Assembly: GCF_025950085.1 (NCBI RefSeq)
Contig: NZ_JAPDDS010000015.1
Coordinates: 1 to 64,000 of the forward strand
Source: Luteolibacter flavescens
GTDB lineage: Bacteria > Verrucomicrobiota > Verrucomicrobiia > Verrucomicrobiales > Akkermansiaceae
Reading direction: 5' to 3'
Length of the DNA stretch: 64,000 nucleotides
Each line of letters begins with the position of its first letter. Within the stretch, counting starts at the first letter, position 1. Below, piece by piece: positions 1 to 64,000 of the stretch. Made by a program: the position numbers and the translations under genes. The notes beneath the pieces are model-generated. The model was given only the letters and a program-made list of their open reading frames with translations, searched no databases and was not told the DNA's origin.

Positions 1-747
1 AAGCCCTCATCCACCTGTCGATGTCGAGGCGCATGCTGGCGAGAATTACAGCATGAGTTATTTTTCAGACGGCTTCTGAGGAAGGTGGAGCGCGAGCTGG
101 ATGCGATGCGCGGGATGAAGCAGCGGCAGATCCGCATCGGCGCGCCGTATTCGCTCTTCGAGTGCCTGCTGCCCGCGGTGGTGCGGGAGTTCCAGGACTA
201 CTTCCCGGACTGCGAGCCGGTGGTGGTGGCCGGGGACAGCCGCGAGCTGCTGCCACGGCTCGCCGCGGGGGATCTCGATCTCGCCTTTGGCCTGCGGCAG
301 GCCAGTCCGGACGGGAAGTTCTTCCTGCCCGTCTTCCGCGACTGCATGGCATTCCTCGTCGGTCCCGCGCACCCGTGGAGCGATGGCGAGGAACCCTCCG
401 CCGAGGCCATGGCAGGCATGCAGTACCTGCTCCACGCGCGAACCGCGGAGACCGGACCGATGGTGGCGGACTACTTCTGGAAACTCCGCGTGAAGCCTCG
501 CGATCCCGTGGTGGTGGGAGACATGGGCTCGCTCTCCGCCCTGCTGCGGACCGGCCATGGCGTGGGCATCGCCGCACCTTGGGTGGCGCGGCGGGAGCTC
601 GACGCGGGCAGGCTGGTGCAGGTGAAAGTGCCGGGCGCACCCATCGAGCGGCGCTGGGGAATCTACACCACCGACTACCGCGAGCCGAGCGCGGTGGAGC
701 AGGTCTTCATCGAGCTCGCCACCTTTGCGGCAAAGCTGCTCGGGTAG
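1..747 (+). pseudogene. LysR-type regulator, 5'-truncated by window edge and apparently frameshifted
   Basis: From the GTG at 85 the frame encodes a typical LysR effector-binding domain of 220 residues (RQIRIGAPYS, then LPRLAAGDLDLAFGL). No helix-turn-helix precedes it in that frame. In a different frame, positions 3-53 encode ALIHLSMSRRMLARITA, which looks like the recognition helix of a LysR HTH, and that frame stops at 54. Only about 30 residues separate the HTH piece from the effector domain, against the usual 55-65, so a small deletion plus frameshift is the simplest reading. Alternatives are a real free-standing effector domain starting at 85, or a sequencing error. The HTH start lies outside the window. 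Confidence 0.6.
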
Positions 748-814
748 ATGTGCGGGCAGCGTGCTTTGGCAATTTCTCAGCCTCTCCACACCCGGAAGAC
801 CGCCCGTCACCCTT

Positions 815-1044
815 TAGAGCATTTCACTCTGAATTGTAGCCACCGCGCGTGGAAGAGAGAGAGGAAGATCGAACCGCGAAAAACGCGAAATCCCGCGAAA
901 TTTTCTTAATTGGGATTTTCTTCCTGCCTTTAGATTTCGCGCTTTTTCGCGTCCTTTCGCGGTGAACTGAAGGCCTCAATCCCTTGAGAGAGCCGACCCC
1001 AATCATCCCGCACAAGCGGCTACGACTTTGTGTGAAATGCTTTA
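815..1044. repeat. MITE-like dispersed repeat, copy A
   Basis: This 230-bp element is bounded by imperfect terminal inverted repeats of about 27 bp: TAGAGCATTTCAC...GTAGCC at 815-841 and its complement at 1018-1044, 21 of 27 matching. The interior is a second imperfect palindrome of CGCGAAA/TTTCGCG blocks. A related copy lies inverted at 15107-15338 and a degenerate one near 41643. Both ends finish in TA, as expected for an IS630/Tc1-type MITE, although no transposase is present. The right end supplies the TAA stop of the flavoprotein gene next to it. Confidence 0.75.
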
Positions 1045-2343
1045 CCCGCGGATCGCATACGTCTCCGCAGGCGCCACGTCCCAGACGAGGTGCTTCAGCG
1101 AAAATCTCAACAGCCCGCGTCCATAACGGCTGCGCGTGGCCACGCCGGAGAGCAGGCGGGTGATCTGCTTCGTCAGGTGGCGCTCCATCAGGCGCGGCAG
1201 CGCGGCCTCGCCATACTTCTCGGAGAGCTGCGCGCCCGCGGAGTGCAGCGCATACATGCGGCCGTCGTAGAAGTACTCGATGAGCTCCGCCCACGCCTCA
1301 TGCCAATCGAGCATTTCCTCGAAGACCTTGTCGAATGCCCGCGAGAGCTTCGCCGGCTGGTCGAGGATGCCAGCTCCCTGCGAAAACGCATGCTGGTCGA
1401 TGAGGTCCGCCGAATGCATCGCCATGAAGAGCCCGGGCGAGAGCATGGGATCGACGAAGCCGAAGGCATCCCCCGTGGCCACCCAGCCGGGGCCGTGGCC
1501 GCGGTCCGAGATGAGCTGGTAATTCGTGTACGTCATCACCGGCGTCACGCGGCGGCGTCCCTGGCCTGCCTTGGCAAGCAGCGGCTCGGCATCGATGATG
1601 GATTCCAGGCGCTCCTCGGGATTGTCCCCGTGGCCCTTCAGGCAGGACTTGTCCACCACCACGCCGACGGACAGGCGGCCGGGCAGCGGGATGCGCCAGC
1701 TCCAGCCGTGCTCCAGCGTGGTGATGACCACCTGGCCCTCCTGCATCGCCTCGACGTCGAAATTCTCGAAGTGCGCGAAGTAGGCCACGTCGTTGCGCTT
1801 CCCGCGCTTCGCTCCGATGCCGATGACCTTCGCGAAAGCACGCGCCCGGCCGGTGGAGTCCACCAGCAGCTTTGGATGTACGCCGCCCAGCTCCGGCACG
1901 GAGGCGAGGCACTCGGCGGTGAGCTGGATTTCCCGGCCATCCGTGCCCTGCTCCAGCGCGGCGCGGCCCTTTACAAAAGTCACGCCCAGCTCCTGCGCGC
2001 GGGTGCGGAGGAGATTGTCATACTCGGGCCGCGGGATGTTGTACGCGTAGTTCGGCATCCCCTTGATCGCCTTTTGCGGGAAGAAGAAATCGAGGCGGCT
2101 GCTGTCGCGGGAAATGAAGCCGACGCCGGGCTTGAACTGGGAGAATTCCTTCACCCGGTCCTCGATGCCGAGGCGTCGCATCAGCTTCACCACGCGCGGC
2201 AGCAGGGACTCGCCGACGAGCAGCTCCGGGCGCTTGTCATCGTCGAATACGAGGGTGCGGATGCCCCGCTGGGCAAGCAGGGCCGCCAGGGTGCAGCCGG
2301 CCGGTCCGCCGCCGACGATCGCCACTTCGATCTTTCCGTTCAC
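1042..2343 (-). CDS. FAD-dependent oxidoreductase, flavin-dependent halogenase-like
   Basis: The 433-residue protein has an N-terminal Rossmann motif GGGPAG (residues 11-16), a GESLLP segment (44-49), the halogenase-type W-x-W-x-I-P motif (W214, W216, I218, P219) and a late FAD motif ATGDAFGFVDPMLSPGL. These place it in the tryptophan-halogenase-like/geranylgeranyl-reductase-like flavoprotein group. The FKPGVGF stretch near residue 70 holds a lysine that may correspond to the catalytic lysine of variant-B halogenases, but this is only a visual match. It stands alone with no biosynthetic cluster or flavin reductase beside it, so the substrate is unknown. The stop codon is formed by the MITE-like repeat at 815-1044. 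Confidence 0.8.
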   Translation of the reverse strand: MNGKIEVAIVGGGPAGCTLAALLAQRGIRTLVFDDDKRPELLVGESLLPRVVKLMRRLGIEDRVKEFSQFKPGVGFISRDSSRLDFFFPQKAIKGMPNYAYNIPRPEYDNLLRTRAQELGVTFVKGRAALEQGTDGREIQLTAECLASVPELGGVHPKLLVDSTGRARAFAKVIGIGAKRGKRNDVAYFAHFENFDVEAMQEGQVVITTLEHGWSWRIPLPGRLSVGVVVDKSCLKGHGDNPEERLESIIDAEPLLAKAGQGRRRVTPVMTYTNYQLISDRGHGPGWVATGDAFGFVDPMLSPGLFMAMHSADLIDQHAFSQGAGILDQPAKLSRAFDKVFEEMLDWHEAWAELIEYFYDGRMYALHSAGAQLSEKYGEAALPRLMERHLTKQITRLLSGVATRSRYGRGLLRFSLKHLVWDVAPAETYAIRG

Positions 2344-2428
2344 GCCCCCTGATTATCCTTCCCGGGGCCGACGTGCAACGCCCTCTTTCCGCTTCCCGCG
2401 CGGGGGATTCCCGGCTTTCCTCCCGGCC

Positions 2429-3232
2429 ATGCGTAATGCCCCGTTAGGCGTCTTCGATTCCGGTGTCGGCGGGCTGACCGTCGTGCGCGCCTTGCAGCAA
2501 CTCCTGCCCGCCGAGGACATCGTGTATCTCGGCGATACGGCGCGCCTGCCCTATGGATCGAAGAGCCCGGAGACGATCCGGCAATTCTCGCATGAGGACG
2601 TCCGCTTCCTGCTCGACCGCGGGGTGAAGACCGTGGTGGTCGCCTGCAATACGGCCACCGCCCACGCGCTGCCCTCGCTGCAGGAGCGGTATCAGGTGCC
2701 CGTCATCGGCGTCATCGAGCCCGGGGTGGAAGCGGTCCTCGCAGACGAGGGCGCGCAACGCATCGGCATCATCGCCACGCGCGGCACCGTGCGCTCGCAC
2801 GCGTATCAGCACGCGCTCGCGCTGCGCCGCACCGGGCTGATCATCCACGCCACGCCCGCGCCGCTGCTGGTGCCGCTGGTGGAAGAGGATTGGCTGGACC
2901 ACCCCGCGACCCACGCCGCGCTGCACACGTATCTCGACCCGATGCTCGACCGCGGCATCGACACGCTGATGCTGGCCTGCACGCACTACCCGCTGCTCAT
3001 TCCCGTGCTAAAGAAATTCCTGCCGGACAGCGTGCGCCTCGTGGACTCCGCCACGACGTGCGCGGAGCTGGTGAAGTCCCGCCTGACCGAGCTCGACCTC
3101 CTCACGGAAAAGCCGGACACCGAAACCGGCAGCCTGCAGATCCACCTCACGGACCTCTCGGATCAATTCGAGGATCTCTCGCGGCGCTTCCTTTCCCGGT
3201 CGCCGGGGAAGATCCAGCGGGTGAGTTTGTGA
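2429..3232 (+). CDS. murI: Glutamate racemase
   Basis: This enzyme interconverts L- and D-glutamate in the cytoplasm to supply D-Glu for peptidoglycan. The 267-residue product begins MRNAPLGVFDSGVGG with the conserved Asp-Ser pair (D10, S11). It carries both catalytic cysteines in their family contexts: VACNTATA (C73) and LACTHYPLL (C184). The reading frame is open further upstream, but the ATG at 2429 gives the family's usual start and length and leaves 85 bp to the divergent flavoprotein gene. The last dozen residues look non-conserved. Confidence 0.96.
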   Translation: MRNAPLGVFDSGVGGLTVVRALQQLLPAEDIVYLGDTARLPYGSKSPETIRQFSHEDVRFLLDRGVKTVVVACNTATAHALPSLQERYQVPVIGVIEPGVEAVLADEGAQRIGIIATRGTVRSHAYQHALALRRTGLIIHATPAPLLVPLVEEDWLDHPATHAALHTYLDPMLDRGIDTLMLACTHYPLLIPVLKKFLPDSVRLVDSATTCAELVKSRLTELDLLTEKPDTETGSLQIHLTDLSDQFEDLSRRFLSRSPGKIQRVSL

Positions 3233-3295
3233 TTGGGGTTATCGTCGATAGGTCATCGGTCATCGATTCTTCGGCACAACGCGGAGCGCGAGAAG

Positions 3296-4270
3296 CTCGG
3301 CGCAGCCGGGAGCGCTGGCTTCAGCCGGCTTGGACGGTCGTGCGAAGTAAGGGTAAAAGCTGCTTTCACCTGAAGCCCCTGGGAGCGCGTGCCACCGGCT
3401 CGCTTGGACGGTCATGCGAACCCAAGGAAAAAGCTGCTCCCATCTAAAGCCCTCCAAGAAGCCACGCTCCACAGGTTACTTCGCCGAACTTTCCAAGCGG
3501 GCCAGTGGCCACGCGCTCCCAGCGGGGCACCCGGTGAAAGGCGGCTTTGAGGGTTGCTTCGCCAGTCATCAGACCGGCCCGAGGCACTTCTCCATGCCGA
3601 CGAAAACCCTGCGCCATCGTGGTCCGCATCGCTCCAAGTGCGGCCGCCGGTCCGGGGAAGCTATCGGTGATGCCCGCTTTCACCCGCGTCCCTCCACAGG
3701 GCCAACGGCCCGGCCATCCCTCAGCCCCGGCCATCGGCCGGGGTTGGGCAATGCCCCGGATCGGCGGCCTGAAGGGCTGCGATATCGGGGGATGAACGCC
3801 GCCACGAACGAGCGCTGTTTCCGCCCTCGCAGTCCGCAGGAAGATCCGCAGGAAAGCGCAACCTTTCACGCCTGCCCGCCTCATCGCATCCCGGTGAGAG
3901 AAACCTTCCACGTATCGCTGCCCTTCAGGCCGCCGGAATCTCCTGCACGACATACCCCGGCCGATGGCCGGGGCTGAGGAATGGCCGGGCCCTTGGCCCT
4001 GTGGAAGAGGATCGGAGCTTGCGGGCGATTTCTCCCCGCCACACGCGGCCATCCGCCGGGGACCGCTCGGGCCGGTCTAATGACCGGCGCTCCCAGGGTT
4101 GGCACCCGGTGCCGGCGTGGCTTTGAAGGTGCGTTCGCCGGACTTTCCAAGCGGACCAGTGGCCACGCGCTCTCAGGGCGGCCCTTGGTGTGAAGTGGCT
4201 TTGAAGGCGCGTTCGCCCGCCCATCCAAGCCGGCTGAAGCCAGCGCTCCGCCTGCGGCACCTCGGGCGAT
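3296..4270. repeat. Intergenic cluster of hairpin repeats (about 1 kb, no gene)
   Basis: The stretch between murI and the next gene has no convincing CDS and is built from several short repeat words on both strands. GGGAGCGCTGGCTTCAGCC-type units occur at about 3308 and, complemented, at about 4225. GGGAGCGCGTGCCACCGGCT-type units occur at about 3386 and, complemented, at about 3490 and 4145. GGTCATCAGACCGGCCCGA-type units occur at about 3565 and, complemented, at about 4067. Each unit contains a small perfect or near-perfect hairpin. The same words recur at 7320-7960. ORFs through the region are low-complexity shadows. Confidence 0.8.
3699..4002. repeat. Composite inverted pair of 'GGCCATCGGCC / GCCTGAAGGGC' modules
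   Basis: A module of about 95 bp at 3699-3792 runs from GGGCCAACGGCCCGGCC through GGCCATCGGCC and GGCGGCCTGAAGGGCTGCGA. It recurs as its reverse complement at 3911-4002, giving a 300-bp head-to-head structure. Each module contains its own strong stem-loops. The same arrangement is found again at 19861-20112, which shows it is a recurring unit rather than chance. It is nested within the larger hairpin cluster. Confidence 0.8.
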
Positions 4271-4316
4271 GAGAGCAAGTTGCGCGGCAGCGGAATGCGT
4301 GCTCATGTGACACGCC

Positions 4317-4910
4317 ATGACCATGAAAACCGCGTTGCCCTATCTCGCCATGATCTGTCTTGCCGCGCCTGCGATGGCGGAGCCGGGGGAGCGGGTAACG
4401 GAGATCCGGAAATGGTATGAGACGGTCCAGAAGGCGAAGCACACCGCCGAGCGGAAGATCGCCTTCGAGGCATCCAGCGAGCCGATGAGCGGCGACGTCG
4501 TCCTGCGCGACTACGACGACGGCTGGAAAACCGTCACCGCCTCCTACGGCGCAGGCGACCACGCCGTCATCGACGAGCACTACTACTACAAGAACGGGAA
4601 GCTCTTCTTTGCCTACGTCATCACGACCTACTGGCAATTCCACCCCGACTCCACGGACGAGAAGCCGAAGACCATCGATACCCGCACCGAGGACCGCTAC
4701 TACTACGATGACAAGGGCGAGACCTGCGTCCGCCGCCTCACGCGCAGCGCCACCACCGAAGCGGGCGGGAAGCTCACCGAGGCCGTGGGGAAGAAAGAGC
4801 AGAAGGAAATCGACCCCGGCGACGAGGCAAAGGACCACCGGAAGGAGGCCCTCAAGCTCCTGGAGGCAAAGAAATCCGCCGACGTGCTGGCGGCCTACGG
4901 GGTGGAGTAA
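4317..4910 (+). CDS. Hypothetical secreted protein
   Basis: The 197-residue product has a clear signal peptide (TALPYLAMICLAAPAMA, cleavage around residue 21). The mature part is polar and tyrosine-rich, with VLRDYDDGWKTVT, DEHYYYKNGKLFF and EDRYYYDDKGE, and a lysine/glutamate-rich helical C-terminus. I recognise no family. The tyrosine-rich strands suggest a small beta-rich domain. Translation could start at 4317 or at the second ATG, 4323. It lies just downstream of the repeat cluster with no obvious operon partner. Confidence 0.75.
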   Translation: MTMKTALPYLAMICLAAPAMAEPGERVTEIRKWYETVQKAKHTAERKIAFEASSEPMSGDVVLRDYDDGWKTVTASYGAGDHAVIDEHYYYKNGKLFFAYVITTYWQFHPDSTDEKPKTIDTRTEDRYYYDDKGETCVRRLTRSATTEAGGKLTEAVGKKEQKEIDPGDEAKDHRKEALKLLEAKKSADVLAAYGVE

Positions 4911-5010
4911 GGCGCTCTGGATCAAGGTCTGCACCGAATTCCGAAGACAACCCCGGGCAACCGCGGCGCGAAATTTTCCCTCGACGGGTGAAAATATACG
5001 ATTAGGTAGG

Positions 5011-5046
5011 AAATAGGCACGGGCTTTCGGCCGGGCCTTTTCCTTA
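5011..5046 (+). terminator. Possible rho-independent terminator
   Basis: An imperfect stem (GGCACGGGC against GGCCGGGCC around a TTTC loop) is followed by TTTTCCTT. It lies about 100 bp after the secreted-protein stop and just before the next start, so it would separate the two genes. Two mismatches make it weak. Confidence 0.4.
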
Positions 5047-5067
5047 AAATCCGAACCCTACCGAATC

Positions 5068-5811
5068 ATGCACATCACGACCTTGCATCCCGACCTGCGC
5101 AAGAACCTGAGGAATCTCCTCCAAGGTTACGTCGAGCATTGCGAATTCTCCGAGCACCTCACGGGCAGGATCGATTTTCCCCTCTACTACCTCGGCTTCA
5201 AATACGGCGCGCCCGTCTTCACCCACGTGGGCCCCGGGCACGACCGGGAGGACCGCCCGGTGGTCGGCTTCGTCGGGTGGAATACCCCGACCTCGCAGCT
5301 CGCCTCGCAGGTGCTGCTCCAGTTCATCGAGATCCTGACGCAGCACCCCCGCGTGGCGGGAAATGCGATCCTGCGCCTGCTCCCGGTGGCAAATCCCGTG
5401 GCGCTGGAGCTGGATGAAGACGCGCCGGACCTGCAGGACTGGGACTTGCTGGGCCACCTCGCCGAGCAATTCAAGAACCAGGCGTCCCACGGGCTCATCG
5501 AGGTCCATGCCGCGGACGTGCAGAGCTTCACCGTCGCCGGGGAGATCCCGCCGACACTCCATCAGGCGATCAAGTCCGTGGGCGTGACCATCCCCGCGCT
5601 GCGCGGCCGCATCGCCGTGCCAACCGCACTGCAGGTGAAGCCGGTGCACCCGGAGGAGCGCTGGCAGCTCCGCCTGCTGGTGCCCTCCGGCTGGGATGAC
5701 CCGCGGTCGATCCACGCGGTGGCGCGCTTCCTCGTCCGCGTGCTCCACGCGCAGACACGTCTCAGCCGCCAGCTCGGCAGCAAGGTGGCCGCCTGTCAGA
5801 AGATTTCTTGA
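5068..5811 (+). CDS. Hypothetical protein, possibly a degenerate M14-like domain
   Basis: The 247-residue soluble protein has no signal peptide. GPGHDREDRPVVGFVGW and LLPVANPVALEL recall the zinc-binding region and the P-x-x-NP segment of M14 carboxypeptidases/succinylglutamate desuccinylases. The zinc ligands (H-x-x-E) are not evident, so any such relationship would be to an inactive member. The start at 5068 is the first ATG after the preceding hairpin. A strong terminator follows, so it is probably monocistronic. Function unknown. Confidence 0.7.
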   Translation: MHITTLHPDLRKNLRNLLQGYVEHCEFSEHLTGRIDFPLYYLGFKYGAPVFTHVGPGHDREDRPVVGFVGWNTPTSQLASQVLLQFIEILTQHPRVAGNAILRLLPVANPVALELDEDAPDLQDWDLLGHLAEQFKNQASHGLIEVHAADVQSFTVAGEIPPTLHQAIKSVGVTIPALRGRIAVPTALQVKPVHPEERWQLRLLVPSGWDDPRSIHAVARFLVRVLHAQTRLSRQLGSKVAACQKIS

Positions 5812-5827
5812 GCTGTGGAACGGATGG

Positions 5828-5868
5828 CTGCCGGTCGTCTCCCACCAGGAGGCGGCCGGCAGTTTTTT
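5828..5868 (+). terminator. Rho-independent terminator
   Basis: A 15-bp stem (CTGCCGGTCGTCTCC paired with GGAGGCGGCCGGCAG, 13 of 15 Watson-Crick with G-U at the rest) has the loop CACCA and is followed directly by TTTTTT. It sits 17 bp after the stop at 5811. Confidence 0.85.
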
Positions 5869-5927
5869 CACGAAATACTCTACCATTCTAACTGCTTTAC
5901 CCAACCCCTTTCCACCCACGTCCCATC

Positions 5928-7319
5928 ATGAGCGCGAGCCAGACCCAGACCCCCGTGGCCGTCATCGGCGGCGGCTTCAGCGGCACCTTCACCGCCATCC
6001 ACCTCGCGCTGCGCCTGCCGGACCGGCCGGTGATCCTCTTCGAGGAAAGCCCCGAGGCTGGGCCCGGTCTCGCGTATCGCCGGGACGACGCGCACGCCGT
6101 GCTGAATATCCCCGCGCGCCGCATGAGCGCGTATCAGGACGAGCCGGACCATTTCTTCAAGTTCGCCCGCCGCGTGCTCGGCGAGCAGATCACACCGGAC
6201 GACTTCCTTCCGCGCCGCATCTACGGCGACTACATCAAGCACTGCCTGGAAGAAGCGCGGAAGAACTGTAGCAACCTGCGCGTCGATCACCGCGCAGTCA
6301 TCGACGTGCAGACAAATCCCGGCAGCAGCGTCGCCGTGCTGACGCTGAAGGACCAGACCGCGCTGATGTGCTCCCGCGTGGTGCTCGCCACCGGGAACCA
6401 GGGCTCGGCCTTCTCCAGCTCGCTCTGGGCGCAGCACACGCTGCCCGCGCGGAAGACCTCCACCTTTGACCAGGTGAAGCCCGGCGAGACCGTCCTCGTC
6501 ATCGGCACCGGTCTCACGATGATCGATGCCGTGCTGGAGCTGGAACGCCGCGGCACCCCCGCCGCCATCCACGCGATCTCTCGCAATGGCCTGCTGCCGC
6601 GCCCCTACCAGGCCGCGTCCCGCGTGGCACCGCCGGAACTGGACGAGCTGCCGGATTCCGACCTGCCGCGCAGCCTCCGTCTCTTCCGCCAGGCCGTCAC
6701 CCGCCACACCTCCGAGGGCGGGGATTGGCGCGATGTCTTCGCCGCGCTGCGCCCGGCCACGCCGTCGCTGTGGCAGGAGATGTCCTCGCGCGACCGGCGG
6801 AAGTTCCTCCGCTTCATCAGCCCCTTCTGGGAAGTGCACCGCCACCAGTGCGCGCCCGAGACCTTCCACAAATTCCAGACCCTCATCGACGAGGGGAAGC
6901 TGGACCTGAAGCGCGGCACCATCGTCTCCGTGGAAAACCGCGACGGCCGCCTGCGCCTCGGCCTCGCCCCGCGGAATCGCGCCGCCGTCACCCGCTGGCT
7001 GGATGCCGACCACATCATCGACGCCACCGGCCCCGCGCGCGACATCACGACCATCCAGCACCCGCTCATCACGAATCTCCTCCGCCGCGGCTTCCTCGTG
7101 CCGGATGAATTCCGCCTCGGTGCGGAGATCCACCACGACTACCGCGCCGTCAGCCGCGATGGCTTCCCGCTGGAGTGGCTGTATGTCACCGGCCCCATGC
7201 TGCGGGCGCGCTACTTCGAAGCCACCGCCGTCCCCGAGCTCCGCCTCCACACCGCGGCGCTGGCGACCCGGCTGGCAAGCGAGCTGGAAAAGACCGCCCG
7301 AGTCCCCGCCGGAGTGTAA
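5928..7319 (+). CDS. FAD/NAD(P)-binding protein (YdhS/NAD_binding_9 type)
   Basis: The 463-residue protein opens with a dinucleotide-binding motif (VAVIGGGFSGTFTAIHLA). It has a second nucleotide-binding region near residue 190 (VLVIGTGLTMIDAVLEL) and a late DATGP segment. The order and the NIPARRMSAY block after the first Rossmann unit fit the FAD-NAD(P)-binding family typified by YdhS. The reaction is unknown in this family. It starts 60 bp after a strong terminator and is followed by a 660-bp repeat-filled gap, so it appears to be a single-gene unit. Confidence 0.8.
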   Translation: MSASQTQTPVAVIGGGFSGTFTAIHLALRLPDRPVILFEESPEAGPGLAYRRDDAHAVLNIPARRMSAYQDEPDHFFKFARRVLGEQITPDDFLPRRIYGDYIKHCLEEARKNCSNLRVDHRAVIDVQTNPGSSVAVLTLKDQTALMCSRVVLATGNQGSAFSSSLWAQHTLPARKTSTFDQVKPGETVLVIGTGLTMIDAVLELERRGTPAAIHAISRNGLLPRPYQAASRVAPPELDELPDSDLPRSLRLFRQAVTRHTSEGGDWRDVFAALRPATPSLWQEMSSRDRRKFLRFISPFWEVHRHQCAPETFHKFQTLIDEGKLDLKRGTIVSVENRDGRLRLGLAPRNRAAVTRWLDADHIIDATGPARDITTIQHPLITNLLRRGFLVPDEFRLGAEIHHDYRAVSRDGFPLEWLYVTGPMLRARYFEATAVPELRLHTAALATRLASELEKTARVPAGV

Positions 7320-7960
7320 ACAGCCCCTGGGAGCGCCGGTCATCAGACCGGCCCGAAGCAGTTCTCCATGCCGATGGAAACCCCGTGCCTCTGATCGGCG
7401 CAGCCGGGAGCGCTGGCTTCAGCCGGCTTGGACAGATCGGTGAAGCCACCAGTCCAGCACGACTCCCCGAGACGCTCACAAGAAAGCAGCTCTTACCCTT
7501 GCGTTCACACGACCATCCAAGCGCGCCCCCATCGTGGTCCGCATCGTGGTCCGCATCGTGGTCCGCATCGCTCCGCGTGCGGCGAAGCAGTGATCGCTGC
7601 GGGCTGCATCTGCCGCTCTTGGCGACGTCTCTGATGAAGGCAGGCTTTCTTCGCAGCTTCGTCGGACCGGCGGGCCGCACACACAGCGATGCGGACTACG
7701 ATGGCGGCCCCCTGGGAGCGCGTGCCACTGGCTCGCTTGGACGGTCGTGGGAACGTAGGGTGAAAGCGGCTTTGATGGGAGGCCTTTGGGAAGGCGGGCT
7801 CTATGAGTGGCTTCGCCGAACTTTCCAAGCGAGCCGGTGGCACGCGCTCCCAGCGGGGCCTGCTTACGAAAAGCAGCTCCTACCCATACTTCGCCCACCC
7901 TCCAAGCCGGCCAAAGCCAGCACTCCCGGCTCCGCCGACCCATCCAACTCCCGCCCAACC
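7320..7960. repeat. Second intergenic cluster of hairpin repeats (no gene)
   Basis: This 640-bp gap repeats the words of the 3.3-4.3 kb cluster: GGGAGCGCCGGTCATCAGACC at 7328, GGGAGCGCTGGCTTCAGCC at 7407, GGGAGCGCGTGCCACTGGCT at about 7715, and complements of these at about 7820 and 7900. Several words occur in inverted orientation to one another, so the RNA would fold into a chain of stem-loops. I see no credible CDS in it. Confidence 0.8.
7531..7570. repeat. 12-bp tandem repeat
   Basis: The unit ATCGTGGTCCGC occurs three times head to tail and begins a fourth (ATCG). A single unit with the same flanks (CCATCGTGGTCCGCATCGCT) occurs at about 3616, so the array looks like local expansion of a word already present in the repeat family. 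Confidence 0.85.
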
Positions 7961-7983
7961 AATCCGCAGTCCACAATCCCAAA

Positions 7984-9024
7984 TCACTCCCTCCCCACCG
8001 CCGCGCGTCTCAGGCGGTCCATGATCGCCACGCCCAGGCCCGTCTCGCTCACCGGCTCCGCCACGATCGCGTCCAGCCCTTGCTCGTCCAGGTGCCGCAT
8101 CACGTAGAAGAGCCGCACCGCCGCCTCGATCAGCTTGCCGCTGCCCGGGCTCAGCTCCTCCACCACTTCCCACTCGTGCAGATCGATGTAGCCCGCCTTC
8201 GGATCGCCGCGGTAGCTCAGCAGGCCGTACTTCTTCCCCGGCTCCGGCTTGAAGTCCTCCGGCTTCTCAAACATCAGCAGCGGCGTCAGCGGCGCATAGT
8301 GGCTCGCGAGCTGGCCCGGTGCCTCCGGATGCTCGGAGACCAAGCGCTTCTGGATCACCACCTTGCCAAATTTCTGCAGGTCCTCCTTCGTCACCGGGCC
8401 CGCCCGCAGCACATGGATCAGCGGGCGCTGCTCGCCCCGCGACTCGATCTTCACGATCGTGCTCTCCACGCCCTCGCTGCACGCACCGCCGTCGATGATC
8501 AGCGGGATGCGGCCGTCCAGTTCCTTCATCACCGCGCTCGCCGATGTCGGCGAAATGCGGCCAAACCGGTTCGCACTCGGCGCCGCGATCGGCCGGCCCA
8601 GCGCCTTGCCGATCTGGCGGAAAATCACGCTCCCGCTCTGCCGCACCGCCACCGTCGGCAGCCCGCTCGTCACGATGTCCGGCACCTTCGCCGACTTCGG
8701 CAGCACGATCGTCAGCGGCCCCGGCCAAAACGCCCCCGCCAGGCTCTTCACCACCGGCGCGATGTCCTCCGGCAGCTCCGCCACCTCCGGCAGCTCCTTC
8801 AGCGACGAGATGTGCACGATCAGCGGGTCAAATGCCGGCCGCTCCTTCGCGGCGAAGACCTTCGCCACCGCATCCGCATTGAAGGCATCCGCCGCCAGGC
8901 CATACACCGTCTCCGTGGGCACGGCCACGATTTCCCCGGCGGCGAGCAAGGCGGTGGCCTGGCTCACGGCGGTCTTCATGTCTTCTTCCTCGGCGGACAG
9001 GATGCGGGTCTCAATCTCGGGCAC
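7984..9024 (-). CDS. tsaC: L-threonylcarbamoyladenylate synthase, Sua5-type
   Basis: The enzyme makes threonylcarbamoyl-AMP from Thr, bicarbonate and ATP for the t6A37 modification of ANN-decoding tRNAs. The 346-residue protein has the YrdC fold at about 15-215: VPTETVYGLAADAF, KERPAFDPLIVHI, WPGPLTIVLP, GRPIAAPSANRFGRISPT. It also has the C-terminal Sua5 domain (PEAPGQLASHYAPLTPLL onward), so it is the long Sua5 form rather than the short YrdC form. PTVAVRQSGS departs slightly from the usual VAVR-x-P. It is divergent from aroK with a gap of 112 bp. Confidence 0.95.
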   Translation of the reverse strand: MPEIETRILSAEEEDMKTAVSQATALLAAGEIVAVPTETVYGLAADAFNADAVAKVFAAKERPAFDPLIVHISSLKELPEVAELPEDIAPVVKSLAGAFWPGPLTIVLPKSAKVPDIVTSGLPTVAVRQSGSVIFRQIGKALGRPIAAPSANRFGRISPTSASAVMKELDGRIPLIIDGGACSEGVESTIVKIESRGEQRPLIHVLRAGPVTKEDLQKFGKVVIQKRLVSEHPEAPGQLASHYAPLTPLLMFEKPEDFKPEPGKKYGLLSYRGDPKAGYIDLHEWEVVEELSPGSGKLIEAAVRLFYVMRHLDEQGLDAIVAEPVSETGLGVAIMDRLRRAAVGRE

Positions 9025-9136
9025 GGCGCGAGCTTGGCCACCCGTGGCGCGGCGGGCCAGCCCGGATTTAGCGCCCGTATTTACATTCGCAGGATTGGAT
9101 CTTTCCGCGCCCCCGGGCCGCCGTTACGATCCCGCC

Positions 9137-9685
9137 ATGCAACCCGCCGACGGACTTCCCAAGAACATCGTGCTCGTCGGCTTGATGGGCTGCGGGAAGA
9201 CCACCGTGGGGCGAAAGCTCCAGACCATGCTCGGCTACCCCCTCGTGGATACCGACCACCTCATCGAGGAAAAGGCCCGCCTGACCATCACCGACATCTT
9301 TGCCCGCCGCGGCGAGCAGGCCTTCCGCGAGCTGGAGAGCGCCGTGCTGAATGAGCTCTCCGCCCCCGGCACCCCGCGCCGCATCATCGCCACCGGCGGC
9401 GGCATCGTCGGCCGCCGCGCGAACCGGCGGCTCCTCTCCCAGCTCGGCTACGTCGTCTGGCTGCAGGCCCCCGTGGACGTCATCCTCCAGCGCACCGCCC
9501 GCAATCGCGACCGCCCGCTCCTCCAGACCGCGAATCCGCGCGAAAGGATCGAAAAGCTCATCATAGAGCGCAGCCCGCTCTACCATGAGATCGCCGATCT
9601 CGAGCTGGAGACCGCCGGCCTCGAGACCGAGGAAATCGCCTGCGGCATCCTCGAGAGCGCCCGCTATCACTTCACCCGCTCCTGA
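9137..9685 (+). CDS. aroK: Shikimate kinase
   Basis: It phosphorylates shikimate at the 3-OH in the aromatic amino acid pathway. The 182-residue product has the Walker A motif GLMGCGKT (15-22), the shikimate-binding DTDHLIE, FRELE and the GGG loop (about 87-89), and the lid arginines in RTARNRDRPLL. Length is typical. The frame is open further upstream only because it lies antisense to tsaC; the ATG at 9137 is chosen by family length. The other shikimate-pathway gene in the window, DAHP synthase, is 4.4 kb away and not co-transcribed. Confidence 0.95.
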   Translation: MQPADGLPKNIVLVGLMGCGKTTVGRKLQTMLGYPLVDTDHLIEEKARLTITDIFARRGEQAFRELESAVLNELSAPGTPRRIIATGGGIVGRRANRRLLSQLGYVVWLQAPVDVILQRTARNRDRPLLQTANPRERIEKLIIERSPLYHEIADLELETAGLETEEIACGILESARYHFTRS

Positions 9686-9733
9686 GCGCGCTGCGCTCCT
9701 CGCCGCTCGCCCTTCATCATCCCCTCCCCGGCC

Positions 9734-10333
9734 ATGAAAAAACCCCGCGCCCTCTCCCTCGCCGCCCTCCTCATCCTCCCCTGCCTTTCCACCGCTCCCG
9801 CCGCCGATGCCAAAGACCAGGACAAGGACCGGGACAAAGCCAAGGATGAGGTGAAAGGCGACGGCATCGTCACCGGGCTCCTCAAGGCCCGCACGGAAAA
9901 GCTGAAGCTCCAGCGTGTCGAGGCGGATGGCCGCACGATCTCCGCCGCACTCCTCATGTACCGGCTTCAGAGCGGAGACTTCCCCACCGAGAAGCAAGGC
10001 CTCAAGGCCCTCGTCGAAAAGCCCGACCTCGCCCCCTTCCCCCGACGCTGGGTCCGCATCATGGACAAGGTCCCCCAGGATGCCTGGGGCCGCGAGTATC
10101 GCCTCATCATCCGAGTAAAGGACGACAAGCCCATCCACCTCATCGTCAGCGACGGCCCGGACCTCGATGACCTCGCCGACGACATTGAAATGCCCGTCAA
10201 GGACCCCACGCTGAACCCTCCCCCCGAGGCCGACGCCAAAGCGGACGCCAAGCCAGACGCCAAGCCCGAAGCGGAAGCCAAGGAAAAGCCACAGGCAGAG
10301 GTAGAGCCAGAGGCAACACCCGCGCCCAAGTAG
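9734..10333 (+). CDS. Secreted GspG-domain protein with acidic/Ala-Lys-Pro tail
   Basis: The 199-residue protein has a cleavable-type signal peptide (LSLAALLILPCLSTAPAADA), a charged KDQDKDRDKAKDEVK spacer, then a domain resembling the C-terminal part of the major pseudopilin GspG. Recognisable elements are ALLMYRLQSGDFPTEKQGLKALV, PQDAWGREYRLI and VSDGPD. The C-terminal 50 residues are repetitive (ADAKADAKPDAKPEAEAKEKPQAE). No prepilin peptidase site or long N-terminal pilin helix is present, so it is a soluble periplasmic relative rather than a structural pseudopilin. It starts 48 bp after aroK and may be co-transcribed with it. Confidence 0.8.
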   Translation: MKKPRALSLAALLILPCLSTAPAADAKDQDKDRDKAKDEVKGDGIVTGLLKARTEKLKLQRVEADGRTISAALLMYRLQSGDFPTEKQGLKALVEKPDLAPFPRRWVRIMDKVPQDAWGREYRLIIRVKDDKPIHLIVSDGPDLDDLADDIEMPVKDPTLNPPPEADAKADAKPDAKPEAEAKEKPQAEVEPEATPAPK

Positions 10334-10351
10334 CCCCGCCCACCCTCGTAG

Positions 10352-10370
10352 CTGGGGCATCCTGCCCCAG
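10352..10370. repeat. Short hairpin CTGGGGCA-TCC-TGCCCCAG
   Basis: A perfect 8-bp stem with a 3-nt loop lies 18 bp after the GspG-like stop. It has no T-run, so it is more likely a repeat-type hairpin than a classic terminator. Confidence 0.5.
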
Positions 10371-10502
10371 TCCGTTGAAGGCGCGTCCCGCCCCTTCTCC
10401 CCGCCACATCTGTAGCGTAGCAGATCGACTTCGTCGTTCTGGCTTGGGGGCAGCCCGTATCTTGATATCCGAGTGGCGATTTTCCTTCACGCCTCGCACA
10501 GC

Positions 10503-10523
10503 CGAAACGACGCAGTCGTTTCG
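10503..10523. repeat. Perfect hairpin CGAAACGAC-GCA-GTCGTTTCG
   Basis: Nine-base arms with a 3-nt loop sit in the 239-bp gap between two converging genes. GTTTCGC-type words recur just after it. The rest of the gap (10334-10572) shows no CDS. Confidence 0.6.
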
Positions 10524-10572
10524 CTACGAATTCGTTTCGCCACCACTTGGACGTTTCGCCACGTGCCCGATC

Positions 10573-11433
10573 TCAATCCGGAAACACGATTGCCCTGTGG
10601 CCGTCGATGATGGTGCGGTCGTGGACGTGGTAGCGGATGCCCTTTGCCAGGGCGATGCGCTCGCAATTCCGGCCGAGGCGGACGAGGTCATTCGGCGCGT
10701 GGAAGTGCTGCACGCGCTCCACCTCCTGCTCGATGATGGGCCCGGCATCGAGGTCCGCGGTGACGTAGTGGCACGTCGCGCCGATGAGCTTCACGCCGCG
10801 CGCGTAGGCCTGCTGGTACGGATTCGCACCGATGAAGGCGGGCAGGAAGCTGTGGTGGATATTGATGAGCCGCCCCTGGAACTCGCGGCAAAAGTCATCC
10901 GGCAGGATCTGCATGAAGCGCGCGAGCACGGTGAGCTCCACCTTCTCCTCCTGCAGGATCTCGCGGATGCGGGTGAAGCCTGCGGCCTTTTCCCCGCCAT
11001 CCATCCCGATGAGGTGGAAGGGGATGCCCGCGCGCTCGGCGATGCCGCGGCAGGCATCGCGATTCCCGATGATGCTGGTGATTTCCACCGGCAGCTCGCC
11101 GATCTCCGCGCGCCAGAGGATCTCATTCAGGCAGTGGTCGGTCTTCGTCACCAGCACGGCCGTGCGCATCTTGTACGGCAGGCGGCGGAAGTGCCACTGC
11201 GCGCGCATCGAGCGGCCGAGCGTGCCGAAGCCCTCGATGAAATCCTCCGGGTCCACGTCCAGCTCGCCGGTCTCGATCTCGAGCCGGGCGAAGAACTTCA
11301 GCGAGAGCTTGTCGGTGAACTGGGCGAACTCGATCAGGTTTCCCCGGTGGCCCGCGACGTAGCTGGCGATCTTTGCCACGATGCCGGGTTGGTCGGGGCA
11401 ACTGAGCTTGAGGATCAATCCGGGGCGGGCCAT
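10573..11433 (-). CDS. purU: Formyltetrahydrofolate deformylase
   Basis: It hydrolyses 10-formyl-THF to formate and THF, balancing one-carbon pools. The 286-residue product has an N-terminal ACT domain (ILKLSCPDQPGIVAKIASYV) and a formyltransferase-type catalytic domain with INIHHSFLPAF (catalytic Asn and His) and the DAGPIIEQ segment with the catalytic Asp. The ACT domain plus that order distinguish PurU from PurN. The ATG at 11433 gives family length. It is divergent from the nitric oxide synthase gene. Confidence 0.95.
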   Translation of the reverse strand: MARPGLILKLSCPDQPGIVAKIASYVAGHRGNLIEFAQFTDKLSLKFFARLEIETGELDVDPEDFIEGFGTLGRSMRAQWHFRRLPYKMRTAVLVTKTDHCLNEILWRAEIGELPVEITSIIGNRDACRGIAERAGIPFHLIGMDGGEKAAGFTRIREILQEEKVELTVLARFMQILPDDFCREFQGRLINIHHSFLPAFIGANPYQQAYARGVKLIGATCHYVTADLDAGPIIEQEVERVQHFHAPNDLVRLGRNCERIALAKGIRYHVHDRTIIDGHRAIVFPD

Positions 11434-11546
11434 GCGCCGCGGATTCAGACGCGCCGGGCGGGGAGAGGCAAGACGCGAGGGTGACTTGATGCCGCCATCG
11501 ATTTGCGATGGCGCATCGCCCGGGATGCCTCACTTTCCCCCCGCAC

Positions 11547-12506
11547 ATGCCGACCGCCGACGACCTCACCCAGCTCGCGAGAATCGCCTGGCGGAACAAT
11601 GCCCGCTGCATCGGCAGGCTCTTTTGGAACACCCTCGAGCTGCTCAACGCGCGCACTGCGACTGGCGCAGACGAGATCTTCGAGGCCTGCGTGGCCCACC
11701 TGCGCCACTCGACGAATGGCGGAAAAATCCGCTCCGCCGTGACTCTCTTCGCCCCGGCGGCGGAGGGTGAGCGCGGCATCCGCATCTGGAATCGCCAGCT
11801 CGTCCGCTACGCCGGGTATCGCGCGGCGGATGGCAGCGTGCTGGGAGATCCGGATCAGGCGGACTTCACCGCGCGGGTCATGGAGATGGGCTGGCAGCCG
11901 CCGCGGGAGCGCACCGCCTTCGACATCCTGCCGCTGGTGATCGATGTCCCCGGCGACCGGCCGCGCCTCTACACCCTCCCCGCGGACGCGGTGCTGGAGG
12001 TGGCGATCCATCACCCGGACCTGCCATGGTTCGCGGAGCTGGGGCTGAAGTGGCATGCGGTGCCCGTCATCTCGGACATGGCACTGGTCGGGGACGGGCT
12101 GCGCTTTCCCGCCGCGCCCTTCAGCGGCTACTACATGGGCACGGAGATCGGTTCGCGGAACTTCGGCGATGAATCGCGCTACAACCTGCTGCCAGTGATC
12201 GCGGAGAAGATGGGGATCGACCGCACCGCCCGCCGGATGCTCTGGAAGGACCGCGCGCTGGTGGAGCTGAATACCGCGGTGCTGCACTCCTACCGCGAGG
12301 CCGGGGTCGCGATCGTGGACCACCACACCGCCTCCACGCAGTTCATGCAGCACGTGCGGAATGAGGAAGGCTGCGGCCGTGAGGTGCCGGGAGACTGGTC
12401 CTGGCTGGTGCCGCCGCTGTCCGGCTCGGCCTGCCCCGTCTTCCACCGCTACTACGGCAGCGAGAGGCCGGAGCCCGCGTTCGTCGAGCAGCCGCCCGCG
12501 TGGTGA
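11547..12506 (+). CDS. nos: Bacterial nitric oxide synthase, oxygenase domain only
   Basis: It should oxidise L-arginine to citrulline and NO using heme and a pterin, with electrons from separate reductases. The 319-residue product shows the heme-thiolate motif AWRNNARCIGRLFW (C21), the Arg-binding YYMGTEIGSRN with E200, RYNLLPVIAE, and the pterin-site segment DWSWLVPPLSGSACPVFH. There is no flavoprotein domain. In the usual G-W-Y-M block the Trp is Tyr (Y195). The N-terminus is about 40 residues shorter than I recall for Bacillus/Staphylococcus NOS. An in-frame stop just upstream of the alternative ATG at 11508 rules out a long extension. It is divergent from purU. Confidence 0.93.
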   Translation: MPTADDLTQLARIAWRNNARCIGRLFWNTLELLNARTATGADEIFEACVAHLRHSTNGGKIRSAVTLFAPAAEGERGIRIWNRQLVRYAGYRAADGSVLGDPDQADFTARVMEMGWQPPRERTAFDILPLVIDVPGDRPRLYTLPADAVLEVAIHHPDLPWFAELGLKWHAVPVISDMALVGDGLRFPAAPFSGYYMGTEIGSRNFGDESRYNLLPVIAEKMGIDRTARRMLWKDRALVELNTAVLHSYREAGVAIVDHHTASTQFMQHVRNEEGCGREVPGDWSWLVPPLSGSACPVFHRYYGSERPEPAFVEQPPAW

Positions 12507-12528
12507 GCCGCATGCGGGAAAACAAGAA

Positions 12529-12559
12529 GGCCGGCGGGAGACATCTGCTCCGGCCGGCC
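12529..12559. terminator. Bidirectional terminator between nos and trxA
   Basis: The stem GGCCGGCGGGAG pairs with CTCCGGCCGGCC (11 of 12) around ACATCTG. On the minus strand it is followed by CTTCTTGTTTTCC. It separates the converging nos and thioredoxin genes. Confidence 0.75.
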
Positions 12560-12588
12560 CTCGGGGAAAATCGAAATCAAGTCGCGGC

Positions 12589-12909
12589 TCAGGCCAGTGC
12601 CAGCAGCTTCTGCTTGAGCATGTCCTTGGTCACGTTCGCGCCGACGATCTGGTCCTTCACCTCGCCGTCCTTGAAGAAGAGAAGCAGCGGGATGCTCTTC
12701 ACGCCGTACTTCACGGACAGCTCGCGGGCTTCGTCGACGTTGACCTTGCCCACCTTGGCCTGGCCTTCCAGTTCACCGGAAAGCTGGTCGATGACGGGGC
12801 CGATCATCTTGCAAGGTCCGCACCATTCCGCCCAGAAGTCCACGAGGACCGGCTGGGTGGAGTCGATGACTTCGGATTGGAAATTGCTTTCGTTGAATTG
12901 CTGAGCCAT
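12589..12909 (-). CDS. trxA: Thioredoxin
   Basis: The 106-residue protein-disulfide reductase has the canonical active site WCGPC (C30, C33), the PVLVDFWA strand before it and the cis-proline segment KSIPLLLFF. It contains no signal peptide, so it is cytoplasmic. The start is the only ATG that gives a normal thioredoxin fold. A long hairpin at 12942-12976 lies between it and the next upstream gene on the same strand, so it probably has its own promoter. Confidence 0.97.
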   Translation of the reverse strand: MAQQFNESNFQSEVIDSTQPVLVDFWAEWCGPCKMIGPVIDQLSGELEGQAKVGKVNVDEARELSVKYGVKSIPLLLFFKDGEVKDQIVGANVTKDMLKQKLLALA

Positions 12910-12941
12910 GCGCGGAAGGTGGATAGGGTCCTGAAAAAGTC

Positions 12942-12976
12942 AAGGACCGCACCACCCCGGGGGCAGTGCGGTCCTT
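12942..12976 (-). terminator. Rho-independent terminator (minus strand)
   Basis: The perfect 11-bp stem AAGGACCGCAC/GTGCGGTCCTT is followed on the minus strand by GACTTTTTCAGG. It would end transcripts coming from 13795 and 13081 before trxA. Confidence 0.8.
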
Positions 12977-13000
12977 GCGTAAACGGTCTCTGGAAAAACC

Positions 13001-13081
13001 TCAGAGCGGCAGGTTGCCGGCGGTCATGGCGATGGCCAGGACGGCTGCTCCGAGGAGGAAGGTGATGATGGGATAGATCAT
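13001..13081 (-). CDS. Small hydrophobic membrane peptide (26 aa)
   Basis: An ATG at 13081 opens a 26-residue frame ending at 13001: MIYPIITFLLGAAVLAIAMT followed by AGNLPL. Nearly all of it is one transmembrane helix. It lies after the proline-rich membrane protein and before the terminator at 12942-12976, so it would be the last gene of that transcript. That placement and the clean helix argue for a real small protein. No homologue is known to me, and frame openness over 26 codons alone is weak evidence. Confidence 0.5.
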   Translation of the reverse strand: MIYPIITFLLGAAVLAIAMTAGNLPL

Positions 13082-13110
13082 GATCGGAAGTTCGGTGATC
13101 GGAAGTTCGG
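13081..13110. repeat. Two direct copies of TGATCGGAAGTTCGG
   Basis: The 15-bp word occurs twice in tandem between the small membrane ORF and the proline-rich gene. It resembles other short word duplications in this window, at 20176-20231 and 51387-51454. Confidence 0.8.
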
Positions 13111-13117
13111 AAGAGGA

Positions 13118-13795
13118 TTATTCGAACAACTGGCCGATGCCTTCGGTGCTCCAGATGTTGAAGGTCATGAACTGGATGACGAGCACGGCAGCGGCGGCGA
13201 GGAAGCCGACGATGGACAGGATGCCTGCGACGGCTTCACCCTTCTCGGACTCGTCTTCCTCGGTCCGGATGGTCGGCGAGGTGGAGAAGGTCGGGGTGGC
13301 GGTGCCGAGCGGCTGGGTCGGCGGCTGGAGCTGCACGGTGGCCTTTGGCAGGGACACGGTGGCACCTGCGGCGGCCGGACCGGCGCCGAGCGGGACGGTG
13401 CGTGCCGGTGCGCCGGGAGCCGTGGGGGCACCCGGGGTATTCAGGCGGATCGTAGGGGCCGGAGCCGGGGCGGTAGGAGCACCGGCGGGGCGGAGAGCGA
13501 TGGTCGGGGCCGGGGCCGGAGCCTTCGGCGCGCCCACGGTAGGTGCCGGGGCGGTAGGAGCGAGGGACGGGGCCGGAGGAGCACCCACGCCGGTCGGCAT
13601 CGGGGGCTTCGTGGCGGCCAGCACCGGGGCTCCCGGGGCGGCTGGCGGCGCGTCGGACGCCTTCAGGGTCACCCGCACGGTTTCCTTTTTCAGCGGGATG
13701 GAGGAAGTCTGCTTCGAGGCCGGGATCGAGGACGTCCCGCGTGGTGCTGGGATCGAAGAAGTGGCCTTCGGCGGTGGGATTTCGTTTTCGCTCAT
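13118..13795 (-). CDS. Pro/Ala-rich protein with three TSSIP repeats and C-terminal membrane anchor
   Basis: The 225-residue protein starts with three 9-residue repeats (TSSIPAPRG, TSSIPASKQ, TSSIPLKKE) and a KKETVRVTLKA block. It then has about 110 residues of low-complexity Pro/Ala/Gly/Thr with recurring APTI and PTAPAPAP, an acidic segment (TEEDESEKGEA), and one transmembrane helix (AGILSIVGFLAAAAVLVIQF) near the C-terminus. Tail anchoring would leave the long proline-rich part in the cytoplasm, but topology is inferred. I recognise no named family. The Ser/Thr-rich repeats could be phosphorylation or binding sites. Confidence 0.75.
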   Translation of the reverse strand: MSENEIPPPKATSSIPAPRGTSSIPASKQTSSIPLKKETVRVTLKASDAPPAAPGAPVLAATKPPMPTGVGAPPAPSLAPTAPAPTVGAPKAPAPAPTIALRPAGAPTAPAPAPTIRLNTPGAPTAPGAPARTVPLGAGPAAAGATVSLPKATVQLQPPTQPLGTATPTFSTSPTIRTEEDESEKGEAVAGILSIVGFLAAAAVLVIQFMTFNIWSTEGIGQLFE

Positions 13796-14049
13796 GCGGG
13801 GCGTTTTTTTGAATTAATTGCTAGGTTGCAGGAAACAACCAGCCGCCCGCGGACGTGTCAAACCTCCATCTCGCGGAAGGAAGGGTAATTTCCGGCGATT
13901 TCCAGCGACTTTATTGCCATCACGGGAATGCAGGGCCGCGTGCGCCCGCAGGAAATCCATTCTCCCGCCGCGAAAGCCCTCCCGCGCGGTGCCAGATCGT
14001 GTCTCTCTTGGCACTTGGCACTTCGCCCTTGCCACTTCTTCCTAGCGGC

Positions 14050-15093
14050 ATGTCCTCGCGCGTCACCGACCTCCACGTCGCCCGCAATGTCCCGCTGCCG
14101 TCCCCTGCCCGCCTGCAGGCGGAGATCCCGCGCGGCGACTCCCGGGCGAACTTCGTGGCGCAATCCCGCGTCACCCTGCGCACCCTGCTTTCCGGGAATG
14201 ACCCGCGCTTCCTGGTGATCGTCGGCCCGTGCTCGATCCACGACACGGAGGCCGGGCTGGAATACGCCCACCGCCTGGCCGCCCTGGCCGAGCGCCTGCG
14301 GGAAAAGCTCTACGTGGTGATGCGCGTCTATTTTGAAAAACCACGCACCACCGTGGGCTGGAAGGGCCTGATCATGGACCCGCACCTGGACGGCACGGAC
14401 GATATCCCCGAGGGCCTCCGCCGCGCCCGGCACTTCCTCCGCAGCGTGATCGACCTCGGCCTGCCGACCGCCACGGAGCTGCTCGACCCCATCACGCCGC
14501 AATACATCGCGGACCTCGTCTCGTGGTCGGCCATCGGCGCGCGCACCGCGGAGAGCCAGACGCACCGGCAGATGGCGTCCGGGCTCTCGATGCCGGTCGG
14601 CTTCAAGAACACGACTTCCGGCGACCTGGTCGCGGCGATCAATGCGGTGAAGGCCGCCTCCCGCCCGCAGACCTTCCTCGGCGTCTCCGAGGAAGGCATC
14701 GCCTCCTCCGTCACCACCACGGGGAATCCCGACTGCCACGTCATCCTGCGCGGTGGCGACCATGGGCCGAACTACGATGCCGCCAGTATCGCCGCCGCCC
14801 GCACCGCGCTGGAGTCCGCCAAGCTGCCGCCCGGCCTGGTGATCGATGCCTCGCACGCCAACTGCGGGAAGGACTGCGAGAAGATGCCGGATGTCTTCCG
14901 CGAAATCGTCCGCCAGCGCGCCGGCGGCGACCGCGCGATCATCGGCGCGATGCTCGAGAGCAATCTCGTGGCCGGCAGCCAAACCTTTCCCAAGCCGCTC
15001 GACCAGCTCATCCGCGGCCAGTCCATCACCGACTCCTGCATCGACTGGGAGACCACGGAAGCGCTGCTGCACGAGGCGGCGGGGATGCTGTAG
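14050..15093 (+). CDS. aroG: 3-deoxy-7-phosphoheptulonate (DAHP) synthase, class I
   Basis: It condenses PEP and erythrose-4-phosphate, the first step of aromatic amino acid synthesis. The 347-residue protein has class-I features: VGPCSIHD, RVYFEKPRTTVGWKGLI, PTATELLDPITPQYIADLVSWSAIGAR and IDASHANCGKD. Length and order match AroF/AroG/AroH, so the feedback specificity cannot be named from sequence. The ATG at 14050 is preferred over further upstream codons in the same frame because conservation begins there. MITE copy B starts 14 bp after its stop. Confidence 0.95.
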   Translation: MSSRVTDLHVARNVPLPSPARLQAEIPRGDSRANFVAQSRVTLRTLLSGNDPRFLVIVGPCSIHDTEAGLEYAHRLAALAERLREKLYVVMRVYFEKPRTTVGWKGLIMDPHLDGTDDIPEGLRRARHFLRSVIDLGLPTATELLDPITPQYIADLVSWSAIGARTAESQTHRQMASGLSMPVGFKNTTSGDLVAAINAVKAASRPQTFLGVSEEGIASSVTTTGNPDCHVILRGGDHGPNYDAASIAAARTALESAKLPPGLVIDASHANCGKDCEKMPDVFREIVRQRAGGDRAIIGAMLESNLVAGSQTFPKPLDQLIRGQSITDSCIDWETTEALLHEAAGML

Positions 15094-15106
15094 CCGATGA
15101 CCGGGC

Positions 15107-15338
15107 TAGAGCGTTTCACGAAAAAAGACGCAGCCGCTGGTTCAAGGCCGCAAGAATCTGCCTCCGAAGAGGTCGGGGCTTTGTTGCCACCGCGAAAGGA
15201 CGGTAAAAGACGCGAAATCTAAAGGCAGGAAGAAAATCCCACTCTAACAAATTTCGCGGGATTTCGCGTTTTTCGCGGTTCGATCTTCTTTTCTCTGAAG
15301 CCTAGAGGACGGCTACAGCATCAAGGTAAAATGCTCTA
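15107..15338. repeat. MITE-like dispersed repeat, copy B (inverted relative to copy A)
   Basis: The 232-bp element begins TAGAGCGTTTCAC and ends GTAAAATGCTCTA. Its interior carries the same CGCGAAA palindrome and the AAAGGCAGGAAGAAAATCCC block seen, complemented, in copy A at 815-1044. Its right end forms the TAG stop of the ParE-type toxin. Together with the aroG 3' flank it fills the whole gap 15094-15338. Confidence 0.75.
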
Positions 15339-15644
15339 CTCGCGTTTTCCCAAGTCCTTTTCCCGATCACGGATCCGGACCGGATTTTGTCGGGAATCCA
15401 GAACCGCAGCAACATAAGCGGTATCGCCGCTTACCCCATAATAAATCCAATAGGGAAAGCGTTTGGATGAGAATCGGAAGTAGTCACCGCGCTTGCGGTG
15501 AATCCCGGCAAAAATCCGCAACGAGCCGATATCGGAAGAAATCGAATCAATGAAATAATCCCCGGCACCCAACTCCTGCCGCTCGTAGAATTCATAGCCG
15601 ATATCCAGGTCACGTAGGGCTGACGGCAGGACACGGACCCTCAT
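15336..15644 (-). CDS. ParE/RelE-family toxin of a type II toxin-antitoxin pair
   Basis: The 102-residue protein has the ParE/RelE layout: an N-terminal helix ALRDLDIGYEFYERQ, a strand-rich middle (RFSSKRFPYWIYYGV) and TAYVAAVLDSRQNP near the end. The family are gyrase poisons (ParE) or ribosome-dependent mRNases (RelE); which applies here cannot be read from sequence. It overlaps the antitoxin stop by 4 bp (ATGA), so the two are translationally coupled. Its own stop codon is the first triplet of MITE copy B, so its original C-terminus may have been altered. Confidence 0.85.
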   Translation of the reverse strand: MRVRVLPSALRDLDIGYEFYERQELGAGDYFIDSISSDIGSLRIFAGIHRKRGDYFRFSSKRFPYWIYYGVSGDTAYVAAVLDSRQNPVRIRDREKDLGKRE

Positions 15645-15850
15645 TTCCCGCGTGATCCGAGTTTTGCCCTGGCTGTGTCCCAGTCTTCGCTCACTTCATC
15701 CCGACGCTCCCATTCCTCCGCCCGAGACGCTAATACGTCCGCGTGCCAAGCAGGGGGGCCGTCTTCCGAAAGCTCGTCCCATAGCTTCTCCATAAGCGCG
15801 ATCTTGTCGGCCTTTGTGAATTCCTCGAATGGGATGTCGGCAATACTCAC
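15641..15850 (-). CDS. Antitoxin, addiction-module component family
   Basis: The 69-residue acidic helical protein (FTKADKIALMEKLWDEL, PPAWHADVLASRAEEWERR) fits the putative addiction-module antitoxin family that pairs with ParE-like toxins. It starts at a GTG (15850) and overlaps the toxin by ATGA, antitoxin first, which is the usual order. Toxin binding is expected through the C-terminal helix (SEDWDTARAKL). Confidence 0.85.
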   Translation of the reverse strand: MSIADIPFEEFTKADKIALMEKLWDELSEDGPPAWHADVLASRAEEWERRDEVSEDWDTARAKLGSRGK

Positions 15851-15913
15851 GACATATTGATCACCCCGATGACGACGGGAGTCAATTCCCCATCCAGGAA
15901 GCAGTTCGATGCC

Positions 15914-16624
15914 TCAATCCCCCGCGAAGTAGATCCCTTCGATCTCCGCGTTGTCCGCCATCACGTTCGTGTTCGCCTTCCACCAGCCGAGCAGGCCGAA
16001 GTTCGTCTTGATCAGCAGGTGCTCGCCGTCGCGCAGCACGACTTCGAGGGATTCGCCCGCGGGGACATTCGCGATGGTTTCGCCGCCGTCCTTCTTCGCT
16101 AGGAGCTTCAGCGCCACCTTGGCCTTCGTCTTCATGCCAACGTAGGAAAAGGGCTGCTCGATCTCCACGAGCTTGCCGCCGCGGATGGCATACTTCGCCT
16201 GCTCCTGGTGCAGGCGGTTCGCCCGGCCGCTGACGTAGAGGAAGCCATTGCCCGGGACGATGAGGCTCTCGCCGCCGATGCTGCCGAGCACCTTGCCCGA
16301 CTTCTCGTCCGTGATGACGAAGGCGGGATCGGCGCTCGGGCCGGAGTCGAAGTCGATGAAGTACGTCGTCCCTTCCTCGCGGTTGATCTTCGTCGAGACG
16401 AGCCGCCGGGCATCCGGCTCGCCTTCTTCCACGGCCAGCTCCTTGTCGAGCACCTGCGTCACCGCAGGGTCGTAGGAAAGCTTGCCGGGAAAGGGCGACA
16501 GATCCTCCGGCACGGCCACGGACTTCAGCCCCGGGAAGGAGGCGGCCGATTCCTCCGCGCGGGCGGAAACGAGGGCGAGCAGGGAAAGCGAAACGGCAAG
16601 GATGGCGTGGCGACGCAGGTGCAT
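15914..16624 (-). CDS. Hypothetical secreted protein
   Basis: The 236-residue product has a signal peptide (RRHAILAVSLSLLALVSARA). The mature part alternates beta strands and ends with an SH3-like stretch (VPAGESLEVVLRDGEHLLIKT, LLGWWKANTN) reminiscent of bacterial SH3 domains. The ATG at 16624 is chosen because the signal peptide begins there; the upstream open frame is not conserved-looking. It is divergent from proS with about 218 bp between starts. Function unknown. Confidence 0.75.
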   Translation of the reverse strand: MHLRRHAILAVSLSLLALVSARAEESAASFPGLKSVAVPEDLSPFPGKLSYDPAVTQVLDKELAVEEGEPDARRLVSTKINREEGTTYFIDFDSGPSADPAFVITDEKSGKVLGSIGGESLIVPGNGFLYVSGRANRLHQEQAKYAIRGGKLVEIEQPFSYVGMKTKAKVALKLLAKKDGGETIANVPAGESLEVVLRDGEHLLIKTNFGLLGWWKANTNVMADNAEIEGIYFAGD

Positions 16625-16842
16625 GGATCGGATCAGGGTAATGCCTCCACCTCTAACGAGAATCCCCGCGCGGGCTAATGGAAATTTGGACCGAGCGGGC
16701 AACACGATGCCGCCGGGTCCGCCGCCGGCACTCAAAATTGGCGTGCAAATCGGCCGCGTCCGGGACCAAATCCGCGGGCCGCGCGACCCGGCGGACAGTG
16801 ATTCGTCCCGGTCGGCGGCTCGCGTTTCTCCATCCCAAGCCA

Positions 16843-18360
16843 ATGTCCGACAAGACCGCCATCACCCCGACCCGTGCCCAGGATTTCCCCGAGTGGTACC
16901 AGCAGGTCATCAAAGCCGCCGACATGGCGGAGAATTCGGAAACCCGCGGCTGCATGGTGATCAAGCCGTGGGGCTACGGCATCTGGGAACTCATCCAGCA
17001 GCAGCTCGACCGGAAGTTCAAGGCGACCGGACACCAGAACGCCTACTTCCCCCTGCTCATCCCCATCTCCTACCTGGAGAAGGAAGCCGAGCACGCCGAG
17101 GGCTTCGCCACCGAGTGCGCCGTGGTCACTCACCACCGCCTGGAGCCGCAGAAGGACCCGGTGACGGGCAAGACGAAGATGATCCCGACCGGCGAGCTCG
17201 CCGAGCCCTACATCATCCGCCCGACCTCCGAGACCATCATCGGCGCGGCATTCTCGCGCTGGGTGCAGAGCTACCGCGACCTGCCCCTGCTGATCAACCA
17301 GTGGGCGAATGTGATGCGCTGGGAGATGCGCCCGCGTCTCTTCCTCCGCACCGCGGAATTCCTCTGGCAGGAAGGCCATACCGCGCACGAGACGCAGGAG
17401 GAGGCGATCGACGAGACCCGCCAGATGCATCGCGTCTATGAGGACTTCCTGCGGAATCACCTCGCGATCCCCGTGATCCCCGGCGAGAAGACCGAGAACG
17501 AGCGCTTCCCCGGTGCCGACATGACCCTGACCGTCGAGGCCATGGTCCAGGACCGCAAGGCCATCCAGGCCGGCACGTCGCACTATCTCGGCCAAAATTT
17601 CTCGAAGGCGCAGGAGATCGCCTTCACCGGCCGCGATGGCGTGAAGCAATACGTCCACACCACCTCGTGGGGCGTCTCCACGCGCATGATCGGCACGCTG
17701 ATCATGGCGCACGCGGATGACGATGGACTGGTGCTGCCGCCGCGCGTAGCCACCCAGCAGATCGTCATCATCCCCGTCACGCCGAAGGAAGACTCGAAGC
17801 AAGCCGTGCTCGACGCCTGCAAGGCGCTCGCCGAGACGCTGCGCCTGGAGAAGAACTTCCACGGCGATCCCCTGCGCGTGCACGTCGATGCCCGCGACAT
17901 CCAGGGCGGCATCAAGAAGTGGGAGTGGGTGAAGAAGGGCGTGCCGATCCGCATCGAGATAGGCCCGCGCGACATCGAGACCCGCAAGGTCTGCGTCCAG
18001 CGCCGCGACCGTGCTTCGAACGAAAAGGAATTCATGGACAAGGAGGACTTCCTCCGCTCCGCCACGGACATCCTGCAGGACATCCACGTCACGCTGCTGA
18101 CCCGCGCCACGGAATTCCGCGACGCGAACATCGCGCCCTGCGACACCATCGCCGACTTCCACGCGCACTGGTCGAAGGATAATCCCGGCTGGCTGCTCAC
18201 CCCGTGGGCCGGAACGCCGGACGAGGAAGACGAGCTTTCCAAGCTGCACAAGATCACCATCCGCTGCCTGCCGCTCGACAAGCAGGACGAGCCCGAAGCC
18301 AACTGCATCCTCACCGGCAAGCCGACCAAGTCGCGCGCCATCTGGGGGCGTAGCTACTGA
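16843..18360 (+). CDS. proS: Prolyl-tRNA synthetase, archaeal/eukaryote-type short form
   Basis: It charges tRNA-Pro in the cytoplasm. The 505-residue protein has class II synthetase motifs: RPTSETIIGAAFSRW, the motif 2 region RWEMRPRLFLRTAEFLWQEG, and a TSWGVSTRMIGTLIMAHADD motif 3 region. It has an anticodon-binding domain and the C-terminal zinc-type extension ending in WGRSY. It lacks the editing insertion of E. coli-type ProRS, so it belongs to the short archaeal/eukaryotic-like group found in some bacteria. The start at 16843 is the first ATG consistent with family length; a terminator follows. Confidence 0.95.
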   Translation: MSDKTAITPTRAQDFPEWYQQVIKAADMAENSETRGCMVIKPWGYGIWELIQQQLDRKFKATGHQNAYFPLLIPISYLEKEAEHAEGFATECAVVTHHRLEPQKDPVTGKTKMIPTGELAEPYIIRPTSETIIGAAFSRWVQSYRDLPLLINQWANVMRWEMRPRLFLRTAEFLWQEGHTAHETQEEAIDETRQMHRVYEDFLRNHLAIPVIPGEKTENERFPGADMTLTVEAMVQDRKAIQAGTSHYLGQNFSKAQEIAFTGRDGVKQYVHTTSWGVSTRMIGTLIMAHADDDGLVLPPRVATQQIVIIPVTPKEDSKQAVLDACKALAETLRLEKNFHGDPLRVHVDARDIQGGIKKWEWVKKGVPIRIEIGPRDIETRKVCVQRRDRASNEKEFMDKEDFLRSATDILQDIHVTLLTRATEFRDANIAPCDTIADFHAHWSKDNPGWLLTPWAGTPDEEDELSKLHKITIRCLPLDKQDEPEANCILTGKPTKSRAIWGRSY

Positions 18361-18387
18361 TCCCAAGATCGATCTCCAAGGAAAGAA

Positions 18388-18416
18388 GCGGCGGCCTCCA
18401 CGGGCCGCCGCTTTTT
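18388..18416 (+). terminator. Rho-independent terminator of proS
   Basis: A perfect 9-bp stem GCGGCGGCC/GGCCGCCGC with loop TCCACG is followed by TTTTT, 27 bp after the proS stop. Confidence 0.93.
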
Positions 18417-18499
18417 GCTTTCTGCGTGGGAGTTCGGATCTCTCCGCATCGGTCGCATTATCTTGTCTCCCGGCCGTGCCGCAGGGATGATACATGGCA

Positions 18500-19219
18500 A
18501 TGGAGGTCCGACTCCCGCCCCAGCCATCCCCCGATGTCCCCGCCCCACCGCCGGGGCCGGAGGCGATGCGGTCACGCTCCAACCTGTATATGATGTGGGG
18601 TGTCGGCGGGCTCCTGGCACTTCTCGGAACCGGCCTCCTCCCGCCTCTTTTCCTGAAGTCGAAGAAGGCCCCTCACCGGACGGAAGCCGTCTCGAATATG
18701 AGGCAAGTCCATATCGCCTTGCTCGGCTTCGAGGCAGATTACGGACGCTTTCCCGACGCCTCGACCATCGCCGATGTGAGGTCCAGAACGCATACCACCC
18801 TCTCGCTCGGCACCACGAGTTCCAATGACTACTTCCGCCAGCTGCTCGCCACCGGTGACGCCAAGACCGAGCGAATCTTTTGGGCGGATGTGCCAGCCAC
18901 CCCGCGCAAGCCGAATGAAACTCTCGGAGCGGACGCCCTGAAAAAAGGCGAGTGCTCCTTTTCTTACATCGCGGGACTTTCCTCGTCTTCCGATTCAGCG
19001 ACACCTCTCGCAGCGACACCGATGATTCCGGGCACCGATCATTTCGATCCCGACCCCTTCTTCGACAAGGCGATCATCCTTCGCATCGATGGATCGGTGA
19101 AGCTGGAGACCATCAGGACCGACAACCACAAAGTCGCCGTCGCTGGAAGGAAGACCCTCTTCGAACCAAGCTACGCCATCTGGAACGGCAAGGCCCCGGA
19201 CATCAAGTGGCCGGAATAG
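18500..19219 (+). CDS. Paralogue 1 of the 'PPQPPPD...DIKWPE' pseudopilin-like membrane family (detached copy)
   Basis: The 239-residue protein has a cytoplasmic proline-rich head (LPPQPSPDVPAPPPGPEA), one transmembrane helix (about residues 33-53), and an outer domain opening SNMRQVHIALLGFEADYGRFPD. It then has KKGECSFSYIAGLSSSS, an IDGSVK segment and the invariant C-terminus GKAPDIKWPE. The NMRQ..AL..FE..YG.FP stretch and DG-x-V resemble the DUF1559/H-X9-DG pseudopilin fold, but no prepilin cleavage site precedes the helix. It is the most divergent of five copies. The ATG at 18500 matches the paralogues; 18494 is the alternative. Confidence 0.8.
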   Translation: MEVRLPPQPSPDVPAPPPGPEAMRSRSNLYMMWGVGGLLALLGTGLLPPLFLKSKKAPHRTEAVSNMRQVHIALLGFEADYGRFPDASTIADVRSRTHTTLSLGTTSSNDYFRQLLATGDAKTERIFWADVPATPRKPNETLGADALKKGECSFSYIAGLSSSSDSATPLAATPMIPGTDHFDPDPFFDKAIILRIDGSVKLETIRTDNHKVAVAGRKTLFEPSYAIWNGKAPDIKWPE

Positions 19220-19256
19220 TCCACCCTTCACAAATCTCCGCACCCCTTCGCGATCT

Positions 19257-19961
19257 ATGGCCCCCTCCCGAGAAACATCCTCTCCCATCGCGTCCGGCAG
19301 GAAGCGGAGGCGCAAGCTGGTGGCGATCATCATCCTCGGCCTCATCGCATGGCGGGCATGGCCTGTTGCTTCCGCTTTGACCGGTTGGAACACCCGGGGC
19401 GCGGTGGTTTACACTCCATTGTCCGAATACTTCCTGCCCCCCGCGCAGAAGCCGGATGAGATCCGCTCGGGAATGGCGCACCCCGGATTCGCCCCCCTGA
19501 TGTTCTCGGCGCAGGTCATCTTTTGCCCTCGGGCCGTCCGACACGGACATGCCTTTTGGTGCAATGACCCCGCGCTTTCCGATGCTCAGGCCGGTCAGCT
19601 TGCGGAGATCCTTGCCTCGGCCGACACCTACGAGCCATGGCTGGGCCACAAGGGCTGCGGAGGATTTCACGCAGACTGGTACGTCCGCTGGGGAGAGGGA
19701 GCCGAGCGGCACGAGGTCATCATCTGCGAAGGCTGCCACGAGGCACTGGCGTATCACGGCGGCGGCTTCATCCGCTGTGATATCTGCACGAGCGAATCCA
19801 AGCCGTGGTCCATTCGGAGGAGGGAAAGAGCAAGTGATCCCGCCCTCCCGACTTCTGCCATGCCCGGCCATCCCTCAGCCCGGGCCATCGGCCCGGGTTA
19901 TGGACGCGGGGATAAAGGCGGCCTGAAGGGTCGCGATAGGAGTTGGGTTATTCATCGGTGA
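19257..19961 (+). CDS. Hypothetical membrane-anchored protein with repeat-derived C-terminus
   Basis: The 234-residue protein has a basic N-terminus, one membrane helix (KLVAIIILGLIAWRAW) and an outer domain with paired cysteines (GHKGCGGFHADWYVRW, ICEGCHEALAYHGGGFIRCDIC). The domain effectively ends around residue 195. The last 35-40 residues are encoded by the hairpin repeat at 19861-19942 and look non-conserved (PGHPSARAIGPGYGRGDKG). It follows paralogue 1 by 37 bp. Family not recognised; the C-x2-C motifs could bind metal. Confidence 0.7.
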   Translation: MAPSRETSSPIASGRKRRRKLVAIIILGLIAWRAWPVASALTGWNTRGAVVYTPLSEYFLPPAQKPDEIRSGMAHPGFAPLMFSAQVIFCPRAVRHGHAFWCNDPALSDAQAGQLAEILASADTYEPWLGHKGCGGFHADWYVRWGEGAERHEVIICEGCHEALAYHGGGFIRCDICTSESKPWSIRRRERASDPALPTSAMPGHPSARAIGPGYGRGDKGGLKGRDRSWVIHR

Positions 19962-20112
19962 AGAAGGCCGATGATGTCGGTGGATCATCGGGCAAAGGGG
20001 CGCATTGGCGGAGGCGGTCGTTCCCCCTATCGCTGCCCTTCAGGCCGCCGATCTACCAGTAACGGGACCCGGGCCGATGGCCCGGGCTGAGGGATGGCCG
20101 GGCCTTTGGCCC
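19861..20112. repeat. Composite inverted pair of hairpin modules
   Basis: The module at 19861-19942 (GCCCGGCCATCCCTCAGCCC ... GGCGGCCTGAAGGGTCGCGA) returns as its complement at 20027-20112. This is the same head-to-head design as 3699-4002. Its left half overlaps the 3' end of the preceding CDS. The gap up to 20229 contains no gene. Confidence 0.8.
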
Positions 20113-20152
20113 TGAAGAACCCGATTACCAAGCCCCACCGCCCCATCTGACC

Positions 20153-20231
20153 GTGCGCGTGCGCGTGCGCGTGCCCGACCTCCGACCTCCGACCTCCGAC
20201 CTCCGACCTCCGACCTCCGACCTCCGACCTC
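20153..20231. repeat. GCGCGT hexamer run followed by eight CCGACCT heptamers
   Basis: A short alternating GTGCGC tract (about 20155-20174) leads into an uninterrupted run of the 7-bp unit CCGACCT to 20231. The run abuts the 3' end of the transglutaminase gene at 20230. It is a microsatellite-like tract with no unit spacers, so not CRISPR. Confidence 0.9.
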
Positions 20232-21111
20232 ACACCACCATCTCCTCCGGCGTGGAAAACTCCACTGCCACGGTCATGCTGAGGAAGGCGCCGCTGGCGC
20301 CGAAGTATCGCCCGCTGACGGGCATGACGCCGCGCGGATGATGGCTCGTGCCCGTCACGATGTGCCGGTGATCGCAACGCCGACCGGTGGTGGAGTCAAA
20401 GCCGCACCAGCCGAGATCCGGGAAATACGCTTCCGTCCACGCGTGCGTGGAGCCCCGCGCGGCACGCGTCGCCTGGCAATCCAGGTAGCCGCTGGCAAAG
20501 CGCGCGGCGATGCCCAGGTGCCGCAGCGTCTCCATCATCAGCGTGGCCACGTCCCGGCAGGAGCCGGTGCCGAGCGAGAGCGTGGTAGCGGGCGTCTGCA
20601 CGCCCTTCTGCTCCCGGCGCTCGTAGCGGATCTTTTCATGGATGATCCCCGCGAGCCTCACGACGAATGCCTCGGCGCTGGGGAAGTCCCCGGGATTTGG
20701 CAGCGTGCCGATGAATTCCTTCACCGCCGCCGTCTCCTCTGCATACACCGGCGTGAGGTAGCCGACCACGATGCCGTGCTCCATCGTATCATACTCCAGC
20801 GGATACGGGCTCGGGCTATGCGCGATGAGCGGGGGCACCTCGGGATCGAAGAAACGCCGCACCGATACCTCGACGTCGAATCTCAGTTCGCTCCCCGGCT
20901 TATGGAAATGCGCGTGCGCCACGGAATTCCCGAAGATATCCCGCGTCCACACCACGTCCGCCTGCGGGGATATCTCCAGCAGCAGGCTCTCCACCCGCAG
21001 GTCGTGCCCCTCGCGCGGGCGGATGACCAGCCGGTGCGGCTGAAACGTCACCGGCTCCGCATAGCGGTAGTGCGTGCGGTGGACGATCTTCAGCAGGTGG
21101 CTGTCGCTCAT
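20230..21111 (-). CDS. Transglutaminase-like cysteine protease/amidase, copy 1
   Basis: The 293-residue protein has the bacterial transglutaminase N-terminal domain (IVHRTHYRYAEPVTFQPHRL) and a transglutaminase core with the triad in place: Cys in GTGSCRDVA (C185), His in STHAWTEAY (H223), Asp in GFDSTTG (D239). There is no signal peptide, so it acts in the cytoplasm, probably as a peptidase or amidase. Its start overlaps the stop of the next gene by 4 bp, so the two transglutaminases form a coupled pair. The C-terminus abuts a CCGACCT tract. Confidence 0.9.
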   Translation of the reverse strand: MSDSHLLKIVHRTHYRYAEPVTFQPHRLVIRPREGHDLRVESLLLEISPQADVVWTRDIFGNSVAHAHFHKPGSELRFDVEVSVRRFFDPEVPPLIAHSPSPYPLEYDTMEHGIVVGYLTPVYAEETAAVKEFIGTLPNPGDFPSAEAFVVRLAGIIHEKIRYERREQKGVQTPATTLSLGTGSCRDVATLMMETLRHLGIAARFASGYLDCQATRAARGSTHAWTEAYFPDLGWCGFDSTTGRRCDHRHIVTGTSHHPRGVMPVSGRYFGASGAFLSMTVAVEFSTPEEMVV

Positions 21112-21953
21112 GAGTCGATGACGATGGCCTGGCCCGCGAGGTCATCGGGGCCGAGCGGTTTGAAATCCGGCGACGTACACGATACCACCATTCCGTTGAA
21201 TTGCAGCGAGCCGAAGATCGTCGCCACCGAGGCATCCGCCGCATCGCGGCCCGTGGCGATGCGCACCAGTCCATTCAGCGAGGCCAGGCGCGTGGGGTCG
21301 AAGATGATCCAGCGGTTCCCGATGCACGCCTCGAAGCACGCGTGGAAGTCCGGCGGCTGCATGTCGCACGCATAGCCGGTGAAGTAGCGCGCGGGGATGG
21401 ACAGTGCGCGGCACAGCGCGATGCCCAGGTGCGCGAAGTCCCGGCACACGCCCGCACGCTGCGTCACGGTGTCAAATGCCGAGGTGGCCGTATCCGTGCT
21501 GCCGGAGAGGTAGTCGATGTTTTCGAAGATCCAGTCCGCGATCGCCACCACCTGATCGTAGGGATGGGCGATGCCGCCGAATTCCTTCCACGCGAGCTTC
21601 CCCAGCAGGTCCGCCTGGCAGTAGCGGCTGGGAAAGAGGAAGGGCAGCGCGGAGCGGTGGATGCGGGACACCGGCACGTCCCGCAGGGACTGGTGGCTCA
21701 CCATCTGCGGGCGGATATCCGCGGTGACGGAGTAGGCGATGTCGAGCTGCGTCGCATCCCCGGTATCGAGCCGGATGTAGCGGTTGTCCCCGGATGTCTC
21801 GATCGGCAGCTCCTCCCACTTCACCCCCGGCGTGATCTCGAAGACCTCATTCGAAAGCGTCTGGTTCGGCGTCTTCAGCGCGTGGAGATTCAGCAGCACG
21901 GTGCTGCGCTGGAGGACCTGATAGTGGAGCTCGGCGTGGATCTGGAAGGGCAT
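21108..21953 (-). CDS. Transglutaminase-like protein, copy 2
   Basis: The 281-residue protein has the same architecture as its downstream partner but is clearly diverged. Its triad is in TQRAGVCRDFAHLG (C170), DFHACFEAC (H204) and IIFDPTR (D219). The N-terminal domain (HAELHYQVLQRSTVLLNLHAL) is of the type found in tandem transglutaminase operons. No signal peptide. It comes first in a two-gene operon reading leftward and is divergent from the paralogue array. Substrate unknown. Confidence 0.9.
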   Translation of the reverse strand: MPFQIHAELHYQVLQRSTVLLNLHALKTPNQTLSNEVFEITPGVKWEELPIETSGDNRYIRLDTGDATQLDIAYSVTADIRPQMVSHQSLRDVPVSRIHRSALPFLFPSRYCQADLLGKLAWKEFGGIAHPYDQVVAIADWIFENIDYLSGSTDTATSAFDTVTQRAGVCRDFAHLGIALCRALSIPARYFTGYACDMQPPDFHACFEACIGNRWIIFDPTRLASLNGLVRIATGRDAADASVATIFGSLQFNGMVVSCTSPDFKPLGPDDLAGQAIVIDS

Positions 21954-22045
21954 GATCCGGCCATTCTGGCGCGAATGCGGAATTACGCAAACGACGGAGC
22001 GCGAGCTTGAGTGGAAGGCCGGAAGCGTGGAAATTCAGGAAAGCC

Positions 22046-22759
22046 ATGGAACCGACCCTGCCGCCCCAACCCCCACCCGATGTCCCGGCCCCACCGCCGG
22101 GCCCGGAGGCGGAGAAGTCCTGGAACCGGATGACGTCGATCCTCCTGCTCGGTGGTATCTGCCTGTTGATTCTGACGCCGTTCGTTCTGAGTCGCCCCCC
22201 TTTCAAGGCACGCAAGAATGCGGACCCAGTCGAGGCGTCGCAGAACATCCGGCAAGTTCACATCGCCCTTTTGAATTTCGAATCTGAATACGGAGCATTC
22301 CCGGACGCATCGACCATCCCCGTGGTGCAATCGCGCACGGGGACCACGCTATCGCTTGGCAACAGCAGCTCGAATGAACTCTTCAGGCAGATGTTCGCCT
22401 CTGTTGCGAGAACGGAGTCGATCTTCTGGGCAAAAACCGCCGGCTCTCCGCGCAAGCCGGACCATCAGCTGGGAAGCCATACCCTCACGAAAGGCGAGTG
22501 CGGCTTCACCTACATCGCCGGGCTTTCTTCCAGCTCGGATCCCTTCGCCCCGGTCGCGATGGCCCCGGTCATCCCCGGCACGTGGGAATTCGACCCCAAG
22601 CCATTCGATGGAATGGCCATCATCCTCCATGTTAACGGCACCTCAAAATTTGAGCCTATCGACAAAAACGGCCACGTGATGACCGGCGGCATGAGCATCT
22701 TCGATCCGCGGCAGCCTTACTGGCGAGGCAAGGGCCCGGACATCAAGTGGCCGGAATGA
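22046..22759 (+). CDS. Paralogue 2 of the 'PPQPPPD...DIKWPE' family (first of four in tandem)
   Basis: The 237-residue protein begins MEPTLPPQPPPDVPAPPPGP, then KSWNRM and one transmembrane helix. The outer domain has QNIRQVHIALLNFESEYGAFPD, IFWAKTAGSPRKPDHQLGS, KGECGFTYIAGLSSSSDP, VIPGTWEFDP, VNGTSKF and the invariant tail GKGPDIKWPE. Unlike its sisters it reads NGTS where they have DGSV. The ATG at 22046 is chosen because it aligns with the sister starts; an upstream ATG (22007) would add 13 unrelated residues. The next copy starts 7 bp after its stop. Confidence 0.85.
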   Translation: MEPTLPPQPPPDVPAPPPGPEAEKSWNRMTSILLLGGICLLILTPFVLSRPPFKARKNADPVEASQNIRQVHIALLNFESEYGAFPDASTIPVVQSRTGTTLSLGNSSSNELFRQMFASVARTESIFWAKTAGSPRKPDHQLGSHTLTKGECGFTYIAGLSSSSDPFAPVAMAPVIPGTWEFDPKPFDGMAIILHVNGTSKFEPIDKNGHVMTGGMSIFDPRQPYWRGKGPDIKWPE

Positions 22760-22766
22760 TCCACCC

Positions 22767-23483
22767 ATGAACGCGACCCTGCCACCCCAGCCACCGCCCG
22801 ACCTCCCGGCCCCACCGCCGGGCCCGGAGGCGAAGAAGTCGCGAGACCGGATGACGTTGGTGATCTTGATCGGCGGCATCTGCGCGCTCCTCGCTATGTT
22901 TGCGGTTTCGGATCGGTTGGTGGTTGTCCGCTCTCCTGTGAGGGCGGATTTCGTCGAGGCCTCAAACAATATCCGTCAGGTTCACCTCATGCTGGCGGAT
23001 TTTGACGCCGAGTTTGGAAGCTTTCCCGATGCATCCACGGTCAGCGCAGTGCAGTCGGACACCGGCACCACCCTCGTTCTCGGCACGAGCAGCTCGAATG
23101 ATCTTTTCCGGCAACTGATCGCCTACAATGTGAACGTGGAATCGATCTTCTGGTCAAAGACCGATGGATCTCCGCGCAAGCCGGACAACGTGCTCGGAAG
23201 CGGGGCTCTCAAGAAAGGCGAGTGCGGCTTCACCTACATCTCCGGACTTTCGTCGTCTTCCGATCCCTCCGCACCCTTGGCAATGGCCCCGGTCATCCCG
23301 GGTACCTGGCGATTTGACCCGACACGGTATGAAGGCGATGCCGTGGTGATCCAAGTCGATGGCTCAGTGAAGCACTACCCCATCGACAAAAACGGCGACG
23401 TGATGATCGACGGCATGAGCATCTTCGACCCGCGTCAACCCTACTGGCGCGGCAAGGGCCCGGACATCAAGTGGCCGGAATGA
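22767..23483 (+). CDS. Paralogue 3 of the family (second in tandem)
   Basis: The 238-residue protein has the head MNATLPPQPPPDLPAPPPGP, basic KKSRDRM, a transmembrane helix (LVILIGGICALLAMFAV) and an outer domain with NNIRQVHLMLADFDAEFGSFPD, GECGFTYISGLSSSSDPSAP, VDGSVKHYPID and the tail GKGPDIKWPE. The N-terminal head and C-terminal tail are nearly identical to the neighbours, whereas the middle differs. That pattern is expected from tandem duplication with gene conversion or selection on both ends. Confidence 0.88.
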   Translation: MNATLPPQPPPDLPAPPPGPEAKKSRDRMTLVILIGGICALLAMFAVSDRLVVVRSPVRADFVEASNNIRQVHLMLADFDAEFGSFPDASTVSAVQSDTGTTLVLGTSSSNDLFRQLIAYNVNVESIFWSKTDGSPRKPDNVLGSGALKKGECGFTYISGLSSSSDPSAPLAMAPVIPGTWRFDPTRYEGDAVVIQVDGSVKHYPIDKNGDVMIDGMSIFDPRQPYWRGKGPDIKWPE

Positions 23484-23490
23484 ACCATCC

Positions 23491-24210
23491 ATGAATGCCA
23501 CCCTGCCACCCCAGCCACCACCCGACGCCCCGCCCCCACCGCCGGGCACGGAGGCGGAGAAGTCGCGCCGGAAGATGAAGTGGATTCTCCGGATCGGCGG
23601 AGGCTGCTTGCTCCTCTCCGTCCTCGCAGGCTTGGCTAATCCAAAGATCGTGCGCTCATCCACGAAGTCGGACCAGGTGGAGGCATCACAAAATATCCGG
23701 CAGGTTTACGTCGCCCTGTTAGACTTTGAGTCCGAGTTCGGAACTTTCCCGGACGGGTCCACCATTTCCGCTGTTCAGTCGCGCACAAGCACCCCCCTCT
23801 CGCTCGGCAAAGGCAGCTCGAATGAAATGTTCCGGCAGTTGATCGCCTACCGCACCACCACAAGCGAATCAATCTTTTGGGCCAAGACCTCCGATACCCG
23901 ACACAAGCCCGACAACGTGCTGGGAAACGGTGCCCTCAAGAAAGGGGAATGCTCGTTCACCTACATCGCCGGACTCTCCACCTCATCCGATCCCACCGCA
24001 CCGCTCATGATGGCCCCGGTCATCCGAGGCACCTGGCAGTTCGACCCCAAGTCGTTTGTCGGGATAGCCGTGGTGATCCACGTCGATGGCTCGGTGAAGC
24101 CCTACCCCATCGACCAGCACGGCGACGTGATGATCGGCGGCATGAGCATCTTCGACCCACGTCAGCCCTACTGGCGCGGCAAAGGCCCGGACATCAAGTG
24201 GCCGGAATGA
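23491..24210 (+). CDS. Paralogue 4 of the family (third in tandem)
   Basis: The 239-residue protein has the same layout: proline-rich head MNATLPPQPPPDAPPPPPGT, KSRRKMK, membrane helix, QNIRQVYVALLDFESEFGTF, then GECSFTYIAGLSTSSDPTAP, VDGSVKPYPID and GKGPDIKWPE. It diverges from the others mainly at IFWAKTSDTRHKPDN and around the membrane helix. It is spaced 7 bp from both neighbours, so one polycistronic message is likely. Confidence 0.88.
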   Translation: MNATLPPQPPPDAPPPPPGTEAEKSRRKMKWILRIGGGCLLLSVLAGLANPKIVRSSTKSDQVEASQNIRQVYVALLDFESEFGTFPDGSTISAVQSRTSTPLSLGKGSSNEMFRQLIAYRTTTSESIFWAKTSDTRHKPDNVLGNGALKKGECSFTYIAGLSTSSDPTAPLMMAPVIRGTWQFDPKSFVGIAVVIHVDGSVKPYPIDQHGDVMIGGMSIFDPRQPYWRGKGPDIKWPE

Positions 24211-24217
24211 ACCATCC

Positions 24218-24937
24218 ATGAACGCCACCCTGCCACCCCAGCCACCGCCCGACGTCCCGGCCCCACCGCCGGGCCCGGAGGCGGTGAAGTCGCGCCGGAA
24301 GATGAAGGGGATTCTCTGGATCGGCATCGCTTGCATGCTGACCATCTTTTTCGCGGGGTTCATCATAATGCCTAGCGAGCGCAACCGCAGGATAGCGGAC
24401 CGCACTGAGGCGTCGCAAAATATCCGGCAGGTTCACATCGCCCTGTTAGACTTCGAGTCGGAGTTCGGATCTTTTCCTGACACCTCCACCAGCCGTGTCG
24501 TGAAGACGGACACCGGCACCAAGCTCAATCTTGGCAGCGGTAGTAGTTCCAACGAGCTTTTCCGGCAACTGATCGCGTACGGTGTGAACGTCGAATCAAT
24601 CTTCTGGGCAAAAACCGCCGTATCTCCGCGCAAGCCAAACAACGTTTTGGGAAGCAATACTCTCGCGAAAGGCGAGTGCGGCTTCACCTACATCGCCGGA
24701 CTCTCATCCTCCTCGGATCCGTCCGCCCCACTAATGATGACTCCCGTCATCCCCGGCACATGGGAATTCGATCCAAAGCCATTCCAAGGCAAGGCCGTCG
24801 TCCTCCACGTCGACGGCTCGGTGAAGCACTACCCCATCGACAAGGACGGCCACGTGATAATCGGCGGCCTGAGCATCTTCGACCCGCGGCAGCCCTACTG
24901 GCGAGGCAAGGGCCCGGATATCAAGTGGCCGGAGTAG
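24218..24937 (+). CDS. Paralogue 5 of the family (fourth in tandem)
   Basis: The 239-residue protein has the head MNATLPPQPPPDVPAPPPGP, KSRRKMK, membrane helix (ILWIGIACMLTIFFAGFII), QNIRQVHIALLDFESEFGSF, GECGFTYIAGLSSSSDPSAP, VDGSVKHYPID and GKGPDIKWPE. It closes the array and is followed by a strong terminator 33 bp later. The single conserved cysteine (in KGECGF) occurs in all five paralogues and could form an intermolecular disulfide. Confidence 0.88.
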   Translation: MNATLPPQPPPDVPAPPPGPEAVKSRRKMKGILWIGIACMLTIFFAGFIIMPSERNRRIADRTEASQNIRQVHIALLDFESEFGSFPDTSTSRVVKTDTGTKLNLGSGSSSNELFRQLIAYGVNVESIFWAKTAVSPRKPNNVLGSNTLAKGECGFTYIAGLSSSSDPSAPLMMTPVIPGTWEFDPKPFQGKAVVLHVDGSVKHYPIDKDGHVIIGGLSIFDPRQPYWRGKGPDIKWPE

Positions 24938-24970
24938 CGCGGGCTTCCCACCGGAGATCGCTGCGAGCCC

Positions 24971-25009
24971 ACGAAAAAACCCGGCACTGCGGGAGTGCCG
25001 GGTTTTCGT
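24971..25009. terminator. Strong bidirectional terminator
   Basis: A long stem (AACCCGGCACT against AGTGCCGGGTT, extended by ACGAAA/TTTCGT) has the loop GCGGG, with A- and T-runs on either side. It lies between the converging paralogue array and pheT and can serve both. Confidence 0.92.
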
Positions 25010-25042
25010 GAAGGTCGCGATGGCTTGGCCGGTGGCGGGAGG

Positions 25043-27421
25043 TCAGCGCTGGGTGACCGGGAGGCCGCCGGTGAGGGCGGCGACCACGGACTTGTGCGCG
25101 GCATCGACTTCCTCGGCCTTCAGCGTGCGGTCCGCGGCGCGGTACTGCATGCGGTAGGCGATGGACTTGCGGTCGGCGGCGAGCTTCTGGCCCGTGGCAT
25201 CGCTGAAGACATCGAAGCACTCGAAGCCGGTCAGCAGCGGCTCCTTCACCTTGGCCAGCACCCGCTCGATCTCGACATTCGCGAGAGCGGCGGGGGCCTC
25301 CAGCGCGAGGTCGCGCGAGGAGCCGGGATACTGCGGCAGCTCGGCGATCTCGCGGCTGCCCGCGACGAACTTGCGGAGCTTTGGCAGATCGAGCTCGGCG
25401 ATGAAGACGGGCGTGGAGGCATCCAGCGCACGCTGGCGGGACGGCAGCAGCATCGCGAAGGTGCCCAGATTCTGCCCGTCCGCCTGGATGTCCGCGGCGA
25501 GCGCGAAGCCATCGCGCGGGCGCGGCACGAGCTGCAGCACCGCGGTGGGGACCAGCGCGGAGACGATCGCCTTCAGGTCGTAGAGATCGGCAGCGGACTC
25601 CGTGGTGGCCCAGCCCGCGGGCAGGGAGTGGCCGGAGAGCAGCAGGCCGAGCGAATCGCTCTCGAGGTCCTTTGCCTTGCCACCGCCGGCATTGCGGAAG
25701 ACGCGGCCGATCTCGAAGAACCGCAGCGCCTTCGCATTCTGGCGGATATTCCGCGCGGCGGAGGCCACGAGGCCCGGGATGAGGCTGGGGCGCATCACGG
25801 CGTGGTCCTCGCTGAGCGGCAGGCTCACGCGGATGGTATCGCCGGGCAGCAGCGGCTTCAGCGGCAGGGCATCCGTCACCTGTGCGTCGGAGATCAGCTT
25901 GATGGTCTGGCACTCGTGGAAGCCGAGGGCGGCGAGGCGCTCGCGGATGCGCATGTCCGCATCGTAGGCGGCATCGACCGCGCTGGACGGGACGAAGGTG
26001 CCACGCAGGCGCGACGGCACGGCATCGAGGCCCTTCACGCGGACGATCTCCTCGACGAGGTCGATGTGGCGCTGCAGGTCCGCGCGGAATGACGGCACGG
26101 CCCAGGTGCCGTCGGCACTCTTGGAGAGACCGAGGCGGGTGAGGATGGTCGCGGCCTCATCATGCGGGATGCTCGCGCCGGTGAGCTGGTCTAGCTTCGC
26201 GAGATCGAGCGCCACCGGCTGCGTCAGCACGGGGGCTTCACCGGCCTTCATGGTCACCGACTCGGCGGTGCCGCCGGCGATCTCCGTGATGAGCTTCACC
26301 GCCAGCGCGGAGCCCGCGAGCACGCCATCCGGATTCACGCCGCGCTCGAAGCGGTACGACGAGTCCGAGGAAAGCGCGGTGCGACGCGAGGTGCGGCGGA
26401 TGCGCGAGGGCGTGAAGTACGCCGACTCTAGTAGGATGTCCGTGGTGCCGTCGGAGACGCCGCTGTCCGCGCCACCCATCACGCCGCCGAGGGCGAGGGC
26501 GCTGCCCGCTTCATCCGAGATCACGCAGTCCTCGGCGAGCAGCGGGTAGGTCTGGCCGTCGAGCGCGAGGAATTCCTCGCCCTCCCGCGCCGCGCGGATG
26601 ACCAGCGCGCCGCTGACCTTGGCCGCATCGAAGGCGTGCAGCGGCTGGCCGATCTCGTGGAGCACGAAGTTCGTGATATCGACCACGTTGTTGATCGGCT
26701 TCAGGCCGATGGCCTCCAGCCGCTCCTGCAGCCACGCCGGGCTCGGCGCGATCTTCACGCCGGAGATGCGCACCGCGGTGTAGAAGGGGCAGGCCTCCGG
26801 GGACTCGATCCGCACGCCATCCGCGGTGAAGCCCTCGCGCGCCGGGATCTCCAGCGGGGCGAGCGGCACCTCCAGCAGTGTCGCCATCTCGCGCGCCATG
26901 CCGTGGTGGCTGAGCAGGTCCGGGCGATTCGGCGTGACCTCGACCTCGAGGAGCACGTCGCTTTCGAAGAGCTCCTTCACCGGCCTGCCGATCGGGGAAT
27001 CCTCCGGCAGGATGAGCAGGCCATCCACCGCATCCACCAGGCCGATCTCGGAAGCGGAGGCGAGCATGCCCTTCGACTCCACGCCGCGCATCTTTGCCTC
27101 GCCGATGGTGAAGCCACCGGGCAGCACCGCGCCGGGCAGGCAGCATGGCACCTTGTCGCCCACCTTGTAATTCTTCGCACCGCAGACGATCTGGCGGAGC
27201 TGGCCCTCGCCCGCATCCACCTGCGTCACCTTCAGCTTCTCCGCATCCGGGTGCTGCACGGCCTCCATGATCTGCGCGACCACGATCTTGTCCGAAGCGA
27301 CGCCCTTTACCTCGATGCCTTCGACTTCCACACCGGCGAAAGTCAGAAGACGGTCCAACTCCTCGGGAGTCTTGCCCTTGAGATCGACGTGCGTCGCTAA
27401 CCAGTTGAGTGAAACGTTCAT
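25043..27421 (-). CDS. pheT: Phenylalanyl-tRNA synthetase beta subunit
   Basis: The 792-residue beta subunit of the alpha2-beta2 enzyme has an N-terminal tRNA-binding (EMAP-like) domain (VVAQIMEAVQHPDAEKLKVTQVDAG), the B3/B4 editing domains (NRPDLLSHHGMAREMATLLEVPL), B5, a class-II-like core and the C-terminal anticodon-binding FDX-ACB domain (PQYPGSSRDLALEAP). Length is normal. It is on the same strand as pheS but separated from it by a 160-codon gene, whereas pheS and pheT are usually adjacent. Confidence 0.97.
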   Translation of the reverse strand: MNVSLNWLATHVDLKGKTPEELDRLLTFAGVEVEGIEVKGVASDKIVVAQIMEAVQHPDAEKLKVTQVDAGEGQLRQIVCGAKNYKVGDKVPCCLPGAVLPGGFTIGEAKMRGVESKGMLASASEIGLVDAVDGLLILPEDSPIGRPVKELFESDVLLEVEVTPNRPDLLSHHGMAREMATLLEVPLAPLEIPAREGFTADGVRIESPEACPFYTAVRISGVKIAPSPAWLQERLEAIGLKPINNVVDITNFVLHEIGQPLHAFDAAKVSGALVIRAAREGEEFLALDGQTYPLLAEDCVISDEAGSALALGGVMGGADSGVSDGTTDILLESAYFTPSRIRRTSRRTALSSDSSYRFERGVNPDGVLAGSALAVKLITEIAGGTAESVTMKAGEAPVLTQPVALDLAKLDQLTGASIPHDEAATILTRLGLSKSADGTWAVPSFRADLQRHIDLVEEIVRVKGLDAVPSRLRGTFVPSSAVDAAYDADMRIRERLAALGFHECQTIKLISDAQVTDALPLKPLLPGDTIRVSLPLSEDHAVMRPSLIPGLVASAARNIRQNAKALRFFEIGRVFRNAGGGKAKDLESDSLGLLLSGHSLPAGWATTESAADLYDLKAIVSALVPTAVLQLVPRPRDGFALAADIQADGQNLGTFAMLLPSRQRALDASTPVFIAELDLPKLRKFVAGSREIAELPQYPGSSRDLALEAPAALANVEIERVLAKVKEPLLTGFECFDVFSDATGQKLAADRKSIAYRMQYRAADRTLKAEEVDAAHKSVVAALTGGLPVTQR

Positions 27422-27490
27422 GGCGTAGGTGCTTTCTAAATGGATTCTGCCGTCTTCTTGGGACGGCCAATGGGAAGAAACAAATTCGGC

Positions 27491-27970
27491 TTAGGGGAGG
27501 AGCTGCGGGAAGGACTTCTGGAACGGGTTGAGATCCACCAGATCGACCACCGTGATCCGGTCGCAGTCGAAACCGACCTCGTGGCCGAGCCCACCCCAGC
27601 GGACGAGAAAGAGATCGGCGTTCAGCTTATCGTCACGGCGACGTGTGATTGAGAGGCCTTGGATGGGATTCTGATGCTGCCACTCTGTCACCGACAGCCG
27701 TCCCACACTGGAAAAAAGGATCTCGGTGTGAGCCTGTTTTCTCATCGGGGAGTCCGGAGCCTGGTGGATGTCGAAGGTGAGAAAAACCGCCCGGAGAGAA
27801 TGGGCCGCGGCATGGCCGGTCGGTGCCCGCTCCAGGGTCATGCGGATCACCTCCGCATCGATGAAGGCAGGCCACCCGCCATAGTGCCCGATCAAAAGGT
27901 CACGACCGCGGATCAGGTCAATCGCTGCCTGCTCCACCGGATACTCGGGCTGCCCCAGTTGATCTGACAT
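27491..27970 (-). CDS. Hypothetical protein between pheS and pheT
   Basis: The 159-residue soluble protein has no signal peptide or membrane segment. Visible elements are AIDLIRGRDLLIGHYGGWP, AHSLRAVFLTFDIHQAPD and LFLVRWGGLGHEVGFDCDRI. I recognise no family; the composition is compatible with a small alpha/beta domain. It sits 33 bp downstream of pheS and 69 bp upstream of pheT on the same strand, so it is probably co-transcribed with the synthetase genes. No evidence links it to charging or editing. Confidence 0.7.
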   Translation of the reverse strand: MSDQLGQPEYPVEQAAIDLIRGRDLLIGHYGGWPAFIDAEVIRMTLERAPTGHAAAHSLRAVFLTFDIHQAPDSPMRKQAHTEILFSSVGRLSVTEWQHQNPIQGLSITRRRDDKLNADLFLVRWGGLGHEVGFDCDRITVVDLVDLNPFQKSFPQLLP

Positions 27971-28003
27971 GGCATGAGTTGCGCGCGGCTCCCTCGCACG
28001 TCC

Positions 28004-29020
28004 TCAGGCGAATTGCTTGAGGAAACGCGCGTCGTTCTCGATCAGGAGACGGATGTCCTTGATGCCCCAGCGGATCATCGCGAGGCGGTCGAGACCCATA
28101 CCGAAGGCGAAGCCGGTGACCTTTTCAGGCGCGTAGGTACCGTCCTTCCGCGAGGCATTGATCTGCTCGAAGACGGCGGGGTCCACCATGCCGCAGCCGG
28201 CGACCTCGATCCACCGCGGGGCCTGGCCCTTCACGTGGAGCTTCACGTCGATCTCGAAGCTGGGCTCCGTGAAGGGGAAGAAGTGCGGGCGGAAACGGAC
28301 TTCCGTGCCGGAGCCGAACATCTCCTGGAAGAAATACTCCAGCGTGCCCTTCAGGTCGCCGAGGGAGACATCCGTATCCACATACAGGCCCTCGAGTTGG
28401 TTGAAGACCGACAGGTGGGTCGCGTCGATCTCGTCGCGGCGGTAGGCCGAGCCGGGGGCAATGATGCGCACCGGCGGCTGCGCCGACTCCATCGTGCGGA
28501 CCTGCACGGACGAGGTGTGCGTGCGCAGCAGCTTGCCGGAGTCGAAGTAGAAGGTGTCCTTTTCGTTGCGAGCCGGGTGGTCGGCGGGCGTGTTCAGCGC
28601 GTCGAAGCAGTGAAACTCGTCCTCGATCTCCGGCCCCTCGGCGAGGGCGAAGCCCATGCGGCGCAGGATGGAGATGGCCTGGTGGCGCAGGATGGTCAGC
28701 GGGTGCAGCGAGCCGTGGTTCAGCGCGCGCGCCGGGAGGGTGAGGTCGATCCCCTCCAGCGCCTTCTTGTCCGTGGCATCCTGCAGGGCGGCTTGCTTTT
28801 CCTCCAGCGCCGCGGTGATCGCGGCGCGGGCGGTATTCAGCAGGGCGCCGATCGCGGCCTTTTCTTCCTTCGGCACGTCGCGCATGCCGGCCGAGACCTC
28901 GGTGAGGGTGCCTTTTTTCCCGAGCACGGAGACACGGGCGTCTTCCACCGCACGGGTGTCGGTGGCAGCGGCGATCCGGGCGAGTGCCTCGGCCTGAATG
29001 GCTTCGATCTGGTCCTTCAT
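28004..29020 (-). CDS. pheS: Phenylalanyl-tRNA synthetase alpha subunit
   Basis: The 338-residue catalytic subunit has an N-terminal coiled coil (MKDQIEAIQAEALARIAAA, then VSVLGKKGTLTEV), the class II motifs (GFALAEGPEIEDEFHCFDALN, TSSVQVRTME, GSAYRRDEIDATH) and GFAFGMGLDRLAMIRWGI. The start at 29020 matches the family; the upstream in-frame codon at 29071 would add 17 proline/alanine-rich residues. It is transcribed leftward ahead of the hypothetical gene and pheT. Confidence 0.96.
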   Translation of the reverse strand: MKDQIEAIQAEALARIAAATDTRAVEDARVSVLGKKGTLTEVSAGMRDVPKEEKAAIGALLNTARAAITAALEEKQAALQDATDKKALEGIDLTLPARALNHGSLHPLTILRHQAISILRRMGFALAEGPEIEDEFHCFDALNTPADHPARNEKDTFYFDSGKLLRTHTSSVQVRTMESAQPPVRIIAPGSAYRRDEIDATHLSVFNQLEGLYVDTDVSLGDLKGTLEYFFQEMFGSGTEVRFRPHFFPFTEPSFEIDVKLHVKGQAPRWIEVAGCGMVDPAVFEQINASRKDGTYAPEKVTGFAFGMGLDRLAMIRWGIKDIRLLIENDARFLKQFA

Positions 29021-29079
29021 GGCAGGGAAAAGCGGGGCGCAGGGCTTACTCGCTGCCGGGGGCGGAGTCAAAGGCAGTT

Positions 29080-30798
29080 CTAGGTCGCCCGCGGAAACAG
29101 CTCGCGGCGGATCCGCTCGCTCTCCCGCTCGATCTGCTCGGGCGTGGCGCCGAAGTTGTCCAGGATGGCCTCGGTCATGGACAGCGCGACCTCGCCCTCG
29201 CCGGAGAAGACGGCATTCGCCCCGGCTTCCAGCAGCTCGTTCGCCTCCTTCAGGTAGGACGTGCGGGCCACCACGCGGATCTTCGGATTCAGCGAGCGGG
29301 CTTCCTTGATGACCTCGCAGCCCATGCTGACGCTGGAGGCGCTCAGCACCAGGATGTCCGCCTTGTCCGTGCCCGCGGCCTGGAGCGTGGCGGGGTGGCT
29401 GGCATTGCCATACTGGGCCTTTTCGCCCGCGGCATTGAGCTGGCGCACGGTATCCACGTTCATTTCCACGATCATCGGCGTGAAGCCGTTGTCCTTCAGC
29501 AGGCGGACGACGGTCTGGCCGACCGGGCCGTAGCCGATGACCACGGCGCGGCGGTGGATGCCGTCATCCAGGTCCGCGGCATCGCCGCCGATGGCATTGC
29601 GGTTGAACAGCTTCCACAGCGCGGGGCGCTTCGCCACCCAGCGCTCGATGGGATCCACGGAGCGGTAAAGGAGCGGCGCGAGGGTGATGGAGACGATCGC
29701 CGTGGCGACCAGGGCATTGAAGGCCTCCTCATTCACCAGCCCGTACGTCTTCGCGATGGTGGCGACGATGAAGGAGAACTCACCGATCTGCGAGAGCACG
29801 GCACTCACGGAGAGCGCGGTTTTCAGCGGGTAGCCCAGCGCCACGGTGATGATCAGCGCCGCCAGCGGCTTGCCGATGATGACGATGCCCATGGTGGCCA
29901 GCGCGAGCCAAGGGCTGGCGATCAGCGCCTGATAGTCGAAGAGCATGCCGACGGAGACGAAGAAAAGCACCGCGAAGGCATCCTTCATCGGGAGCGCGTC
30001 GGTCGCGGCGCGGTTGCTGAATTCCGAGCGGCCGACGACCATGCCGGCGAGGAAGGCACCCAGCTCCATGGAGACGCCGAAGAACTTCGACGCGCCGAGC
30101 GCGATGCCCAGCGCCAGCACCAGGATGGTAAGCGTGAAAAGCTCGCCGGACCCCGTGCGCGCGATGCTCGTGAGCAGCCGCGGGATCGCCCAGCCGCCGA
30201 CGATGAAGGTGAAAGCGACCAGAGCGCCGATCTTCAGCGTGGTCCACAACAGCGCCAGCGTCACTGCCCCGGCTCCCGTAGCCTCGCCGCCGAAGATGGC
30301 GGGGATCAGGACCAGCACAAAGACGGTGAAAATATCCTCCACCACCAGCCAGCCGATCGCGATGTGACCGGTCGGCGTGTGCAGATGCTTGTTATCCACC
30401 AGGATGCGGGTGAGCACCACAGTACTGGCTACGGCGATGGCCATGCCGAAGACCGCGCCCGATGCCCACGACCACCCGAAGCTCCGCATGATGACCATGC
30501 TCAAGATCGTGGCCGCCGCACTCTGGACGATGGCACCGGGCACCGCGATCCGCTTCACGGCCAGCAGCTCCTTGAAGTGGAAATGCAGGCCCACGCCGAA
30601 CATCAGCAGGATGACCCCGATGTGCGCCATCTGATCCGCCATCCCCTGGTCCGCCGCGAAGCCGGGCGTATGCGGGCTGACGACGATACCGGCTAACAGA
30701 TAACCGACGATCGGGGAGAGACCGAGACGGTGGGAGAGATAGCCGAAGATGAGAGCGATACCAAGGCCACCGGCGAATGTGAGGATGAGGTCATGCAT
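29080..30798 (-). CDS. CPA2 cation:proton antiporter, KefB/YbaL type
   Basis: The 572-residue inner-membrane protein has about 12 transmembrane helices of the sodium/proton exchanger fold (LGLSPIVGYLLAGIVVSP, FGVGLHFHFKELL, MELGAFLAGMVVGRSEF). A C-terminal RCK/TrkA-N domain follows (VVIGYGPVGQTVVRLLKDNGF, ILVLSASSVSMGCEVI). No C-terminal TrkA-C domain is evident. Such proteins exchange K+ or Na+ for H+. It is 59 bp upstream of pheS on the same strand and may be transcribed with it, though the functions are unrelated. Confidence 0.92.
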   Translation of the reverse strand: MHDLILTFAGGLGIALIFGYLSHRLGLSPIVGYLLAGIVVSPHTPGFAADQGMADQMAHIGVILLMFGVGLHFHFKELLAVKRIAVPGAIVQSAAATILSMVIMRSFGWSWASGAVFGMAIAVASTVVLTRILVDNKHLHTPTGHIAIGWLVVEDIFTVFVLVLIPAIFGGEATGAGAVTLALLWTTLKIGALVAFTFIVGGWAIPRLLTSIARTGSGELFTLTILVLALGIALGASKFFGVSMELGAFLAGMVVGRSEFSNRAATDALPMKDAFAVLFFVSVGMLFDYQALIASPWLALATMGIVIIGKPLAALIITVALGYPLKTALSVSAVLSQIGEFSFIVATIAKTYGLVNEEAFNALVATAIVSITLAPLLYRSVDPIERWVAKRPALWKLFNRNAIGGDAADLDDGIHRRAVVIGYGPVGQTVVRLLKDNGFTPMIVEMNVDTVRQLNAAGEKAQYGNASHPATLQAAGTDKADILVLSASSVSMGCEVIKEARSLNPKIRVVARTSYLKEANELLEAGANAVFSGEGEVALSMTEAILDNFGATPEQIERESERIRRELFPRAT

Positions 30799-30889
30799 GT
30801 TGGGGATGAGGGCAAAAAATCCGCCCCACCCTTACGGACCGATTACAACTTGTCCCCGTTTTTTTGTCCTGTTGGAGAATTTTCCCGAA

Positions 30890-31858
30890 TTAGGAATCCA
30901 GCAGCTTCATCACGGCCTCGCGATGACGGTCCGAGGCCTCGTGACGGGCCCGGATTTCGGGCGTCTTGGCATCGCGCAAGTATTTGGCGCTATTACTCTT
31001 CTGGATATGGAGCAGCTCCAGTGCGGTGACCTTGTCACTGGTGGCCCTGTGGTTCCTGTCGGCACCGTGCTTCAGCAGCAATCGGATGACCTCGAGGTTA
31101 TCTTTGTAGTGGTAGTCCTCTACATACTTTGTAGTGGCATGAAAAAGGACCGTATCGCTCGACCAATAGACAAGGTTCGGGTCGGCCCCGCGCTCCAATA
31201 AAAAGCGGACGGTTTCCGGGTCGTCATCGTCCACCGCTTCCTTCAGCGCGGGGGAGCCTGCCACCAGATTCACGTTCGCGCCGTGGCGGAGCAGCCAGTC
31301 GATGTTCTTCCGGTTGCCTGCGGCGGCGGCGGCCCGGAGCGGCGTACCGTGCCACATGTGGGGACACGCTTCATTCCAGTCCACGCCGCGCCGGTCCAGC
31401 TCCTCCAGCAGCGCGCGGTCGTCCTTCCCCGCGGCGGCTACGGCGGCACCTGCCTCCACCTTCGCCCCGCGACTCATGAGCAGGCGGGCGATGTCCAGGT
31501 GGCCGTTGCTGATCGCCTCTCGCAGCGCGGTGGTGGGCGGGGTGCCCGCCACCGTCTCGAAGCGCGAGGGCACCGCGCCCGAGACGAGATTCGGATCCGC
31601 CCCGGCATCGAGCAGCGCCACCACGTGCTCGCGGTGACCCTTCCATGAGGCAAACATCAGCGCGGTCCACCCGTAGCTGCTGCGCGCATTCACGTCCTCG
31701 CCCTCGGCGATGCCCCGCTTCAGCGAAGCGAGGCTGCCCCCATGGGCGGCCAGCATCAGCGGCGTCATCCCCTCGCCCCGGAAGCAACCGGAGATCGCGG
31801 CAATGGCGATGGCCCCGGCGACGACCGCCGCGAGACCGATGACTCCTCTCCGACTCAT
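30890..31858 (-). CDS. Ankyrin-repeat lipoprotein
   Basis: The 322-residue protein has a lipoprotein signal (GLAAVVAGAIAIAAISGC, lipobox cysteine about residue 25) followed by around seven ankyrin repeats: TPLMLAAHGGSLASLKRGIA, TALMFASWKGHREHVVALLD, ALREAISNGHLDIARLLMSRGA, TPLRAAAAAGNRKNIDWLLRHG, and further diverged copies. Ankyrin repeats mediate protein binding. The ATG at 31858 is chosen because it starts the signal; the longer upstream frame is antisense to the acetyltransferase gene. Confidence 0.88.
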   Translation of the reverse strand: MSRRGVIGLAAVVAGAIAIAAISGCFRGEGMTPLMLAAHGGSLASLKRGIAEGEDVNARSSYGWTALMFASWKGHREHVVALLDAGADPNLVSGAVPSRFETVAGTPPTTALREAISNGHLDIARLLMSRGAKVEAGAAVAAAGKDDRALLEELDRRGVDWNEACPHMWHGTPLRAAAAAGNRKNIDWLLRHGANVNLVAGSPALKEAVDDDDPETVRFLLERGADPNLVYWSSDTVLFHATTKYVEDYHYKDNLEVIRLLLKHGADRNHRATSDKVTALELLHIQKSNSAKYLRDAKTPEIRARHEASDRHREAVMKLLDS

Positions 31859-31948
31859 ATTTGTGAAATCATCGCCGCCGCGCCGACTTCGGCAAGCTCC
31901 CGAATCCGGCATCGCCATCCCGCGCGAAACCTGCGGATATCCCACACG

Positions 31949-32479
31949 ATGACCCCGGACGAAAATCCGACCTCCCCCGTGAAGCTCCGTCGCTGGCAAG
32001 CCGACGACTCCATCCCGGAAATCACCGCCCTGCTCCATCTGGCCTACGCACCGCTCGCGGCGATGGGCCTGCGCTACACCGCGACGCACCAGGGCGACGA
32101 GGTCACGCTCAGCCGGCTCCAGCGCGGCACCGCCTTCATCGGGGAGCTGCACGGCGGCATCGTCGCCACCGTCACGATCTACCCGACCGCCGGGCCGGAC
32201 TCCTCCTGCGCGTGGTACCGCGAGCCGGGCGTGCATTACTTCGGCCAATTCGCCGTCCACCCGGACCTGCAACGCCACGGGCTCGGCGCGAGGATGATCG
32301 GGCTGTTAGAAAAGGAGGCACTCGCCCGCGGTGCACGCGAACTCGCGCTCGATACCGCCGAGCCCGCCCATCATCTGAGGCAGTGGTACGAGAAGCTCGG
32401 CTATCGCTTCATCGAACACGCCGACTGGTCATCGACGAACTACCGTAGCGTGATTCTCTCAAAGTCGCTCGTCCCATGA
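31949..32479 (+). CDS. GNAT-family N-acetyltransferase, 1
   Basis: The 176-residue protein shows the GNAT fold: acetyl-CoA loop QFAVHPDLQRHGLGARMIGL (R/Q-x-x-G-x-G/A form) and the late WYEKLGYRFIEH segment. Substrate is unknown. Its stop overlaps the start of a second GNAT gene by ATGA, so the two form a coupled pair. The ATG at 31949 is chosen because the conserved domain begins soon after; the open frame to 31742 is antisense to the ankyrin gene. Confidence 0.88.
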   Translation: MTPDENPTSPVKLRRWQADDSIPEITALLHLAYAPLAAMGLRYTATHQGDEVTLSRLQRGTAFIGELHGGIVATVTIYPTAGPDSSCAWYREPGVHYFGQFAVHPDLQRHGLGARMIGLLEKEALARGARELALDTAEPAHHLRQWYEKLGYRFIEHADWSSTNYRSVILSKSLVP

Positions 32480-32913
32480 ATTTCCGTAATGTCACCACCG
32501 CGGATCTGACCGACTGCGCCCGGTTCTTTTCCGACGTCTTCAATGCGGAACCTTGGAACGAGAACTGGAGCGTCGGGAGTTCGCACCAACGACTGTCCGA
32601 CTGCGCCCTCACGCCGAACTTCCTCGGCATGGTGGGTGAAGACGACACTGGCATCGCCGCTCTCGCCCTCGGCTATTGGCAACGCTACCAGGAGGAGAAG
32701 CACTACTACCTGCTGGAATTCTGCGTCGCGAATGAACGGCAGGGCGAAGGCATCGGAACCCTGCTGATGGAGGCCCTTCACGCCCGCCTACAGGAAGAAG
32801 GCGTGAATCGCATCTACACGCTTACCGCTCGCGACACACCCGCGCAGGACTTCTATGGAAAGGCCGGCTTCTACGTCAGCCCGAAGATGATCCTGATGGC
32901 GCGGCGCTATTGA
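32476..32913 (+). CDS. GNAT-family N-acetyltransferase, 2
   Basis: The 145-residue protein carries the acetyl-CoA-binding LEFCVANERQGEGIGTLLME and the YTLTARDTPAQDFYGKAGF C-terminal strand/helix of GNATs. It is only distantly like its upstream neighbour, so it is probably not a recent duplicate. It is translationally coupled to it by a 4-bp overlap. Substrate unknown. Confidence 0.88.
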   Translation: MNFRNVTTADLTDCARFFSDVFNAEPWNENWSVGSSHQRLSDCALTPNFLGMVGEDDTGIAALALGYWQRYQEEKHYYLLEFCVANERQGEGIGTLLMEALHARLQEEGVNRIYTLTARDTPAQDFYGKAGFYVSPKMILMARRY

Positions 32914-33003
32914 ACGAAGCCTCGCCTGACAACCCGATCATCTGACTCAGTGGAGCGAGAAGCGGCTCGCTTCATGAGCACATCTCATCGGATGCGCGGC
33001 GTC

Positions 33004-34200
33004 TCATGCGTCGCTCTTCACCGAGGCCTTGCCCAGCACGCCGGGACCCCACACGGCGAGCAGCAGCGCGAAGACGACCACCACGCCGAAGGCACCCGGC
33101 AGGCCGATCCAGTGGCTGAGTCCGCCGATCGCCGGAGGTCCGGCGAGGAAGCCGAAGTAGCCGATCATCGAAACGGCAGCCACGCCCTGGCCCACGCTTT
33201 CCTCATGCGCGCGGCCACCGGCCCCGAAGAGGACGGGCACCAGGTTCGCGAGGCCGAGACCGGCGAAGCCGAGGCCGAGGAAGGTGACGGGCCACTGGTG
33301 CACCGAGATGATGAGCAGCAGGCCGATGAAGGTGAGCATGCCGCTCACGCGCAGCACGGTGAGACCGCCGAAGCGGGCCGTGACGCGGTCGCCCACCAGA
33401 CGGCCCGCAGCCATGGAGCCGGAGAACATCCCGTAGGCCAGCGGTGCCAGCCATGCCTCCGCGCCGGAGACGGTGCGGGTATAGACCGCACTCCAGTCCA
33501 TCATCACGCCCTCGGCGAAGAGCGCGAGGAAGGCCAGCGCACCGATGCGCATGATGCGGCCATTCGGCAGGGAGAAGCCGCGCTTCTTCGCTTTCACCGG
33601 CGCGGCATCGCCACCGGCCAGCGCGCCGGAGCTCGCGAAAGACGCGACCAGCAGCGCCGCGGCGATCGCGAGCGTGATCACCATCGGGGCAATCCCCTGC
33701 TTCAGCGCGAGGCCTACCAGCAGCGCCGCGACCAGGCCGCCGATGCTCCAGAGCGCCTGGAAGGTGGCCATGATCGGCTTGTCGCCCGCATTCTCCACCG
33801 TGATCGCCTGCGCATTCACCGAGACATCGAGCGAGCCCTTGAACGCTCCGAAGACCGCCGCCGCCGCGAGCAGCCAGCCGAAGCTGGGCGCTACCGCGAG
33901 CAGCGCGAGCGACACCGCGTAGCCGGGTGCCATCCACGTGAGCATCGTGCGGCTGCCATGGCGGGAGAGCGCGCGGCCGATGAGCGACATCGAGAAGAGC
34001 GCGCCGACGACGATCGCCAGGAGCACGATGCTGATGCCGGATTCATTCAGCACGAACTTCTGCTTCACCGACGGGATCATCGCCGCCCATGTGCCGAATC
34101 CGATGCCATCGACGAGGAATAATACCGAGGCCGCCCAGCGGGCGCGTGGTTGATCAATCGGCGTATCCGCCAGACCCGTGCATGCCGCTCCGTGATTCAT
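33004..34200 (-). CDS. Major facilitator superfamily transporter
   Basis: The 398-residue inner-membrane protein has about 12 transmembrane helices in two sixes (RWAASVLFLVDGIGFGTWAA, SISIVLLAIVVGALFSMS-like region, then GALAFLALFAEGVMMDWSAV) with the central basic loop KAKKRGFSLPNGR. The GFGTWAAMIPSVKQKF start and MDWSAVYTR motif resemble the YbjJ-type MFS group. The ATG at 34200 is preferred to 34251. It is divergent from the LysR gene with 71 bp between starts, which suggests regulation by it. Confidence 0.88.
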   Translation of the reverse strand: MNHGAACTGLADTPIDQPRARWAASVLFLVDGIGFGTWAAMIPSVKQKFVLNESGISIVLLAIVVGALFSMSLIGRALSRHGSRTMLTWMAPGYAVSLALLAVAPSFGWLLAAAAVFGAFKGSLDVSVNAQAITVENAGDKPIMATFQALWSIGGLVAALLVGLALKQGIAPMVITLAIAAALLVASFASSGALAGGDAAPVKAKKRGFSLPNGRIMRIGALAFLALFAEGVMMDWSAVYTRTVSGAEAWLAPLAYGMFSGSMAAGRLVGDRVTARFGGLTVLRVSGMLTFIGLLLIISVHQWPVTFLGLGFAGLGLANLVPVLFGAGGRAHEESVGQGVAAVSMIGYFGFLAGPPAIGGLSHWIGLPGAFGVVVVFALLLAVWGPGVLGKASVKSDA

Positions 34201-34271
34201 GCGGCGCAAGGTGCCTGAAATCCGGCGATTCTTCCAATGGCATGATTTCATGACCGTGATAACGTCCGGTT

Positions 34272-35147
34272 ATGGAGATGCGCGAGCTGAAATCCTTCGT
34301 CCTTCTGGCTGAACAACTTCACTTCGGAAGGGCCTCGCGGCTGCTCAACCTGAGCCAGCCCGCGCTCACGAAACAAATTCGTCGCATGGAGGACGAGCTG
34401 GGCGCGCCGCTCTTCGAGCGAGGCCGCCACGGCACCATGCTCAGCTCGCTGGGAAAGCAATTCCTGAAGGAAGCGCGCGGCGTGGTCTCCGGCTTCGACC
34501 GGCTGCTCGATGGCGCGCACACCTCGGCGCGCGGCGAGTCGGGGAATCTCTCTCTCGGCTTCGGCTTCCACACCCTGGAGCTGGTGCCGCGCGTCATCGT
34601 GAAGCTCCGCGAAACCTCACCCGGCATCCAGATCACGCTGCGCGACATGTCCACCGCCGAGCAGACCGACGCGCTGCGCAAGGGCGAGCTGGACCTTGGT
34701 TTCGTGAGACTTCCGGGCGCCGATGACTTCAAGCTGCTGCCCGTGATCAAGGACCGGCTGACGCTCGTGTCCTCCGCGGCCTACCCGCTGCCGGCGAATG
34801 CAACGCTCGGCAGTTGCCGTGATCTTCCTTTCGTCAGCATCTCGGAAGCGCGCTCGCCGGGCTTCTTCGGACACTTCCTGCAGCTCTGTGGAAAGCATTC
34901 CTTCCACCCGCGCGTGGTGCAGCAGGTGCCGGAATTCACCACCGCGCTCGCGCTCGTGCAGGCCGGACTCGGCGTCACCGTCATCCCGCAATCCGCCGGC
35001 ACCAGCCGCTTCCCCGGACTGCGCCAGCACCCGCTGCGCGATCGCGATGCGGCATGGACCGTGGCCGCCGCTTGGAGGAAAGGGGACTCGAATCCCGCAC
35101 TCGCGAAGTTCCTCGCGATCCTCAAGGTCGAGGCGAAGCGGGGATGA
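34272..35147 (+). CDS. LysR-type transcriptional regulator
   Basis: The 291-residue protein has the N-terminal HTH (MRELKSFVLLAEQLHFGRAS, then SQPALTKQIRRMEDELG, LFERGRHG) and a two-lobed effector-binding domain (GNLSLGFGFHTLELVPRVIV). Unlike the regulator at the window's left edge this one is intact. Its placement divergent from the MFS transporter gene, 71 bp away, is the classic LysR target arrangement. Effector unknown. Confidence 0.93.
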   Translation: MEMRELKSFVLLAEQLHFGRASRLLNLSQPALTKQIRRMEDELGAPLFERGRHGTMLSSLGKQFLKEARGVVSGFDRLLDGAHTSARGESGNLSLGFGFHTLELVPRVIVKLRETSPGIQITLRDMSTAEQTDALRKGELDLGFVRLPGADDFKLLPVIKDRLTLVSSAAYPLPANATLGSCRDLPFVSISEARSPGFFGHFLQLCGKHSFHPRVVQQVPEFTTALALVQAGLGVTVIPQSAGTSRFPGLRQHPLRDRDAAWTVAAAWRKGDSNPALAKFLAILKVEAKRG

Positions 35148-35260
35148 TCCACGTATACTATATAGCGTCACTCTCGCTCGGCATGACGATGCATTAGCAT
35201 GCTTCATTGATGAGCGATCATCGGATGAAGCGCACGCGGGCATCACGCTTCACGCGCCCG

Positions 35261-36310
35261 TCACTCGCCGAAGAAGTGCCGCCCGATGCGCGATGCTTCC
35301 GTCCCGTGATCGCTCTCCCAATACACGTCGCGCACGATGTCCTCCACCGTTGGCGGACTTCCCGACTTCGCGAATTTCACGGACTCGATCGCTTCCTGCT
35401 TCGCCTGCGCATCGATCTCGTCCGCCTCGGATTCATTGAGAAGGCACGCCTCCACCAGATGCCGTCTCCATAGACCGAGCGGGTCCTTGGCCTTGTGCTC
35501 CTCGATTTCCTCGCTGCTGCGGTATATCTTATGCCTCGAGTCCGCGATGTGGAATCCGTGGTACCGGTAAGTCTCGATCTCGAGCACGGTCGGCCGGCAT
35601 TCGACCCGCGCACGCTGGAGCGCATCCGACACACGGGCCCGGATCTCATAAGGGTCGCTGTCCCCGAAACGATCCCACTCGATATCGTATCCCTCGGCAC
35701 GCTTGGCGAGACACTCCTTGAAGCGGGACGAGCGCGGCACCGACATTGACATCGCATAGCCATTGTTCTCGATGATGTACACCACCGGCAGGCCGAAGAG
35801 CCCGGCGAGATTCAGCGACTCGTGATACACGCCCTGATTGACAGCGCCATCTCCCAGAAAGCAAACAGCCGCCCCCGGTATCCCGCGTTGCTTCAGCGCG
35901 AATGCGAAGCCAGCCGCGAGAGGAGTTTGCGCGGAGGCCAGAGCATACGCTCCCCAGTGATTCTGATCCGGCGCGAAGCAGGATACGGCCCCGGCCTTGC
36001 CCTTCGAGATGCCGTTCGATCTCCCGAACAGCTCGGCCATGATTCCATTCATGCCGATGCCTGCCGCCAAGCCATGCCCCAATCCCCGGAAGCCGCTGAC
36101 CGTATGGTCATCCTTTCCCAACAGCGACCGCACGGACACGGCGATCGATTCCTGGCCGATATCGAGCGGAAGCCAGCCGCCGATCTCTCCGAAGATGTAG
36201 CATTTCATCGCCTGCTGCTCGAAGCGGCGGATGCGCATCATCTGCCGCAGCAGGTCGATCTTCCCCTCCGCGGACCAGTCCCGGTTGACGGCATGTTCGC
36301 GATATTCCAT
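35261..36310 (-). CDS. Thiamine-dependent dehydrogenase E1 alpha subunit (pyruvate/acetoin type)
   Basis: The 349-residue protein is the alpha subunit of an alpha-ketoacid or acetoin dehydrogenase E1. It has LPLDIGQESIAVSVRSLLG, YRYHGFHIAD and the thiamine-diphosphate motif GDGAVNQGVYHESLNLAGLF running to IIENN. The ATG at 36310 fits the family; the longer frame is antisense to modE. No E1 beta, E2 or E3 gene lies in the window, so it is an orphan subunit whose partner is elsewhere. It is divergent from the ModE-like gene with 50 bp between starts. Confidence 0.92.
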   Translation of the reverse strand: MEYREHAVNRDWSAEGKIDLLRQMMRIRRFEQQAMKCYIFGEIGGWLPLDIGQESIAVSVRSLLGKDDHTVSGFRGLGHGLAAGIGMNGIMAELFGRSNGISKGKAGAVSCFAPDQNHWGAYALASAQTPLAAGFAFALKQRGIPGAAVCFLGDGAVNQGVYHESLNLAGLFGLPVVYIIENNGYAMSMSVPRSSRFKECLAKRAEGYDIEWDRFGDSDPYEIRARVSDALQRARVECRPTVLEIETYRYHGFHIADSRHKIYRSSEEIEEHKAKDPLGLWRRHLVEACLLNESEADEIDAQAKQEAIESVKFAKSGSPPTVEDIVRDVYWESDHGTEASRIGRHFFGE

Positions 36311-36360
36311 GGCCGCCGATTCTCTTGCAGGATCGCGGGGCGATTGGCCAGCATGGAGAC

Positions 36361-36723
36361 ATGCCCGATGACCGCCCGATCCGCCTGCTGCTTTCCGGCG
36401 AGCTTTCCTTCGGCCCGGGGAAGGCGGAGCTGCTGGAAAAGATCGCCGCACATGGCAGCCTGCAGGCCGCCGCGGCGGACATGGAGATGTCTTACATGAA
36501 GGCGTGGAAGATGGTGAAGGGCCTCAACGAGCGCTTCCGCGAACCGCTCGTCACCCTGCAGCGCGGGGGAAAGGAGCAGGGCGGCGCGGCGCTCACCACC
36601 ACCGGCCGCGAGGTGCTCGCACTCTATCAGGAAGCCGTGGCGGCGGCGGAAAAGGCCAGCCGCCCGGTGCTGGGGAAGATGCGCAGGCTGCTCGCTCCCG
36701 ATGAGACGAATTCATCGCAGTGA
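36361..36723 (+). CDS. modE: ModE-type molybdenum-responsive regulator, HTH domain only
   Basis: The 120-residue protein matches the N-terminal winged-helix of ModE: LLEKIAAHGSLQAAAADMEM, then SYMKAWKMVKGLN, LVTLQRGGKEQGGAALTTTGREVL. It lacks the C-terminal molbindin (TOBE/Mop) domains that sense molybdate in E. coli ModE, so sensing must be indirect or lost. Short ModE forms are known in other bacteria. It sits directly upstream of a palindrome resembling a ModE box and the putative molybdate genes. Start chosen at the ATG at 36361. Confidence 0.88.
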   Translation: MPDDRPIRLLLSGELSFGPGKAELLEKIAAHGSLQAAAADMEMSYMKAWKMVKGLNERFREPLVTLQRGGKEQGGAALTTTGREVLALYQEAVAAAEKASRPVLGKMRRLLAPDETNSSQ

Positions 36724-36738
36724 CGCCGCGATGCCCTC

Positions 36739-36762
36739 CGTTATACTTTTCAAAGTATAACG
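36739..36762. promoter_or_regulatory. Putative ModE operator (perfect palindrome)
   Basis: CGTTATACTTT and AAAGTATAACG form perfect 11-bp arms around a 2-bp centre. The outer CGTTATA/TATAACG halves match the E. coli ModE half-site (CGTTATA-type) as I remember it. The site lies 15 bp after the modE stop and 21 bp before the TonB receptor start, where a bound repressor would block transcription of the downstream genes. It is AT-rich in an otherwise GC-rich region. Confidence 0.75.
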
Positions 36763-36783
36763 ACGGTGCTTTCGTCGCATCCG

Positions 36784-38724
36784 ATGAAAGCACTCCCCTT
36801 GCTGTGCCTCGCGCCGATGGCGGCGTCCGCGGTCGATACGGAACTCGGTGAACTCGTCGTGGAGTCGATGAAGCCGGACATCACCCACCGGCTCACCGCG
36901 GAGGAGGTGCAGGACTTCGAGCGGCGGAATCTGGCGGAGGCGCTGGACCTGCTGCCCGGCGTGAGCCTCACCCGCATGGGCGCGCGCTCGGAGAGCATGG
37001 TCACGGTGCGCGGCTTCGACCTGCGGCAGGTGCCGCTGCACATCGATGGCATCCCCGTTTACGTCCCCTATGACGGCTATGCGGACCTCGGCCGCTTCGC
37101 CATGCCGGGCGCTGGCGAGATCGAGGTGGCGAAGGGCATCAGCCCGGTGCTCGCGGGGCCGAATGCGCTGGGCGGCCTCATCAATGTCTTCACGCGCCGC
37201 CCGACGGAAAAGCTGGAGGGCGAGGTCCACGCCGGTGCCTTCTCCGGCGGCGGCTGGCAGGCGGGCCTGAGTGCCGGGGGACGCGAGGAAAAGTTCTACT
37301 GGCAATTCGACCTCTCGTGGCAGCAGCGCAGCGGCGTGCCGCTCTCGGATGACTTCGTCCCGCGCCCGACCGAGAACGGCGGCCGCAGGAACAACTCGTG
37401 GAGCGAGGACTGGCACGCCTCCGGCCGCATCGCCTGGACGCCCGCCGTGGATGATGAATACGTGCTCGGCTTCCGCAGCCAGCGCGGCGAGAAGGGCACG
37501 CCGCCCTACGCCGGCTACGATCCCACCGTGGCACCGCGCTACTGGCAGTGGCCGTATTGGGACAAGGACACCATCTACGTGCTCACTCGTACTTCGCTCG
37601 GCACGGACACCACGCTGGAGACGAAGTGGCACTACGATACCTTCCAGAACCTGCTGCGCTCCTACGACGACGCGACCTACTCGGACCAGACGCGCGGCTA
37701 TGCCTTCAATTCCTACTACGACGACTGGATCGCCGGTGCCTCCGCGACGATCGAGAACCGCTCGCTGAAAAACGTCCGCCTCGCCGCGGCGATCCACTAC
37801 CAGCGCGACCACCACGAGGAAACGGAGCCGGGCGAGCCGGTCTTCACCTTCGAGGATGAGACCGCATCGGTCGGCTTCGAGGCGGAGTACGACTTCGGCC
37901 AGGGCGGCTCGCTCACCGCGGGCATCAGCCACGACTGGCGCAGGATCCGCGAGGCAGTGGACACGAATACCGGCCTCGGCCTCACCGGCGAGAAGAACTC
38001 CTCGTGGAATCCACAGCTCGTCTATCGCCAGGAATTCACCGACTCCCTCGAGGGCCACGTCGGCTTCGCGCAGAAGAGCCGCTTCCCCACCATCAAGGAC
38101 CGCTACTCCTACCGCCTCGGCCAGGCGATCCCGAATCCAAATCTCGATCCCGAGACGGTGAACCACTTCGACCTCGGGCTGGGCGGCACCGCGAATGAAG
38201 GTCGCTTCCAGTGGGAGGCCGGACTCTTCTACTCGCGCATCGACGATGCCATCCAGCGCGTGGACAATGTCGCCTTCACCCCGGGAGGTGCCGGGCTCTT
38301 CCAGCTCCGGAATGTCGGCGAGGTGGAGCACCGCGGCTTCGAATTCGCCGCCGCGTCGAAATTCACCGACACGATGCAGGCGGGCTTCAACTACGCGTGG
38401 ATCTCCGCGGAGAACCGCACGAACCCCGCGATCCGCATCATCAATGTCCCCGAGCACGAGCTGCTGCTCTTCGCGAAGCTGGACCTGCACGAGCGCTTCC
38501 GCCTCATCCCGTCCTTCACCTGGGCGGACTCGCGCGAGGTCGCCAGCACCGGCAAGCGAGTGGGCACCTACGCATCCGTGGACGTGAAGGCGGAGGCAAA
38601 GCTCCCCGCCGACGTGACGCTCGGCTTCGGCGTGCTCAATCTGCTTGATCGCAACCAACAGCTCGACGACGGATTCCCCGAACCAGGCCGCACCTTCTTC
38701 GCCGATGTTCGCTATGAATTTTAA
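36784..38724 (+). CDS. TonB-dependent outer-membrane receptor, probably for a molybdenum/tungsten species
   Basis: The 646-residue protein has a short signal (KALPLLCLAPMAASA), a plug domain (LAEALDLLPGVSLTRMGARS, VTVRGFDLRQVPLHIDGIPV, GPNALGGLINVFTRRP) and a 22-strand-type barrel ending in aromatic ADVRYEF. The barrel most resembles siderophore/vitamin receptors, but nothing in the sequence names the ligand. Context does: it lies between modE plus a ModE-like palindrome and modAB, with overlapping or abutting genes downstream. The ATG at 36784 gives the signal peptide; a GTG at 36766 is less likely. Confidence 0.85.
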   Translation: MKALPLLCLAPMAASAVDTELGELVVESMKPDITHRLTAEEVQDFERRNLAEALDLLPGVSLTRMGARSESMVTVRGFDLRQVPLHIDGIPVYVPYDGYADLGRFAMPGAGEIEVAKGISPVLAGPNALGGLINVFTRRPTEKLEGEVHAGAFSGGGWQAGLSAGGREEKFYWQFDLSWQQRSGVPLSDDFVPRPTENGGRRNNSWSEDWHASGRIAWTPAVDDEYVLGFRSQRGEKGTPPYAGYDPTVAPRYWQWPYWDKDTIYVLTRTSLGTDTTLETKWHYDTFQNLLRSYDDATYSDQTRGYAFNSYYDDWIAGASATIENRSLKNVRLAAAIHYQRDHHEETEPGEPVFTFEDETASVGFEAEYDFGQGGSLTAGISHDWRRIREAVDTNTGLGLTGEKNSSWNPQLVYRQEFTDSLEGHVGFAQKSRFPTIKDRYSYRLGQAIPNPNLDPETVNHFDLGLGGTANEGRFQWEAGLFYSRIDDAIQRVDNVAFTPGGAGLFQLRNVGEVEHRGFEFAAASKFTDTMQAGFNYAWISAENRTNPAIRIINVPEHELLLFAKLDLHERFRLIPSFTWADSREVASTGKRVGTYASVDVKAEAKLPADVTLGFGVLNLLDRNQQLDDGFPEPGRTFFADVRYEF

Positions 38725-39205
38725 ACCGCTCCTCACCCTCGCCGCGATCTGCCTGATCGCCCCGCTCACCGCCGCGCCCTCGCTCCGCCTGCACGATGGC
38801 AAGGAGTGGAAGGAACTCGACGCCGCCGCCCTGGCGAAGCTGCCGCGCGTGGAGATCACGGCGAAGGCCCGCGATGGAAAGGAGAAGCGCTTCTCCGGCA
38901 TCCCGCTCGCGGAGGTGCTGAAGCTGGCAGGCGCACCCGCAGGCGATACCCTGCGCGGCGCGGAGATGAACCGCGTGGTGCTCTTCACCGCGGCGGACAA
39001 TTACCAGGTCGCCTACTCGCTGGCGGAGCTGGATGCCTCCTTCCGCAAGCAGAACATCATCCTGGCCGACCAGGTGGATGGAAAACCGCTGGATGAATAC
39101 GAAGGCCCGCTGATGGTGGTCGCCGGCGATGATCTGCGCCACTCGCGGTGGATCCGCCAGGTCAAGCAACTCATCCTCACCCGCGCCATCGCCCCCGCTT
39201 CATGA
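38714..39205 (+). CDS. Small exported protein with molybdopterin-oxidoreductase-like fold
   Basis: The 163-residue protein has a signal peptide (LLTLAAICLIAPLTAA). Its domain resembles the sulfite-oxidase/Oxidored_molyb family: ALAKLPRVEITAKARDGKEK, FSGIPLAEVLKLAGAP, NYQVAYSLAEL, VDGKPLDEYEGPLMVVAGDD and RWIRQVKQLIL. The only cysteine is in the signal peptide, so the Moco-ligating cysteine of true enzymes is absent and it is unlikely to be a catalyst. It overlaps the receptor stop by 11 bp and modA by 4 bp. A periplasmic binding role in Mo uptake is inference. Confidence 0.75.
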   Translation: MNFKPLLTLAAICLIAPLTAAPSLRLHDGKEWKELDAAALAKLPRVEITAKARDGKEKRFSGIPLAEVLKLAGAPAGDTLRGAEMNRVVLFTAADNYQVAYSLAELDASFRKQNIILADQVDGKPLDEYEGPLMVVAGDDLRHSRWIRQVKQLILTRAIAPAS

Positions 39206-39930
39206 AAGCCCTGCTCCTCCTGCTGCTCGCCTCGCTGGCCGCCACCGCCGCGGAGCTCCGCGTCGCCGCCGCCGCCAGCCTCGCGGAGACCGTCACGGAA
39301 ATCGCCGCCGCTTATGAAAAGGCCCACGGGACAAAGGTGACGCCCGCCTTCGCGGGATCGAACGTGCTCGCCCGCCAGATCGAGGCAGGCGCTCCGCTCG
39401 ATGTCTTCATCTCCGCGGACGAGGCCACGATGAAGAAGGTGGAGGAGGCAAAGCTGGTGCGCGACGTGACGAAGCTGCTCACGAATTCGCTCGTCATCGT
39501 CGTGCCCGCCGAGTCCGCCACCACGGTCACCTCCGGGAAGGACCTCGCGAACTTCAAGCGCATCGCCATCGGCGATCCCGCCGCGGTCCCGGCCGGGGTG
39601 TATGCAAAGACGTGGCTGACCGGGCAAAAGCTCTGGGACAGCATCGGCCCGAAGTGCATCGGCAGCGAGAATGTCCGCGCCGCCCTGGCCGCCGTGGAGT
39701 CCGGGAATGCCGACGCGGCCATCGTTTACAAGACCGACGCCGCGATCTCGAAGAAGGTGAAGATCGCGTGGACCGTGCCCGCCAGCGAGTCCCCCGCGGT
39801 CATCTACCCGGTGGCCGTCTGCACCGGGACGAAGCAGGCGGACGAGGCGGGAAAATTTGCGGGCTTCCTGAAATCCGAAGAAGCGTCGAAGATCTTCGCG
39901 GCCCGCGGGTTCGGGCTGGCGGAGGACTAA
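39202..39930 (+). CDS. modA: Molybdate ABC transporter, periplasmic binding protein
   Basis: The 242-residue protein has a signal peptide (ALLLLLLASLAATAAE) and the ModA fold: VAAAASLAETVTEIAAAYEK, PAFAGSNVLARQIEAGAPLD, VFISADE, and ESGNADAAIVYKTDAA with the oxyanion-binding tyrosine region. It binds molybdate/tungstate in the periplasm and delivers it to ModB. ATGA overlap with the preceding gene, and modB starts at the next base after its stop, so this is a tight operon. Confidence 0.93.
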   Translation: MKALLLLLLASLAATAAELRVAAAASLAETVTEIAAAYEKAHGTKVTPAFAGSNVLARQIEAGAPLDVFISADEATMKKVEEAKLVRDVTKLLTNSLVIVVPAESATTVTSGKDLANFKRIAIGDPAAVPAGVYAKTWLTGQKLWDSIGPKCIGSENVRAALAAVESGNADAAIVYKTDAAISKKVKIAWTVPASESPAVIYPVAVCTGTKQADEAGKFAGFLKSEEASKIFAARGFGLAED

Positions 39931-40596
39931 ATGACGGCGGAAGACACCAGGCTCATCCTTTTCACGCTCGGCGTCTCCGCGGCGGCGGTCGTCGCGGCAC
40001 TGCCGCTCGGCCTCGCGCTCGGCTGGTGCCTCGCCCGCAAGCAGTGGCCGGGGAAGGCGCTGGTGGAGACGCTGGTGATGCTGCCGATGGTGGTGCCCCC
40101 GGTGGTGACCGGCCTGGTGCTGCTGAAGCTCTTCGGAAAGAAAGGTCCCTTCGGCGGCTTGCTCGAGCAATGGGGAGTGGAGGTCATCTTCACGTGGAAG
40201 GCCGTCGTGCTCTCGCTGGCCATCATGGCCTTCCCGCTGCTGCTGCGCTGCATCCGCACCGCCTTCGAGGAAGTGCCGCGCCACCTGGAAGAAGCCGCCG
40301 CCACGCTGGGCAAGACACCGTGGCAGGTCTTCACCCGCGTGAGCATCCCGCTCGCCCGCCGCGGCATCGCGGCCGGCATCGTGCTCGGCTTCGCCCGCGC
40401 GCTCGGGGAATTCGGCGCGACCATGATGGTCGCCGGCCTCATCCCCGGGGTCACGGAGACCATCCCGCTCGCGATCTACCGCAGCTTCCACGCGGGCGAT
40501 GACGAGCGCGTCTGGATGCTCGCCGGAGTCTCCGCCGCCATCGCCTTCATCGCCCTGTGGATGGCAGGGAGACTGACGAAGGGACGGTCGCTATAG
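39931..40596 (+). CDS. modB: Molybdate ABC transporter, permease
   Basis: The 221-residue inner-membrane protein has about five to six helices and the ABC permease EAA loop (EEAAATLGKTPWQVFTRVSI, then PLARRGIAAG). VETLVMLPMVVPPVVTGLVL and RALGEFGATMMVAG are ModB signatures. It abuts modA directly. No modC ATPase gene follows; the next gene is on the opposite strand, so the ATPase must be encoded elsewhere. Confidence 0.93.
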   Translation: MTAEDTRLILFTLGVSAAAVVAALPLGLALGWCLARKQWPGKALVETLVMLPMVVPPVVTGLVLLKLFGKKGPFGGLLEQWGVEVIFTWKAVVLSLAIMAFPLLLRCIRTAFEEVPRHLEEAAATLGKTPWQVFTRVSIPLARRGIAAGIVLGFARALGEFGATMMVAGLIPGVTETIPLAIYRSFHAGDDERVWMLAGVSAAIAFIALWMAGRLTKGRSL

Positions 40597-41064
40597 GTCG
40601 CCGGTCTCCCTCGTGCTTTCGAAAAGTCGCCGGAGATAGCCATCGGCGCTCGCGTCCGATCCGGTGGCTTGCCACTCGCGAAGCAATCCCCTGCCCGAGG
40701 ATTGCCGCCCGGCGGCATCGAAATCACCGATGTCCCAGATCAACGCCAACTGCTGCACTTGGTGCAAGGCCGAGTGAAATAGGTAGTGGGGAGAGTGTCC
40801 CAAGTAAGGACCGAACCTGTTCACCATTACCCAACGCTCCGGCTTTCCCTCGTCAGCGACTTCCGCCGAGAGGAGCGTCCCGGAGACCTCGCGCCCCACG
40901 CGGATGCCATAGAGGTAGCGGGACTCGCGCTTCTTGCCGGAGTTCACGTCGATCTCGACGTCCCGGCAATTGACGGAACTCCACGGCATGAAGAACGGCA
41001 GCAGGAAAGGCGCACCCGCCACCGCGAGGATTCCGACAAGGAGAATGACCTGACGCTTGCTCAT
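40591..41064 (-). CDS. Hypothetical membrane-anchored protein
   Basis: The 157-residue protein has one N-terminal helix (QVILLVGILAVAGAPFLLPF) followed by a soluble domain (WSSVNCRDVEIDVNSGKKRE, RYLYGIRVGREVSGTLLS, HYLFHSALHQVQQLALIWDI). I recognise no family. The ATG at 41064 is chosen because the helix starts there. It converges on modB with a 6-bp 3' overlap and is unlikely to belong to the Mo operon. Confidence 0.75.
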   Translation of the reverse strand: MSKRQVILLVGILAVAGAPFLLPFFMPWSSVNCRDVEIDVNSGKKRESRYLYGIRVGREVSGTLLSAEVADEGKPERWVMVNRFGPYLGHSPHYLFHSALHQVQQLALIWDIGDFDAAGRQSSGRGLLREWQATGSDASADGYLRRLFESTRETGDL

Positions 41065-41168
41065 CGGAAATGCGACGACTTCATCCAAGCATCGCTGTGC
41101 CCGCGGATCAATCCCTTCCCACTTCGCGACTTGCCTCTGCCCCACGGAAAGCATCAGATGATGATTAG

Positions 41169-41645
41169 ATGACTCGTTCCATTCTTCTCCTCCCCTCCCT
41201 TGCGCTCGGCCTCCTGCTTGCCAGTTGTGCGGACAACCGCATGGAGAATGCCGCCGCCATCACGTCGTCCGGCAGCGCGGCGATCCATGGGACCTTCAGG
41301 CAAACCGGCGCGGGCAGCACCCTCACCGTCTGGCCCGAGGGCATCAATGGCAGCGTGGTTCCGAAGCCCAAACAGCGCGCGGACCAGGGAGCATTCCCCG
41401 TGAAGACCGGCACGAACCGCATCATGGTCCGCGCCGATACCACCCGCTATGTCGGCGTGGCGAAGCTGGCCACGAGTCGCACGACCATCGACTTCAGCGC
41501 CCGCCCGGGAGTCCGCTACGCCGTGAATGGCGACTGGACCAGCGACGGGCTTTTCGTGTGGATCGAGGAAGGCGACACCGGCAAGACCGTCGCTCCGAAG
41601 CGCGAGCTCAAGCCCGTGGAAGGCACCGTCATCTTCGTTCCGTAG
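41169..41645 (+). CDS. Hypothetical lipoprotein
   Basis: The 158-residue protein has a lipoprotein signal (LLPSLALGLLLASC, lipobox Cys about residue 20) and a beta-rich mature domain with TRYVGVAKLATSRTTIDF and GVRYAVNGDWTSDGLFVWIE. Family not recognised. Its TAG stop is the first triplet of a degenerate copy of the MITE-like repeat. Confidence 0.75.
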   Translation: MTRSILLLPSLALGLLLASCADNRMENAAAITSSGSAAIHGTFRQTGAGSTLTVWPEGINGSVVPKPKQRADQGAFPVKTGTNRIMVRADTTRYVGVAKLATSRTTIDFSARPGVRYAVNGDWTSDGLFVWIEEGDTGKTVAPKRELKPVEGTVIFVP

Positions 41646-41800
41646 CGCGTTCACCCTGAACCGCCGCGCCCCCGATCTTCCAGCAAAAGACCGAACCGCG
41701 AAAAACGCGAAAAGGCGCGAAATCTGAAAGGCAGGAAGAAAATCCCGATCCAAAAATTCCGCGGGATTTCGCGTCCTTTCGCGGTGGCATGAATGCCCCG
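41643..41800. repeat. MITE-like dispersed repeat, copy C (degenerate)
   Basis: The core GAACCGCGAAAAACGCGAAA ... AAAGGCAGGAAGAAAATCCC ... TTTCGCGTCCTTTCGCGGTG (about 41693-41788) matches copies A and B. The left terminal repeat is decayed (TAGCGCGTTCAC at 41643) and the right one is not recognisable. Again the TAG at its left edge is the stop codon of the upstream gene. Confidence 0.65.
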
Positions 41801-41849
41801 ACCCGCTCGAAAGGCCGACCTCAAAAATCAGCCTCGGCCCCCTGCGCAC

Positions 41850-42134
41850 TCAGCGCTTCGCCATCTGCTTGCGGAAGACGGGGATGAATTCCGCATCCAT
41901 CCAGGCGAAGGCGGCGTCGAGGCCCTGCTCGCGGTAGATCTTGCCGATCTTCGCCTCCACGGCGGTCGGCGCGCCAAAGGCGCTGAGGAAGCCATTCGAG
42001 GTCAGGCGCGTGAACCACTCGCCATCCATCGTCCCGCGCTCCTTCAGCACCCACGAGCGGGCAAAGAGCGCCAGCACGGCATCGCCGATCCAAGCGGCCT
42101 CGCGCTCGATCCGGATTTCCTCGGTCTTGTTCAT
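41850..42134 (-). CDS. Minimal RNase III-like domain protein
   Basis: The 94-residue protein resembles the two halves of an RNase III domain: EREAAWIGDAVLALFARSWV (signature-like E-x-x-x-x-G-D-A-V-L) and AVEAKIGKIYREQGLDAAFA, which mirrors FEALIGAIYLDGGLEAA. Of the usual acidic residues, D18 and E60 are present but the glutamate four residues before D18 and the aspartate three before E60 are not. No dsRNA-binding domain. It could be a Mini-III relative or an inactive RNA-binding protein. Resemblance judged by eye. Confidence 0.6.
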   Translation of the reverse strand: MNKTEEIRIEREAAWIGDAVLALFARSWVLKERGTMDGEWFTRLTSNGFLSAFGAPTAVEAKIGKIYREQGLDAAFAWMDAEFIPVFRKQMAKR

Positions 42135-42152
42135 CGCGGCGGCAGACTGCCC

Positions 42153-42734
42153 TCAGGGAATCGGGCGGGCCAGCTTTTCCATCCGCTGGCGCTCCAGCTT
42201 TTCGCGCAGCGCGGACTCGGAGTCGGCATTCCAGTAGCCCGGCTGCAGCTCCATGAAGACGCTGGTGTAGGGCAGCGCGGTCGGCGTGCGGATCACCAGC
42301 ACCTCGAAGGTCTTGTTCGAGTCCTCCATGAGCGTCATCAGCGACTGCTGCTCCAACTCCGTGGTCTCGTGCGCGTGCATCGCCGGCTGCAGGCGCTTGC
42401 GGAAGTCCTCGATGCCCGGCGCGTAGTCATTCTCCACCGAGCGCATCTCGCGGGCCACGTAGATGCGCGGCGTGACGTGCTCGGTGCGCTCCAGCGTCCG
42501 CAACACCTCGTCCACCACCTCCGGGATCTCCGCGTCCGCCGTGATCTGGCGGACCCCGGAGCGGCTGTGCGCGGGGAAGGAAGCCTCCGCGATCACGATC
42601 CAGTTCCGGTAGCCGAGCTGCGACGTGCGCATGGCCAGCTCATCCCGCCAGCCCCGCTGCTCCGGCACCATGCCACAGCCTCCGGCCATGAGGAGCGGAA
42701 CGAAAACCAGACAGCGGCGGAGCCAAGGCGACAT
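42153..42734 (-). CDS. Hypothetical lipoprotein
   Basis: The 193-residue protein has a lipoprotein signal (LRRCLVFVPLLMAGGC). The mature domain shows YRNWIVIAEASFPAHSRSGV, VVDEVLRTLERTEHVTPRIY and FEVLVIRTPTALPYTSVFME. RbsD/FucU-type sugar mutarotase proteins have a superficially similar start (NWIVIADAAFP), but the lipoprotein signal is unusual for them. It reads leftward ahead of the RNase III-like gene with an 18-bp gap. The ATG at 42734 is chosen at the signal start. Confidence 0.7.
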   Translation of the reverse strand: MSPWLRRCLVFVPLLMAGGCGMVPEQRGWRDELAMRTSQLGYRNWIVIAEASFPAHSRSGVRQITADAEIPEVVDEVLRTLERTEHVTPRIYVAREMRSVENDYAPGIEDFRKRLQPAMHAHETTELEQQSLMTLMEDSNKTFEVLVIRTPTALPYTSVFMELQPGYWNADSESALREKLERQRMEKLARPIP

Positions 42735-42770
42735 CGGGAAGATTAAAAGCCTGCCCGGATTCCATGTCAA

Positions 42771-42794
42771 CGGGGGCGCTTTTCAACGCCCCCG
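42771..42794. terminator. Hairpin CGGGGGCG/CGCCCCCG downstream of the PhoH gene
   Basis: A perfect 8-bp GC stem with an 8-nt loop sits 13 bp past the stop of the PhoH gene. There is no good T-run, so termination is only possible. Confidence 0.45.
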
Positions 42795-42806
42795 CAGACG
42801 CGAAAA

Positions 42807-44342
42807 TTACATCAATTGTGCCCCCGCATCGGCCAATTCGGAGCGCTCGCCCCGGTTCAGCGAGACGTGGGCGACGAATGGCAGGCCTTTCAGGCGGTTC
42901 CGCGTGTAAACGAGGCCGTTGCTGCGGCTGTCCACGTAGGGATTGTCGATCTGTGCCGGGTCGCCGAGCATCACCAGCTTCGAGCCGCGTGACATGCGCG
43001 TCACCACCGTCTTCGCCTCCTGCGGGGTGAGCTGCTGCGCCTCATCCAGCACGAAGAAGCGGTTCGGAATCGAGCGCCCGCGGATGTAGGCGAGGGCTTC
43101 CACCTCGATGATCCCCTGCTCCATCAGCAGCTCCCACGGCTTCTTCACCGGGCCGCCGCCCTCGCCGCCCTCCTTCTTCGGCTGCTTGCGGCGCGGGCCC
43201 AGCGGCGTCGCCGGGCGCATCAGCAGGTCGAGCGCGTCGTGGATCGGCTGGAGCCACGGCCGCATCTTCTCGTCCAGCGTGCCGGGCAGGAAGCCGAGCT
43301 GCTCGCCCATCGCCACCACCGGGCGGCTGACGGTGAGGCCATTGTAGCGGCGGTTGAACATCTCGTGCAGGCCCGCGGCCACGGCCACCAGCGTCTTGCC
43401 GGTGCCCGCCTGGCCGTAGCACGTCACCATCGAGATATCGGGATTCAGCAGCGCGTCGATCAGGCAGCGCTGGCCGAGGTTCATCGGCTTCAGGGCGGTG
43501 CCGTCCTGGATCTTCAGCGCCTCCGGGATCTGCAGGCGCACCAGCTTGCCGCCGGTGGTCATGCGCGCGGGCATCGTCTGGCGCTCCCCGGCTTCCAGCA
43601 GCACATACTGGTTCAGCACCAGCTCGGCGATGCGGTCGCCATCCATCTCCAGCTCGCCGGAGCTGGCGAAGCGCTGCATCTCCATGCCCTCCACCTCGAT
43701 ACGACGGACATCGTAGCTGGAGACCTCGCGGGCATCCACCTTGTCATTGAGATAGTCCTGGCAGTCGATGCCCACCGCGCGGGCCTTGAGCTGCATGTTC
43801 AGGTCCTTGGTGACGAGCACCACGGGCGCCTTGTTGTAGGCCATCAGCAGCAGCGTGCAGGCGAGGATGCGGTGGTCCACGCGCTCCTTGTCCGGAAAGA
43901 TGCGGTGAAAGCGCTGCAACATTTCCGAGTTCTTCGGGCACAGCGCGGGATCGTAGATCACCAGGCGGATCGAGCCGCCGCCATCCGTCTCCACGCCCTC
44001 GGTGACGCGCTTGGCACAGGAGAACATTTCCGTGAGCTTGCGGTGCACCTTCCGCGCGTTCGCACCGCGCTCGCTCTGCTCGGTCTTGAAGCGGTCGAGC
44101 TCGGCGAGCACGTCCACCGGGATACAGATATGATTGTCCGTGAAGCGACCCAGGCACGCCGGGTCGTGCAGCAGCACGTTCGTATCGAGCACGAAGCTCT
44201 TCGACGTCTGGTTCGGTGCCTTCAGTCCGAGGTCACCGGGTTGTGATCGTTGCTTGCCCGCTCCGTTGGATTTCCTGGAAACACCGCCTCCAGGTTGGAT
44301 TTCGATCAAGCGGGATTGGACGTCCTCGGCACGATGGAGCAT
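42807..44342 (-). CDS. PIN-domain PhoH-family ATPase
   Basis: The 511-residue protein has an N-terminal PIN nuclease domain (FVLDTNVLLHDP at 50-61, PVDVLAELDRFK, VDHRILACTLL) and a C-terminal PhoH ATPase with Walker A YGQAGTGKT (309-317) and Walker B FFVLDEAQQLTP. This PIN-PhoH fusion is the PhoH2/YlaK-type RNA helicase-nuclease associated with RNA turnover. A charged insertion (GPRRKQPKKEGGEGGG) lies between the ATPase motifs. The ATG at 44342 is chosen since earlier codons run into menE. Confidence 0.9.
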   Translation of the reverse strand: MLHRAEDVQSRLIEIQPGGGVSRKSNGAGKQRSQPGDLGLKAPNQTSKSFVLDTNVLLHDPACLGRFTDNHICIPVDVLAELDRFKTEQSERGANARKVHRKLTEMFSCAKRVTEGVETDGGGSIRLVIYDPALCPKNSEMLQRFHRIFPDKERVDHRILACTLLLMAYNKAPVVLVTKDLNMQLKARAVGIDCQDYLNDKVDAREVSSYDVRRIEVEGMEMQRFASSGELEMDGDRIAELVLNQYVLLEAGERQTMPARMTTGGKLVRLQIPEALKIQDGTALKPMNLGQRCLIDALLNPDISMVTCYGQAGTGKTLVAVAAGLHEMFNRRYNGLTVSRPVVAMGEQLGFLPGTLDEKMRPWLQPIHDALDLLMRPATPLGPRRKQPKKEGGEGGGPVKKPWELLMEQGIIEVEALAYIRGRSIPNRFFVLDEAQQLTPQEAKTVVTRMSRGSKLVMLGDPAQIDNPYVDSRSNGLVYTRNRLKGLPFVAHVSLNRGERSELADAGAQLM

Positions 44343-44493
44343 GGCTGGTTTGGTTTTGGGATGGGCGGAGAAAGAGGGGCTGAGCACCGGTCCGCCACCG
44401 GTCTCTGGCAAGCCACCACGCGGCGGCAAAAAGTGGAGAGGTCTTTTGATCAAGACTCTTAAACTATTCTCCGGCGTCCTGCTTTTGGCAATC

Positions 44494-45585
44494 TCAAAGC
44501 ACCAGATTTGCCACGATCTGTGACAGCTCCTTGCGCAGCGGCTTGCCCAGCGGACTGCGCGGGATGCGCTCCACCGCCACGCACCGCGAGATACGGCGGA
44601 AGCCGGCGCACGCCGCATGATAAGCGGCCAGCGCTTCCGCGAAAGCCTCGTCCCCGCCCTCGTGCACCAGCACCAGCCGGTGCCCCGCGCGCTCGTCCGG
44701 GATGGCCGTCACCACGAAGTCCCTGCGTGACGAAAGCGTCAGCAACTCCGCCTCCACCGCCACGGGATCCACCAGCTCGCCCAGGATCTTCACCTGCGCG
44801 TCCGCCCTGCCCGTGAGGAAGACATCGCGGCCCTCCACCCGACCGGAGTCGGACGTGACGTGCCACTCGCTACTACGTTCTTCGTACTTCCATCCGCCAT
44901 CGCCATGGACGAGCATGCCGCTGAAGAGCGCGTCACCCTTCAGCAGGATGCGCCCGTCACCATCCACCCGCGCCTCCCAGCATGGCAGCAGCGGGATGGG
45001 CAGCGGATGGTACGGTGAATCTAGTACTTCCAGCGGCTGCGTCGCCACCTGCGAGCACGTCTCCGTCATGCCAAAGCTCGCCAGCACCGGCCAGCCCAGT
45101 TCGCGCGCGGCGCGTCCCGTGGACTCGGCCAGCACGCCGCCGCCCACGACGATCGCGCGCAGGCTCGCAGGCGCACGCAGCCCGGCCGCCACGAGATCGT
45201 GCACCTGGGTCGGCACCAGCGAGAGATGGGTCGCGCCGCATTCGCCGAGCCACGCGGCACACTCCGCGGCATCCCACTTCCGCCCGTACTCCGCCAGCCG
45301 GCAGCCCGATTCAAAGACCCGCGCCACCACGCCGAAGCCACCCACGTGATCCACCGGCAGCGTGAGCGCCCAACAACTGTCGCGCGTGACGTCGAGATGC
45401 CGGTTCACCGCCGCCGCGGACACCATCAGCGCGCGGCGGCTCAGGCCGATCCACTTCGGCGTGCCGGTGCTGCCGGACGTGCGGAAAAAGACCAGCCCCG
45501 GCACGTCCGCCTCCGGGCCGCCGCCCATCATCACGGGCGCGTCGCTCTCCCAGAAGTCCGGGCGGATCAGGCGAGACGTTTCCAT
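44494..45585 (-). CDS. menE: o-Succinylbenzoate-CoA ligase
   Basis: It activates o-succinylbenzoate with ATP and CoA in menaquinone synthesis. The 363-residue AMP-forming ligase shows the P-loop RTSGSTGTPKWIGLS, GMTETCSQVA and the C-terminal ILGELVDPVAVEAEL, PRSPLGKPLRKEL with the catalytic lysine. It is shorter than the 450-490 residues usual for MenE, lacking much of the N-terminal lobe. It overlaps menC by 19 bp, which supports the assignment. Confidence 0.9.
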   Translation of the reverse strand: METSRLIRPDFWESDAPVMMGGGPEADVPGLVFFRTSGSTGTPKWIGLSRRALMVSAAAVNRHLDVTRDSCWALTLPVDHVGGFGVVARVFESGCRLAEYGRKWDAAECAAWLGECGATHLSLVPTQVHDLVAAGLRAPASLRAIVVGGGVLAESTGRAARELGWPVLASFGMTETCSQVATQPLEVLDSPYHPLPIPLLPCWEARVDGDGRILLKGDALFSGMLVHGDGGWKYEERSSEWHVTSDSGRVEGRDVFLTGRADAQVKILGELVDPVAVEAELLTLSSRRDFVVTAIPDERAGHRLVLVHEGGDEAFAEALAAYHAACAGFRRISRCVAVERIPRSPLGKPLRKELSQIVANLVL

Positions 45586-46529
45586 GGCAGCTTCCCGAGC
45601 AGGTCGTCAAAGCCCAAGCCATTCCCCGGCGGCGCGTGGAAGTCCGGCGTCCACGGGCCGAGCGCCTCGGTGAAGGCATCCGGCTCGAAGAGATGATGCG
45701 TCTGCAGGCCGCACAGCCCGACCAGCCCGGGGAATTGCAGCGCCAGCCGCCCCGCCTCCCACGCCGCGAATGCCTGCCCGAGCGGGTGATCCATGTAGCT
45801 CGTCACCACGACGCGCTGGCCAAATCCCTGCGCCGCCTCCGCGAGCAGCCACGGCTCATCCACGGCGGGCTTGATCACCATGTGCTGGGCATCGGCGCGA
45901 TGCGGTGCGGCCTCGCGATCCACGGCAAGCGGCACGCGGGTCTTCAGAAATAGGTCACGCCACTTCGCCTCGGAGAAGGGACAGGGGTCTTCCAGGAAAT
46001 CGATCCGCATGCGGTCCTCGATGGCCAGCGACGCCAGCCAGGCCGCAAGCTCGTCCGCCTCGCCCGCTTCATTGAAATCGAGCCGCCATTTCAGCGCGGG
46101 ATGACTCGCGAAGGCACCGGCCAGGAACTCCCGTTCACGCGCGAGATCCCGGCCGCACTTCAGCTTGATGGTGGTGAAGCCCGCAGCCACCGCCTGCTCC
46201 AGCATCGCAACATCGCAGCCCGCCAGCGTCGCATGGCTCTGCGGCACATCCAGCTCGTCGAAGAGCGGGTCCGGCAGCGAGCGCGCCGCGCCATCCATCT
46301 CCATGCAGCGCAGCGCACGCCGGACGATTGGCCAGCGTCGCGCGCCGCCGAGGTCATCGAGGCACTTTTGCAGGGAAGGATCGCCCAGCTCGGTCCACGG
46401 CTGGATGCACGCGTGCCCGCCGTCCGCGTCCTTCACCAGGATCCCCTCGATCTCGCCGCGCGAGGACCGCGCATTCAGGCCGCGGGGGCTTTTCAGCCGA
46501 TAGTGCCAGTACCAGAGCAGCGTGGACAT
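45567..46529 (-). CDS. menC: o-Succinylbenzoate synthase
   Basis: The 320-residue enolase-superfamily enzyme dehydrates SHCHC to o-succinylbenzoate. Visible motifs are the K-x-K pair (TTIKLKCGRD), the metal ligands WRLDFNEAG and FLEDPCPF, and the later HMVIKPAVDEPW lysine strand. The ligand order fits MenC and its place between menA and menE confirms the role. It overlaps menE by 19 bp and follows menA by 13 bp. Confidence 0.92.
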   Translation of the reverse strand: MSTLLWYWHYRLKSPRGLNARSSRGEIEGILVKDADGGHACIQPWTELGDPSLQKCLDDLGGARRWPIVRRALRCMEMDGAARSLPDPLFDELDVPQSHATLAGCDVAMLEQAVAAGFTTIKLKCGRDLAREREFLAGAFASHPALKWRLDFNEAGEADELAAWLASLAIEDRMRIDFLEDPCPFSEAKWRDLFLKTRVPLAVDREAAPHRADAQHMVIKPAVDEPWLLAEAAQGFGQRVVVTSYMDHPLGQAFAAWEAGRLALQFPGLVGLCGLQTHHLFEPDAFTEALGPWTPDFHAPPGNGLGFDDLLGKLPWKRLA

Positions 46530-46542
46530 GGGTCAGGTGAGT

Positions 46543-47418
46543 TCAGAGTTTCACCGCGAGGATATGGAAGAGGATCGCGAAGGCGACGAGCTGCGCGGCG
46601 GCCATCGCGAGCAGGCGATTCATCCCGCGGCCCTCCGGCATCGTCAGCGCGCCCCAGATCAGGCGCATGCCGAGGCTCAGCATCGGGAAGGAAGCAAGCA
46701 CCAGCCACGGCAGGTCGAAGACGAACCACGCGAGACCGGCAAAGGCCGCCAGCTTCACCTCCATCCACACGATCAGCCGCGCGGGCTTCGGCCCCAGCCT
46801 CACGGCCAGCGTGCGCTTGCCCGTGGTGCTGTCTTCCTCGCGGTCGCGCAGGTTATTGATGGAGATCAGCACTGCGGAGAGCAGGCCGACCTGCACGCCG
46901 AGCAGCAGCGCCTCCGGCCGCCACTCCAGCGTCTGCACGAAGACCGTGCCACACACCGCGACCAGGCCGAAGAAAAGGACCACGAAAAGCTCGCCCATCC
47001 CGCGATACGCCAGCGGAAATGGCCCGCCCGTGTAGCCATACGCCAGGTAGAGCGAGGGAATGCCGATCGCCAGCATGGGCCACCCGGCCGCCTGCCACAG
47101 CACCACGCCGCAGGCGATCGCCAGCGCGAGGAAGACCGCCGCGCCGGTCATGACCGTGGTGCGCGAGAGCAGGCCCGTGGCCGTCACGCGCTGCGGGCCG
47201 GTGCGCCGCTCGGTGTCCGCGCCCTTCGCCGCGTCGATCGCGTCGTTGAAGAGATTCGTCGCGATCTGGATGAAGACCGCACCGCCCACAGTGGCGAGCG
47301 CCAGCGGCAGACTGAATTTCCCCGTGAGCTTCCACGCCAGCACGCAACCCACCCACACGGGCACGATGGCGGCGGGCAGGGTTTTCGGGCGGGTGGCGAG
47401 CAGCAGCGGCGCGATCAC
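46543..47418 (-). CDS. menA: 1,4-Dihydroxy-2-naphthoate polyprenyltransferase
   Basis: The 291-residue UbiA-family membrane enzyme prenylates DHNA to demethylmenaquinone. It has about eight helices and the two Asp-rich loops: NLFNDAIDAAKGADTERRTG and NNLRDREEDSTTGKRTLAVR. I chose the GTG at 47418 because the upstream ATG at 47475 lies inside the terminator of the preceding gene. It is the first gene of a menA-menC-menE operon. Confidence 0.93.
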   Translation of the reverse strand: MIAPLLLATRPKTLPAAIVPVWVGCVLAWKLTGKFSLPLALATVGGAVFIQIATNLFNDAIDAAKGADTERRTGPQRVTATGLLSRTTVMTGAAVFLALAIACGVVLWQAAGWPMLAIGIPSLYLAYGYTGGPFPLAYRGMGELFVVLFFGLVAVCGTVFVQTLEWRPEALLLGVQVGLLSAVLISINNLRDREEDSTTGKRTLAVRLGPKPARLIVWMEVKLAAFAGLAWFVFDLPWLVLASFPMLSLGMRLIWGALTMPEGRGMNRLLAMAAAQLVAFAILFHILAVKL

Positions 47419-47456
47419 GCCCGGGAACAAGCCCGGCCCCGCCCGGCCACGCAAAC

Positions 47457-47490
47457 AAAAAGCCCGCCCCGGCAAGTCACCGGGGCGGGC
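47457..47490 (-). terminator. Rho-independent terminator (minus strand)
   Basis: A perfect 11-bp stem GCCCGCCCCGG/CCGGGGCGGGC with loop CAAGTCA is followed on the minus strand by TTTTTGTTT. It ends the autotransporter transcript 29 bp after its stop and insulates menA. Confidence 0.93.
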
Positions 47491-47518
47491 AGGATCGTTT
47501 CAAGCCGTGCCGGCAGGA

Positions 47519-49003
47519 TCAGAACTCGTAGCCGGCCTTCAGCCCCACGTAGTGCGACTGGCTCTCGCTGCCGAGGCGCGCCTCGTAGTCGAGCACCACA
47601 TTCCACCCGCAGGAGAGGTAGTAGCCGATGCCGGTGCCAAGGACGGCGATGTCCTCGTCCACCTCGCCCAGCGTCACGCCGCCGACGGTGCCGAGGTCGC
47701 CCTCGAATTCATGCTCCCACGCCACGCGCGCCTGCGGCACCAGCGTGCCGGAGCCCATCGAGACCGGGTAGGACACCTGGTAGCCGAGCTGCGTCGCGAC
47801 GGACTCGAGGTCGGTATCGAAGCCGCCCGAGAAAGCATGCGCGTCGATCTCGCCGTCGATCCAGCGGACCACGCCGTAAGGACCGTGCACCAGTCCGCCA
47901 TTCCGGAAATTCAGCCCGGTGGTGAACTCGAGCTGATGGGTATTTCCATCCGTGCTGCCAAAGACGCCGCCCGAGGACAGGTCGTAGTCATGGTCGCCAT
48001 ACGCATACATCAGGTCCGCGTAGAAGTCCGCGGAGCCGAAGACGGATGGCTGGTAATAGGAGACGTAGGGGATGAGCGCCCAGGAATCCACGTCCACGTC
48101 ACCGACGCTGCCGAGATCGATGTCCGTCTTGGCAGCACTCACGGCGAAGCCCACGGCCCAGTTCTTGTTGATCTCGTAGTCGATGCCGACATTGCCGCCG
48201 AAGATCTCGCTCTTCGTGCCGGGGTGCAGCATCAGCAGGCCGCCATTCGGCCCGCCGACCACGCCGGGAGTGCGGGTGAACTGGGCATCCTGGTCGTCAT
48301 GCGTGTAGTAGATCTGGCCATAGACCTCCCACGGGCAGGTCTTGTAGGTCACAATGTCGGTGCCCTTCGCCGAGCCGCCTTTGGCTCCGCCCTTCGCACT
48401 GTAGCTGGGTGCGGCCACGGCCTGCGGGGTCTCCGGGCGGATGCCGGTGCGCATGCGGAAGAGGCGGTTGCCCACGTCGCGAGTCATGCTGCGGGTCAGG
48501 CCGATGGTCGAGGAGGCCACGGAGGAAGTCACCGGGCCATCCAGGCCACCGCCGACGATGATGCCGACGTCGGTGATGCCGCCGTCCAGCGTCCACTCGG
48601 TGAGCTGCCCCGGGCCGGAGTCCGCCGTGACGGTGTGGTCGCCGCGGCCGATGCCGCTGATGGTCACGATGAGCCAGTCATCGACACCATTCTGGGTGGT
48701 GGTGATGGTGCCGGAGCCCGGCGTGTAGCTCGCGTATTCGGAATTCACCAGACCACCGTCGAAGCCCGAGATCACCGGGGTATTCTGCAGGGCGGAGGTG
48801 AAGGGATAGGACACGCCGTCAAAGATCAGGGCTCCGAGGGAGACATCCTGATCGCTGGCACCGTGCCAATGAAGGGCGTGGAACCGCAGGGTTCCGGGAC
48901 CCACCTGTTCCCATCCAAGGGCGACAATATGAGCATTGGCGACGCCGCATAGCGCGAGCGCTGCCGACACTGACTGAACAAGCGATGGTTTCGTGGTTTT
49001 CAT
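47519..49003 (-). CDS. Autotransporter-domain outer-membrane protein
   Basis: The 494-residue protein has a signal peptide (PSLVQSVSAALALCGVANA). The N-terminal passenger is short (about 30-190, beta-rich with IVALGWEQVGPGTLRFHALH). The C-terminal half is an autotransporter beta-barrel (WEVYGQIYYTHDD, NVGIDYEINKNWAVGFAVSA, PYGVVRWIDGEIDAHAFSGG) ending in the aromatic signature HYVGLKAGYEF. The passenger has no recognisable catalytic or repeat motif, so its role is unknown. It is flanked by a strong terminator. Confidence 0.85.
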   Translation of the reverse strand: MKTTKPSLVQSVSAALALCGVANAHIVALGWEQVGPGTLRFHALHWHGASDQDVSLGALIFDGVSYPFTSALQNTPVISGFDGGLVNSEYASYTPGSGTITTTQNGVDDWLIVTISGIGRGDHTVTADSGPGQLTEWTLDGGITDVGIIVGGGLDGPVTSSVASSTIGLTRSMTRDVGNRLFRMRTGIRPETPQAVAAPSYSAKGGAKGGSAKGTDIVTYKTCPWEVYGQIYYTHDDQDAQFTRTPGVVGGPNGGLLMLHPGTKSEIFGGNVGIDYEINKNWAVGFAVSAAKTDIDLGSVGDVDVDSWALIPYVSYYQPSVFGSADFYADLMYAYGDHDYDLSSGGVFGSTDGNTHQLEFTTGLNFRNGGLVHGPYGVVRWIDGEIDAHAFSGGFDTDLESVATQLGYQVSYPVSMGSGTLVPQARVAWEHEFEGDLGTVGGVTLGEVDEDIAVLGTGIGYYLSCGWNVVLDYEARLGSESQSHYVGLKAGYEF

Positions 49004-49309
49004 CTATCGGTTTGTTAGACGTTCAATTTCTGAAACCCGGCCAGCCACAACGATGCTCAGTCTTTTCCATGGAGGGGGAAAAGAAGACCCGGGGAGGAAT
49101 CGAGGAGGGTGGAAGGGAGTCTCTTTTCTATCAGCCACCCAAACATCCGTCAATGAGTCCGCACACCATTACCACTCTGGGAATATCCCCTATGCCTAAC
49201 TGTTAGCCCGCATAAACAAGCCGCCGAAATATTGCAAACGGCACGCTTCCAATGAAATGCACCGATGCAGCATTGCCTTCAACGCCACTATGATATTCAC
49301 CTAGCCTGC
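49004..49309. other. Divergent intergenic region, no feature seen
   Basis: These 306 bp separate the divergent autotransporter and EF-hand genes. Small frames on the plus strand are low-complexity and unconvincing. No repeat family member or strong hairpin was noticed; it presumably carries both promoters. Confidence 0.5.
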
Positions 49310-49978
49310 ATGACCAAGGCCCTCCCGCTTCTGATCTTATCCGCGCTCCCGCTCTTCGCCCACGAAGGACACGAACACGGACCCATCGATGACACGACGA
49401 AGTTCATAACCGCAGACATCGATGTCTCCGGCGGACTGTCATTGCCGGAATTCACCACCACCTTCGCCACGAATACCCCGGCAGGACAGATCAAGGCCGC
49501 GCATAAGAAATCCGATAGCGACCGCAGCGGCCAGGTATCCCTGGAGGAATGGCTCGCCTATCGCGCCACTACCGTGGAGGGGAAGGCATGGGCGGCATTC
49601 ATCGAAGGCGATGCCGATGAGGTGGAGGGGCTCAGCCTCGCGGAATTCGCCGCGCTGCACATCCAGAAGAAGCCCTTCATCCACACGCGCGCCGCATTCC
49701 TGCTGGCGGACACCGACGAGGACTCGCTGGTCTCGCTCGCCGAGTGGCTCGCCTTCAGTACCCGCAAGAACAAGACGGTGAAAGTGGTCGCCTCCGCGAA
49801 ATTCTCCCTCGCGGATCAGGACGGCAGCGACAGCCTCACGGTGGAGGAATACGCCACCGTCTTCTCCCCGCAGACGAAGCCCGCGGCGGTCATCAAGAAA
49901 TTCACCAAGCTCGACCGCGACGACAACGGCGTGCTGACCCGCAGCGAATGGAATCCCGGGGCGAAAGGGAGCCTGTGA
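49310..49978 (+). CDS. Secreted EF-hand calcium-binding protein
   Basis: The 222-residue protein has a signal peptide (KALPLLILSALPLFA) then HEGHEHG, a possible metal-binding histidine stretch. At least four EF-hand loops are visible: DSDRSGQVSLEEW, DTDEDSLVSLAEW, DQDGSDSLTVEEY and DRDDNGVLTRSEW, plus a degenerate first one (DIDVSGGLSLPEF). The family binds Ca2+. The start at 49310 is chosen at the signal peptide. It is monocistronic and converges on menB. Confidence 0.85.
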   Translation: MTKALPLLILSALPLFAHEGHEHGPIDDTTKFITADIDVSGGLSLPEFTTTFATNTPAGQIKAAHKKSDSDRSGQVSLEEWLAYRATTVEGKAWAAFIEGDADEVEGLSLAEFAALHIQKKPFIHTRAAFLLADTDEDSLVSLAEWLAFSTRKNKTVKVVASAKFSLADQDGSDSLTVEEYATVFSPQTKPAAVIKKFTKLDRDDNGVLTRSEWNPGAKGSL

Positions 49979-50017
49979 CGCTCGCCCGCCGCACCGGGAT
50001 GTGAAAGCCGCCGCGGC

Positions 50018-50833
50018 TCAAGGGACGCGCGGGAACTTCGAGAAGTCCGGCTTGCGCTTCTCGACGAAGGCCTGCTTCCCCTCCTTTGCCTCCTCGCTCA
50101 TGTAGTAGAGCAGCGTGGCATTTCCCGCCAGGTCGAGCAGGCCCATCTGGCCGTCGCAGTCGGCATTCAGCGCGGACTTCAGGCAGCGCAGCGCGAGCGG
50201 CGAGTGCTGCAGCATCTCGCGGCACCACTTCAGCGTCTCAGTCTCCAGCTCGGCCAGCGGCACCACGGTATTCACCAGGCCCATGTCGAGCGCCTGCTGC
50301 GCGTCGTACTGGCGGCAGAGGTACCAGATCTCGCGCGCCTTCTTCTGACCCACAATGCGGGCGAGGTAGCTGGAGCCGAGGCCGCCGTCAAAGGAGCCCA
50401 CCTTTGGCCCCGTCTGGCCGAAGCGCGCATTGTCCGCCGCGATGGTGAGGTCGCACACCACGTGCAGCACGTGGCCGCCGCCGATGGCATAGCCCGCGAC
50501 CATCGCCACCACCGGCTTTGGCAAGCCGCGGATCTTCTTCTGGAGATCCAGCACGTTCAGGCGCGGCACGCCATCGCTGCCGACGTAGCCTGCGTGGCCG
50601 CGCACCTTCTGGTCACCGCCGGAGCAAAAGGCATCCGGCCCCTCGCCCGTCAGGATGATCACTCCCACCTGCGGATCCTGATGCGCCATCTCAAAGGCCT
50701 GCAGCAGCTCATTCACCGTCTGCGGCCGGAAGGCATTGCGCACCTCCGGGCGGTTGATCGTGATCTTGGCGATCTGACCTTCGTCGGTGGTTTCGAAACG
50801 GATGTCTTGGAATTCGCAAACGGGGCTCCACAT
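50018..50833 (-). CDS. menB: 1,4-Dihydroxy-2-naphthoyl-CoA synthase
   Basis: The 271-residue crotonase-fold enzyme cyclises OSB-CoA to DHNA-CoA. Motifs include [36 protein letters not shown] (oxyanion hole), [20 protein letters not shown] and the C-terminal [20 protein letters not shown]. The SGGDQ and SFDGG blocks are typical of MenB. It lies 18 bp after menH on the same strand and about 2.6 kb from menA-menC-menE. Confidence 0.96.
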
Positions 50834-50851
50834 GGCGGCGCCAGTCTTGGC

Positions 50852-51622
50852 TCAGGAGAGGGCCCGCTCAAGAAATTCCCCCAGCTTCGCCCGGAAGGCC
50901 TCCGGCGCGTCCCACGGCACCCGGTGCCCGGACCCCGGCGCGATCCACAGCTCGCCCTGCCTCAGGGCAGGCACCGCACGCTCCGCCAGCGCCGTGAATT
51001 TCCCGTCCCGCTCGCCCGTGCACCACAGCACCGGGCACGCGATCTCCCCGAGCCGCCCCCACAGCGACTCCTGCGCGCCCAGCGACCAATCCATGAAACT
51101 CCGCGCCACCTCCCGCCGGAAGTGCACGGATAGCCGCGCGCGATGGCCACCTCCCGTGCCCGCCAGCACCGGCTGCGCATTCCACGCGTCGAGAAAATCG
51201 TCCCACTCCCCGGACAATGCCCGGCCCGCCCACTCCGCATCGCCCTCGCGGCGCGCCGCACGCTCCGCCCCGGATTCCAGCCCGGGATTTGGCGCGATCA
51301 GCACCGCCGCATCCCACGGCCCGCCATCCAGCAGCGCATGCAAGCCCAGCCGCGCCCCCATCGAATAGCCCACCAGCACGTTCCGGGAGATGGTGGATGG
51401 TAGATGGTGGATGGCAGATGAAAGGCCATCTGCGATCTGCGATCTCCCATCTGCTACCGCTTCTGCATTCAGCGCCCGGCCAAATTCCGGCATGCTCATC
51501 GGGCAGCACGCCAGGAAGCGCCACAGGTCCACGCGCTTCACCGCCCATCCCGGCACGGCGAGCCCCTGCCAGTCCGCCGCCTGGCCGACCGCCCCGTGCA
51601 GGCACCACAATGTCCCCTTCAC
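50852..51622 (-). CDS. menH: Alpha/beta hydrolase, probable SHCHC synthase
   Basis: The 256-residue alpha/beta hydrolase has an oxyanion-loop LHGAVGQAADW, the nucleophile elbow VGYSMGARLGLHA and a late catalytic histidine in PGSGHRVPWD. The place directly upstream of menB supports MenH (SHCHC synthase). It begins with GTG at 51622. A 20-residue insertion of low complexity (DGRSQIADGLSSAIHHLPST) just before the nucleophile elbow is encoded by tandem-word DNA at 51387-51454 and is not expected in the family, so activity should not be taken for granted. Confidence 0.8.
   Translation of the reverse strand: MKGTLWCLHGAVGQAADWQGLAVPGWAVKRVDLWRFLACCPMSMPEFGRALNAEAVADGRSQIADGLSSAIHHLPSTISRNVLVGYSMGARLGLHALLDGGPWDAAVLIAPNPGLESGAERAARREGDAEWAGRALSGEWDDFLDAWNAQPVLAGTGGGHRARLSVHFRREVARSFMDWSLGAQESLWGRLGEIACPVLWCTGERDGKFTALAERAVPALRQGELWIAPGSGHRVPWDAPEAFRAKLGEFLERALS
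51387..51454. repeat. Tandem/inverted GATGGTGGATG words inside menH
   Basis: Variants of GATGGTGGATGG/TAGATGGTGGATGGCAGATG occupy the left half, and their complement-like CATCTGCGATCTGCGATCTC the right, so the segment can fold on itself. It is inserted in frame within the menH coding sequence and does not resemble the codon usage around it. Confidence 0.8.
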
Positions 51623-51707
51623 GCCGGTGATCTAATGCAGACCCCGCCCCCCTGCGGAAGACTTTCAATCCGCTCGCCCCCGCGGAATGTCCCGCTAGGC
51701 TCGCCCC

Positions 51708-52088
51708 ATGAACGGACGACTGCTGCTTCCCTGCCTGCTGGCCACCGCCCTGCCATCGTGCGGGCTCATCAAGCTCCCCTTCCGCGTCGCCGGGGCCGTC
51801 GTCGAGGGCACCGCCGATGTCGGCAAGGCCGGCTACAACGCCTCGAAGAAAGCCTTCGGCAAGAGCGAGGAGGAGAAGGCCAAGGAAAAGAAGGAGAAGG
51901 CCGAGAAGGCGAAAAAGGAGGCCGACGAGGAGAAGGCCAGGCGCGCCGCCGAGATCAATCGCCACGCCGAAGGCACCCGCCAGCTCCAGCAGGGCCAGAC
52001 CCCGCCCACCTCCGCCGGCGACACCCTGCCACCCATCCCGCCCGACGCCCCGCCGCTGCCGGGAGACGAGCCGGTACCTTATCAGTGA
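51708..52088 (+). CDS. Small lipoprotein with Lys/Glu coiled coil and proline-rich tail
   Basis: The 126-residue protein has a lipoprotein signal (LLLPCLLATALPSC), a short Gly/Ala segment (RVAGAVVEGTADVGKAGYNA), a highly charged helix (KSEEEKAKEKKEKAEKAKKE) and a proline-rich C-terminus (PPIPPDAPPLPGDEPVP). The layout suggests a periplasmic spacer or peptidoglycan-associated lipoprotein. No family recognised. The charged codon pattern is strongly biased to GAG/AAG. Confidence 0.7.
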   Translation: MNGRLLLPCLLATALPSCGLIKLPFRVAGAVVEGTADVGKAGYNASKKAFGKSEEEKAKEKKEKAEKAKKEADEEKARRAAEINRHAEGTRQLQQGQTPPTSAGDTLPPIPPDAPPLPGDEPVPYQ

Positions 52089-52111
52089 ACTGAGCCCTCC
52101 CGAATCAAGCC

Positions 52112-52627
52112 ATGCGCAGACATCTCACTCCCCGCATCGCCGGAGGCATCGCCCTCCTCGGCATCGGCTTCGCGCTGGGTTACTACGGAGATTCCGGCGA
52201 TCCCCGCGGAACCGAAGGCGATCACCAGCCCCAACAGGTCGGCCACGAGATGTCGGCGCCATCCGACTCGCCGCACGGGGAAGAATCCTCCCTCGCCCGC
52301 CGGGTGCGCGGGATGCTGGAGGCGATCATCATCCCGCAGGTCTATTTCGAAAACACCACCGTCGAGGAGGCCGTCGATTTCCTCCGCCTGCGCGTCCGGG
52401 AGCTGGATCCCGAACCCGATCCCCACATGCGGGGCATCTCCATCCACCTCCGCCGGACCGCCGACTCCACGAGCGCCGGATACGATCTCCAGGCCGACAA
52501 CATCTCCGCCTGGGCGCTGCTCAACCGGATCGCCCGCGACAATCGCCTGGTCATTCAAGTCACCGACCGCGGCATCGAGCTCACGCCCTCCATGGATTTC
52601 CACGCGGAGCTGCTGGAGGCCCGTTGA
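52112..52627 (+). CDS. Hypothetical membrane-anchored protein with STN-like domain
   Basis: The 171-residue protein has a single N-terminal helix (IAGGIALLGIGFALGYYG). Its C-terminal domain (about 75-160) resembles the secretin/TonB short N-terminal fold: VYFENTTVEEAVDFLRLRVR, GISIHL, SAWALLNRIARDNRLVIQVT, DRGIEL. It starts 23 bp after the lipoprotein gene, so both may belong to one transcript. Function unknown; STN domains normally mediate protein contacts in envelope machines. Confidence 0.7.
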   Translation: MRRHLTPRIAGGIALLGIGFALGYYGDSGDPRGTEGDHQPQQVGHEMSAPSDSPHGEESSLARRVRGMLEAIIIPQVYFENTTVEEAVDFLRLRVRELDPEPDPHMRGISIHLRRTADSTSAGYDLQADNISAWALLNRIARDNRLVIQVTDRGIELTPSMDFHAELLEAR

Positions 52628-52642
52628 CCCTGCGCCCGCCGC

Positions 52643-53038
52643 CTACACCTCGGCCAGCGTGTGCGCATCCCGCGCGAGGAGCCAGCGGCCATCGGCCTGC
52701 CGGCGGTAGATCGTGAGGCGGTATCCCGCCAGCCGCGTCTCGCCATCACCGTCCCGTGGCGAAACCCGCAGCGCATCCCTGCTCCGCGTGTAGGCGACAT
52801 CGCCCGCCACCACCACTTCCTCCAGCTCGCTCGAGCAGTGGATGCGGAGCTGCCCGTGGGCGGACGTGAATTTCCCCGCGAAGCCCTCCACCCCGATCGG
52901 TTCCCCGCTCGGATTGATCAGCACCAGATCGTCCGTCACCATCCCGAGCAAGGTGCCCAGGTCCGCCGCATTCACCGCGGCGATCCACGTGTCATGGGTC
53001 TCGCGGACCTGCTTCTCGTCGGCAGTCATGGTCGTCAT
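52643..53038 (-). CDS. SnoaL/DUF4440-like NTF2-fold protein
   Basis: The 131-residue protein shows the NTF2-like pattern: VRETHDTWIAAVNAADLGTL, LGMVTDDLVLINPSGEPIG, VVAGDVAYTRSRDALRV and a C-terminal WLLARDAHTLAEV. Members include ketosteroid-isomerase-like and calcium/calmodulin-association-domain proteins of mostly unknown function. Its start overlaps the stop of the next gene by 4 bp (ATGA), so the two are coupled. Confidence 0.82.
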   Translation of the reverse strand: MTTMTADEKQVRETHDTWIAAVNAADLGTLLGMVTDDLVLINPSGEPIGVEGFAGKFTSAHGQLRIHCSSELEEVVVAGDVAYTRSRDALRVSPRDGDGETRLAGYRLTIYRRQADGRWLLARDAHTLAEV

Positions 53039-53676
53039 TCCCGCTTGGCCACCTCGATGCGGATGAATTCCGGCAGATAGGATGGCGTGCAGCCCTTCGA
53101 CACCCGCTCGCCCTTGTAGAGTCCCAGCGCCTCCCCCAGCTTCACGCAGCGGGATCGGAATTTCTTCTCATGGATGCCGATCTGGCCCGCGCAGAAATTC
53201 ATCGTCCACTGCACCTCCGACTCCTCGTCGGCCAATCCGCGCTCCAGCGCTTCCATCAGTTCCGCGCCATTCCCCGGAGGCTCCTGCCCCATCCAGCGCA
53301 ACCGCGCCTGATGATACCAGAAGAGGCGGCGCAGGATCGGGGATGGATTCCGCTGCCACGACTCCAGCAGCGCGACGAGCTTCTTGTCCTTCATCAGTTG
53401 GTTCGCCAGCAGCCAGTCCGCAAGCTGGCAGCGCTCCGCCGCATCATGCCCGAGCATGTCCGCCGCCAAGCCATCGATCACCTCCTCCGTGAGCAGCTTC
53501 TTGTCAAAGATGAGCGTCGCCAAGAGACGCGGGTGATACTTCCCCGTGGACCAGAGCTCCATCGCCAGCCCGTGGTCCCGCTTGATCTCCGCCCCGCGTT
53601 TCTTGAGGTCCCCCATCTTCAGGTTCCCCCCGGTCAACTCGGCGACCAATTTCTCAGCTCTCGCAGTCAAGGCCAT
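53035..53676 (-). CDS. DNA alkylation repair-like (HEAT-like) protein
   Basis: The 213-residue all-helical protein resembles the AlkD-type DNA alkylation repair family (MGDLKKRGAEIKRDHGLAME, ELWSTGKYHPRLLATLIFDK, CQLADWLLANQLMKDKKLVA, ESEVQWTMNFCAGQIGIHEK). The family's fold is HEAT-like and some members excise alkylated bases. Key residues cannot be judged here. It is translationally coupled with the NTF2-like gene. Confidence 0.75.
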   Translation of the reverse strand: MALTARAEKLVAELTGGNLKMGDLKKRGAEIKRDHGLAMELWSTGKYHPRLLATLIFDKKLLTEEVIDGLAADMLGHDAAERCQLADWLLANQLMKDKKLVALLESWQRNPSPILRRLFWYHQARLRWMGQEPPGNGAELMEALERGLADEESEVQWTMNFCAGQIGIHEKKFRSRCVKLGEALGLYKGERVSKGCTPSYLPEFIRIEVAKRE

Positions 53677-53773
53677 GGCGTCAGCATCTTCTCACTGCAA
53701 ACCTCCGAGGCAAGCCGCGCGAAAACAATCCCGGACTACTAGCCCCTGAGACGACCGCTCGGCGTCCCCTCGA

Positions 53774-54313
53774 TCATCCATCGTAGCTTAAAAGGAACAG
53801 CACCTCCCTCTCCGGATCATGGCAAAGCCAATGGCCACCATCGGACCTCTGCCACCGCAAGCTGTCGAAAGAACGAAGCTGCGACACCTGCCACCATGCG
53901 GGGATCTCCGAGCCTTCAGGAATCTGTGGCCACGCGGTCGCGAAGCCGAACGGGCACGACGAGAGGTCGTCCGCATCATCCACCCTCACCCCCTCCGCAG
54001 CACTCGAAAGAACCGCCTGCCGGAGACTCGCGAACTCCTCGCGCGACACCCGGACTCGGTAGAGATCGAGGCGGTCCTGAAATCCGCTGAACCACGCTCC
54101 TTCCAGACGCCCCGGCGGCAAACCGGTCCAGCGGAAGTCCTTTTCCAGCGCCCGCCTGAGCCGGGGTTCCGCTTCCGCTGGAGAATGCTCCTTTCCCGTG
54201 GCCGACTCCACCAGCAGGTGACCGGACCACATCATCACGCCGATCGCGCCTGCGACCACCGCCACGAGCGCGACGATGCATCCCTTCCGGACCGGCTGTG
54301 TACCATCCTCCAT
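53774..54313 (-). CDS. Hypothetical membrane-anchored protein, 'VDDADDLS' pair member 1
   Basis: The 179-residue protein has one N-terminal helix (CIVALVAVVAGAIGVMMWSG) and an outer domain with AEAEPRLRRALEKDF, GAWFSGFQDRLDLYRVRVSR, VRVDDADDLSSCPFGFATAW, PAWWQVSQLRSFDSLRW and REVLFLLSYDG. It is a clear paralogue of 54918-55463. The family is not recognised. The start at 54313 aligns with the paralogue; 54322 is an alternative. Confidence 0.75.
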   Translation of the reverse strand: MEDGTQPVRKGCIVALVAVVAGAIGVMMWSGHLLVESATGKEHSPAEAEPRLRRALEKDFRWTGLPPGRLEGAWFSGFQDRLDLYRVRVSREEFASLRQAVLSSAAEGVRVDDADDLSSCPFGFATAWPQIPEGSEIPAWWQVSQLRSFDSLRWQRSDGGHWLCHDPEREVLFLLSYDG

Positions 54314-54387
54314 GCCACCCATTAAAAACCGCCCGCAATCCTCATGGTCTGGCAAAACGGGGATCGGGATCACCCCAACCAGCGCCG

Positions 54388-54813
54388 TCAGGGAGTCCGC
54401 TCGACGATGGGCAGCAGCCGCGAATCTTCCAACGCCGCGACACGATGGCCCATGCCTGCGAGGTAATCCTTGTTAGACGCGAACTCGAGGAACGCCGCCG
54501 TGCTCGACTGACGGACCAGCATGACCGCATCCCAACGCTCGTCCGCCGGGCCGATGAGGAAGTCCCCACCTTGGCCAAAAAAGATGACCTCTCCGCCGGA
54601 CTTCTCCAGATGCGGCAGCGTGTGAGCCATGTAGAGCCGATACGCCTCCTCGCCGGAGATCGGCGATGCGGGTGCCAACTCCGGCGCACCCGAGTAATCC
54701 GCGACCTCGCGGAAGCGCAGCAGATTCAACATCACCACGCCGCCGGAAATCTGGCGCGAAAAGAAAGCACGGCCAGATTCCTGGGTCGGCTCAAGATAGG
54801 TCTGTGAAGGCAT
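54388..54813 (-). CDS. DUF1330-like protein
   Basis: The 141-residue protein resembles small alpha/beta-barrel dimer proteins of the DUF1330 type: VVMLNLLRFREVADYSG, EEAYRLYMAHTLPHLEKSGG, VIFFGQGGDFLIGPADERWD, AVMLVRQSSTAAFLEFASNK. Function is unknown. It lies between the two VDDADDLS paralogues on the same strand. The ATG at 54813 is the first real start. Confidence 0.78.
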   Translation of the reverse strand: MPSQTYLEPTQESGRAFFSRQISGGVVMLNLLRFREVADYSGAPELAPASPISGEEAYRLYMAHTLPHLEKSGGEVIFFGQGGDFLIGPADERWDAVMLVRQSSTAAFLEFASNKDYLAGMGHRVAALEDSRLLPIVERTP

Positions 54814-54917
54814 CACCGACCACTACAGCCCACACGCCGCGAGGACGACGAAGCAGGAACCAAGTCATGGCGGCGGATTCACTTCAGGCCCTGCGGGATC
54901 GCAAACCGTCATCCCCC

Positions 54918-55463
54918 TCACGAGTTGCGGCTCAGCAGGAACAGGATCTCGCGCTGCCCATCATAGCAAAACCAGTATCCCTCCTCGGGGCCATTCCACA
55001 GCAGGCTGTCGAAGGAGCTGAGCCGCGGCACCTCCCACCATTCCGGAATCCTTGTCTCCGTCGGAGCCTGAGGCGTCGCGGTTCCGAAGTCGGACGGGCA
55101 TAGCGAGAGATCATCCGCATCATCCACCTTCATATCCTCGGCGGTGCTCGTCAGCACGGCACCACGCAGGGTCGCGAAGTCGGCCGGAGAAAGCCGGATG
55201 CGATAGAGCGCGGTGTGATCTTGAAATCCGCGGACCCAAGCCTTCTCGACGCTCCCGTGCGGCAGGCTTGTCCAGCCAAGCCGCGCGCCAAGCTCCCGCC
55301 TCAGATCCGGCTCAGCATCCTCCAAGGCAAACTCCGCTCCCGTCTTTATCGCGGAAATGGAGCGCTCGATGATGAATCTCCAGAAGAGAACGACGGAAGC
55401 GGCGAAGATCATCAACCCGACGAGGAGGAACAGCTTCCGCGACTGAGGCATTTTCGTTTCCAT
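54918..55463 (-). CDS. Hypothetical membrane-anchored protein, 'VDDADDLS' pair member 2
   Basis: The 181-residue protein matches 53774-54313 across its length: N-terminal helix (KLFLLVGLMIFAASVVLFW), EDAEPDLRRELGARLGWTSL, AWVRGFQDHTALYRIRLSPA, MKVDDADDLSLCPSDF, PEWWEVPRLSSFDSLLW and REILFLLSRNS. The charged N-terminus and conserved WW/FDSL-W core suggest a shared binding role. The ATG at 55463 is preferred over a TTG at 55469. It is the upstream copy of the pair. Confidence 0.75.
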   Translation of the reverse strand: METKMPQSRKLFLLVGLMIFAASVVLFWRFIIERSISAIKTGAEFALEDAEPDLRRELGARLGWTSLPHGSVEKAWVRGFQDHTALYRIRLSPADFATLRGAVLTSTAEDMKVDDADDLSLCPSDFGTATPQAPTETRIPEWWEVPRLSSFDSLLWNGPEEGYWFCYDGQREILFLLSRNS

Positions 55464-55469
55464 CTTCAA

Positions 55470-55860
55470 TCAGGCATGGCCACGCCTATACACATTTCGT
55501 GATGAGGAAGTCGCCTCCTTGGAAACGCCTCACGGCACGACTCTTGTCGCCCCGGTCGTCGCTCATTCCATCACTTGTTCCCCTGCCGCCCCATCATGAA
55601 TCGAAGGCCGGGCTCGGAGTTCGGGTTCGGAGACCGCGTAGCGGTCATGGACGGTAGCCGTGGGTTTCAACCCACGGATTCCAGCGCCGGCGTGCATCGT
55701 GTCACGTAGTGACACCGGAGTCGCACCCGGTGGTCTCTTTTCCGGAGATCGGTCCGCCAAGATCGGGTTCCTGTGTCGCAATGCGACACCCTTCCGGGGC
55801 GAACCCATGACCGTGGGTTGAAACCCACGGCTACCGTCCGTGACCGCTACGCGGTCCAAC
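55470..55860. other. Repeat-bearing intergenic region without a gene
   Basis: This gap between the hypothetical gene and the rplQ terminator holds the large inverted repeat at 55632-55857 and smaller hairpins inside it. Short frames crossing it are repeat-derived. Confidence 0.7.
55632..55857. repeat. Large inverted repeat with 47-bp arms
   Basis: The left arm 55632-55678 (AGACCGCGTAGCGGTC ... GGACGGTAGCCGTGGGTTTC to CCCACGG) is matched by its complement at 55811-55857 with only one or two differences. Each arm holds two hairpins of its own: ACCGCGTAGCGGT and CCGTGGGTTTCAACCCACGG. The 130-bp centre carries two more, GTGTCACGTAGTGACAC and TGTCGCAATGCGACA. It resembles a composite REP-type element. 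Confidence 0.85.
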
Positions 55861-55882
55861 AACTTCTTATATGCAGGTGCGC

Positions 55883-55917
55883 AAAAAACCCCCGCCGGTT
55901 TCCCGGCGGGGGTTTTT
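55883..55917 (-). terminator. Rho-independent terminator of rplQ
   Basis: The stem ACCCCCGCCGG/CCGGCGGGGGT with loop TTTC is flanked by A6 and T5 runs, 28 bp beyond the rplQ stop on the minus strand. It could also act in the other direction. Confidence 0.93.
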
Positions 55918-55944
55918 GGAATCAGTTTGTCGGAACCGGGCCGA

Positions 55945-56445
55945 TTACTCGGCGTCAGCTTCGGCTTCGGCCTTGGCCTTCTTGGTTGCCTTCTTCTTGG
56001 CAGGAGCGGCAGCCTCGGTGGCGGGGGTCTCTTCAGCCGGGGCCGTTTCGGCGGCGGCTTCGGGAGCTTCCACGGCTTCGGCCACTTCCGGCTGGTCGAC
56101 CCACTCGATGACGGCCATCGGGGCGGAGTCGGTCATGCGGGCGCCGAGCTTGGTGATACGGCAGTAGCCGCCCGGACGGTCCTTCGAGAGAGGAGCCACT
56201 TCATTGAAGAGCTTCTTCACGGTGTCCTTCTGGCGGAGGAAGGCGACGGCCTGGCGGATGGCGTGCAGGTCGCCACGCTTGCCGAGACCGATCATCTTTT
56301 CGGCGACGGGGCGCAGGGCCTTGGCCTTGGCGAGCGTGGTGCGGATGCGGCCGTGCTCAATCAGGCTGCAGGCGAGGTTTGCAAGCAGCGAGCGCCGGTG
56401 GGCGGCGGTGCGCTTGAGCTTGGTGGTATTGCGGCGATGTCTCAT
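55945..56445 (-). CDS. rplQ: Ribosomal protein L17 with long acidic/Ala-Lys tail
   Basis: The 166-residue protein has the L17 core in residues 1-115: MRHRRNTTKLKRTAAHRRSL, LANLACSLIEHGRIRTTLAK, GGYCRITKLGARMTDSAPMA. E. coli L17 is about 127 residues; here a low-complexity tail (EAPEAAAETAPAEETPATEA, then AKKKATKKAKAE) adds about 45. It lies 21 bp after rpoA, the standard rpoA-rplQ pair, and is followed by a strong terminator. Confidence 0.96.
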   Translation of the reverse strand: MRHRRNTTKLKRTAAHRRSLLANLACSLIEHGRIRTTLAKAKALRPVAEKMIGLGKRGDLHAIRQAVAFLRQKDTVKKLFNEVAPLSKDRPGGYCRITKLGARMTDSAPMAVIEWVDQPEVAEAVEAPEAAAETAPAEETPATEAAAPAKKKATKKAKAEAEADAE

Positions 56446-56466
56446 CGGGTGCGGTCCCTTTCTTAA

Positions 56467-57549
56467 TTAGTCGTCGAGGTTCTGGGCGATCAGGTCGGCA
56501 AGGCCCACCGGGGCATCCTCCTCCACGCCGAGGCGCGGGCCGCGGACGGCCGGCACCGGGCCGGAGAGGAGGGACGGATCGAGCGACATGCCCAGGCCGA
56601 GCCCGAGCTCGGAAAGCTTGTCCTTGATCTCGTTCAGCGACTTCTTGCCGAAGTTGCGATACTTGAGCATTTCCGCCTCCGACTTCATCGCGAGCTGGCC
56701 CACGGAAGTGATGTTGGCGTTGTTGAGGCAGTTGGCGGCACGGACCGAGAGCTCGATCTCGTTGACGCTCATGTTGAGAAGCTTCTTGAGCGCGGCGTTC
56801 TCCTCGTTGGATTCGGTCGGCGCCTCCTCGAAGTCCACGGCGTTCTCGTCGTAGTTGACGAAGACGTCCAGGTGGTGGCGGAGGATCGCGGAGGCCTGCA
56901 GGAGGGCATCCTGCGGGGACACGCGACCGTCGGTCCAGATGTCGAGCACCAGCTTGTCATAGTCGGTCATCTGGCCGACGCGGGTGGTGTCGACCGCGTA
57001 CTTCACGCGGGTGACGGGGGAGAAGATGGAGTCGATGGCGATGACGCCGATCGGCTGGTCCTTGCGCTTGTTCTCGTCGCCGGTGGAGAAGCCACGGCCG
57101 ACGCGGACTTCGAATTCGCAGTCGAACTTCACCTTCTTGTCGAGGGTGCAGATGATCTGGTCTTTATTAACGACGTCGTAGAGATTGTCGCCCTGGATGT
57201 CACCGGCGGTGACCACGCCTTCCTTCTCGACCTTGATGGTGAGGATGCGTGCTTCCTTGTCGTTGTGCGAGAATTTGACCTTCTTGAGGTTCAAAATGAT
57301 GTCCGTGACATCTTCCACCACGCCCGGGAGGCTGGAGAACTCGTGCTGCACGCCGGCGATGCGGACGGAAGTGATGGCGGCACCTTCGAGGGAGCCGAGC
57401 AGCACGCGGCGGAGCGAGTTGCCGAGGGTGTGCCCGTAGCCGCGCTCGAAAGGCTCGGCGGTGAACTGGGCGTAGGTCTCGGTCGCGGTGTCCTCGTGCT
57501 TGACGAGGCGGTTCGGAAGCTCGAATCGAGCAAGTTTCGTGGCGGACAT
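56467..57549 (-). CDS. rpoA: RNA polymerase alpha subunit
   Basis: The 360-residue protein has the N-terminal assembly domain (AQFTAEPFERGYGHTLGNSL, RRVLLGSLEGAAITSVRI) and the C-terminal domain that binds UP elements and activators (LSVRAANCLNNANITSVGQL, LKYRNFGKKSLNEIKDKL). The tail past the CTD is longer than usual. The ATG at 57549 gives the family start. rpsM, rpsK and rpsD, which often precede rpoA, are not here: the upstream gene points away, so rpoA-rplQ is a separate unit. Confidence 0.97.
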   Translation of the reverse strand: MSATKLARFELPNRLVKHEDTATETYAQFTAEPFERGYGHTLGNSLRRVLLGSLEGAAITSVRIAGVQHEFSSLPGVVEDVTDIILNLKKVKFSHNDKEARILTIKVEKEGVVTAGDIQGDNLYDVVNKDQIICTLDKKVKFDCEFEVRVGRGFSTGDENKRKDQPIGVIAIDSIFSPVTRVKYAVDTTRVGQMTDYDKLVLDIWTDGRVSPQDALLQASAILRHHLDVFVNYDENAVDFEEAPTESNEENAALKKLLNMSVNEIELSVRAANCLNNANITSVGQLAMKSEAEMLKYRNFGKKSLNEIKDKLSELGLGLGMSLDPSLLSGPVPAVRGPRLGVEEDAPVGLADLIAQNLDD

Positions 57550-57803
57550 GTCGTGTTTGGTGGCCGGGTTTCCCTCCCGCGAGCGGGTCACGGCGCGGAT
57601 GCGGCGTGGCTGGAGGACCTACGGCGGCTTGTCGGGGCTCGCGCGGGCGGGGACTAAAGGAGAACCCCCGACGATTGGCAACGAATTTTTTTAACACTCT
57701 AAAACCCCGGAAATCCTCATATCTCGGGCATTCTGAATGGTCTCTAACATATCCCAACCAAAAATGAGGTGGCCATGACACCGAATCGGTGGCAGAGTGT
57801 CAC

Positions 57804-58091
57804 ATGAATGCTCTCGAAACAGCCCCCGCAATGAAATCGAAGCGCAATCTGACTCGATTCACCTACGAGAACACGGCTTTCCAAGGTTGGAGGCTGTGCC
57901 TGAGCCGCGGAGGGGTGACCTTCACGAAGTACTTTTCGGACAAGCACTACGGTGGTGGCCGGAAGGCACTTGAAGCTGCCGAGGAGACCCTTGTCCAGCT
58001 CAAGACGCTTCTCGAAGGCTCGAAAAAGGTGAATGGCCGACTGAGCAACGTGACCGTCAAGAAGGCGGAGAAGTTGCTGGGAACGCCTTGA
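57804..58091 (+). CDS. Small AP2-like DNA-binding-type protein
   Basis: The 95-residue protein contains FQGWRLCLSRGGVTFTKYFS, then DKHYGGGRKALEAAEETL. This resembles an AP2 fold (three strands, then a helix with the YGG-x-x-x-A-L-x-A-A signature), which in bacteria occurs in homing endonucleases and a few small free-standing proteins. The N-terminal MKSKRNLTRFTYE is basic. No other domain is present. The resemblance is by eye. The ATG at 57804 is preferred over a GTG at 57789. Confidence 0.65.
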   Translation: MNALETAPAMKSKRNLTRFTYENTAFQGWRLCLSRGGVTFTKYFSDKHYGGGRKALEAAEETLVQLKTLLEGSKKVNGRLSNVTVKKAEKLLGTP

Positions 58092-58140
58092 ATCAGTCAG
58101 CGCGCTTGCACGGGCGACGGGCACGGCTTTCTTAGCCGGC

Positions 58141-59556
58141 ATGTCCCTCCCGTACCGCATTGCCATCCACTGGCACCGCCGCGACTTGCGGATCCTCGAT
58201 AATACCGCCCTCCACCACGCTGCGAACAGCGCCGGGGCCGTGATCCCCGCCTACATCCTGAGCGGGTGGAAAAAACGGCATCTCTGGACGGGGGAAAAGC
58301 GCCAGGCCTTCCTCTGCCGCTGCCTGGAGTCGCTGGCGAAAAATCTGGAGTCCATCGGTGGGCGTCTGACCGTCCGCGCCGGAACTGCCGAGGCTGAGCT
58401 GGAAAATTTGGCAAAGGAGACGGGCGCGGAGGCGATTTTTTACAATCGCGACCCGGATCCCTTTGGCAGGGAGGCGGAGAAGCGGGTGGAAGCGATGGCC
58501 GCGCGGCTGGGAATCGCCTGCCACGCGCATCAGGACGTCACCCTGCACGGTCCGACCGAGGTGCTGACCCAGGATGGGAAGCCGTATCGCGCTTACACCC
58601 CGTATTCGAAGAATTGGCTGTCGCTGGAGAAGCCGCAGCCTCTGCCAAAGCCCAAGGCGCTCCACACGCCGCCGGGGATCACCTCGCTGCCGCTGCCGGA
58701 CAATTCCCACTGGGGACTGGCCGAGCCGGAGGCGGAGATCATCGAGGCGGGCGAGCGGGCGGCGCTGGCCCGGCTGAAGACGGCGGTGACGGAGCGGCTC
58801 GGTACTTATGAGGAGACGCGGGACTTCCCCGCCGTGGCCGGGACCTCGCGGCTGTCTCAGGACCTGCGCTTCGGCCTCATTTCCCCGCGCACCGCGTATA
58901 TAAAGACCGTGGAGGCGATGGCCGCCACCCGCTCGGCGAAGGCCAAAGGCAGCATGGAGAAGTACATCAAGGAGCTCGCCTGGCGGGAATTCTACATGGC
59001 GATCCTCTGGCACTTCCCGAATGTGCTGGAGGAGGAATTCAATCCCGACTGGCGCGGGCTGTGGTGGGCGGAGCCGGACGAGAAATTCGAAGCGTGGAAA
59101 GAAGGCCGCACCGGCTTCCCCATCGTGGATGCCGGCATGCGCGAGCTGGTCGCCACCGGCCACATGCACAACCGGGTTCGGATGATCACGGCGATGTTTC
59201 TCACGAAGGACCTGCACGTGGACTGGCGGCTCGGGGAGCAATTCTTCCTCCAGCACCTGGTGGACGGGGAGATCGCATCAAACAACGGCGGCTGGCAATG
59301 GAGCGCGGGCACCGGGGCGGACGCCGCACCCTACTTCCGCATCCAGAATCCCTGGTCGCAGGCGAAACGCTACGACCCGGACGGCACCTACACGAAGCGC
59401 TGGCTGCCGGAGCTGGCAAAGGTCCCCGCGGAAAAACTTCTCGAGCCGCCGAAGAACAACCTGCCCCTCGCCCCCGGCTATCCCCTGCCCTGCGTGGATC
59501 ACGCTGCCGAGCGGGACCGCACGCTGGCGATCTTCAAGAAGCACCGGGCGCGATGA
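58141..59556 (+). CDS. phrB: Deoxyribodipyrimidine photolyase (class I CPD type)
   Basis: It repairs UV-induced pyrimidine dimers with blue light. The 471-residue flavoprotein has the N-terminal antenna domain (IHWHRRDLRILDNTALHHAA), the FAD-binding domain with LAWREFYMAILWHFPNVLEE, GRTGFPIVDAGMRELVATGH, MHNRVRMITAMFLTKDLHVD and NNGGWQWSAGTGADAAPYFR. These are class I photolyase signatures; a cryptochrome role cannot be excluded. It overlaps the following small membrane gene by 4 bp. Confidence 0.95.
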   Translation: MSLPYRIAIHWHRRDLRILDNTALHHAANSAGAVIPAYILSGWKKRHLWTGEKRQAFLCRCLESLAKNLESIGGRLTVRAGTAEAELENLAKETGAEAIFYNRDPDPFGREAEKRVEAMAARLGIACHAHQDVTLHGPTEVLTQDGKPYRAYTPYSKNWLSLEKPQPLPKPKALHTPPGITSLPLPDNSHWGLAEPEAEIIEAGERAALARLKTAVTERLGTYEETRDFPAVAGTSRLSQDLRFGLISPRTAYIKTVEAMAATRSAKAKGSMEKYIKELAWREFYMAILWHFPNVLEEEFNPDWRGLWWAEPDEKFEAWKEGRTGFPIVDAGMRELVATGHMHNRVRMITAMFLTKDLHVDWRLGEQFFLQHLVDGEIASNNGGWQWSAGTGADAAPYFRIQNPWSQAKRYDPDGTYTKRWLPELAKVPAEKLLEPPKNNLPLAPGYPLPCVDHAAERDRTLAIFKKHRAR

Positions 59557-59957
59557 ATAATCCCCGTCTAGGTTCTACCGTGTTGAGATACCTCGCCATG
59601 GCGGGCTCGGGGCTGCTCCTGACAATCTCGGTGGCCCATGGTCCCGGACGCGGCCTGTCTCTGGTCGAGGCGGGAAATACCGGGCTCGGCCTGCTCGTCA
59701 CGGCCACCTACGCGCTCATCCTCTGCGGGGCCACCATCATCACCCGTGCTCCCCGGTCCGGGATGATCTTCCTGCTGCTCGGCCTGGTTGCCCGCTGCGC
59801 GATGGAGTTGAAGCTCTCATGGGCGCGTGTGTGGTGGGACTCGGAGAAGATCCCCGAATTGACCGGCGCGATCGCACTCCTCTACCTGCTCGATTTCATC
59901 GCCCCCGCCCTGCTGGCCCTCGATTCCCGGCACCTGCTCCGGCAGAGGCCAATTTGA
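59553..59957 (+). CDS. Small four-helix membrane protein
   Basis: The 134-residue protein has about four hydrophobic segments (LRYLAMAGSGLLLTISVAHG, LGLLVTATYALILCGATIIT, GMIFLLLGLVARCAMELKLS, LTGAIALLYLLDFIAPALLA). Family not recognised. The ATGA overlap with phrB suggests co-translation, but a functional link is not shown. It converges on the protease-like gene. Confidence 0.75.
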   Translation: MNNPRLGSTVLRYLAMAGSGLLLTISVAHGPGRGLSLVEAGNTGLGLLVTATYALILCGATIITRAPRSGMIFLLLGLVARCAMELKLSWARVWWDSEKIPELTGAIALLYLLDFIAPALLALDSRHLLRQRPI

Positions 59958-59963
59958 GCCAGG

Positions 59964-60962
59964 TCACTTCGCCTGCGACATCAGGCGCTCGGCGATGCTT
60001 TTCAGCTCGCTGGCGGGGATGGCAAAGGTTTCGCAGCGGGTCGCGCGGGCGATGTTCATGCCGAGGCAGCCGCCGTCGAGATTCAGCACCGGGCCGCCGA
60101 TGGAGGAGGCATTCGCGATGATGTCGTGCTGGATCACCTTCGGGAAACCGCTGCGGCGCTTGGAAAAGGCACCGCTCATCATGTCATTCCGGGTGACCTC
60201 CTCGCCGAAGACGTCGGACCGGCCCTTGAGCTCCACCTTCAGCTCCTTCTTCTCCCCCGCGCGCTCGATGGTCAGGGTGACCTCGTCGCCGACGTGATAC
60301 TCGCCGATGAGCTCGGCGAGGCCTTCGGTGCCGGTGATCTCGTCGCCGTCCAGCAGCAGGAGCACGTCGTCCTTCGTCACACCGGCGGTGGCCGAGCCGC
60401 TTTTTTCCGCCACTTCGGTGACGACGAGCTTCTTGTCCTTTTCCTCGAAGCTCACGCCGAGCACGGGGCCGCCCGCATGGGGGATCTCGCGCGCATTCGC
60501 GGCGATGATGCCGACCTGCACGCGGCGCAGGCTCCGCGAGGTCGCGCCATTCGCCACGACCCAAGTGCCGCGAGGGGGCTCCGCCTGATCGAGCAAGAGC
60601 CGCACGGGAGTCAGCCCCTCGGCCGGGATTTTCAGCAGCGCCACATCCCATGTGGGATCGGTGGAGATGAGTTGCGGCTCGGGATACGCCTTCTTGCCGA
60701 CGATGATGGAAAGGTCGCTCGCATCGCCGATCTCGCTGGCCTTCGTGAGGATGTAGCCATCGGCGGACATCACCGTGCCGTAGGCGATTTCCTTCCGGCC
60801 GCGCTGGATCACCGCGCTGGAGTCCTGCAGCACCGCGCGCACGGAATCGAAGGCCGACTGCACGGACTGGCCGTTCGTCCGGTAGGCGGTTTCCAGCGTC
60901 TGGGCGGCGGAGGCCATCCCGGTGGCCAGGAGGAGGACGGCGGCGATGGATCTGGCGTTCAC
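59964..60962 (-). CDS. HtrA-like pseudo-protease with PDZ domain inside the protease fold
   Basis: The 332-residue secreted protein (signal: NARSIAAVLLLATGMASAAQ) has the trypsin-like halves, but the catalytic positions are changed. GYILTKASEIGD carries Ser (S76) where active HtrA has His. DPTWDVALLKI keeps Asp (D106). ASSIGGPVLNLDG has Ile (I288) instead of the nucleophile Ser. A PDZ-like domain (about 165-245) lies between the Asp and the Ser positions rather than after the protease. A scaffold role is inferred. The start is a GTG at 60962; GTG 60980 is possible. It follows an active homologue by 7 bp. Confidence 0.82.
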   Translation of the reverse strand: MNARSIAAVLLLATGMASAAQTLETAYRTNGQSVQSAFDSVRAVLQDSSAVIQRGRKEIAYGTVMSADGYILTKASEIGDASDLSIIVGKKAYPEPQLISTDPTWDVALLKIPAEGLTPVRLLLDQAEPPRGTWVVANGATSRSLRRVQVGIIAANAREIPHAGGPVLGVSFEEKDKKLVVTEVAEKSGSATAGVTKDDVLLLLDGDEITGTEGLAELIGEYHVGDEVTLTIERAGEKKELKVELKGRSDVFGEEVTRNDMMSGAFSKRRSGFPKVIQHDIIANASSIGGPVLNLDGGCLGMNIARATRCETFAIPASELKSIAERLMSQAK

Positions 60963-60969
60963 CAGGTGT

Positions 60970-61965
60970 TTAGCGTTCACCAAGTCGCAGGGTGAGGGTT
61001 TCGGTCTTGCCGTCGCGGAGCAGTTCCAGGGCCACCCGGTCGTCCGGGGCCTTTTCCTTTAGCAGGTCCTGGAATTGCTCCTTCGTCTTGAGTTCCACAC
61101 CGTCCATTTTCAAAACGATGTCGCCGGACTTGAGGCCGGCCTTCTCGGCGGGCGATTCGCGGCCGACCTTGTCGATGCTGAGCCCGCCTTCCGCGCGCGG
61201 CAGGGTGCCGATACCGAGGAAGCCCTTCCCCTTTTCCGGCTTTTTCGCGAAGGGACCCTCGCCGACGAATTCACTCTTCTGCATCGCGTCCCAGTTCTTC
61301 AGGAACTCGCGCACGGGCACGTGCATGTTTTCCTGCGTGCGCTGGCCCACGCGCGAGTGGATGCCGATGAGCTTGCCATTCAGGTCAAAGAGCGGGCCGC
61401 CGGAGTCCCCGCCGATGAGCGAGCAGTCCGACTGCACCGTCGAGTCCTTCACCTGCACCAGCCGGCCGAGGCGGACATTCACCCCGCGCTCCTTGTCAAA
61501 GCCGCCGGAGTGCCCGAGCGAGTAAACCCAGTCGCCAAGGTGGGCGGAGTCCTCGCGGTCGATCTCCACATACGGCCAGGTGCCAGGCTCGGTGATGCGC
61601 GCCATGGCGGCGTCGGTGGTGGAAATGAGGCCCATCGACTCGGCCTTCGCTTTCCGGCCGTCTTCAAAGATCACGGTGAATTCCTTCCCCACGCCGCCGG
61701 TGACGTGCGCGGCGGTGAGGATGAGCCCGTCCGCGCTGACCACCACGCCGCTGCCGGAGCCATCGCCGAGGTCGATGCACACGGTGGCTTTCCGCGCCGC
61801 AGGCAGGGAGTCCGTCACGTGCTTCTGGATCACCTCCAGGTCGTGGCGGTTTTCCGGCACCTTCTTGTCATTGATATAGGGGCGCGCCGCGTCCGCCCGC
61901 GAGGGGGACAGCAAGAGCAAACCGGTGAGTGCGCCGAACAGCAGGCCAGAGGGAAAATCCATCAT
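60970..61965 (-). CDS. HtrA/DegP-like S1C serine protease
   Basis: The 331-residue secreted protease has the intact triad: LTAAHVTGG (H87), STTDAAMARI (D118) and GGDSGGPLFDLNG (S188). It is followed by one PDZ domain (PRAEGGLSIDKVGRESPAEK, AGLKSGDIVLKMDGVELKTK). A signal peptide is present (LLFGALTGLLLLSPSRADA). HtrA proteases degrade or refold envelope proteins. Its 3' end lies next to the pseudo-protease start, so the two are probably made together; the gene before it encodes a methyltransferase. Confidence 0.92.
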   Translation of the reverse strand: MMDFPSGLLFGALTGLLLLSPSRADAARPYINDKKVPENRHDLEVIQKHVTDSLPAARKATVCIDLGDGSGSGVVVSADGLILTAAHVTGGVGKEFTVIFEDGRKAKAESMGLISTTDAAMARITEPGTWPYVEIDREDSAHLGDWVYSLGHSGGFDKERGVNVRLGRLVQVKDSTVQSDCSLIGGDSGGPLFDLNGKLIGIHSRVGQRTQENMHVPVREFLKNWDAMQKSEFVGEGPFAKKPEKGKGFLGIGTLPRAEGGLSIDKVGRESPAEKAGLKSGDIVLKMDGVELKTKEQFQDLLKEKAPDDRVALELLRDGKTETLTLRLGER

Positions 61966-61985
61966 TCCGGGAAACACCTCGCATT

Positions 61986-62627
61986 CTATGCAATCAAACC
62001 GGACTCCGCAACTCCGGGGTTCGCGCATCGCTCTAACACCGCCAGCCACTCCCGACCCTCCCGGCCGGGATACGCCCGCTCCGGCAGCCGGCCGCCGCGC
62101 AGCTCGAACCACGGGGCGAAGAGTGCCACGATCTCCTCGCGGCTGGTGCCAAAGGGCGGCCCGGCCTCCCGCTCCCCGGGGTCCCAGGGCGTGAGGAAAA
62201 ACACGCCGACGAGGTGCCCGCCGGGCGGCAGGATCTCCGCCATCGCCCGCACGTAGGCCGGGCGCATGGAGGGATCGATGGCGCAAAAGCACGTGTGCTC
62301 CCACACGGCGTCAAATTCACGACCCGCCCGCCAGTCCGCCGAGAAAAGATCCCCACAGACGTAGTCCTCCCCGCCCGCGGGCGGCTCCTGCCGGGCGCGC
62401 TCCACGGCGGCGGGCGAGAGATCCAGCCCGGTGGCCGGGATGCCATGGCGGGAGAGCAGCCGGACATCGTGCCCGCTGCCGCAGCCGGGCACCAGCACCC
62501 GGCGGGCGCGGTGCAGCTCGGTCGCGGTGGTCGCCCCGGCTTCCAGATACTCGGCCAGCGGGGGCGCGGCGTAGCCTTTTTCCCACGGCGTGTCGCCCTG
62601 TCGCCAGCGCTCGTCCCAGTCGGCCAT
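61986..62627 (-). CDS. SAM-dependent methyltransferase, thiopurine methyltransferase-like
   Basis: The 213-residue protein has the TPMT-like opening (ADWDERWRQGDTPWEKGYAA, PPLAEYLEAG), the SAM-binding loop RRVLVPGCGSGHDVRLLSRH, GLDLSPAAVERARQE, and EHTCFCAIDPSMRPAYVRAM. This is the bacterial TPMT/thiol-methyltransferase family (TehB-like substrate range); here the substrate is unknown. The ATG at 62627 is favoured over 62672. It follows the membrane TPM-like gene by 16 bp and leads into the protease pair. Confidence 0.9.
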   Translation of the reverse strand: MADWDERWRQGDTPWEKGYAAPPLAEYLEAGATTATELHRARRVLVPGCGSGHDVRLLSRHGIPATGLDLSPAAVERARQEPPAGGEDYVCGDLFSADWRAGREFDAVWEHTCFCAIDPSMRPAYVRAMAEILPPGGHLVGVFFLTPWDPGEREAGPPFGTSREEIVALFAPWFELRGGRLPERAYPGREGREWLAVLERCANPGVAESGLIA

Positions 62628-62643
62628 GATGATCTTCGTCGCC

Positions 62644-63663
62644 TCAGAGTCCGAGGTAGTCGGGCACGTCATTCCGCTGCGAGGACGGGGACTGCGTGGT
62701 GCTTCCGAAAGAAATCACAGCACCGATGCCCGCGGCATGCGCGCCACCGAGACGGGGCGCGACCTCGAAGACCGGGAAGCGGTGGCGCGTGCGGCTGCGG
62801 GCGAAGGCGAACACTCCCGCGAGGATCAGCACCGCCCCGCCCATGACGCCGGCCATCTGGCCGTACTGGGCACTCCACTCCTTTGCCTGCACCAGCATGG
62901 CAGGCTCGGGCTTCACCGCAGGCTCCTGCGATCTCGCACGGCGCGGCAGGGGTGAAGAGGCCGACTCGGTCACCAGCCCGGCGGCCCTTTCCATCCAGTA
63001 GATGCGGATGGAAAGCTGCACGCAGAATGCCTCGAGCTGGGCAAGCGCGTCCGGCTTCTCCAGCGCCTCCTCCACGGAGCTGATGAGTGCCCGCCGCTGC
63101 TCCACCGCCGGGACGGCATCGCTGAGCTGCGGGCTGACGTAGATGTCCGACTTCTGCGGCGCACCGAGGAAGTAATAGACCACCACCGCGGGCTTCCCCT
63201 CGGAGAAGAAGCGCTCGACGATCTCCTCCTCGCGCACTTCCGAGGGGATCACCTGGTGGCCGTCGAAGAGATACACGTAGAGGTCCACCTCCGAGTCGCT
63301 GGAGTGATACTTCAGGAAGCTCTCGCGGTCCCGCTCGTCCTTCGAACTGAGCAGGCCCTGCGGATCGACGATGAAGGTGGACGGGCGCTCGCCGAAGTAT
63401 TCTTCCAGATACTCCTCGGCCACCTCGGTCGAGGCCTTTTCCTTCTCGGCCAGCTCCTCCGCGGTCGGTTGCGGGACGTCCGGCGGATTCGCGGCGGCGT
63501 CCTCTTCCTCCGCATCCATGCCGAGCAGCATCAGGCCGGGCACGAATTCGCCCTTCTCCAGCGCCGCCTTGTCGGCGGCCTCCCACTCGGGGAGCGGCAG
63601 GGGCAGCTTCTGCGCGCCGGCAGCGAGGCCGGCGGAAAGGATCAGGCACGCGAGTGTCCTCAC
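62644..63663 (-). CDS. Membrane protein with TPM-like domain
   Basis: The 339-residue protein has a signal peptide (RTLACLILSAGLAAGA). An N-terminal acidic helix is followed by a TPM-like stretch (FIVDPQGLLSSKDERDRESF, SEVDLYVYLFDGHQVIPSEV), an EALEKPDALAQLEAF segment, one transmembrane helix near residue 270 (GVMGGAVLILAGVFAFA) and a C-terminal tail. TPM-domain proteins are thought to act in membrane-protein quality control. It begins at a GTG that overlaps the upstream gene's stop (GTGA). Confidence 0.7.
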   Translation of the reverse strand: MRTLACLILSAGLAAGAQKLPLPLPEWEAADKAALEKGEFVPGLMLLGMDAEEEDAAANPPDVPQPTAEELAEKEKASTEVAEEYLEEYFGERPSTFIVDPQGLLSSKDERDRESFLKYHSSDSEVDLYVYLFDGHQVIPSEVREEEIVERFFSEGKPAVVVYYFLGAPQKSDIYVSPQLSDAVPAVEQRRALISSVEEALEKPDALAQLEAFCVQLSIRIYWMERAAGLVTESASSPLPRRARSQEPAVKPEPAMLVQAKEWSAQYGQMAGVMGGAVLILAGVFAFARSRTRHRFPVFEVAPRLGGAHAAGIGAVISFGSTTQSPSSQRNDVPDYLGL

Positions 63664-64000
63664 GGGACCACCTCCGTCGTTTTCACCGGCGACTGGCGAT
63701 GCCCCTCGCGGATGCGGCGGGCGATCTCCCCGGTGCGCGGCGGCGGTGCCACCTTTCGCTCGAAGCGCTCCGGATCCCGGCGGGCCTGCGCGGCTCGCTT
63801 GCGGAGGATCTTCCCGAGCTGCTCGACCAGGCGCACCGTGCCATCCGCGAAGTGGCCCTCGAGGAAATAGGCATGCGCCCGGCTGAGGCAGACGAAGGTA
63901 TCCTCCTCGGTCAGGAAGGCATCGAGCTGGTAGCCCCAGGTCAGCGCGGCGGACTTCGCCTCGGGATCGATCACCAGCAGGATGCCCGCTTCATTCGGGC
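63660..64000 (-). CDS. TPM-domain protein fragment, truncated at the right window edge
   Basis: Only the C-terminal 112 or so residues are in the window; the frame stays open to base 64000. The visible part (NEAGILLVIDPEAKSAALTW, GYQLDAFLTEEDTFVCLSRA, HAYFLEGHFADGTVRLVEQL, GKILRKRAAQARRDPERFER) looks like the second half of a TPM-type domain with a basic C-terminal helix. It overlaps the next gene by 4 bp and is first in this leftward operon within view. A GTG at 63974 also exists, but coding probably begins outside the window. Confidence 0.65.
   Translation of the reverse strand, partial: PNEAGILLVIDPEAKSAALTWGYQLDAFLTEEDTFVCLSRAHAYFLEGHFADGTVRLVEQLGKILRKRAAQARRDPERFERKVAPPPRTGEIARRIREGHRQSPVKTTEVVP

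Follow-up and report, generated by a model that had tools for sequence, protein, structure and literature searches.

Gene content of the locus

The window, by which we mean the whole 64,000-nucleotide stretch of Luteolibacter flavescens DNA that was analyzed, carries five closely packed genes and one operator on its plus strand at positions 36361-40596. The nearest named homologues come from Luteolibacter and Haloferula. The features are the following:

36361-36723, plus strand: modE-type regulator, 120 aa (TIGR00637, 72.5 bits; PF00126 helix-turn-helix)
36739-36762, no strand: ModE-box palindrome CGTTATACTTTTCAAAGTATAACG, with perfect 11-bp arms, ending 21 nt 5' of the receptor ATG
36784-38724, plus strand: TonB-dependent receptor, 646 aa from the ATG (PF07715, 63.4 bits; PF00593, 110 bits)
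38714-39205, plus strand: small SUOX-fold protein, 163 aa (PF00174, 24.9 bits; cut-off 24)
39202-39930, plus strand: modA, periplasmic molybdate-binding protein, 242 aa (TIGR01256, 190.8 bits; cut-off 62.5)
39931-40596, plus strand: modB, ABC permease, 221 aa (TIGR02141, 216.5 bits; cut-off 182.6)

All five reading frames are open at these coordinates, and the order modE, operator, TonB receptor, Moco-fold protein, modA and modB is the one given in a preliminary description of the locus. The overlaps that this description had placed throughout the operon were seen at two joints, receptor/SUOX-fold (11 nt) and SUOX-fold/modA (4 nt), whereas modA and modB abut and a gap of 60 nt, which houses the operator, separates modE from the receptor gene. 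A GTG at 36766 is a possible alternative start for the receptor. Gene order and box exceed what chance would give, because both recur in relatives. Divergent from modE, at 35261-36310 on the minus strand, lies a PDH-E1-alpha-like gene (PF00676); it is placed likewise in the related loci L021-L024, and in L021 and L022 it appears as two tblastn pieces.

Relatives within the family and the phylum

Relatives of the receptor (E 1e-30 or better) were found in 9 of 145 genomes of the family, and relatives of the SUOX-fold protein (E 1e-8) in the same nine (Fisher p 2e-14, uncorrected for kinship). A modA gene is present in 9/9 of these genomes, vs 55 of the 136 other family genomes (Fisher p 5e-4, also uncorrected). 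Among the enlarged loci L021-L028, the arrangement modE - box - receptor - SUOX - modA - modB is kept in L022, L023, and L025, and L024 has the same gene order with a box spacer of 11 bases. In L021, the box, the receptor, modA, and modB are present, and the SUOX-fold copy is diverged (37%) and lies between modE and the receptor; the same interval encodes, at 8501-9751 on the minus strand, a protein of 416 aa that contains a single CxxCH motif and matched nothing in Pfam or NCBIfam. No modB was detected by tblastn in L026. The receptors of L027 and L028 are not adjoined by modA or modB, and the genomes (G036 and G143) have modA elsewhere.

In a sample of 387 genomes from the phylum, the receptor was detected in 14 (E 1e-90), the SUOX-fold protein in 7 (E 1e-12), and both in 6, so that at E 1e-12 the SUOX-fold protein is missing from 8 of the 14 receptor genomes. 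Ten extra stretches from the wider phylum were also examined. L168 has modE, the SUOX-fold gene, and the box; in L171-L174 and L176, a modE-like gene is accompanied by a box, without a SUOX-fold gene; and both modE and the box are absent from L169 (which is probably locus L105 again), L170, and L175. L176 (5675-6709) and the distant locus L062 (8884-9915) each encode near the receptor a protein of about 343 aa; these two proteins begin alike and matched no Pfam family.

Relatives across phyla

An alignment of 23 receptors was scanned against GTDB genomes. At least 594 stretches matched, 558 among the matches listed were confirmed, and the best 80 were kept; together with L021-L028 and the window, and after removal of L033 (from the same genome as L025), these make up 88 distinct loci. 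It should be noted that resemblance to the window receptor was the criterion by which these loci were picked, and that Flavobacterium, Dyadobacter, and Mucilaginibacter are heavily represented among them. Dyadobacter fermentans also encodes a homologue of the receptor, at 40% identity. In this set (best 80 of 558), the SUOX-fold gene was found in 71/88 loci, modE in 52/88, modA in 19/88, and modB in 16/88, the count for modA being that of modA inside the examined stretch. One or more of the five markers modE, SUOX-fold, modA, modB, and canonical box were present in 81 of the 88 loci, which come from several phyla. Four of the seven remaining loci adjoin molybdoenzyme genes: L062 is next to Fe-S, XdhC, and MobA-like genes, and L093, L103, and L106 are next to a full sulfite oxidase. 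Of the other three exceptions, L050 is accounted for by its box (see the operator below), and L105 and L108 have no such explanation.

The preliminary description had proposed that co-occurrence of the receptor clade with modA and ModE boxes be examined, and the association is there in the set drawn from the best 80 of 558, at 19/88 loci for modA, 51/88 for the canonical box, and 81/88 for at least one Mo marker. It had also named consistent ties to iron or cobalamin genes as an argument against its reading; no such family occurred among the scanned recurrent neighbours, a scan in which some short or antisense ORFs were left out and one ORF had no Pfam match. On a FastTree tree of the receptors, in which some long branches are unsure, the minimum number of changes was 16 for modE, 6 for the SUOX-fold gene, 11 for an MbnH-like gene, 1 for DHOR, and 8 for modA. 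Such repeated changes indicate that the links were not all inherited as one ancestral block.

The regulator and the operator

The score of the ModE-type protein against TIGR00637 (E 2e-20) is under the cut-off of 98.5 bits. The protein consists of the helix-turn-helix only, with no C-terminal molybdate-binding TOBE/Mop domain in Pfam and NCBIfam scans, and its relatives are mostly 111-148 aa long. A stand-alone TOBE-domain protein (one member scanned) recurs in 7 of the relatives' loci in the best 80 of 558 set and might provide the molybdate sensing that these short ModE proteins do without.

The palindrome is the sole exact match to CGNTAT-N12-ATANCG in the 5,907,561-bp genome. With one mismatch allowed, 32 matches were found, vs 28 for the backward control; the two are alike, and no further ModE target could be discerned among these genomic matches. 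The position of the operator just ahead of the receptor ATG is one where a repressor could block transcription, and a weak sigma-70-like match (one found, 0.5 expected) overlaps it. A canonical box lies 5' of the receptor in the 51 loci counted above, and a box score of at least 10/12 was reached in 50 of 89 receptor upstream regions of 260 bp (L033 included), vs 0.9% of shuffles. Eighteen loci, with titles indicating Flavobacterium where checked, have a diverged palindrome, CAGTATTCATTT..ACATACTG, at the position of the box, and the box of L050 is perfect if one takes into account that its start is over-long. As controls, 30 TonB receptors were drawn from a search of 19 related genomes. None of their 600-bp upstream regions reached a box score of 10/12, and tblastn detected no modE, SUOX-fold, modA, or modB in the 30 control loci, which, at about 3.3 kb each, are smaller than the test loci.

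The receptor

The receptor passes the cut-offs of both the plug (PF07715) and the beta-barrel (PF00593) models, and its structural model is a barrel (pLDDT 82.9). Close to the N-terminus of the mature protein, a conserved LGE-x-x-V stretch may be the TonB box. When the model was compared with known structures, OprC ranked first (TM about 0.8, around 16% identity), and PhuR, Cir, PqqU, XusA, and PfeA matched nearly as well; because these lie so near to OprC in the ranking, the fold leaves the cargo unsettled. In NCBIfam, the receptor has weak matches to models for siderophore, heme, and B12 receptors, with scores far under their cut-offs. A W-x-W-P-x-W motif is present in the window receptor and in 87 of 88 clade receptors (a count of the best 80 of 558 set with L033 included and the window taken apart), the exception being L089; it was found in 0/6 neighbouring TonB proteins. 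A search for viral copies of the receptor returned one stretch that matched a pattern and none that was a relative.

ModA, ModB, and the search for an ATPase

The window modA is the only modA match in its genome. No modC lies 3' of modB. The best ATPase match in the genome scores 199 bits against TIGR02142, short of the cut-off of 285, a strict threshold that only 1 of 14 control genomes reached. A whole-genome search with the ModC of a relative gave no clear candidate either, the three best ATPases having similar scores of 115-120 bits. Host auxotrophy for Moco was considered and ruled out: the genome encodes moaA, and the host therefore makes its own Moco, and PF00384 molybdoenzymes are present too.

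The SUOX-fold protein

The small SUOX-fold protein has an apparent signal peptide (judged by eye), and its model (pLDDT 90) has PruR among the closest structures. Asp95-x-Tyr97 is invariant in 72/72 SUOX-fold rows and is aligned with the PruR pterin-binding motif (N/D)-x-Y. The mature window protein has no cysteine, and thus no SUOX-family Mo-ligand Cys; among 72 relatives, 15 carry a Cys close to the Mo-ligand position. In a gap-free end alignment, the position of PruR Trp160 is occupied by Arg148. No GGDEF gene that could encode a DcpA-type partner was found among the scanned window neighbours. In L177, whose 12.5 kb contain no receptor, modE runs divergently from SUOX - modA - modB - modC; this arrangement links the SUOX-fold protein to Mo uptake even without a receptor.

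Two-heme enzymes beside the receptor

In the set that includes the best 80 of 558 matches, a two-heme enzyme is encoded beside the receptor in many loci, MbnH-like in 38/88 and DHOR in 9/88; the window operon has no MbnH-family two-heme enzyme. Two CxxCH motifs are present in 38/38 of the MbnH-like proteins and 9/9 of the DHOR proteins (Pfam PF03150; PF06537, one member scanned each). For 5/5 scanned MbnH-like proteins, the best match was TIGR04039, "MbnH family di-heme enzyme", at 253-279 bits, under the cut-off of 362.85. The best PDB match of an MbnH-like protein was 6e1c, "Di-heme enzyme", which we take to be MbnH. In seven proteobacterial loci without a SUOX-fold gene, a PF13343 solute-binding protein is encoded 3' of the receptor; in L041, L050-L052, and L055-L057, the PF13343 protein has a long C-terminal part and lies between the receptor and the DHOR two-heme protein.

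A conserved Trp of the SUOX-fold proteins was considered as the target of the MbnH-like enzyme and rejected, as no Trp is common to a majority of the 38 SUOX-fold rows whose loci encode the enzyme. Trp-to-kynurenine chemistry on these proteins is therefore not indicated.

Comparison with known systems

Like the ModE-ModABC system of the Escherichia coli type, the window operon encodes ModA and ModB and has a ModE-like box, together with a candidate DNA-binding domain of ModE type; it differs from that system in having a receptor and a SUOX-fold protein in addition, and in having neither modC nor the sensing part of ModE. Reviews describe molybdate as passing the outer membrane by diffusion through porins (PMC8264917). 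The predicted receptor fold is shared with OprC and other TonB receptors for ions and metallophores, OprC coming first; unlike these, the window clade has ModE-box control and the W-x-W-P-x-W motif.

The copper (methanobactin) loci MbnT-MbnP-MbnH resemble the relatives in that an MbnH-family two-heme enzyme lies beside a TonB receptor (5/5 scanned relatives). According to one report, the TonB receptor MbnT of copper loci frequently has an MbnH and MbnP pair next to it, and in a similar pair a Trp is turned to kynurenine at a copper site (PMC3621798). In contrast, the Mo loci have a Mo regulator and a SUOX-fold protein, and their MbnH scores are under cut-off; the comparison covers the receptor and MbnH. 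With PruR, the window protein shares a small periplasm-type SUOX fold, the (N/D)-x-Y motif, and the absence of the Mo-Cys. However, it sits with Mo transport genes, whereas PruR sits with c-di-GMP enzymes, and Trp160 is replaced by Arg.

An outer-membrane protein for molybdate delivery has been proposed for the ModA-IcmP route (type VI secretion) of Pseudomonas aeruginosa (PMC8602904). That route uses a secreted ModA and the metalloproteinase IcmP, whereas the window has a TonB receptor under a ModE box. No description of a TonB receptor for molybdate was found in open-access full texts; subscription papers were mostly, and bioRxiv preprints wholly, outside this search, and an earlier mention is possible. 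The new parts are the MbnH-like or DHOR enzyme beside the receptor and the SUOX-fold protein with a PruR-type Asp-x-Tyr.

Proposed function and alternatives

On the basis of gene content and order, the box, conservation, and co-occurrence, we consider it quite likely that the operon serves to acquire, under ModE control, a Mo or W species across the outer membrane and to feed ModA-ModB with it, a judgement that excludes the chemical form of the metal. This agrees with the Mo uptake reading of the preliminary description, which gains genomic support from the ties of the relatives to Mo (81/88 loci, best 80 of 558 set). The molybdophore that it also suggested did not find such support, as no chelator-synthesis family was present among the scanned recurrent neighbours. 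In the proposed mechanism, when Mo is short, the ModE-type protein, acting as a repressor, would leave the box, and the receptor, the SUOX-fold protein, ModA, and ModB would be produced. The receptor, energized by TonB, would admit the scarce form of Mo (or W) to the periplasm, where the SUOX-fold protein may bind that form or its ligand. Molybdate would then pass to ModA and on to ModB, working with an ATPase encoded elsewhere. The two-heme enzyme, present in about half of the relatives and absent here, probably oxidizes the ligand or matures a partner.

Several observations count against the Mo reading. The ModE protein has no sensing domain and scores under cut-off, there is no clear modC, and modA is in 19 of 88 loci (best 80 of 558). 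Moreover, the SUOX-fold protein is missing from 8/14 phylum receptor genomes, and L169/L105, L170, and L175 have no modE or box.

As regards the imported species, a tentative possibility is that free molybdate or tungstate is taken up directly, as OprC does copper, with the SUOX-fold and heme proteins being accessory. The top rank of OprC among the fold matches is in line with this, as are ModA as the downstream binding protein and a window operon without a heme enzyme. However, identity to OprC is low, PhuR, Cir, and PqqU are nearly as close, and a SUOX-fold or solute-binding protein together with a two-heme enzyme is hard to account for under direct uptake.

Catecholates bind molybdate, and Mo bound to the catecholate chelators of neighbours might be imported, the two-heme enzyme oxidizing the catechol and so freeing the metal. 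The weak receptor matches include siderophore-receptor models, and PfeA, a catecholate receptor, is among the fold matches. We find this rather doubtful, given that chelator synthesis is not represented among the scanned recurrent neighbours and that the PruR-like SUOX-fold protein would be left unexplained.

Salvage of pterin-bound Mo (Moco or its fragments) from neighbours would make the receptor clade a Mo parallel to the salvage of cofactors and metallophores. It would give that protein a role, namely holding the pterin in the periplasm; in the many lineages that have it, the MbnH-like or DHOR two-heme enzyme would strip or mature it by oxidation, and molybdate would go to ModA. We judge this unlikely: PruR Trp160 is Arg148 here, the host has moaA and makes its own Moco, and the PruR site is too small for Moco in the judgement of a review. 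On the other side stand the SUOX fold, the place of PruR among its nearest structural matches, the invariant Asp95-x-Tyr97 aligned with the PruR pterin motif, and PqqU, a precedent for cofactor import by TonB receptors.

It is also conceivable, at a decidedly low probability, that the receptor is Mo-regulated and has another cargo, such as a molybdoenzyme substrate or a signalling pterin, with ModA and ModB as mere operon companions. The receptors of L062, L093, L103, and L106 do adjoin molybdoenzymes and not transport genes, but these enzymes differ (sulfite oxidase and xanthine-dehydrogenase type), so that no one substrate fits, and the window receptor gene overlaps or packs with the SUOX-fold, modA, and modB genes. 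Finally, an ordinary iron-siderophore, heme, or B12 receptor placed beside mod genes by chance, which the weak, far sub-cut-off NCBIfam matches would suggest, is scarcely credible and already disfavoured in view of the Mo linkage in 81/88 loci from several phyla (best 80 of 558 set) and the lack of an iron or B12 family among the scanned recurrent neighbours.

If the operon does acquire Mo or W across the outer membrane as we propose, Mo would join the metals with a dedicated, energized outer-membrane route, in several phyla. This would show by what means Bacteroidota and Verrucomicrobiota compete for a trace metal, and it would assign a role to receptors that currently carry the label "iron complex outer membrane receptor". 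It would also connect metal uptake with SUOX-fold proteins of the pterin type and with MbnH-like enzymes.

A tandem array elsewhere in the window

At 22007-24937 on the plus strand, the window also contains four tandem ORFs of 238-250 aa with no Pfam match, which are about two thirds identical to one another.
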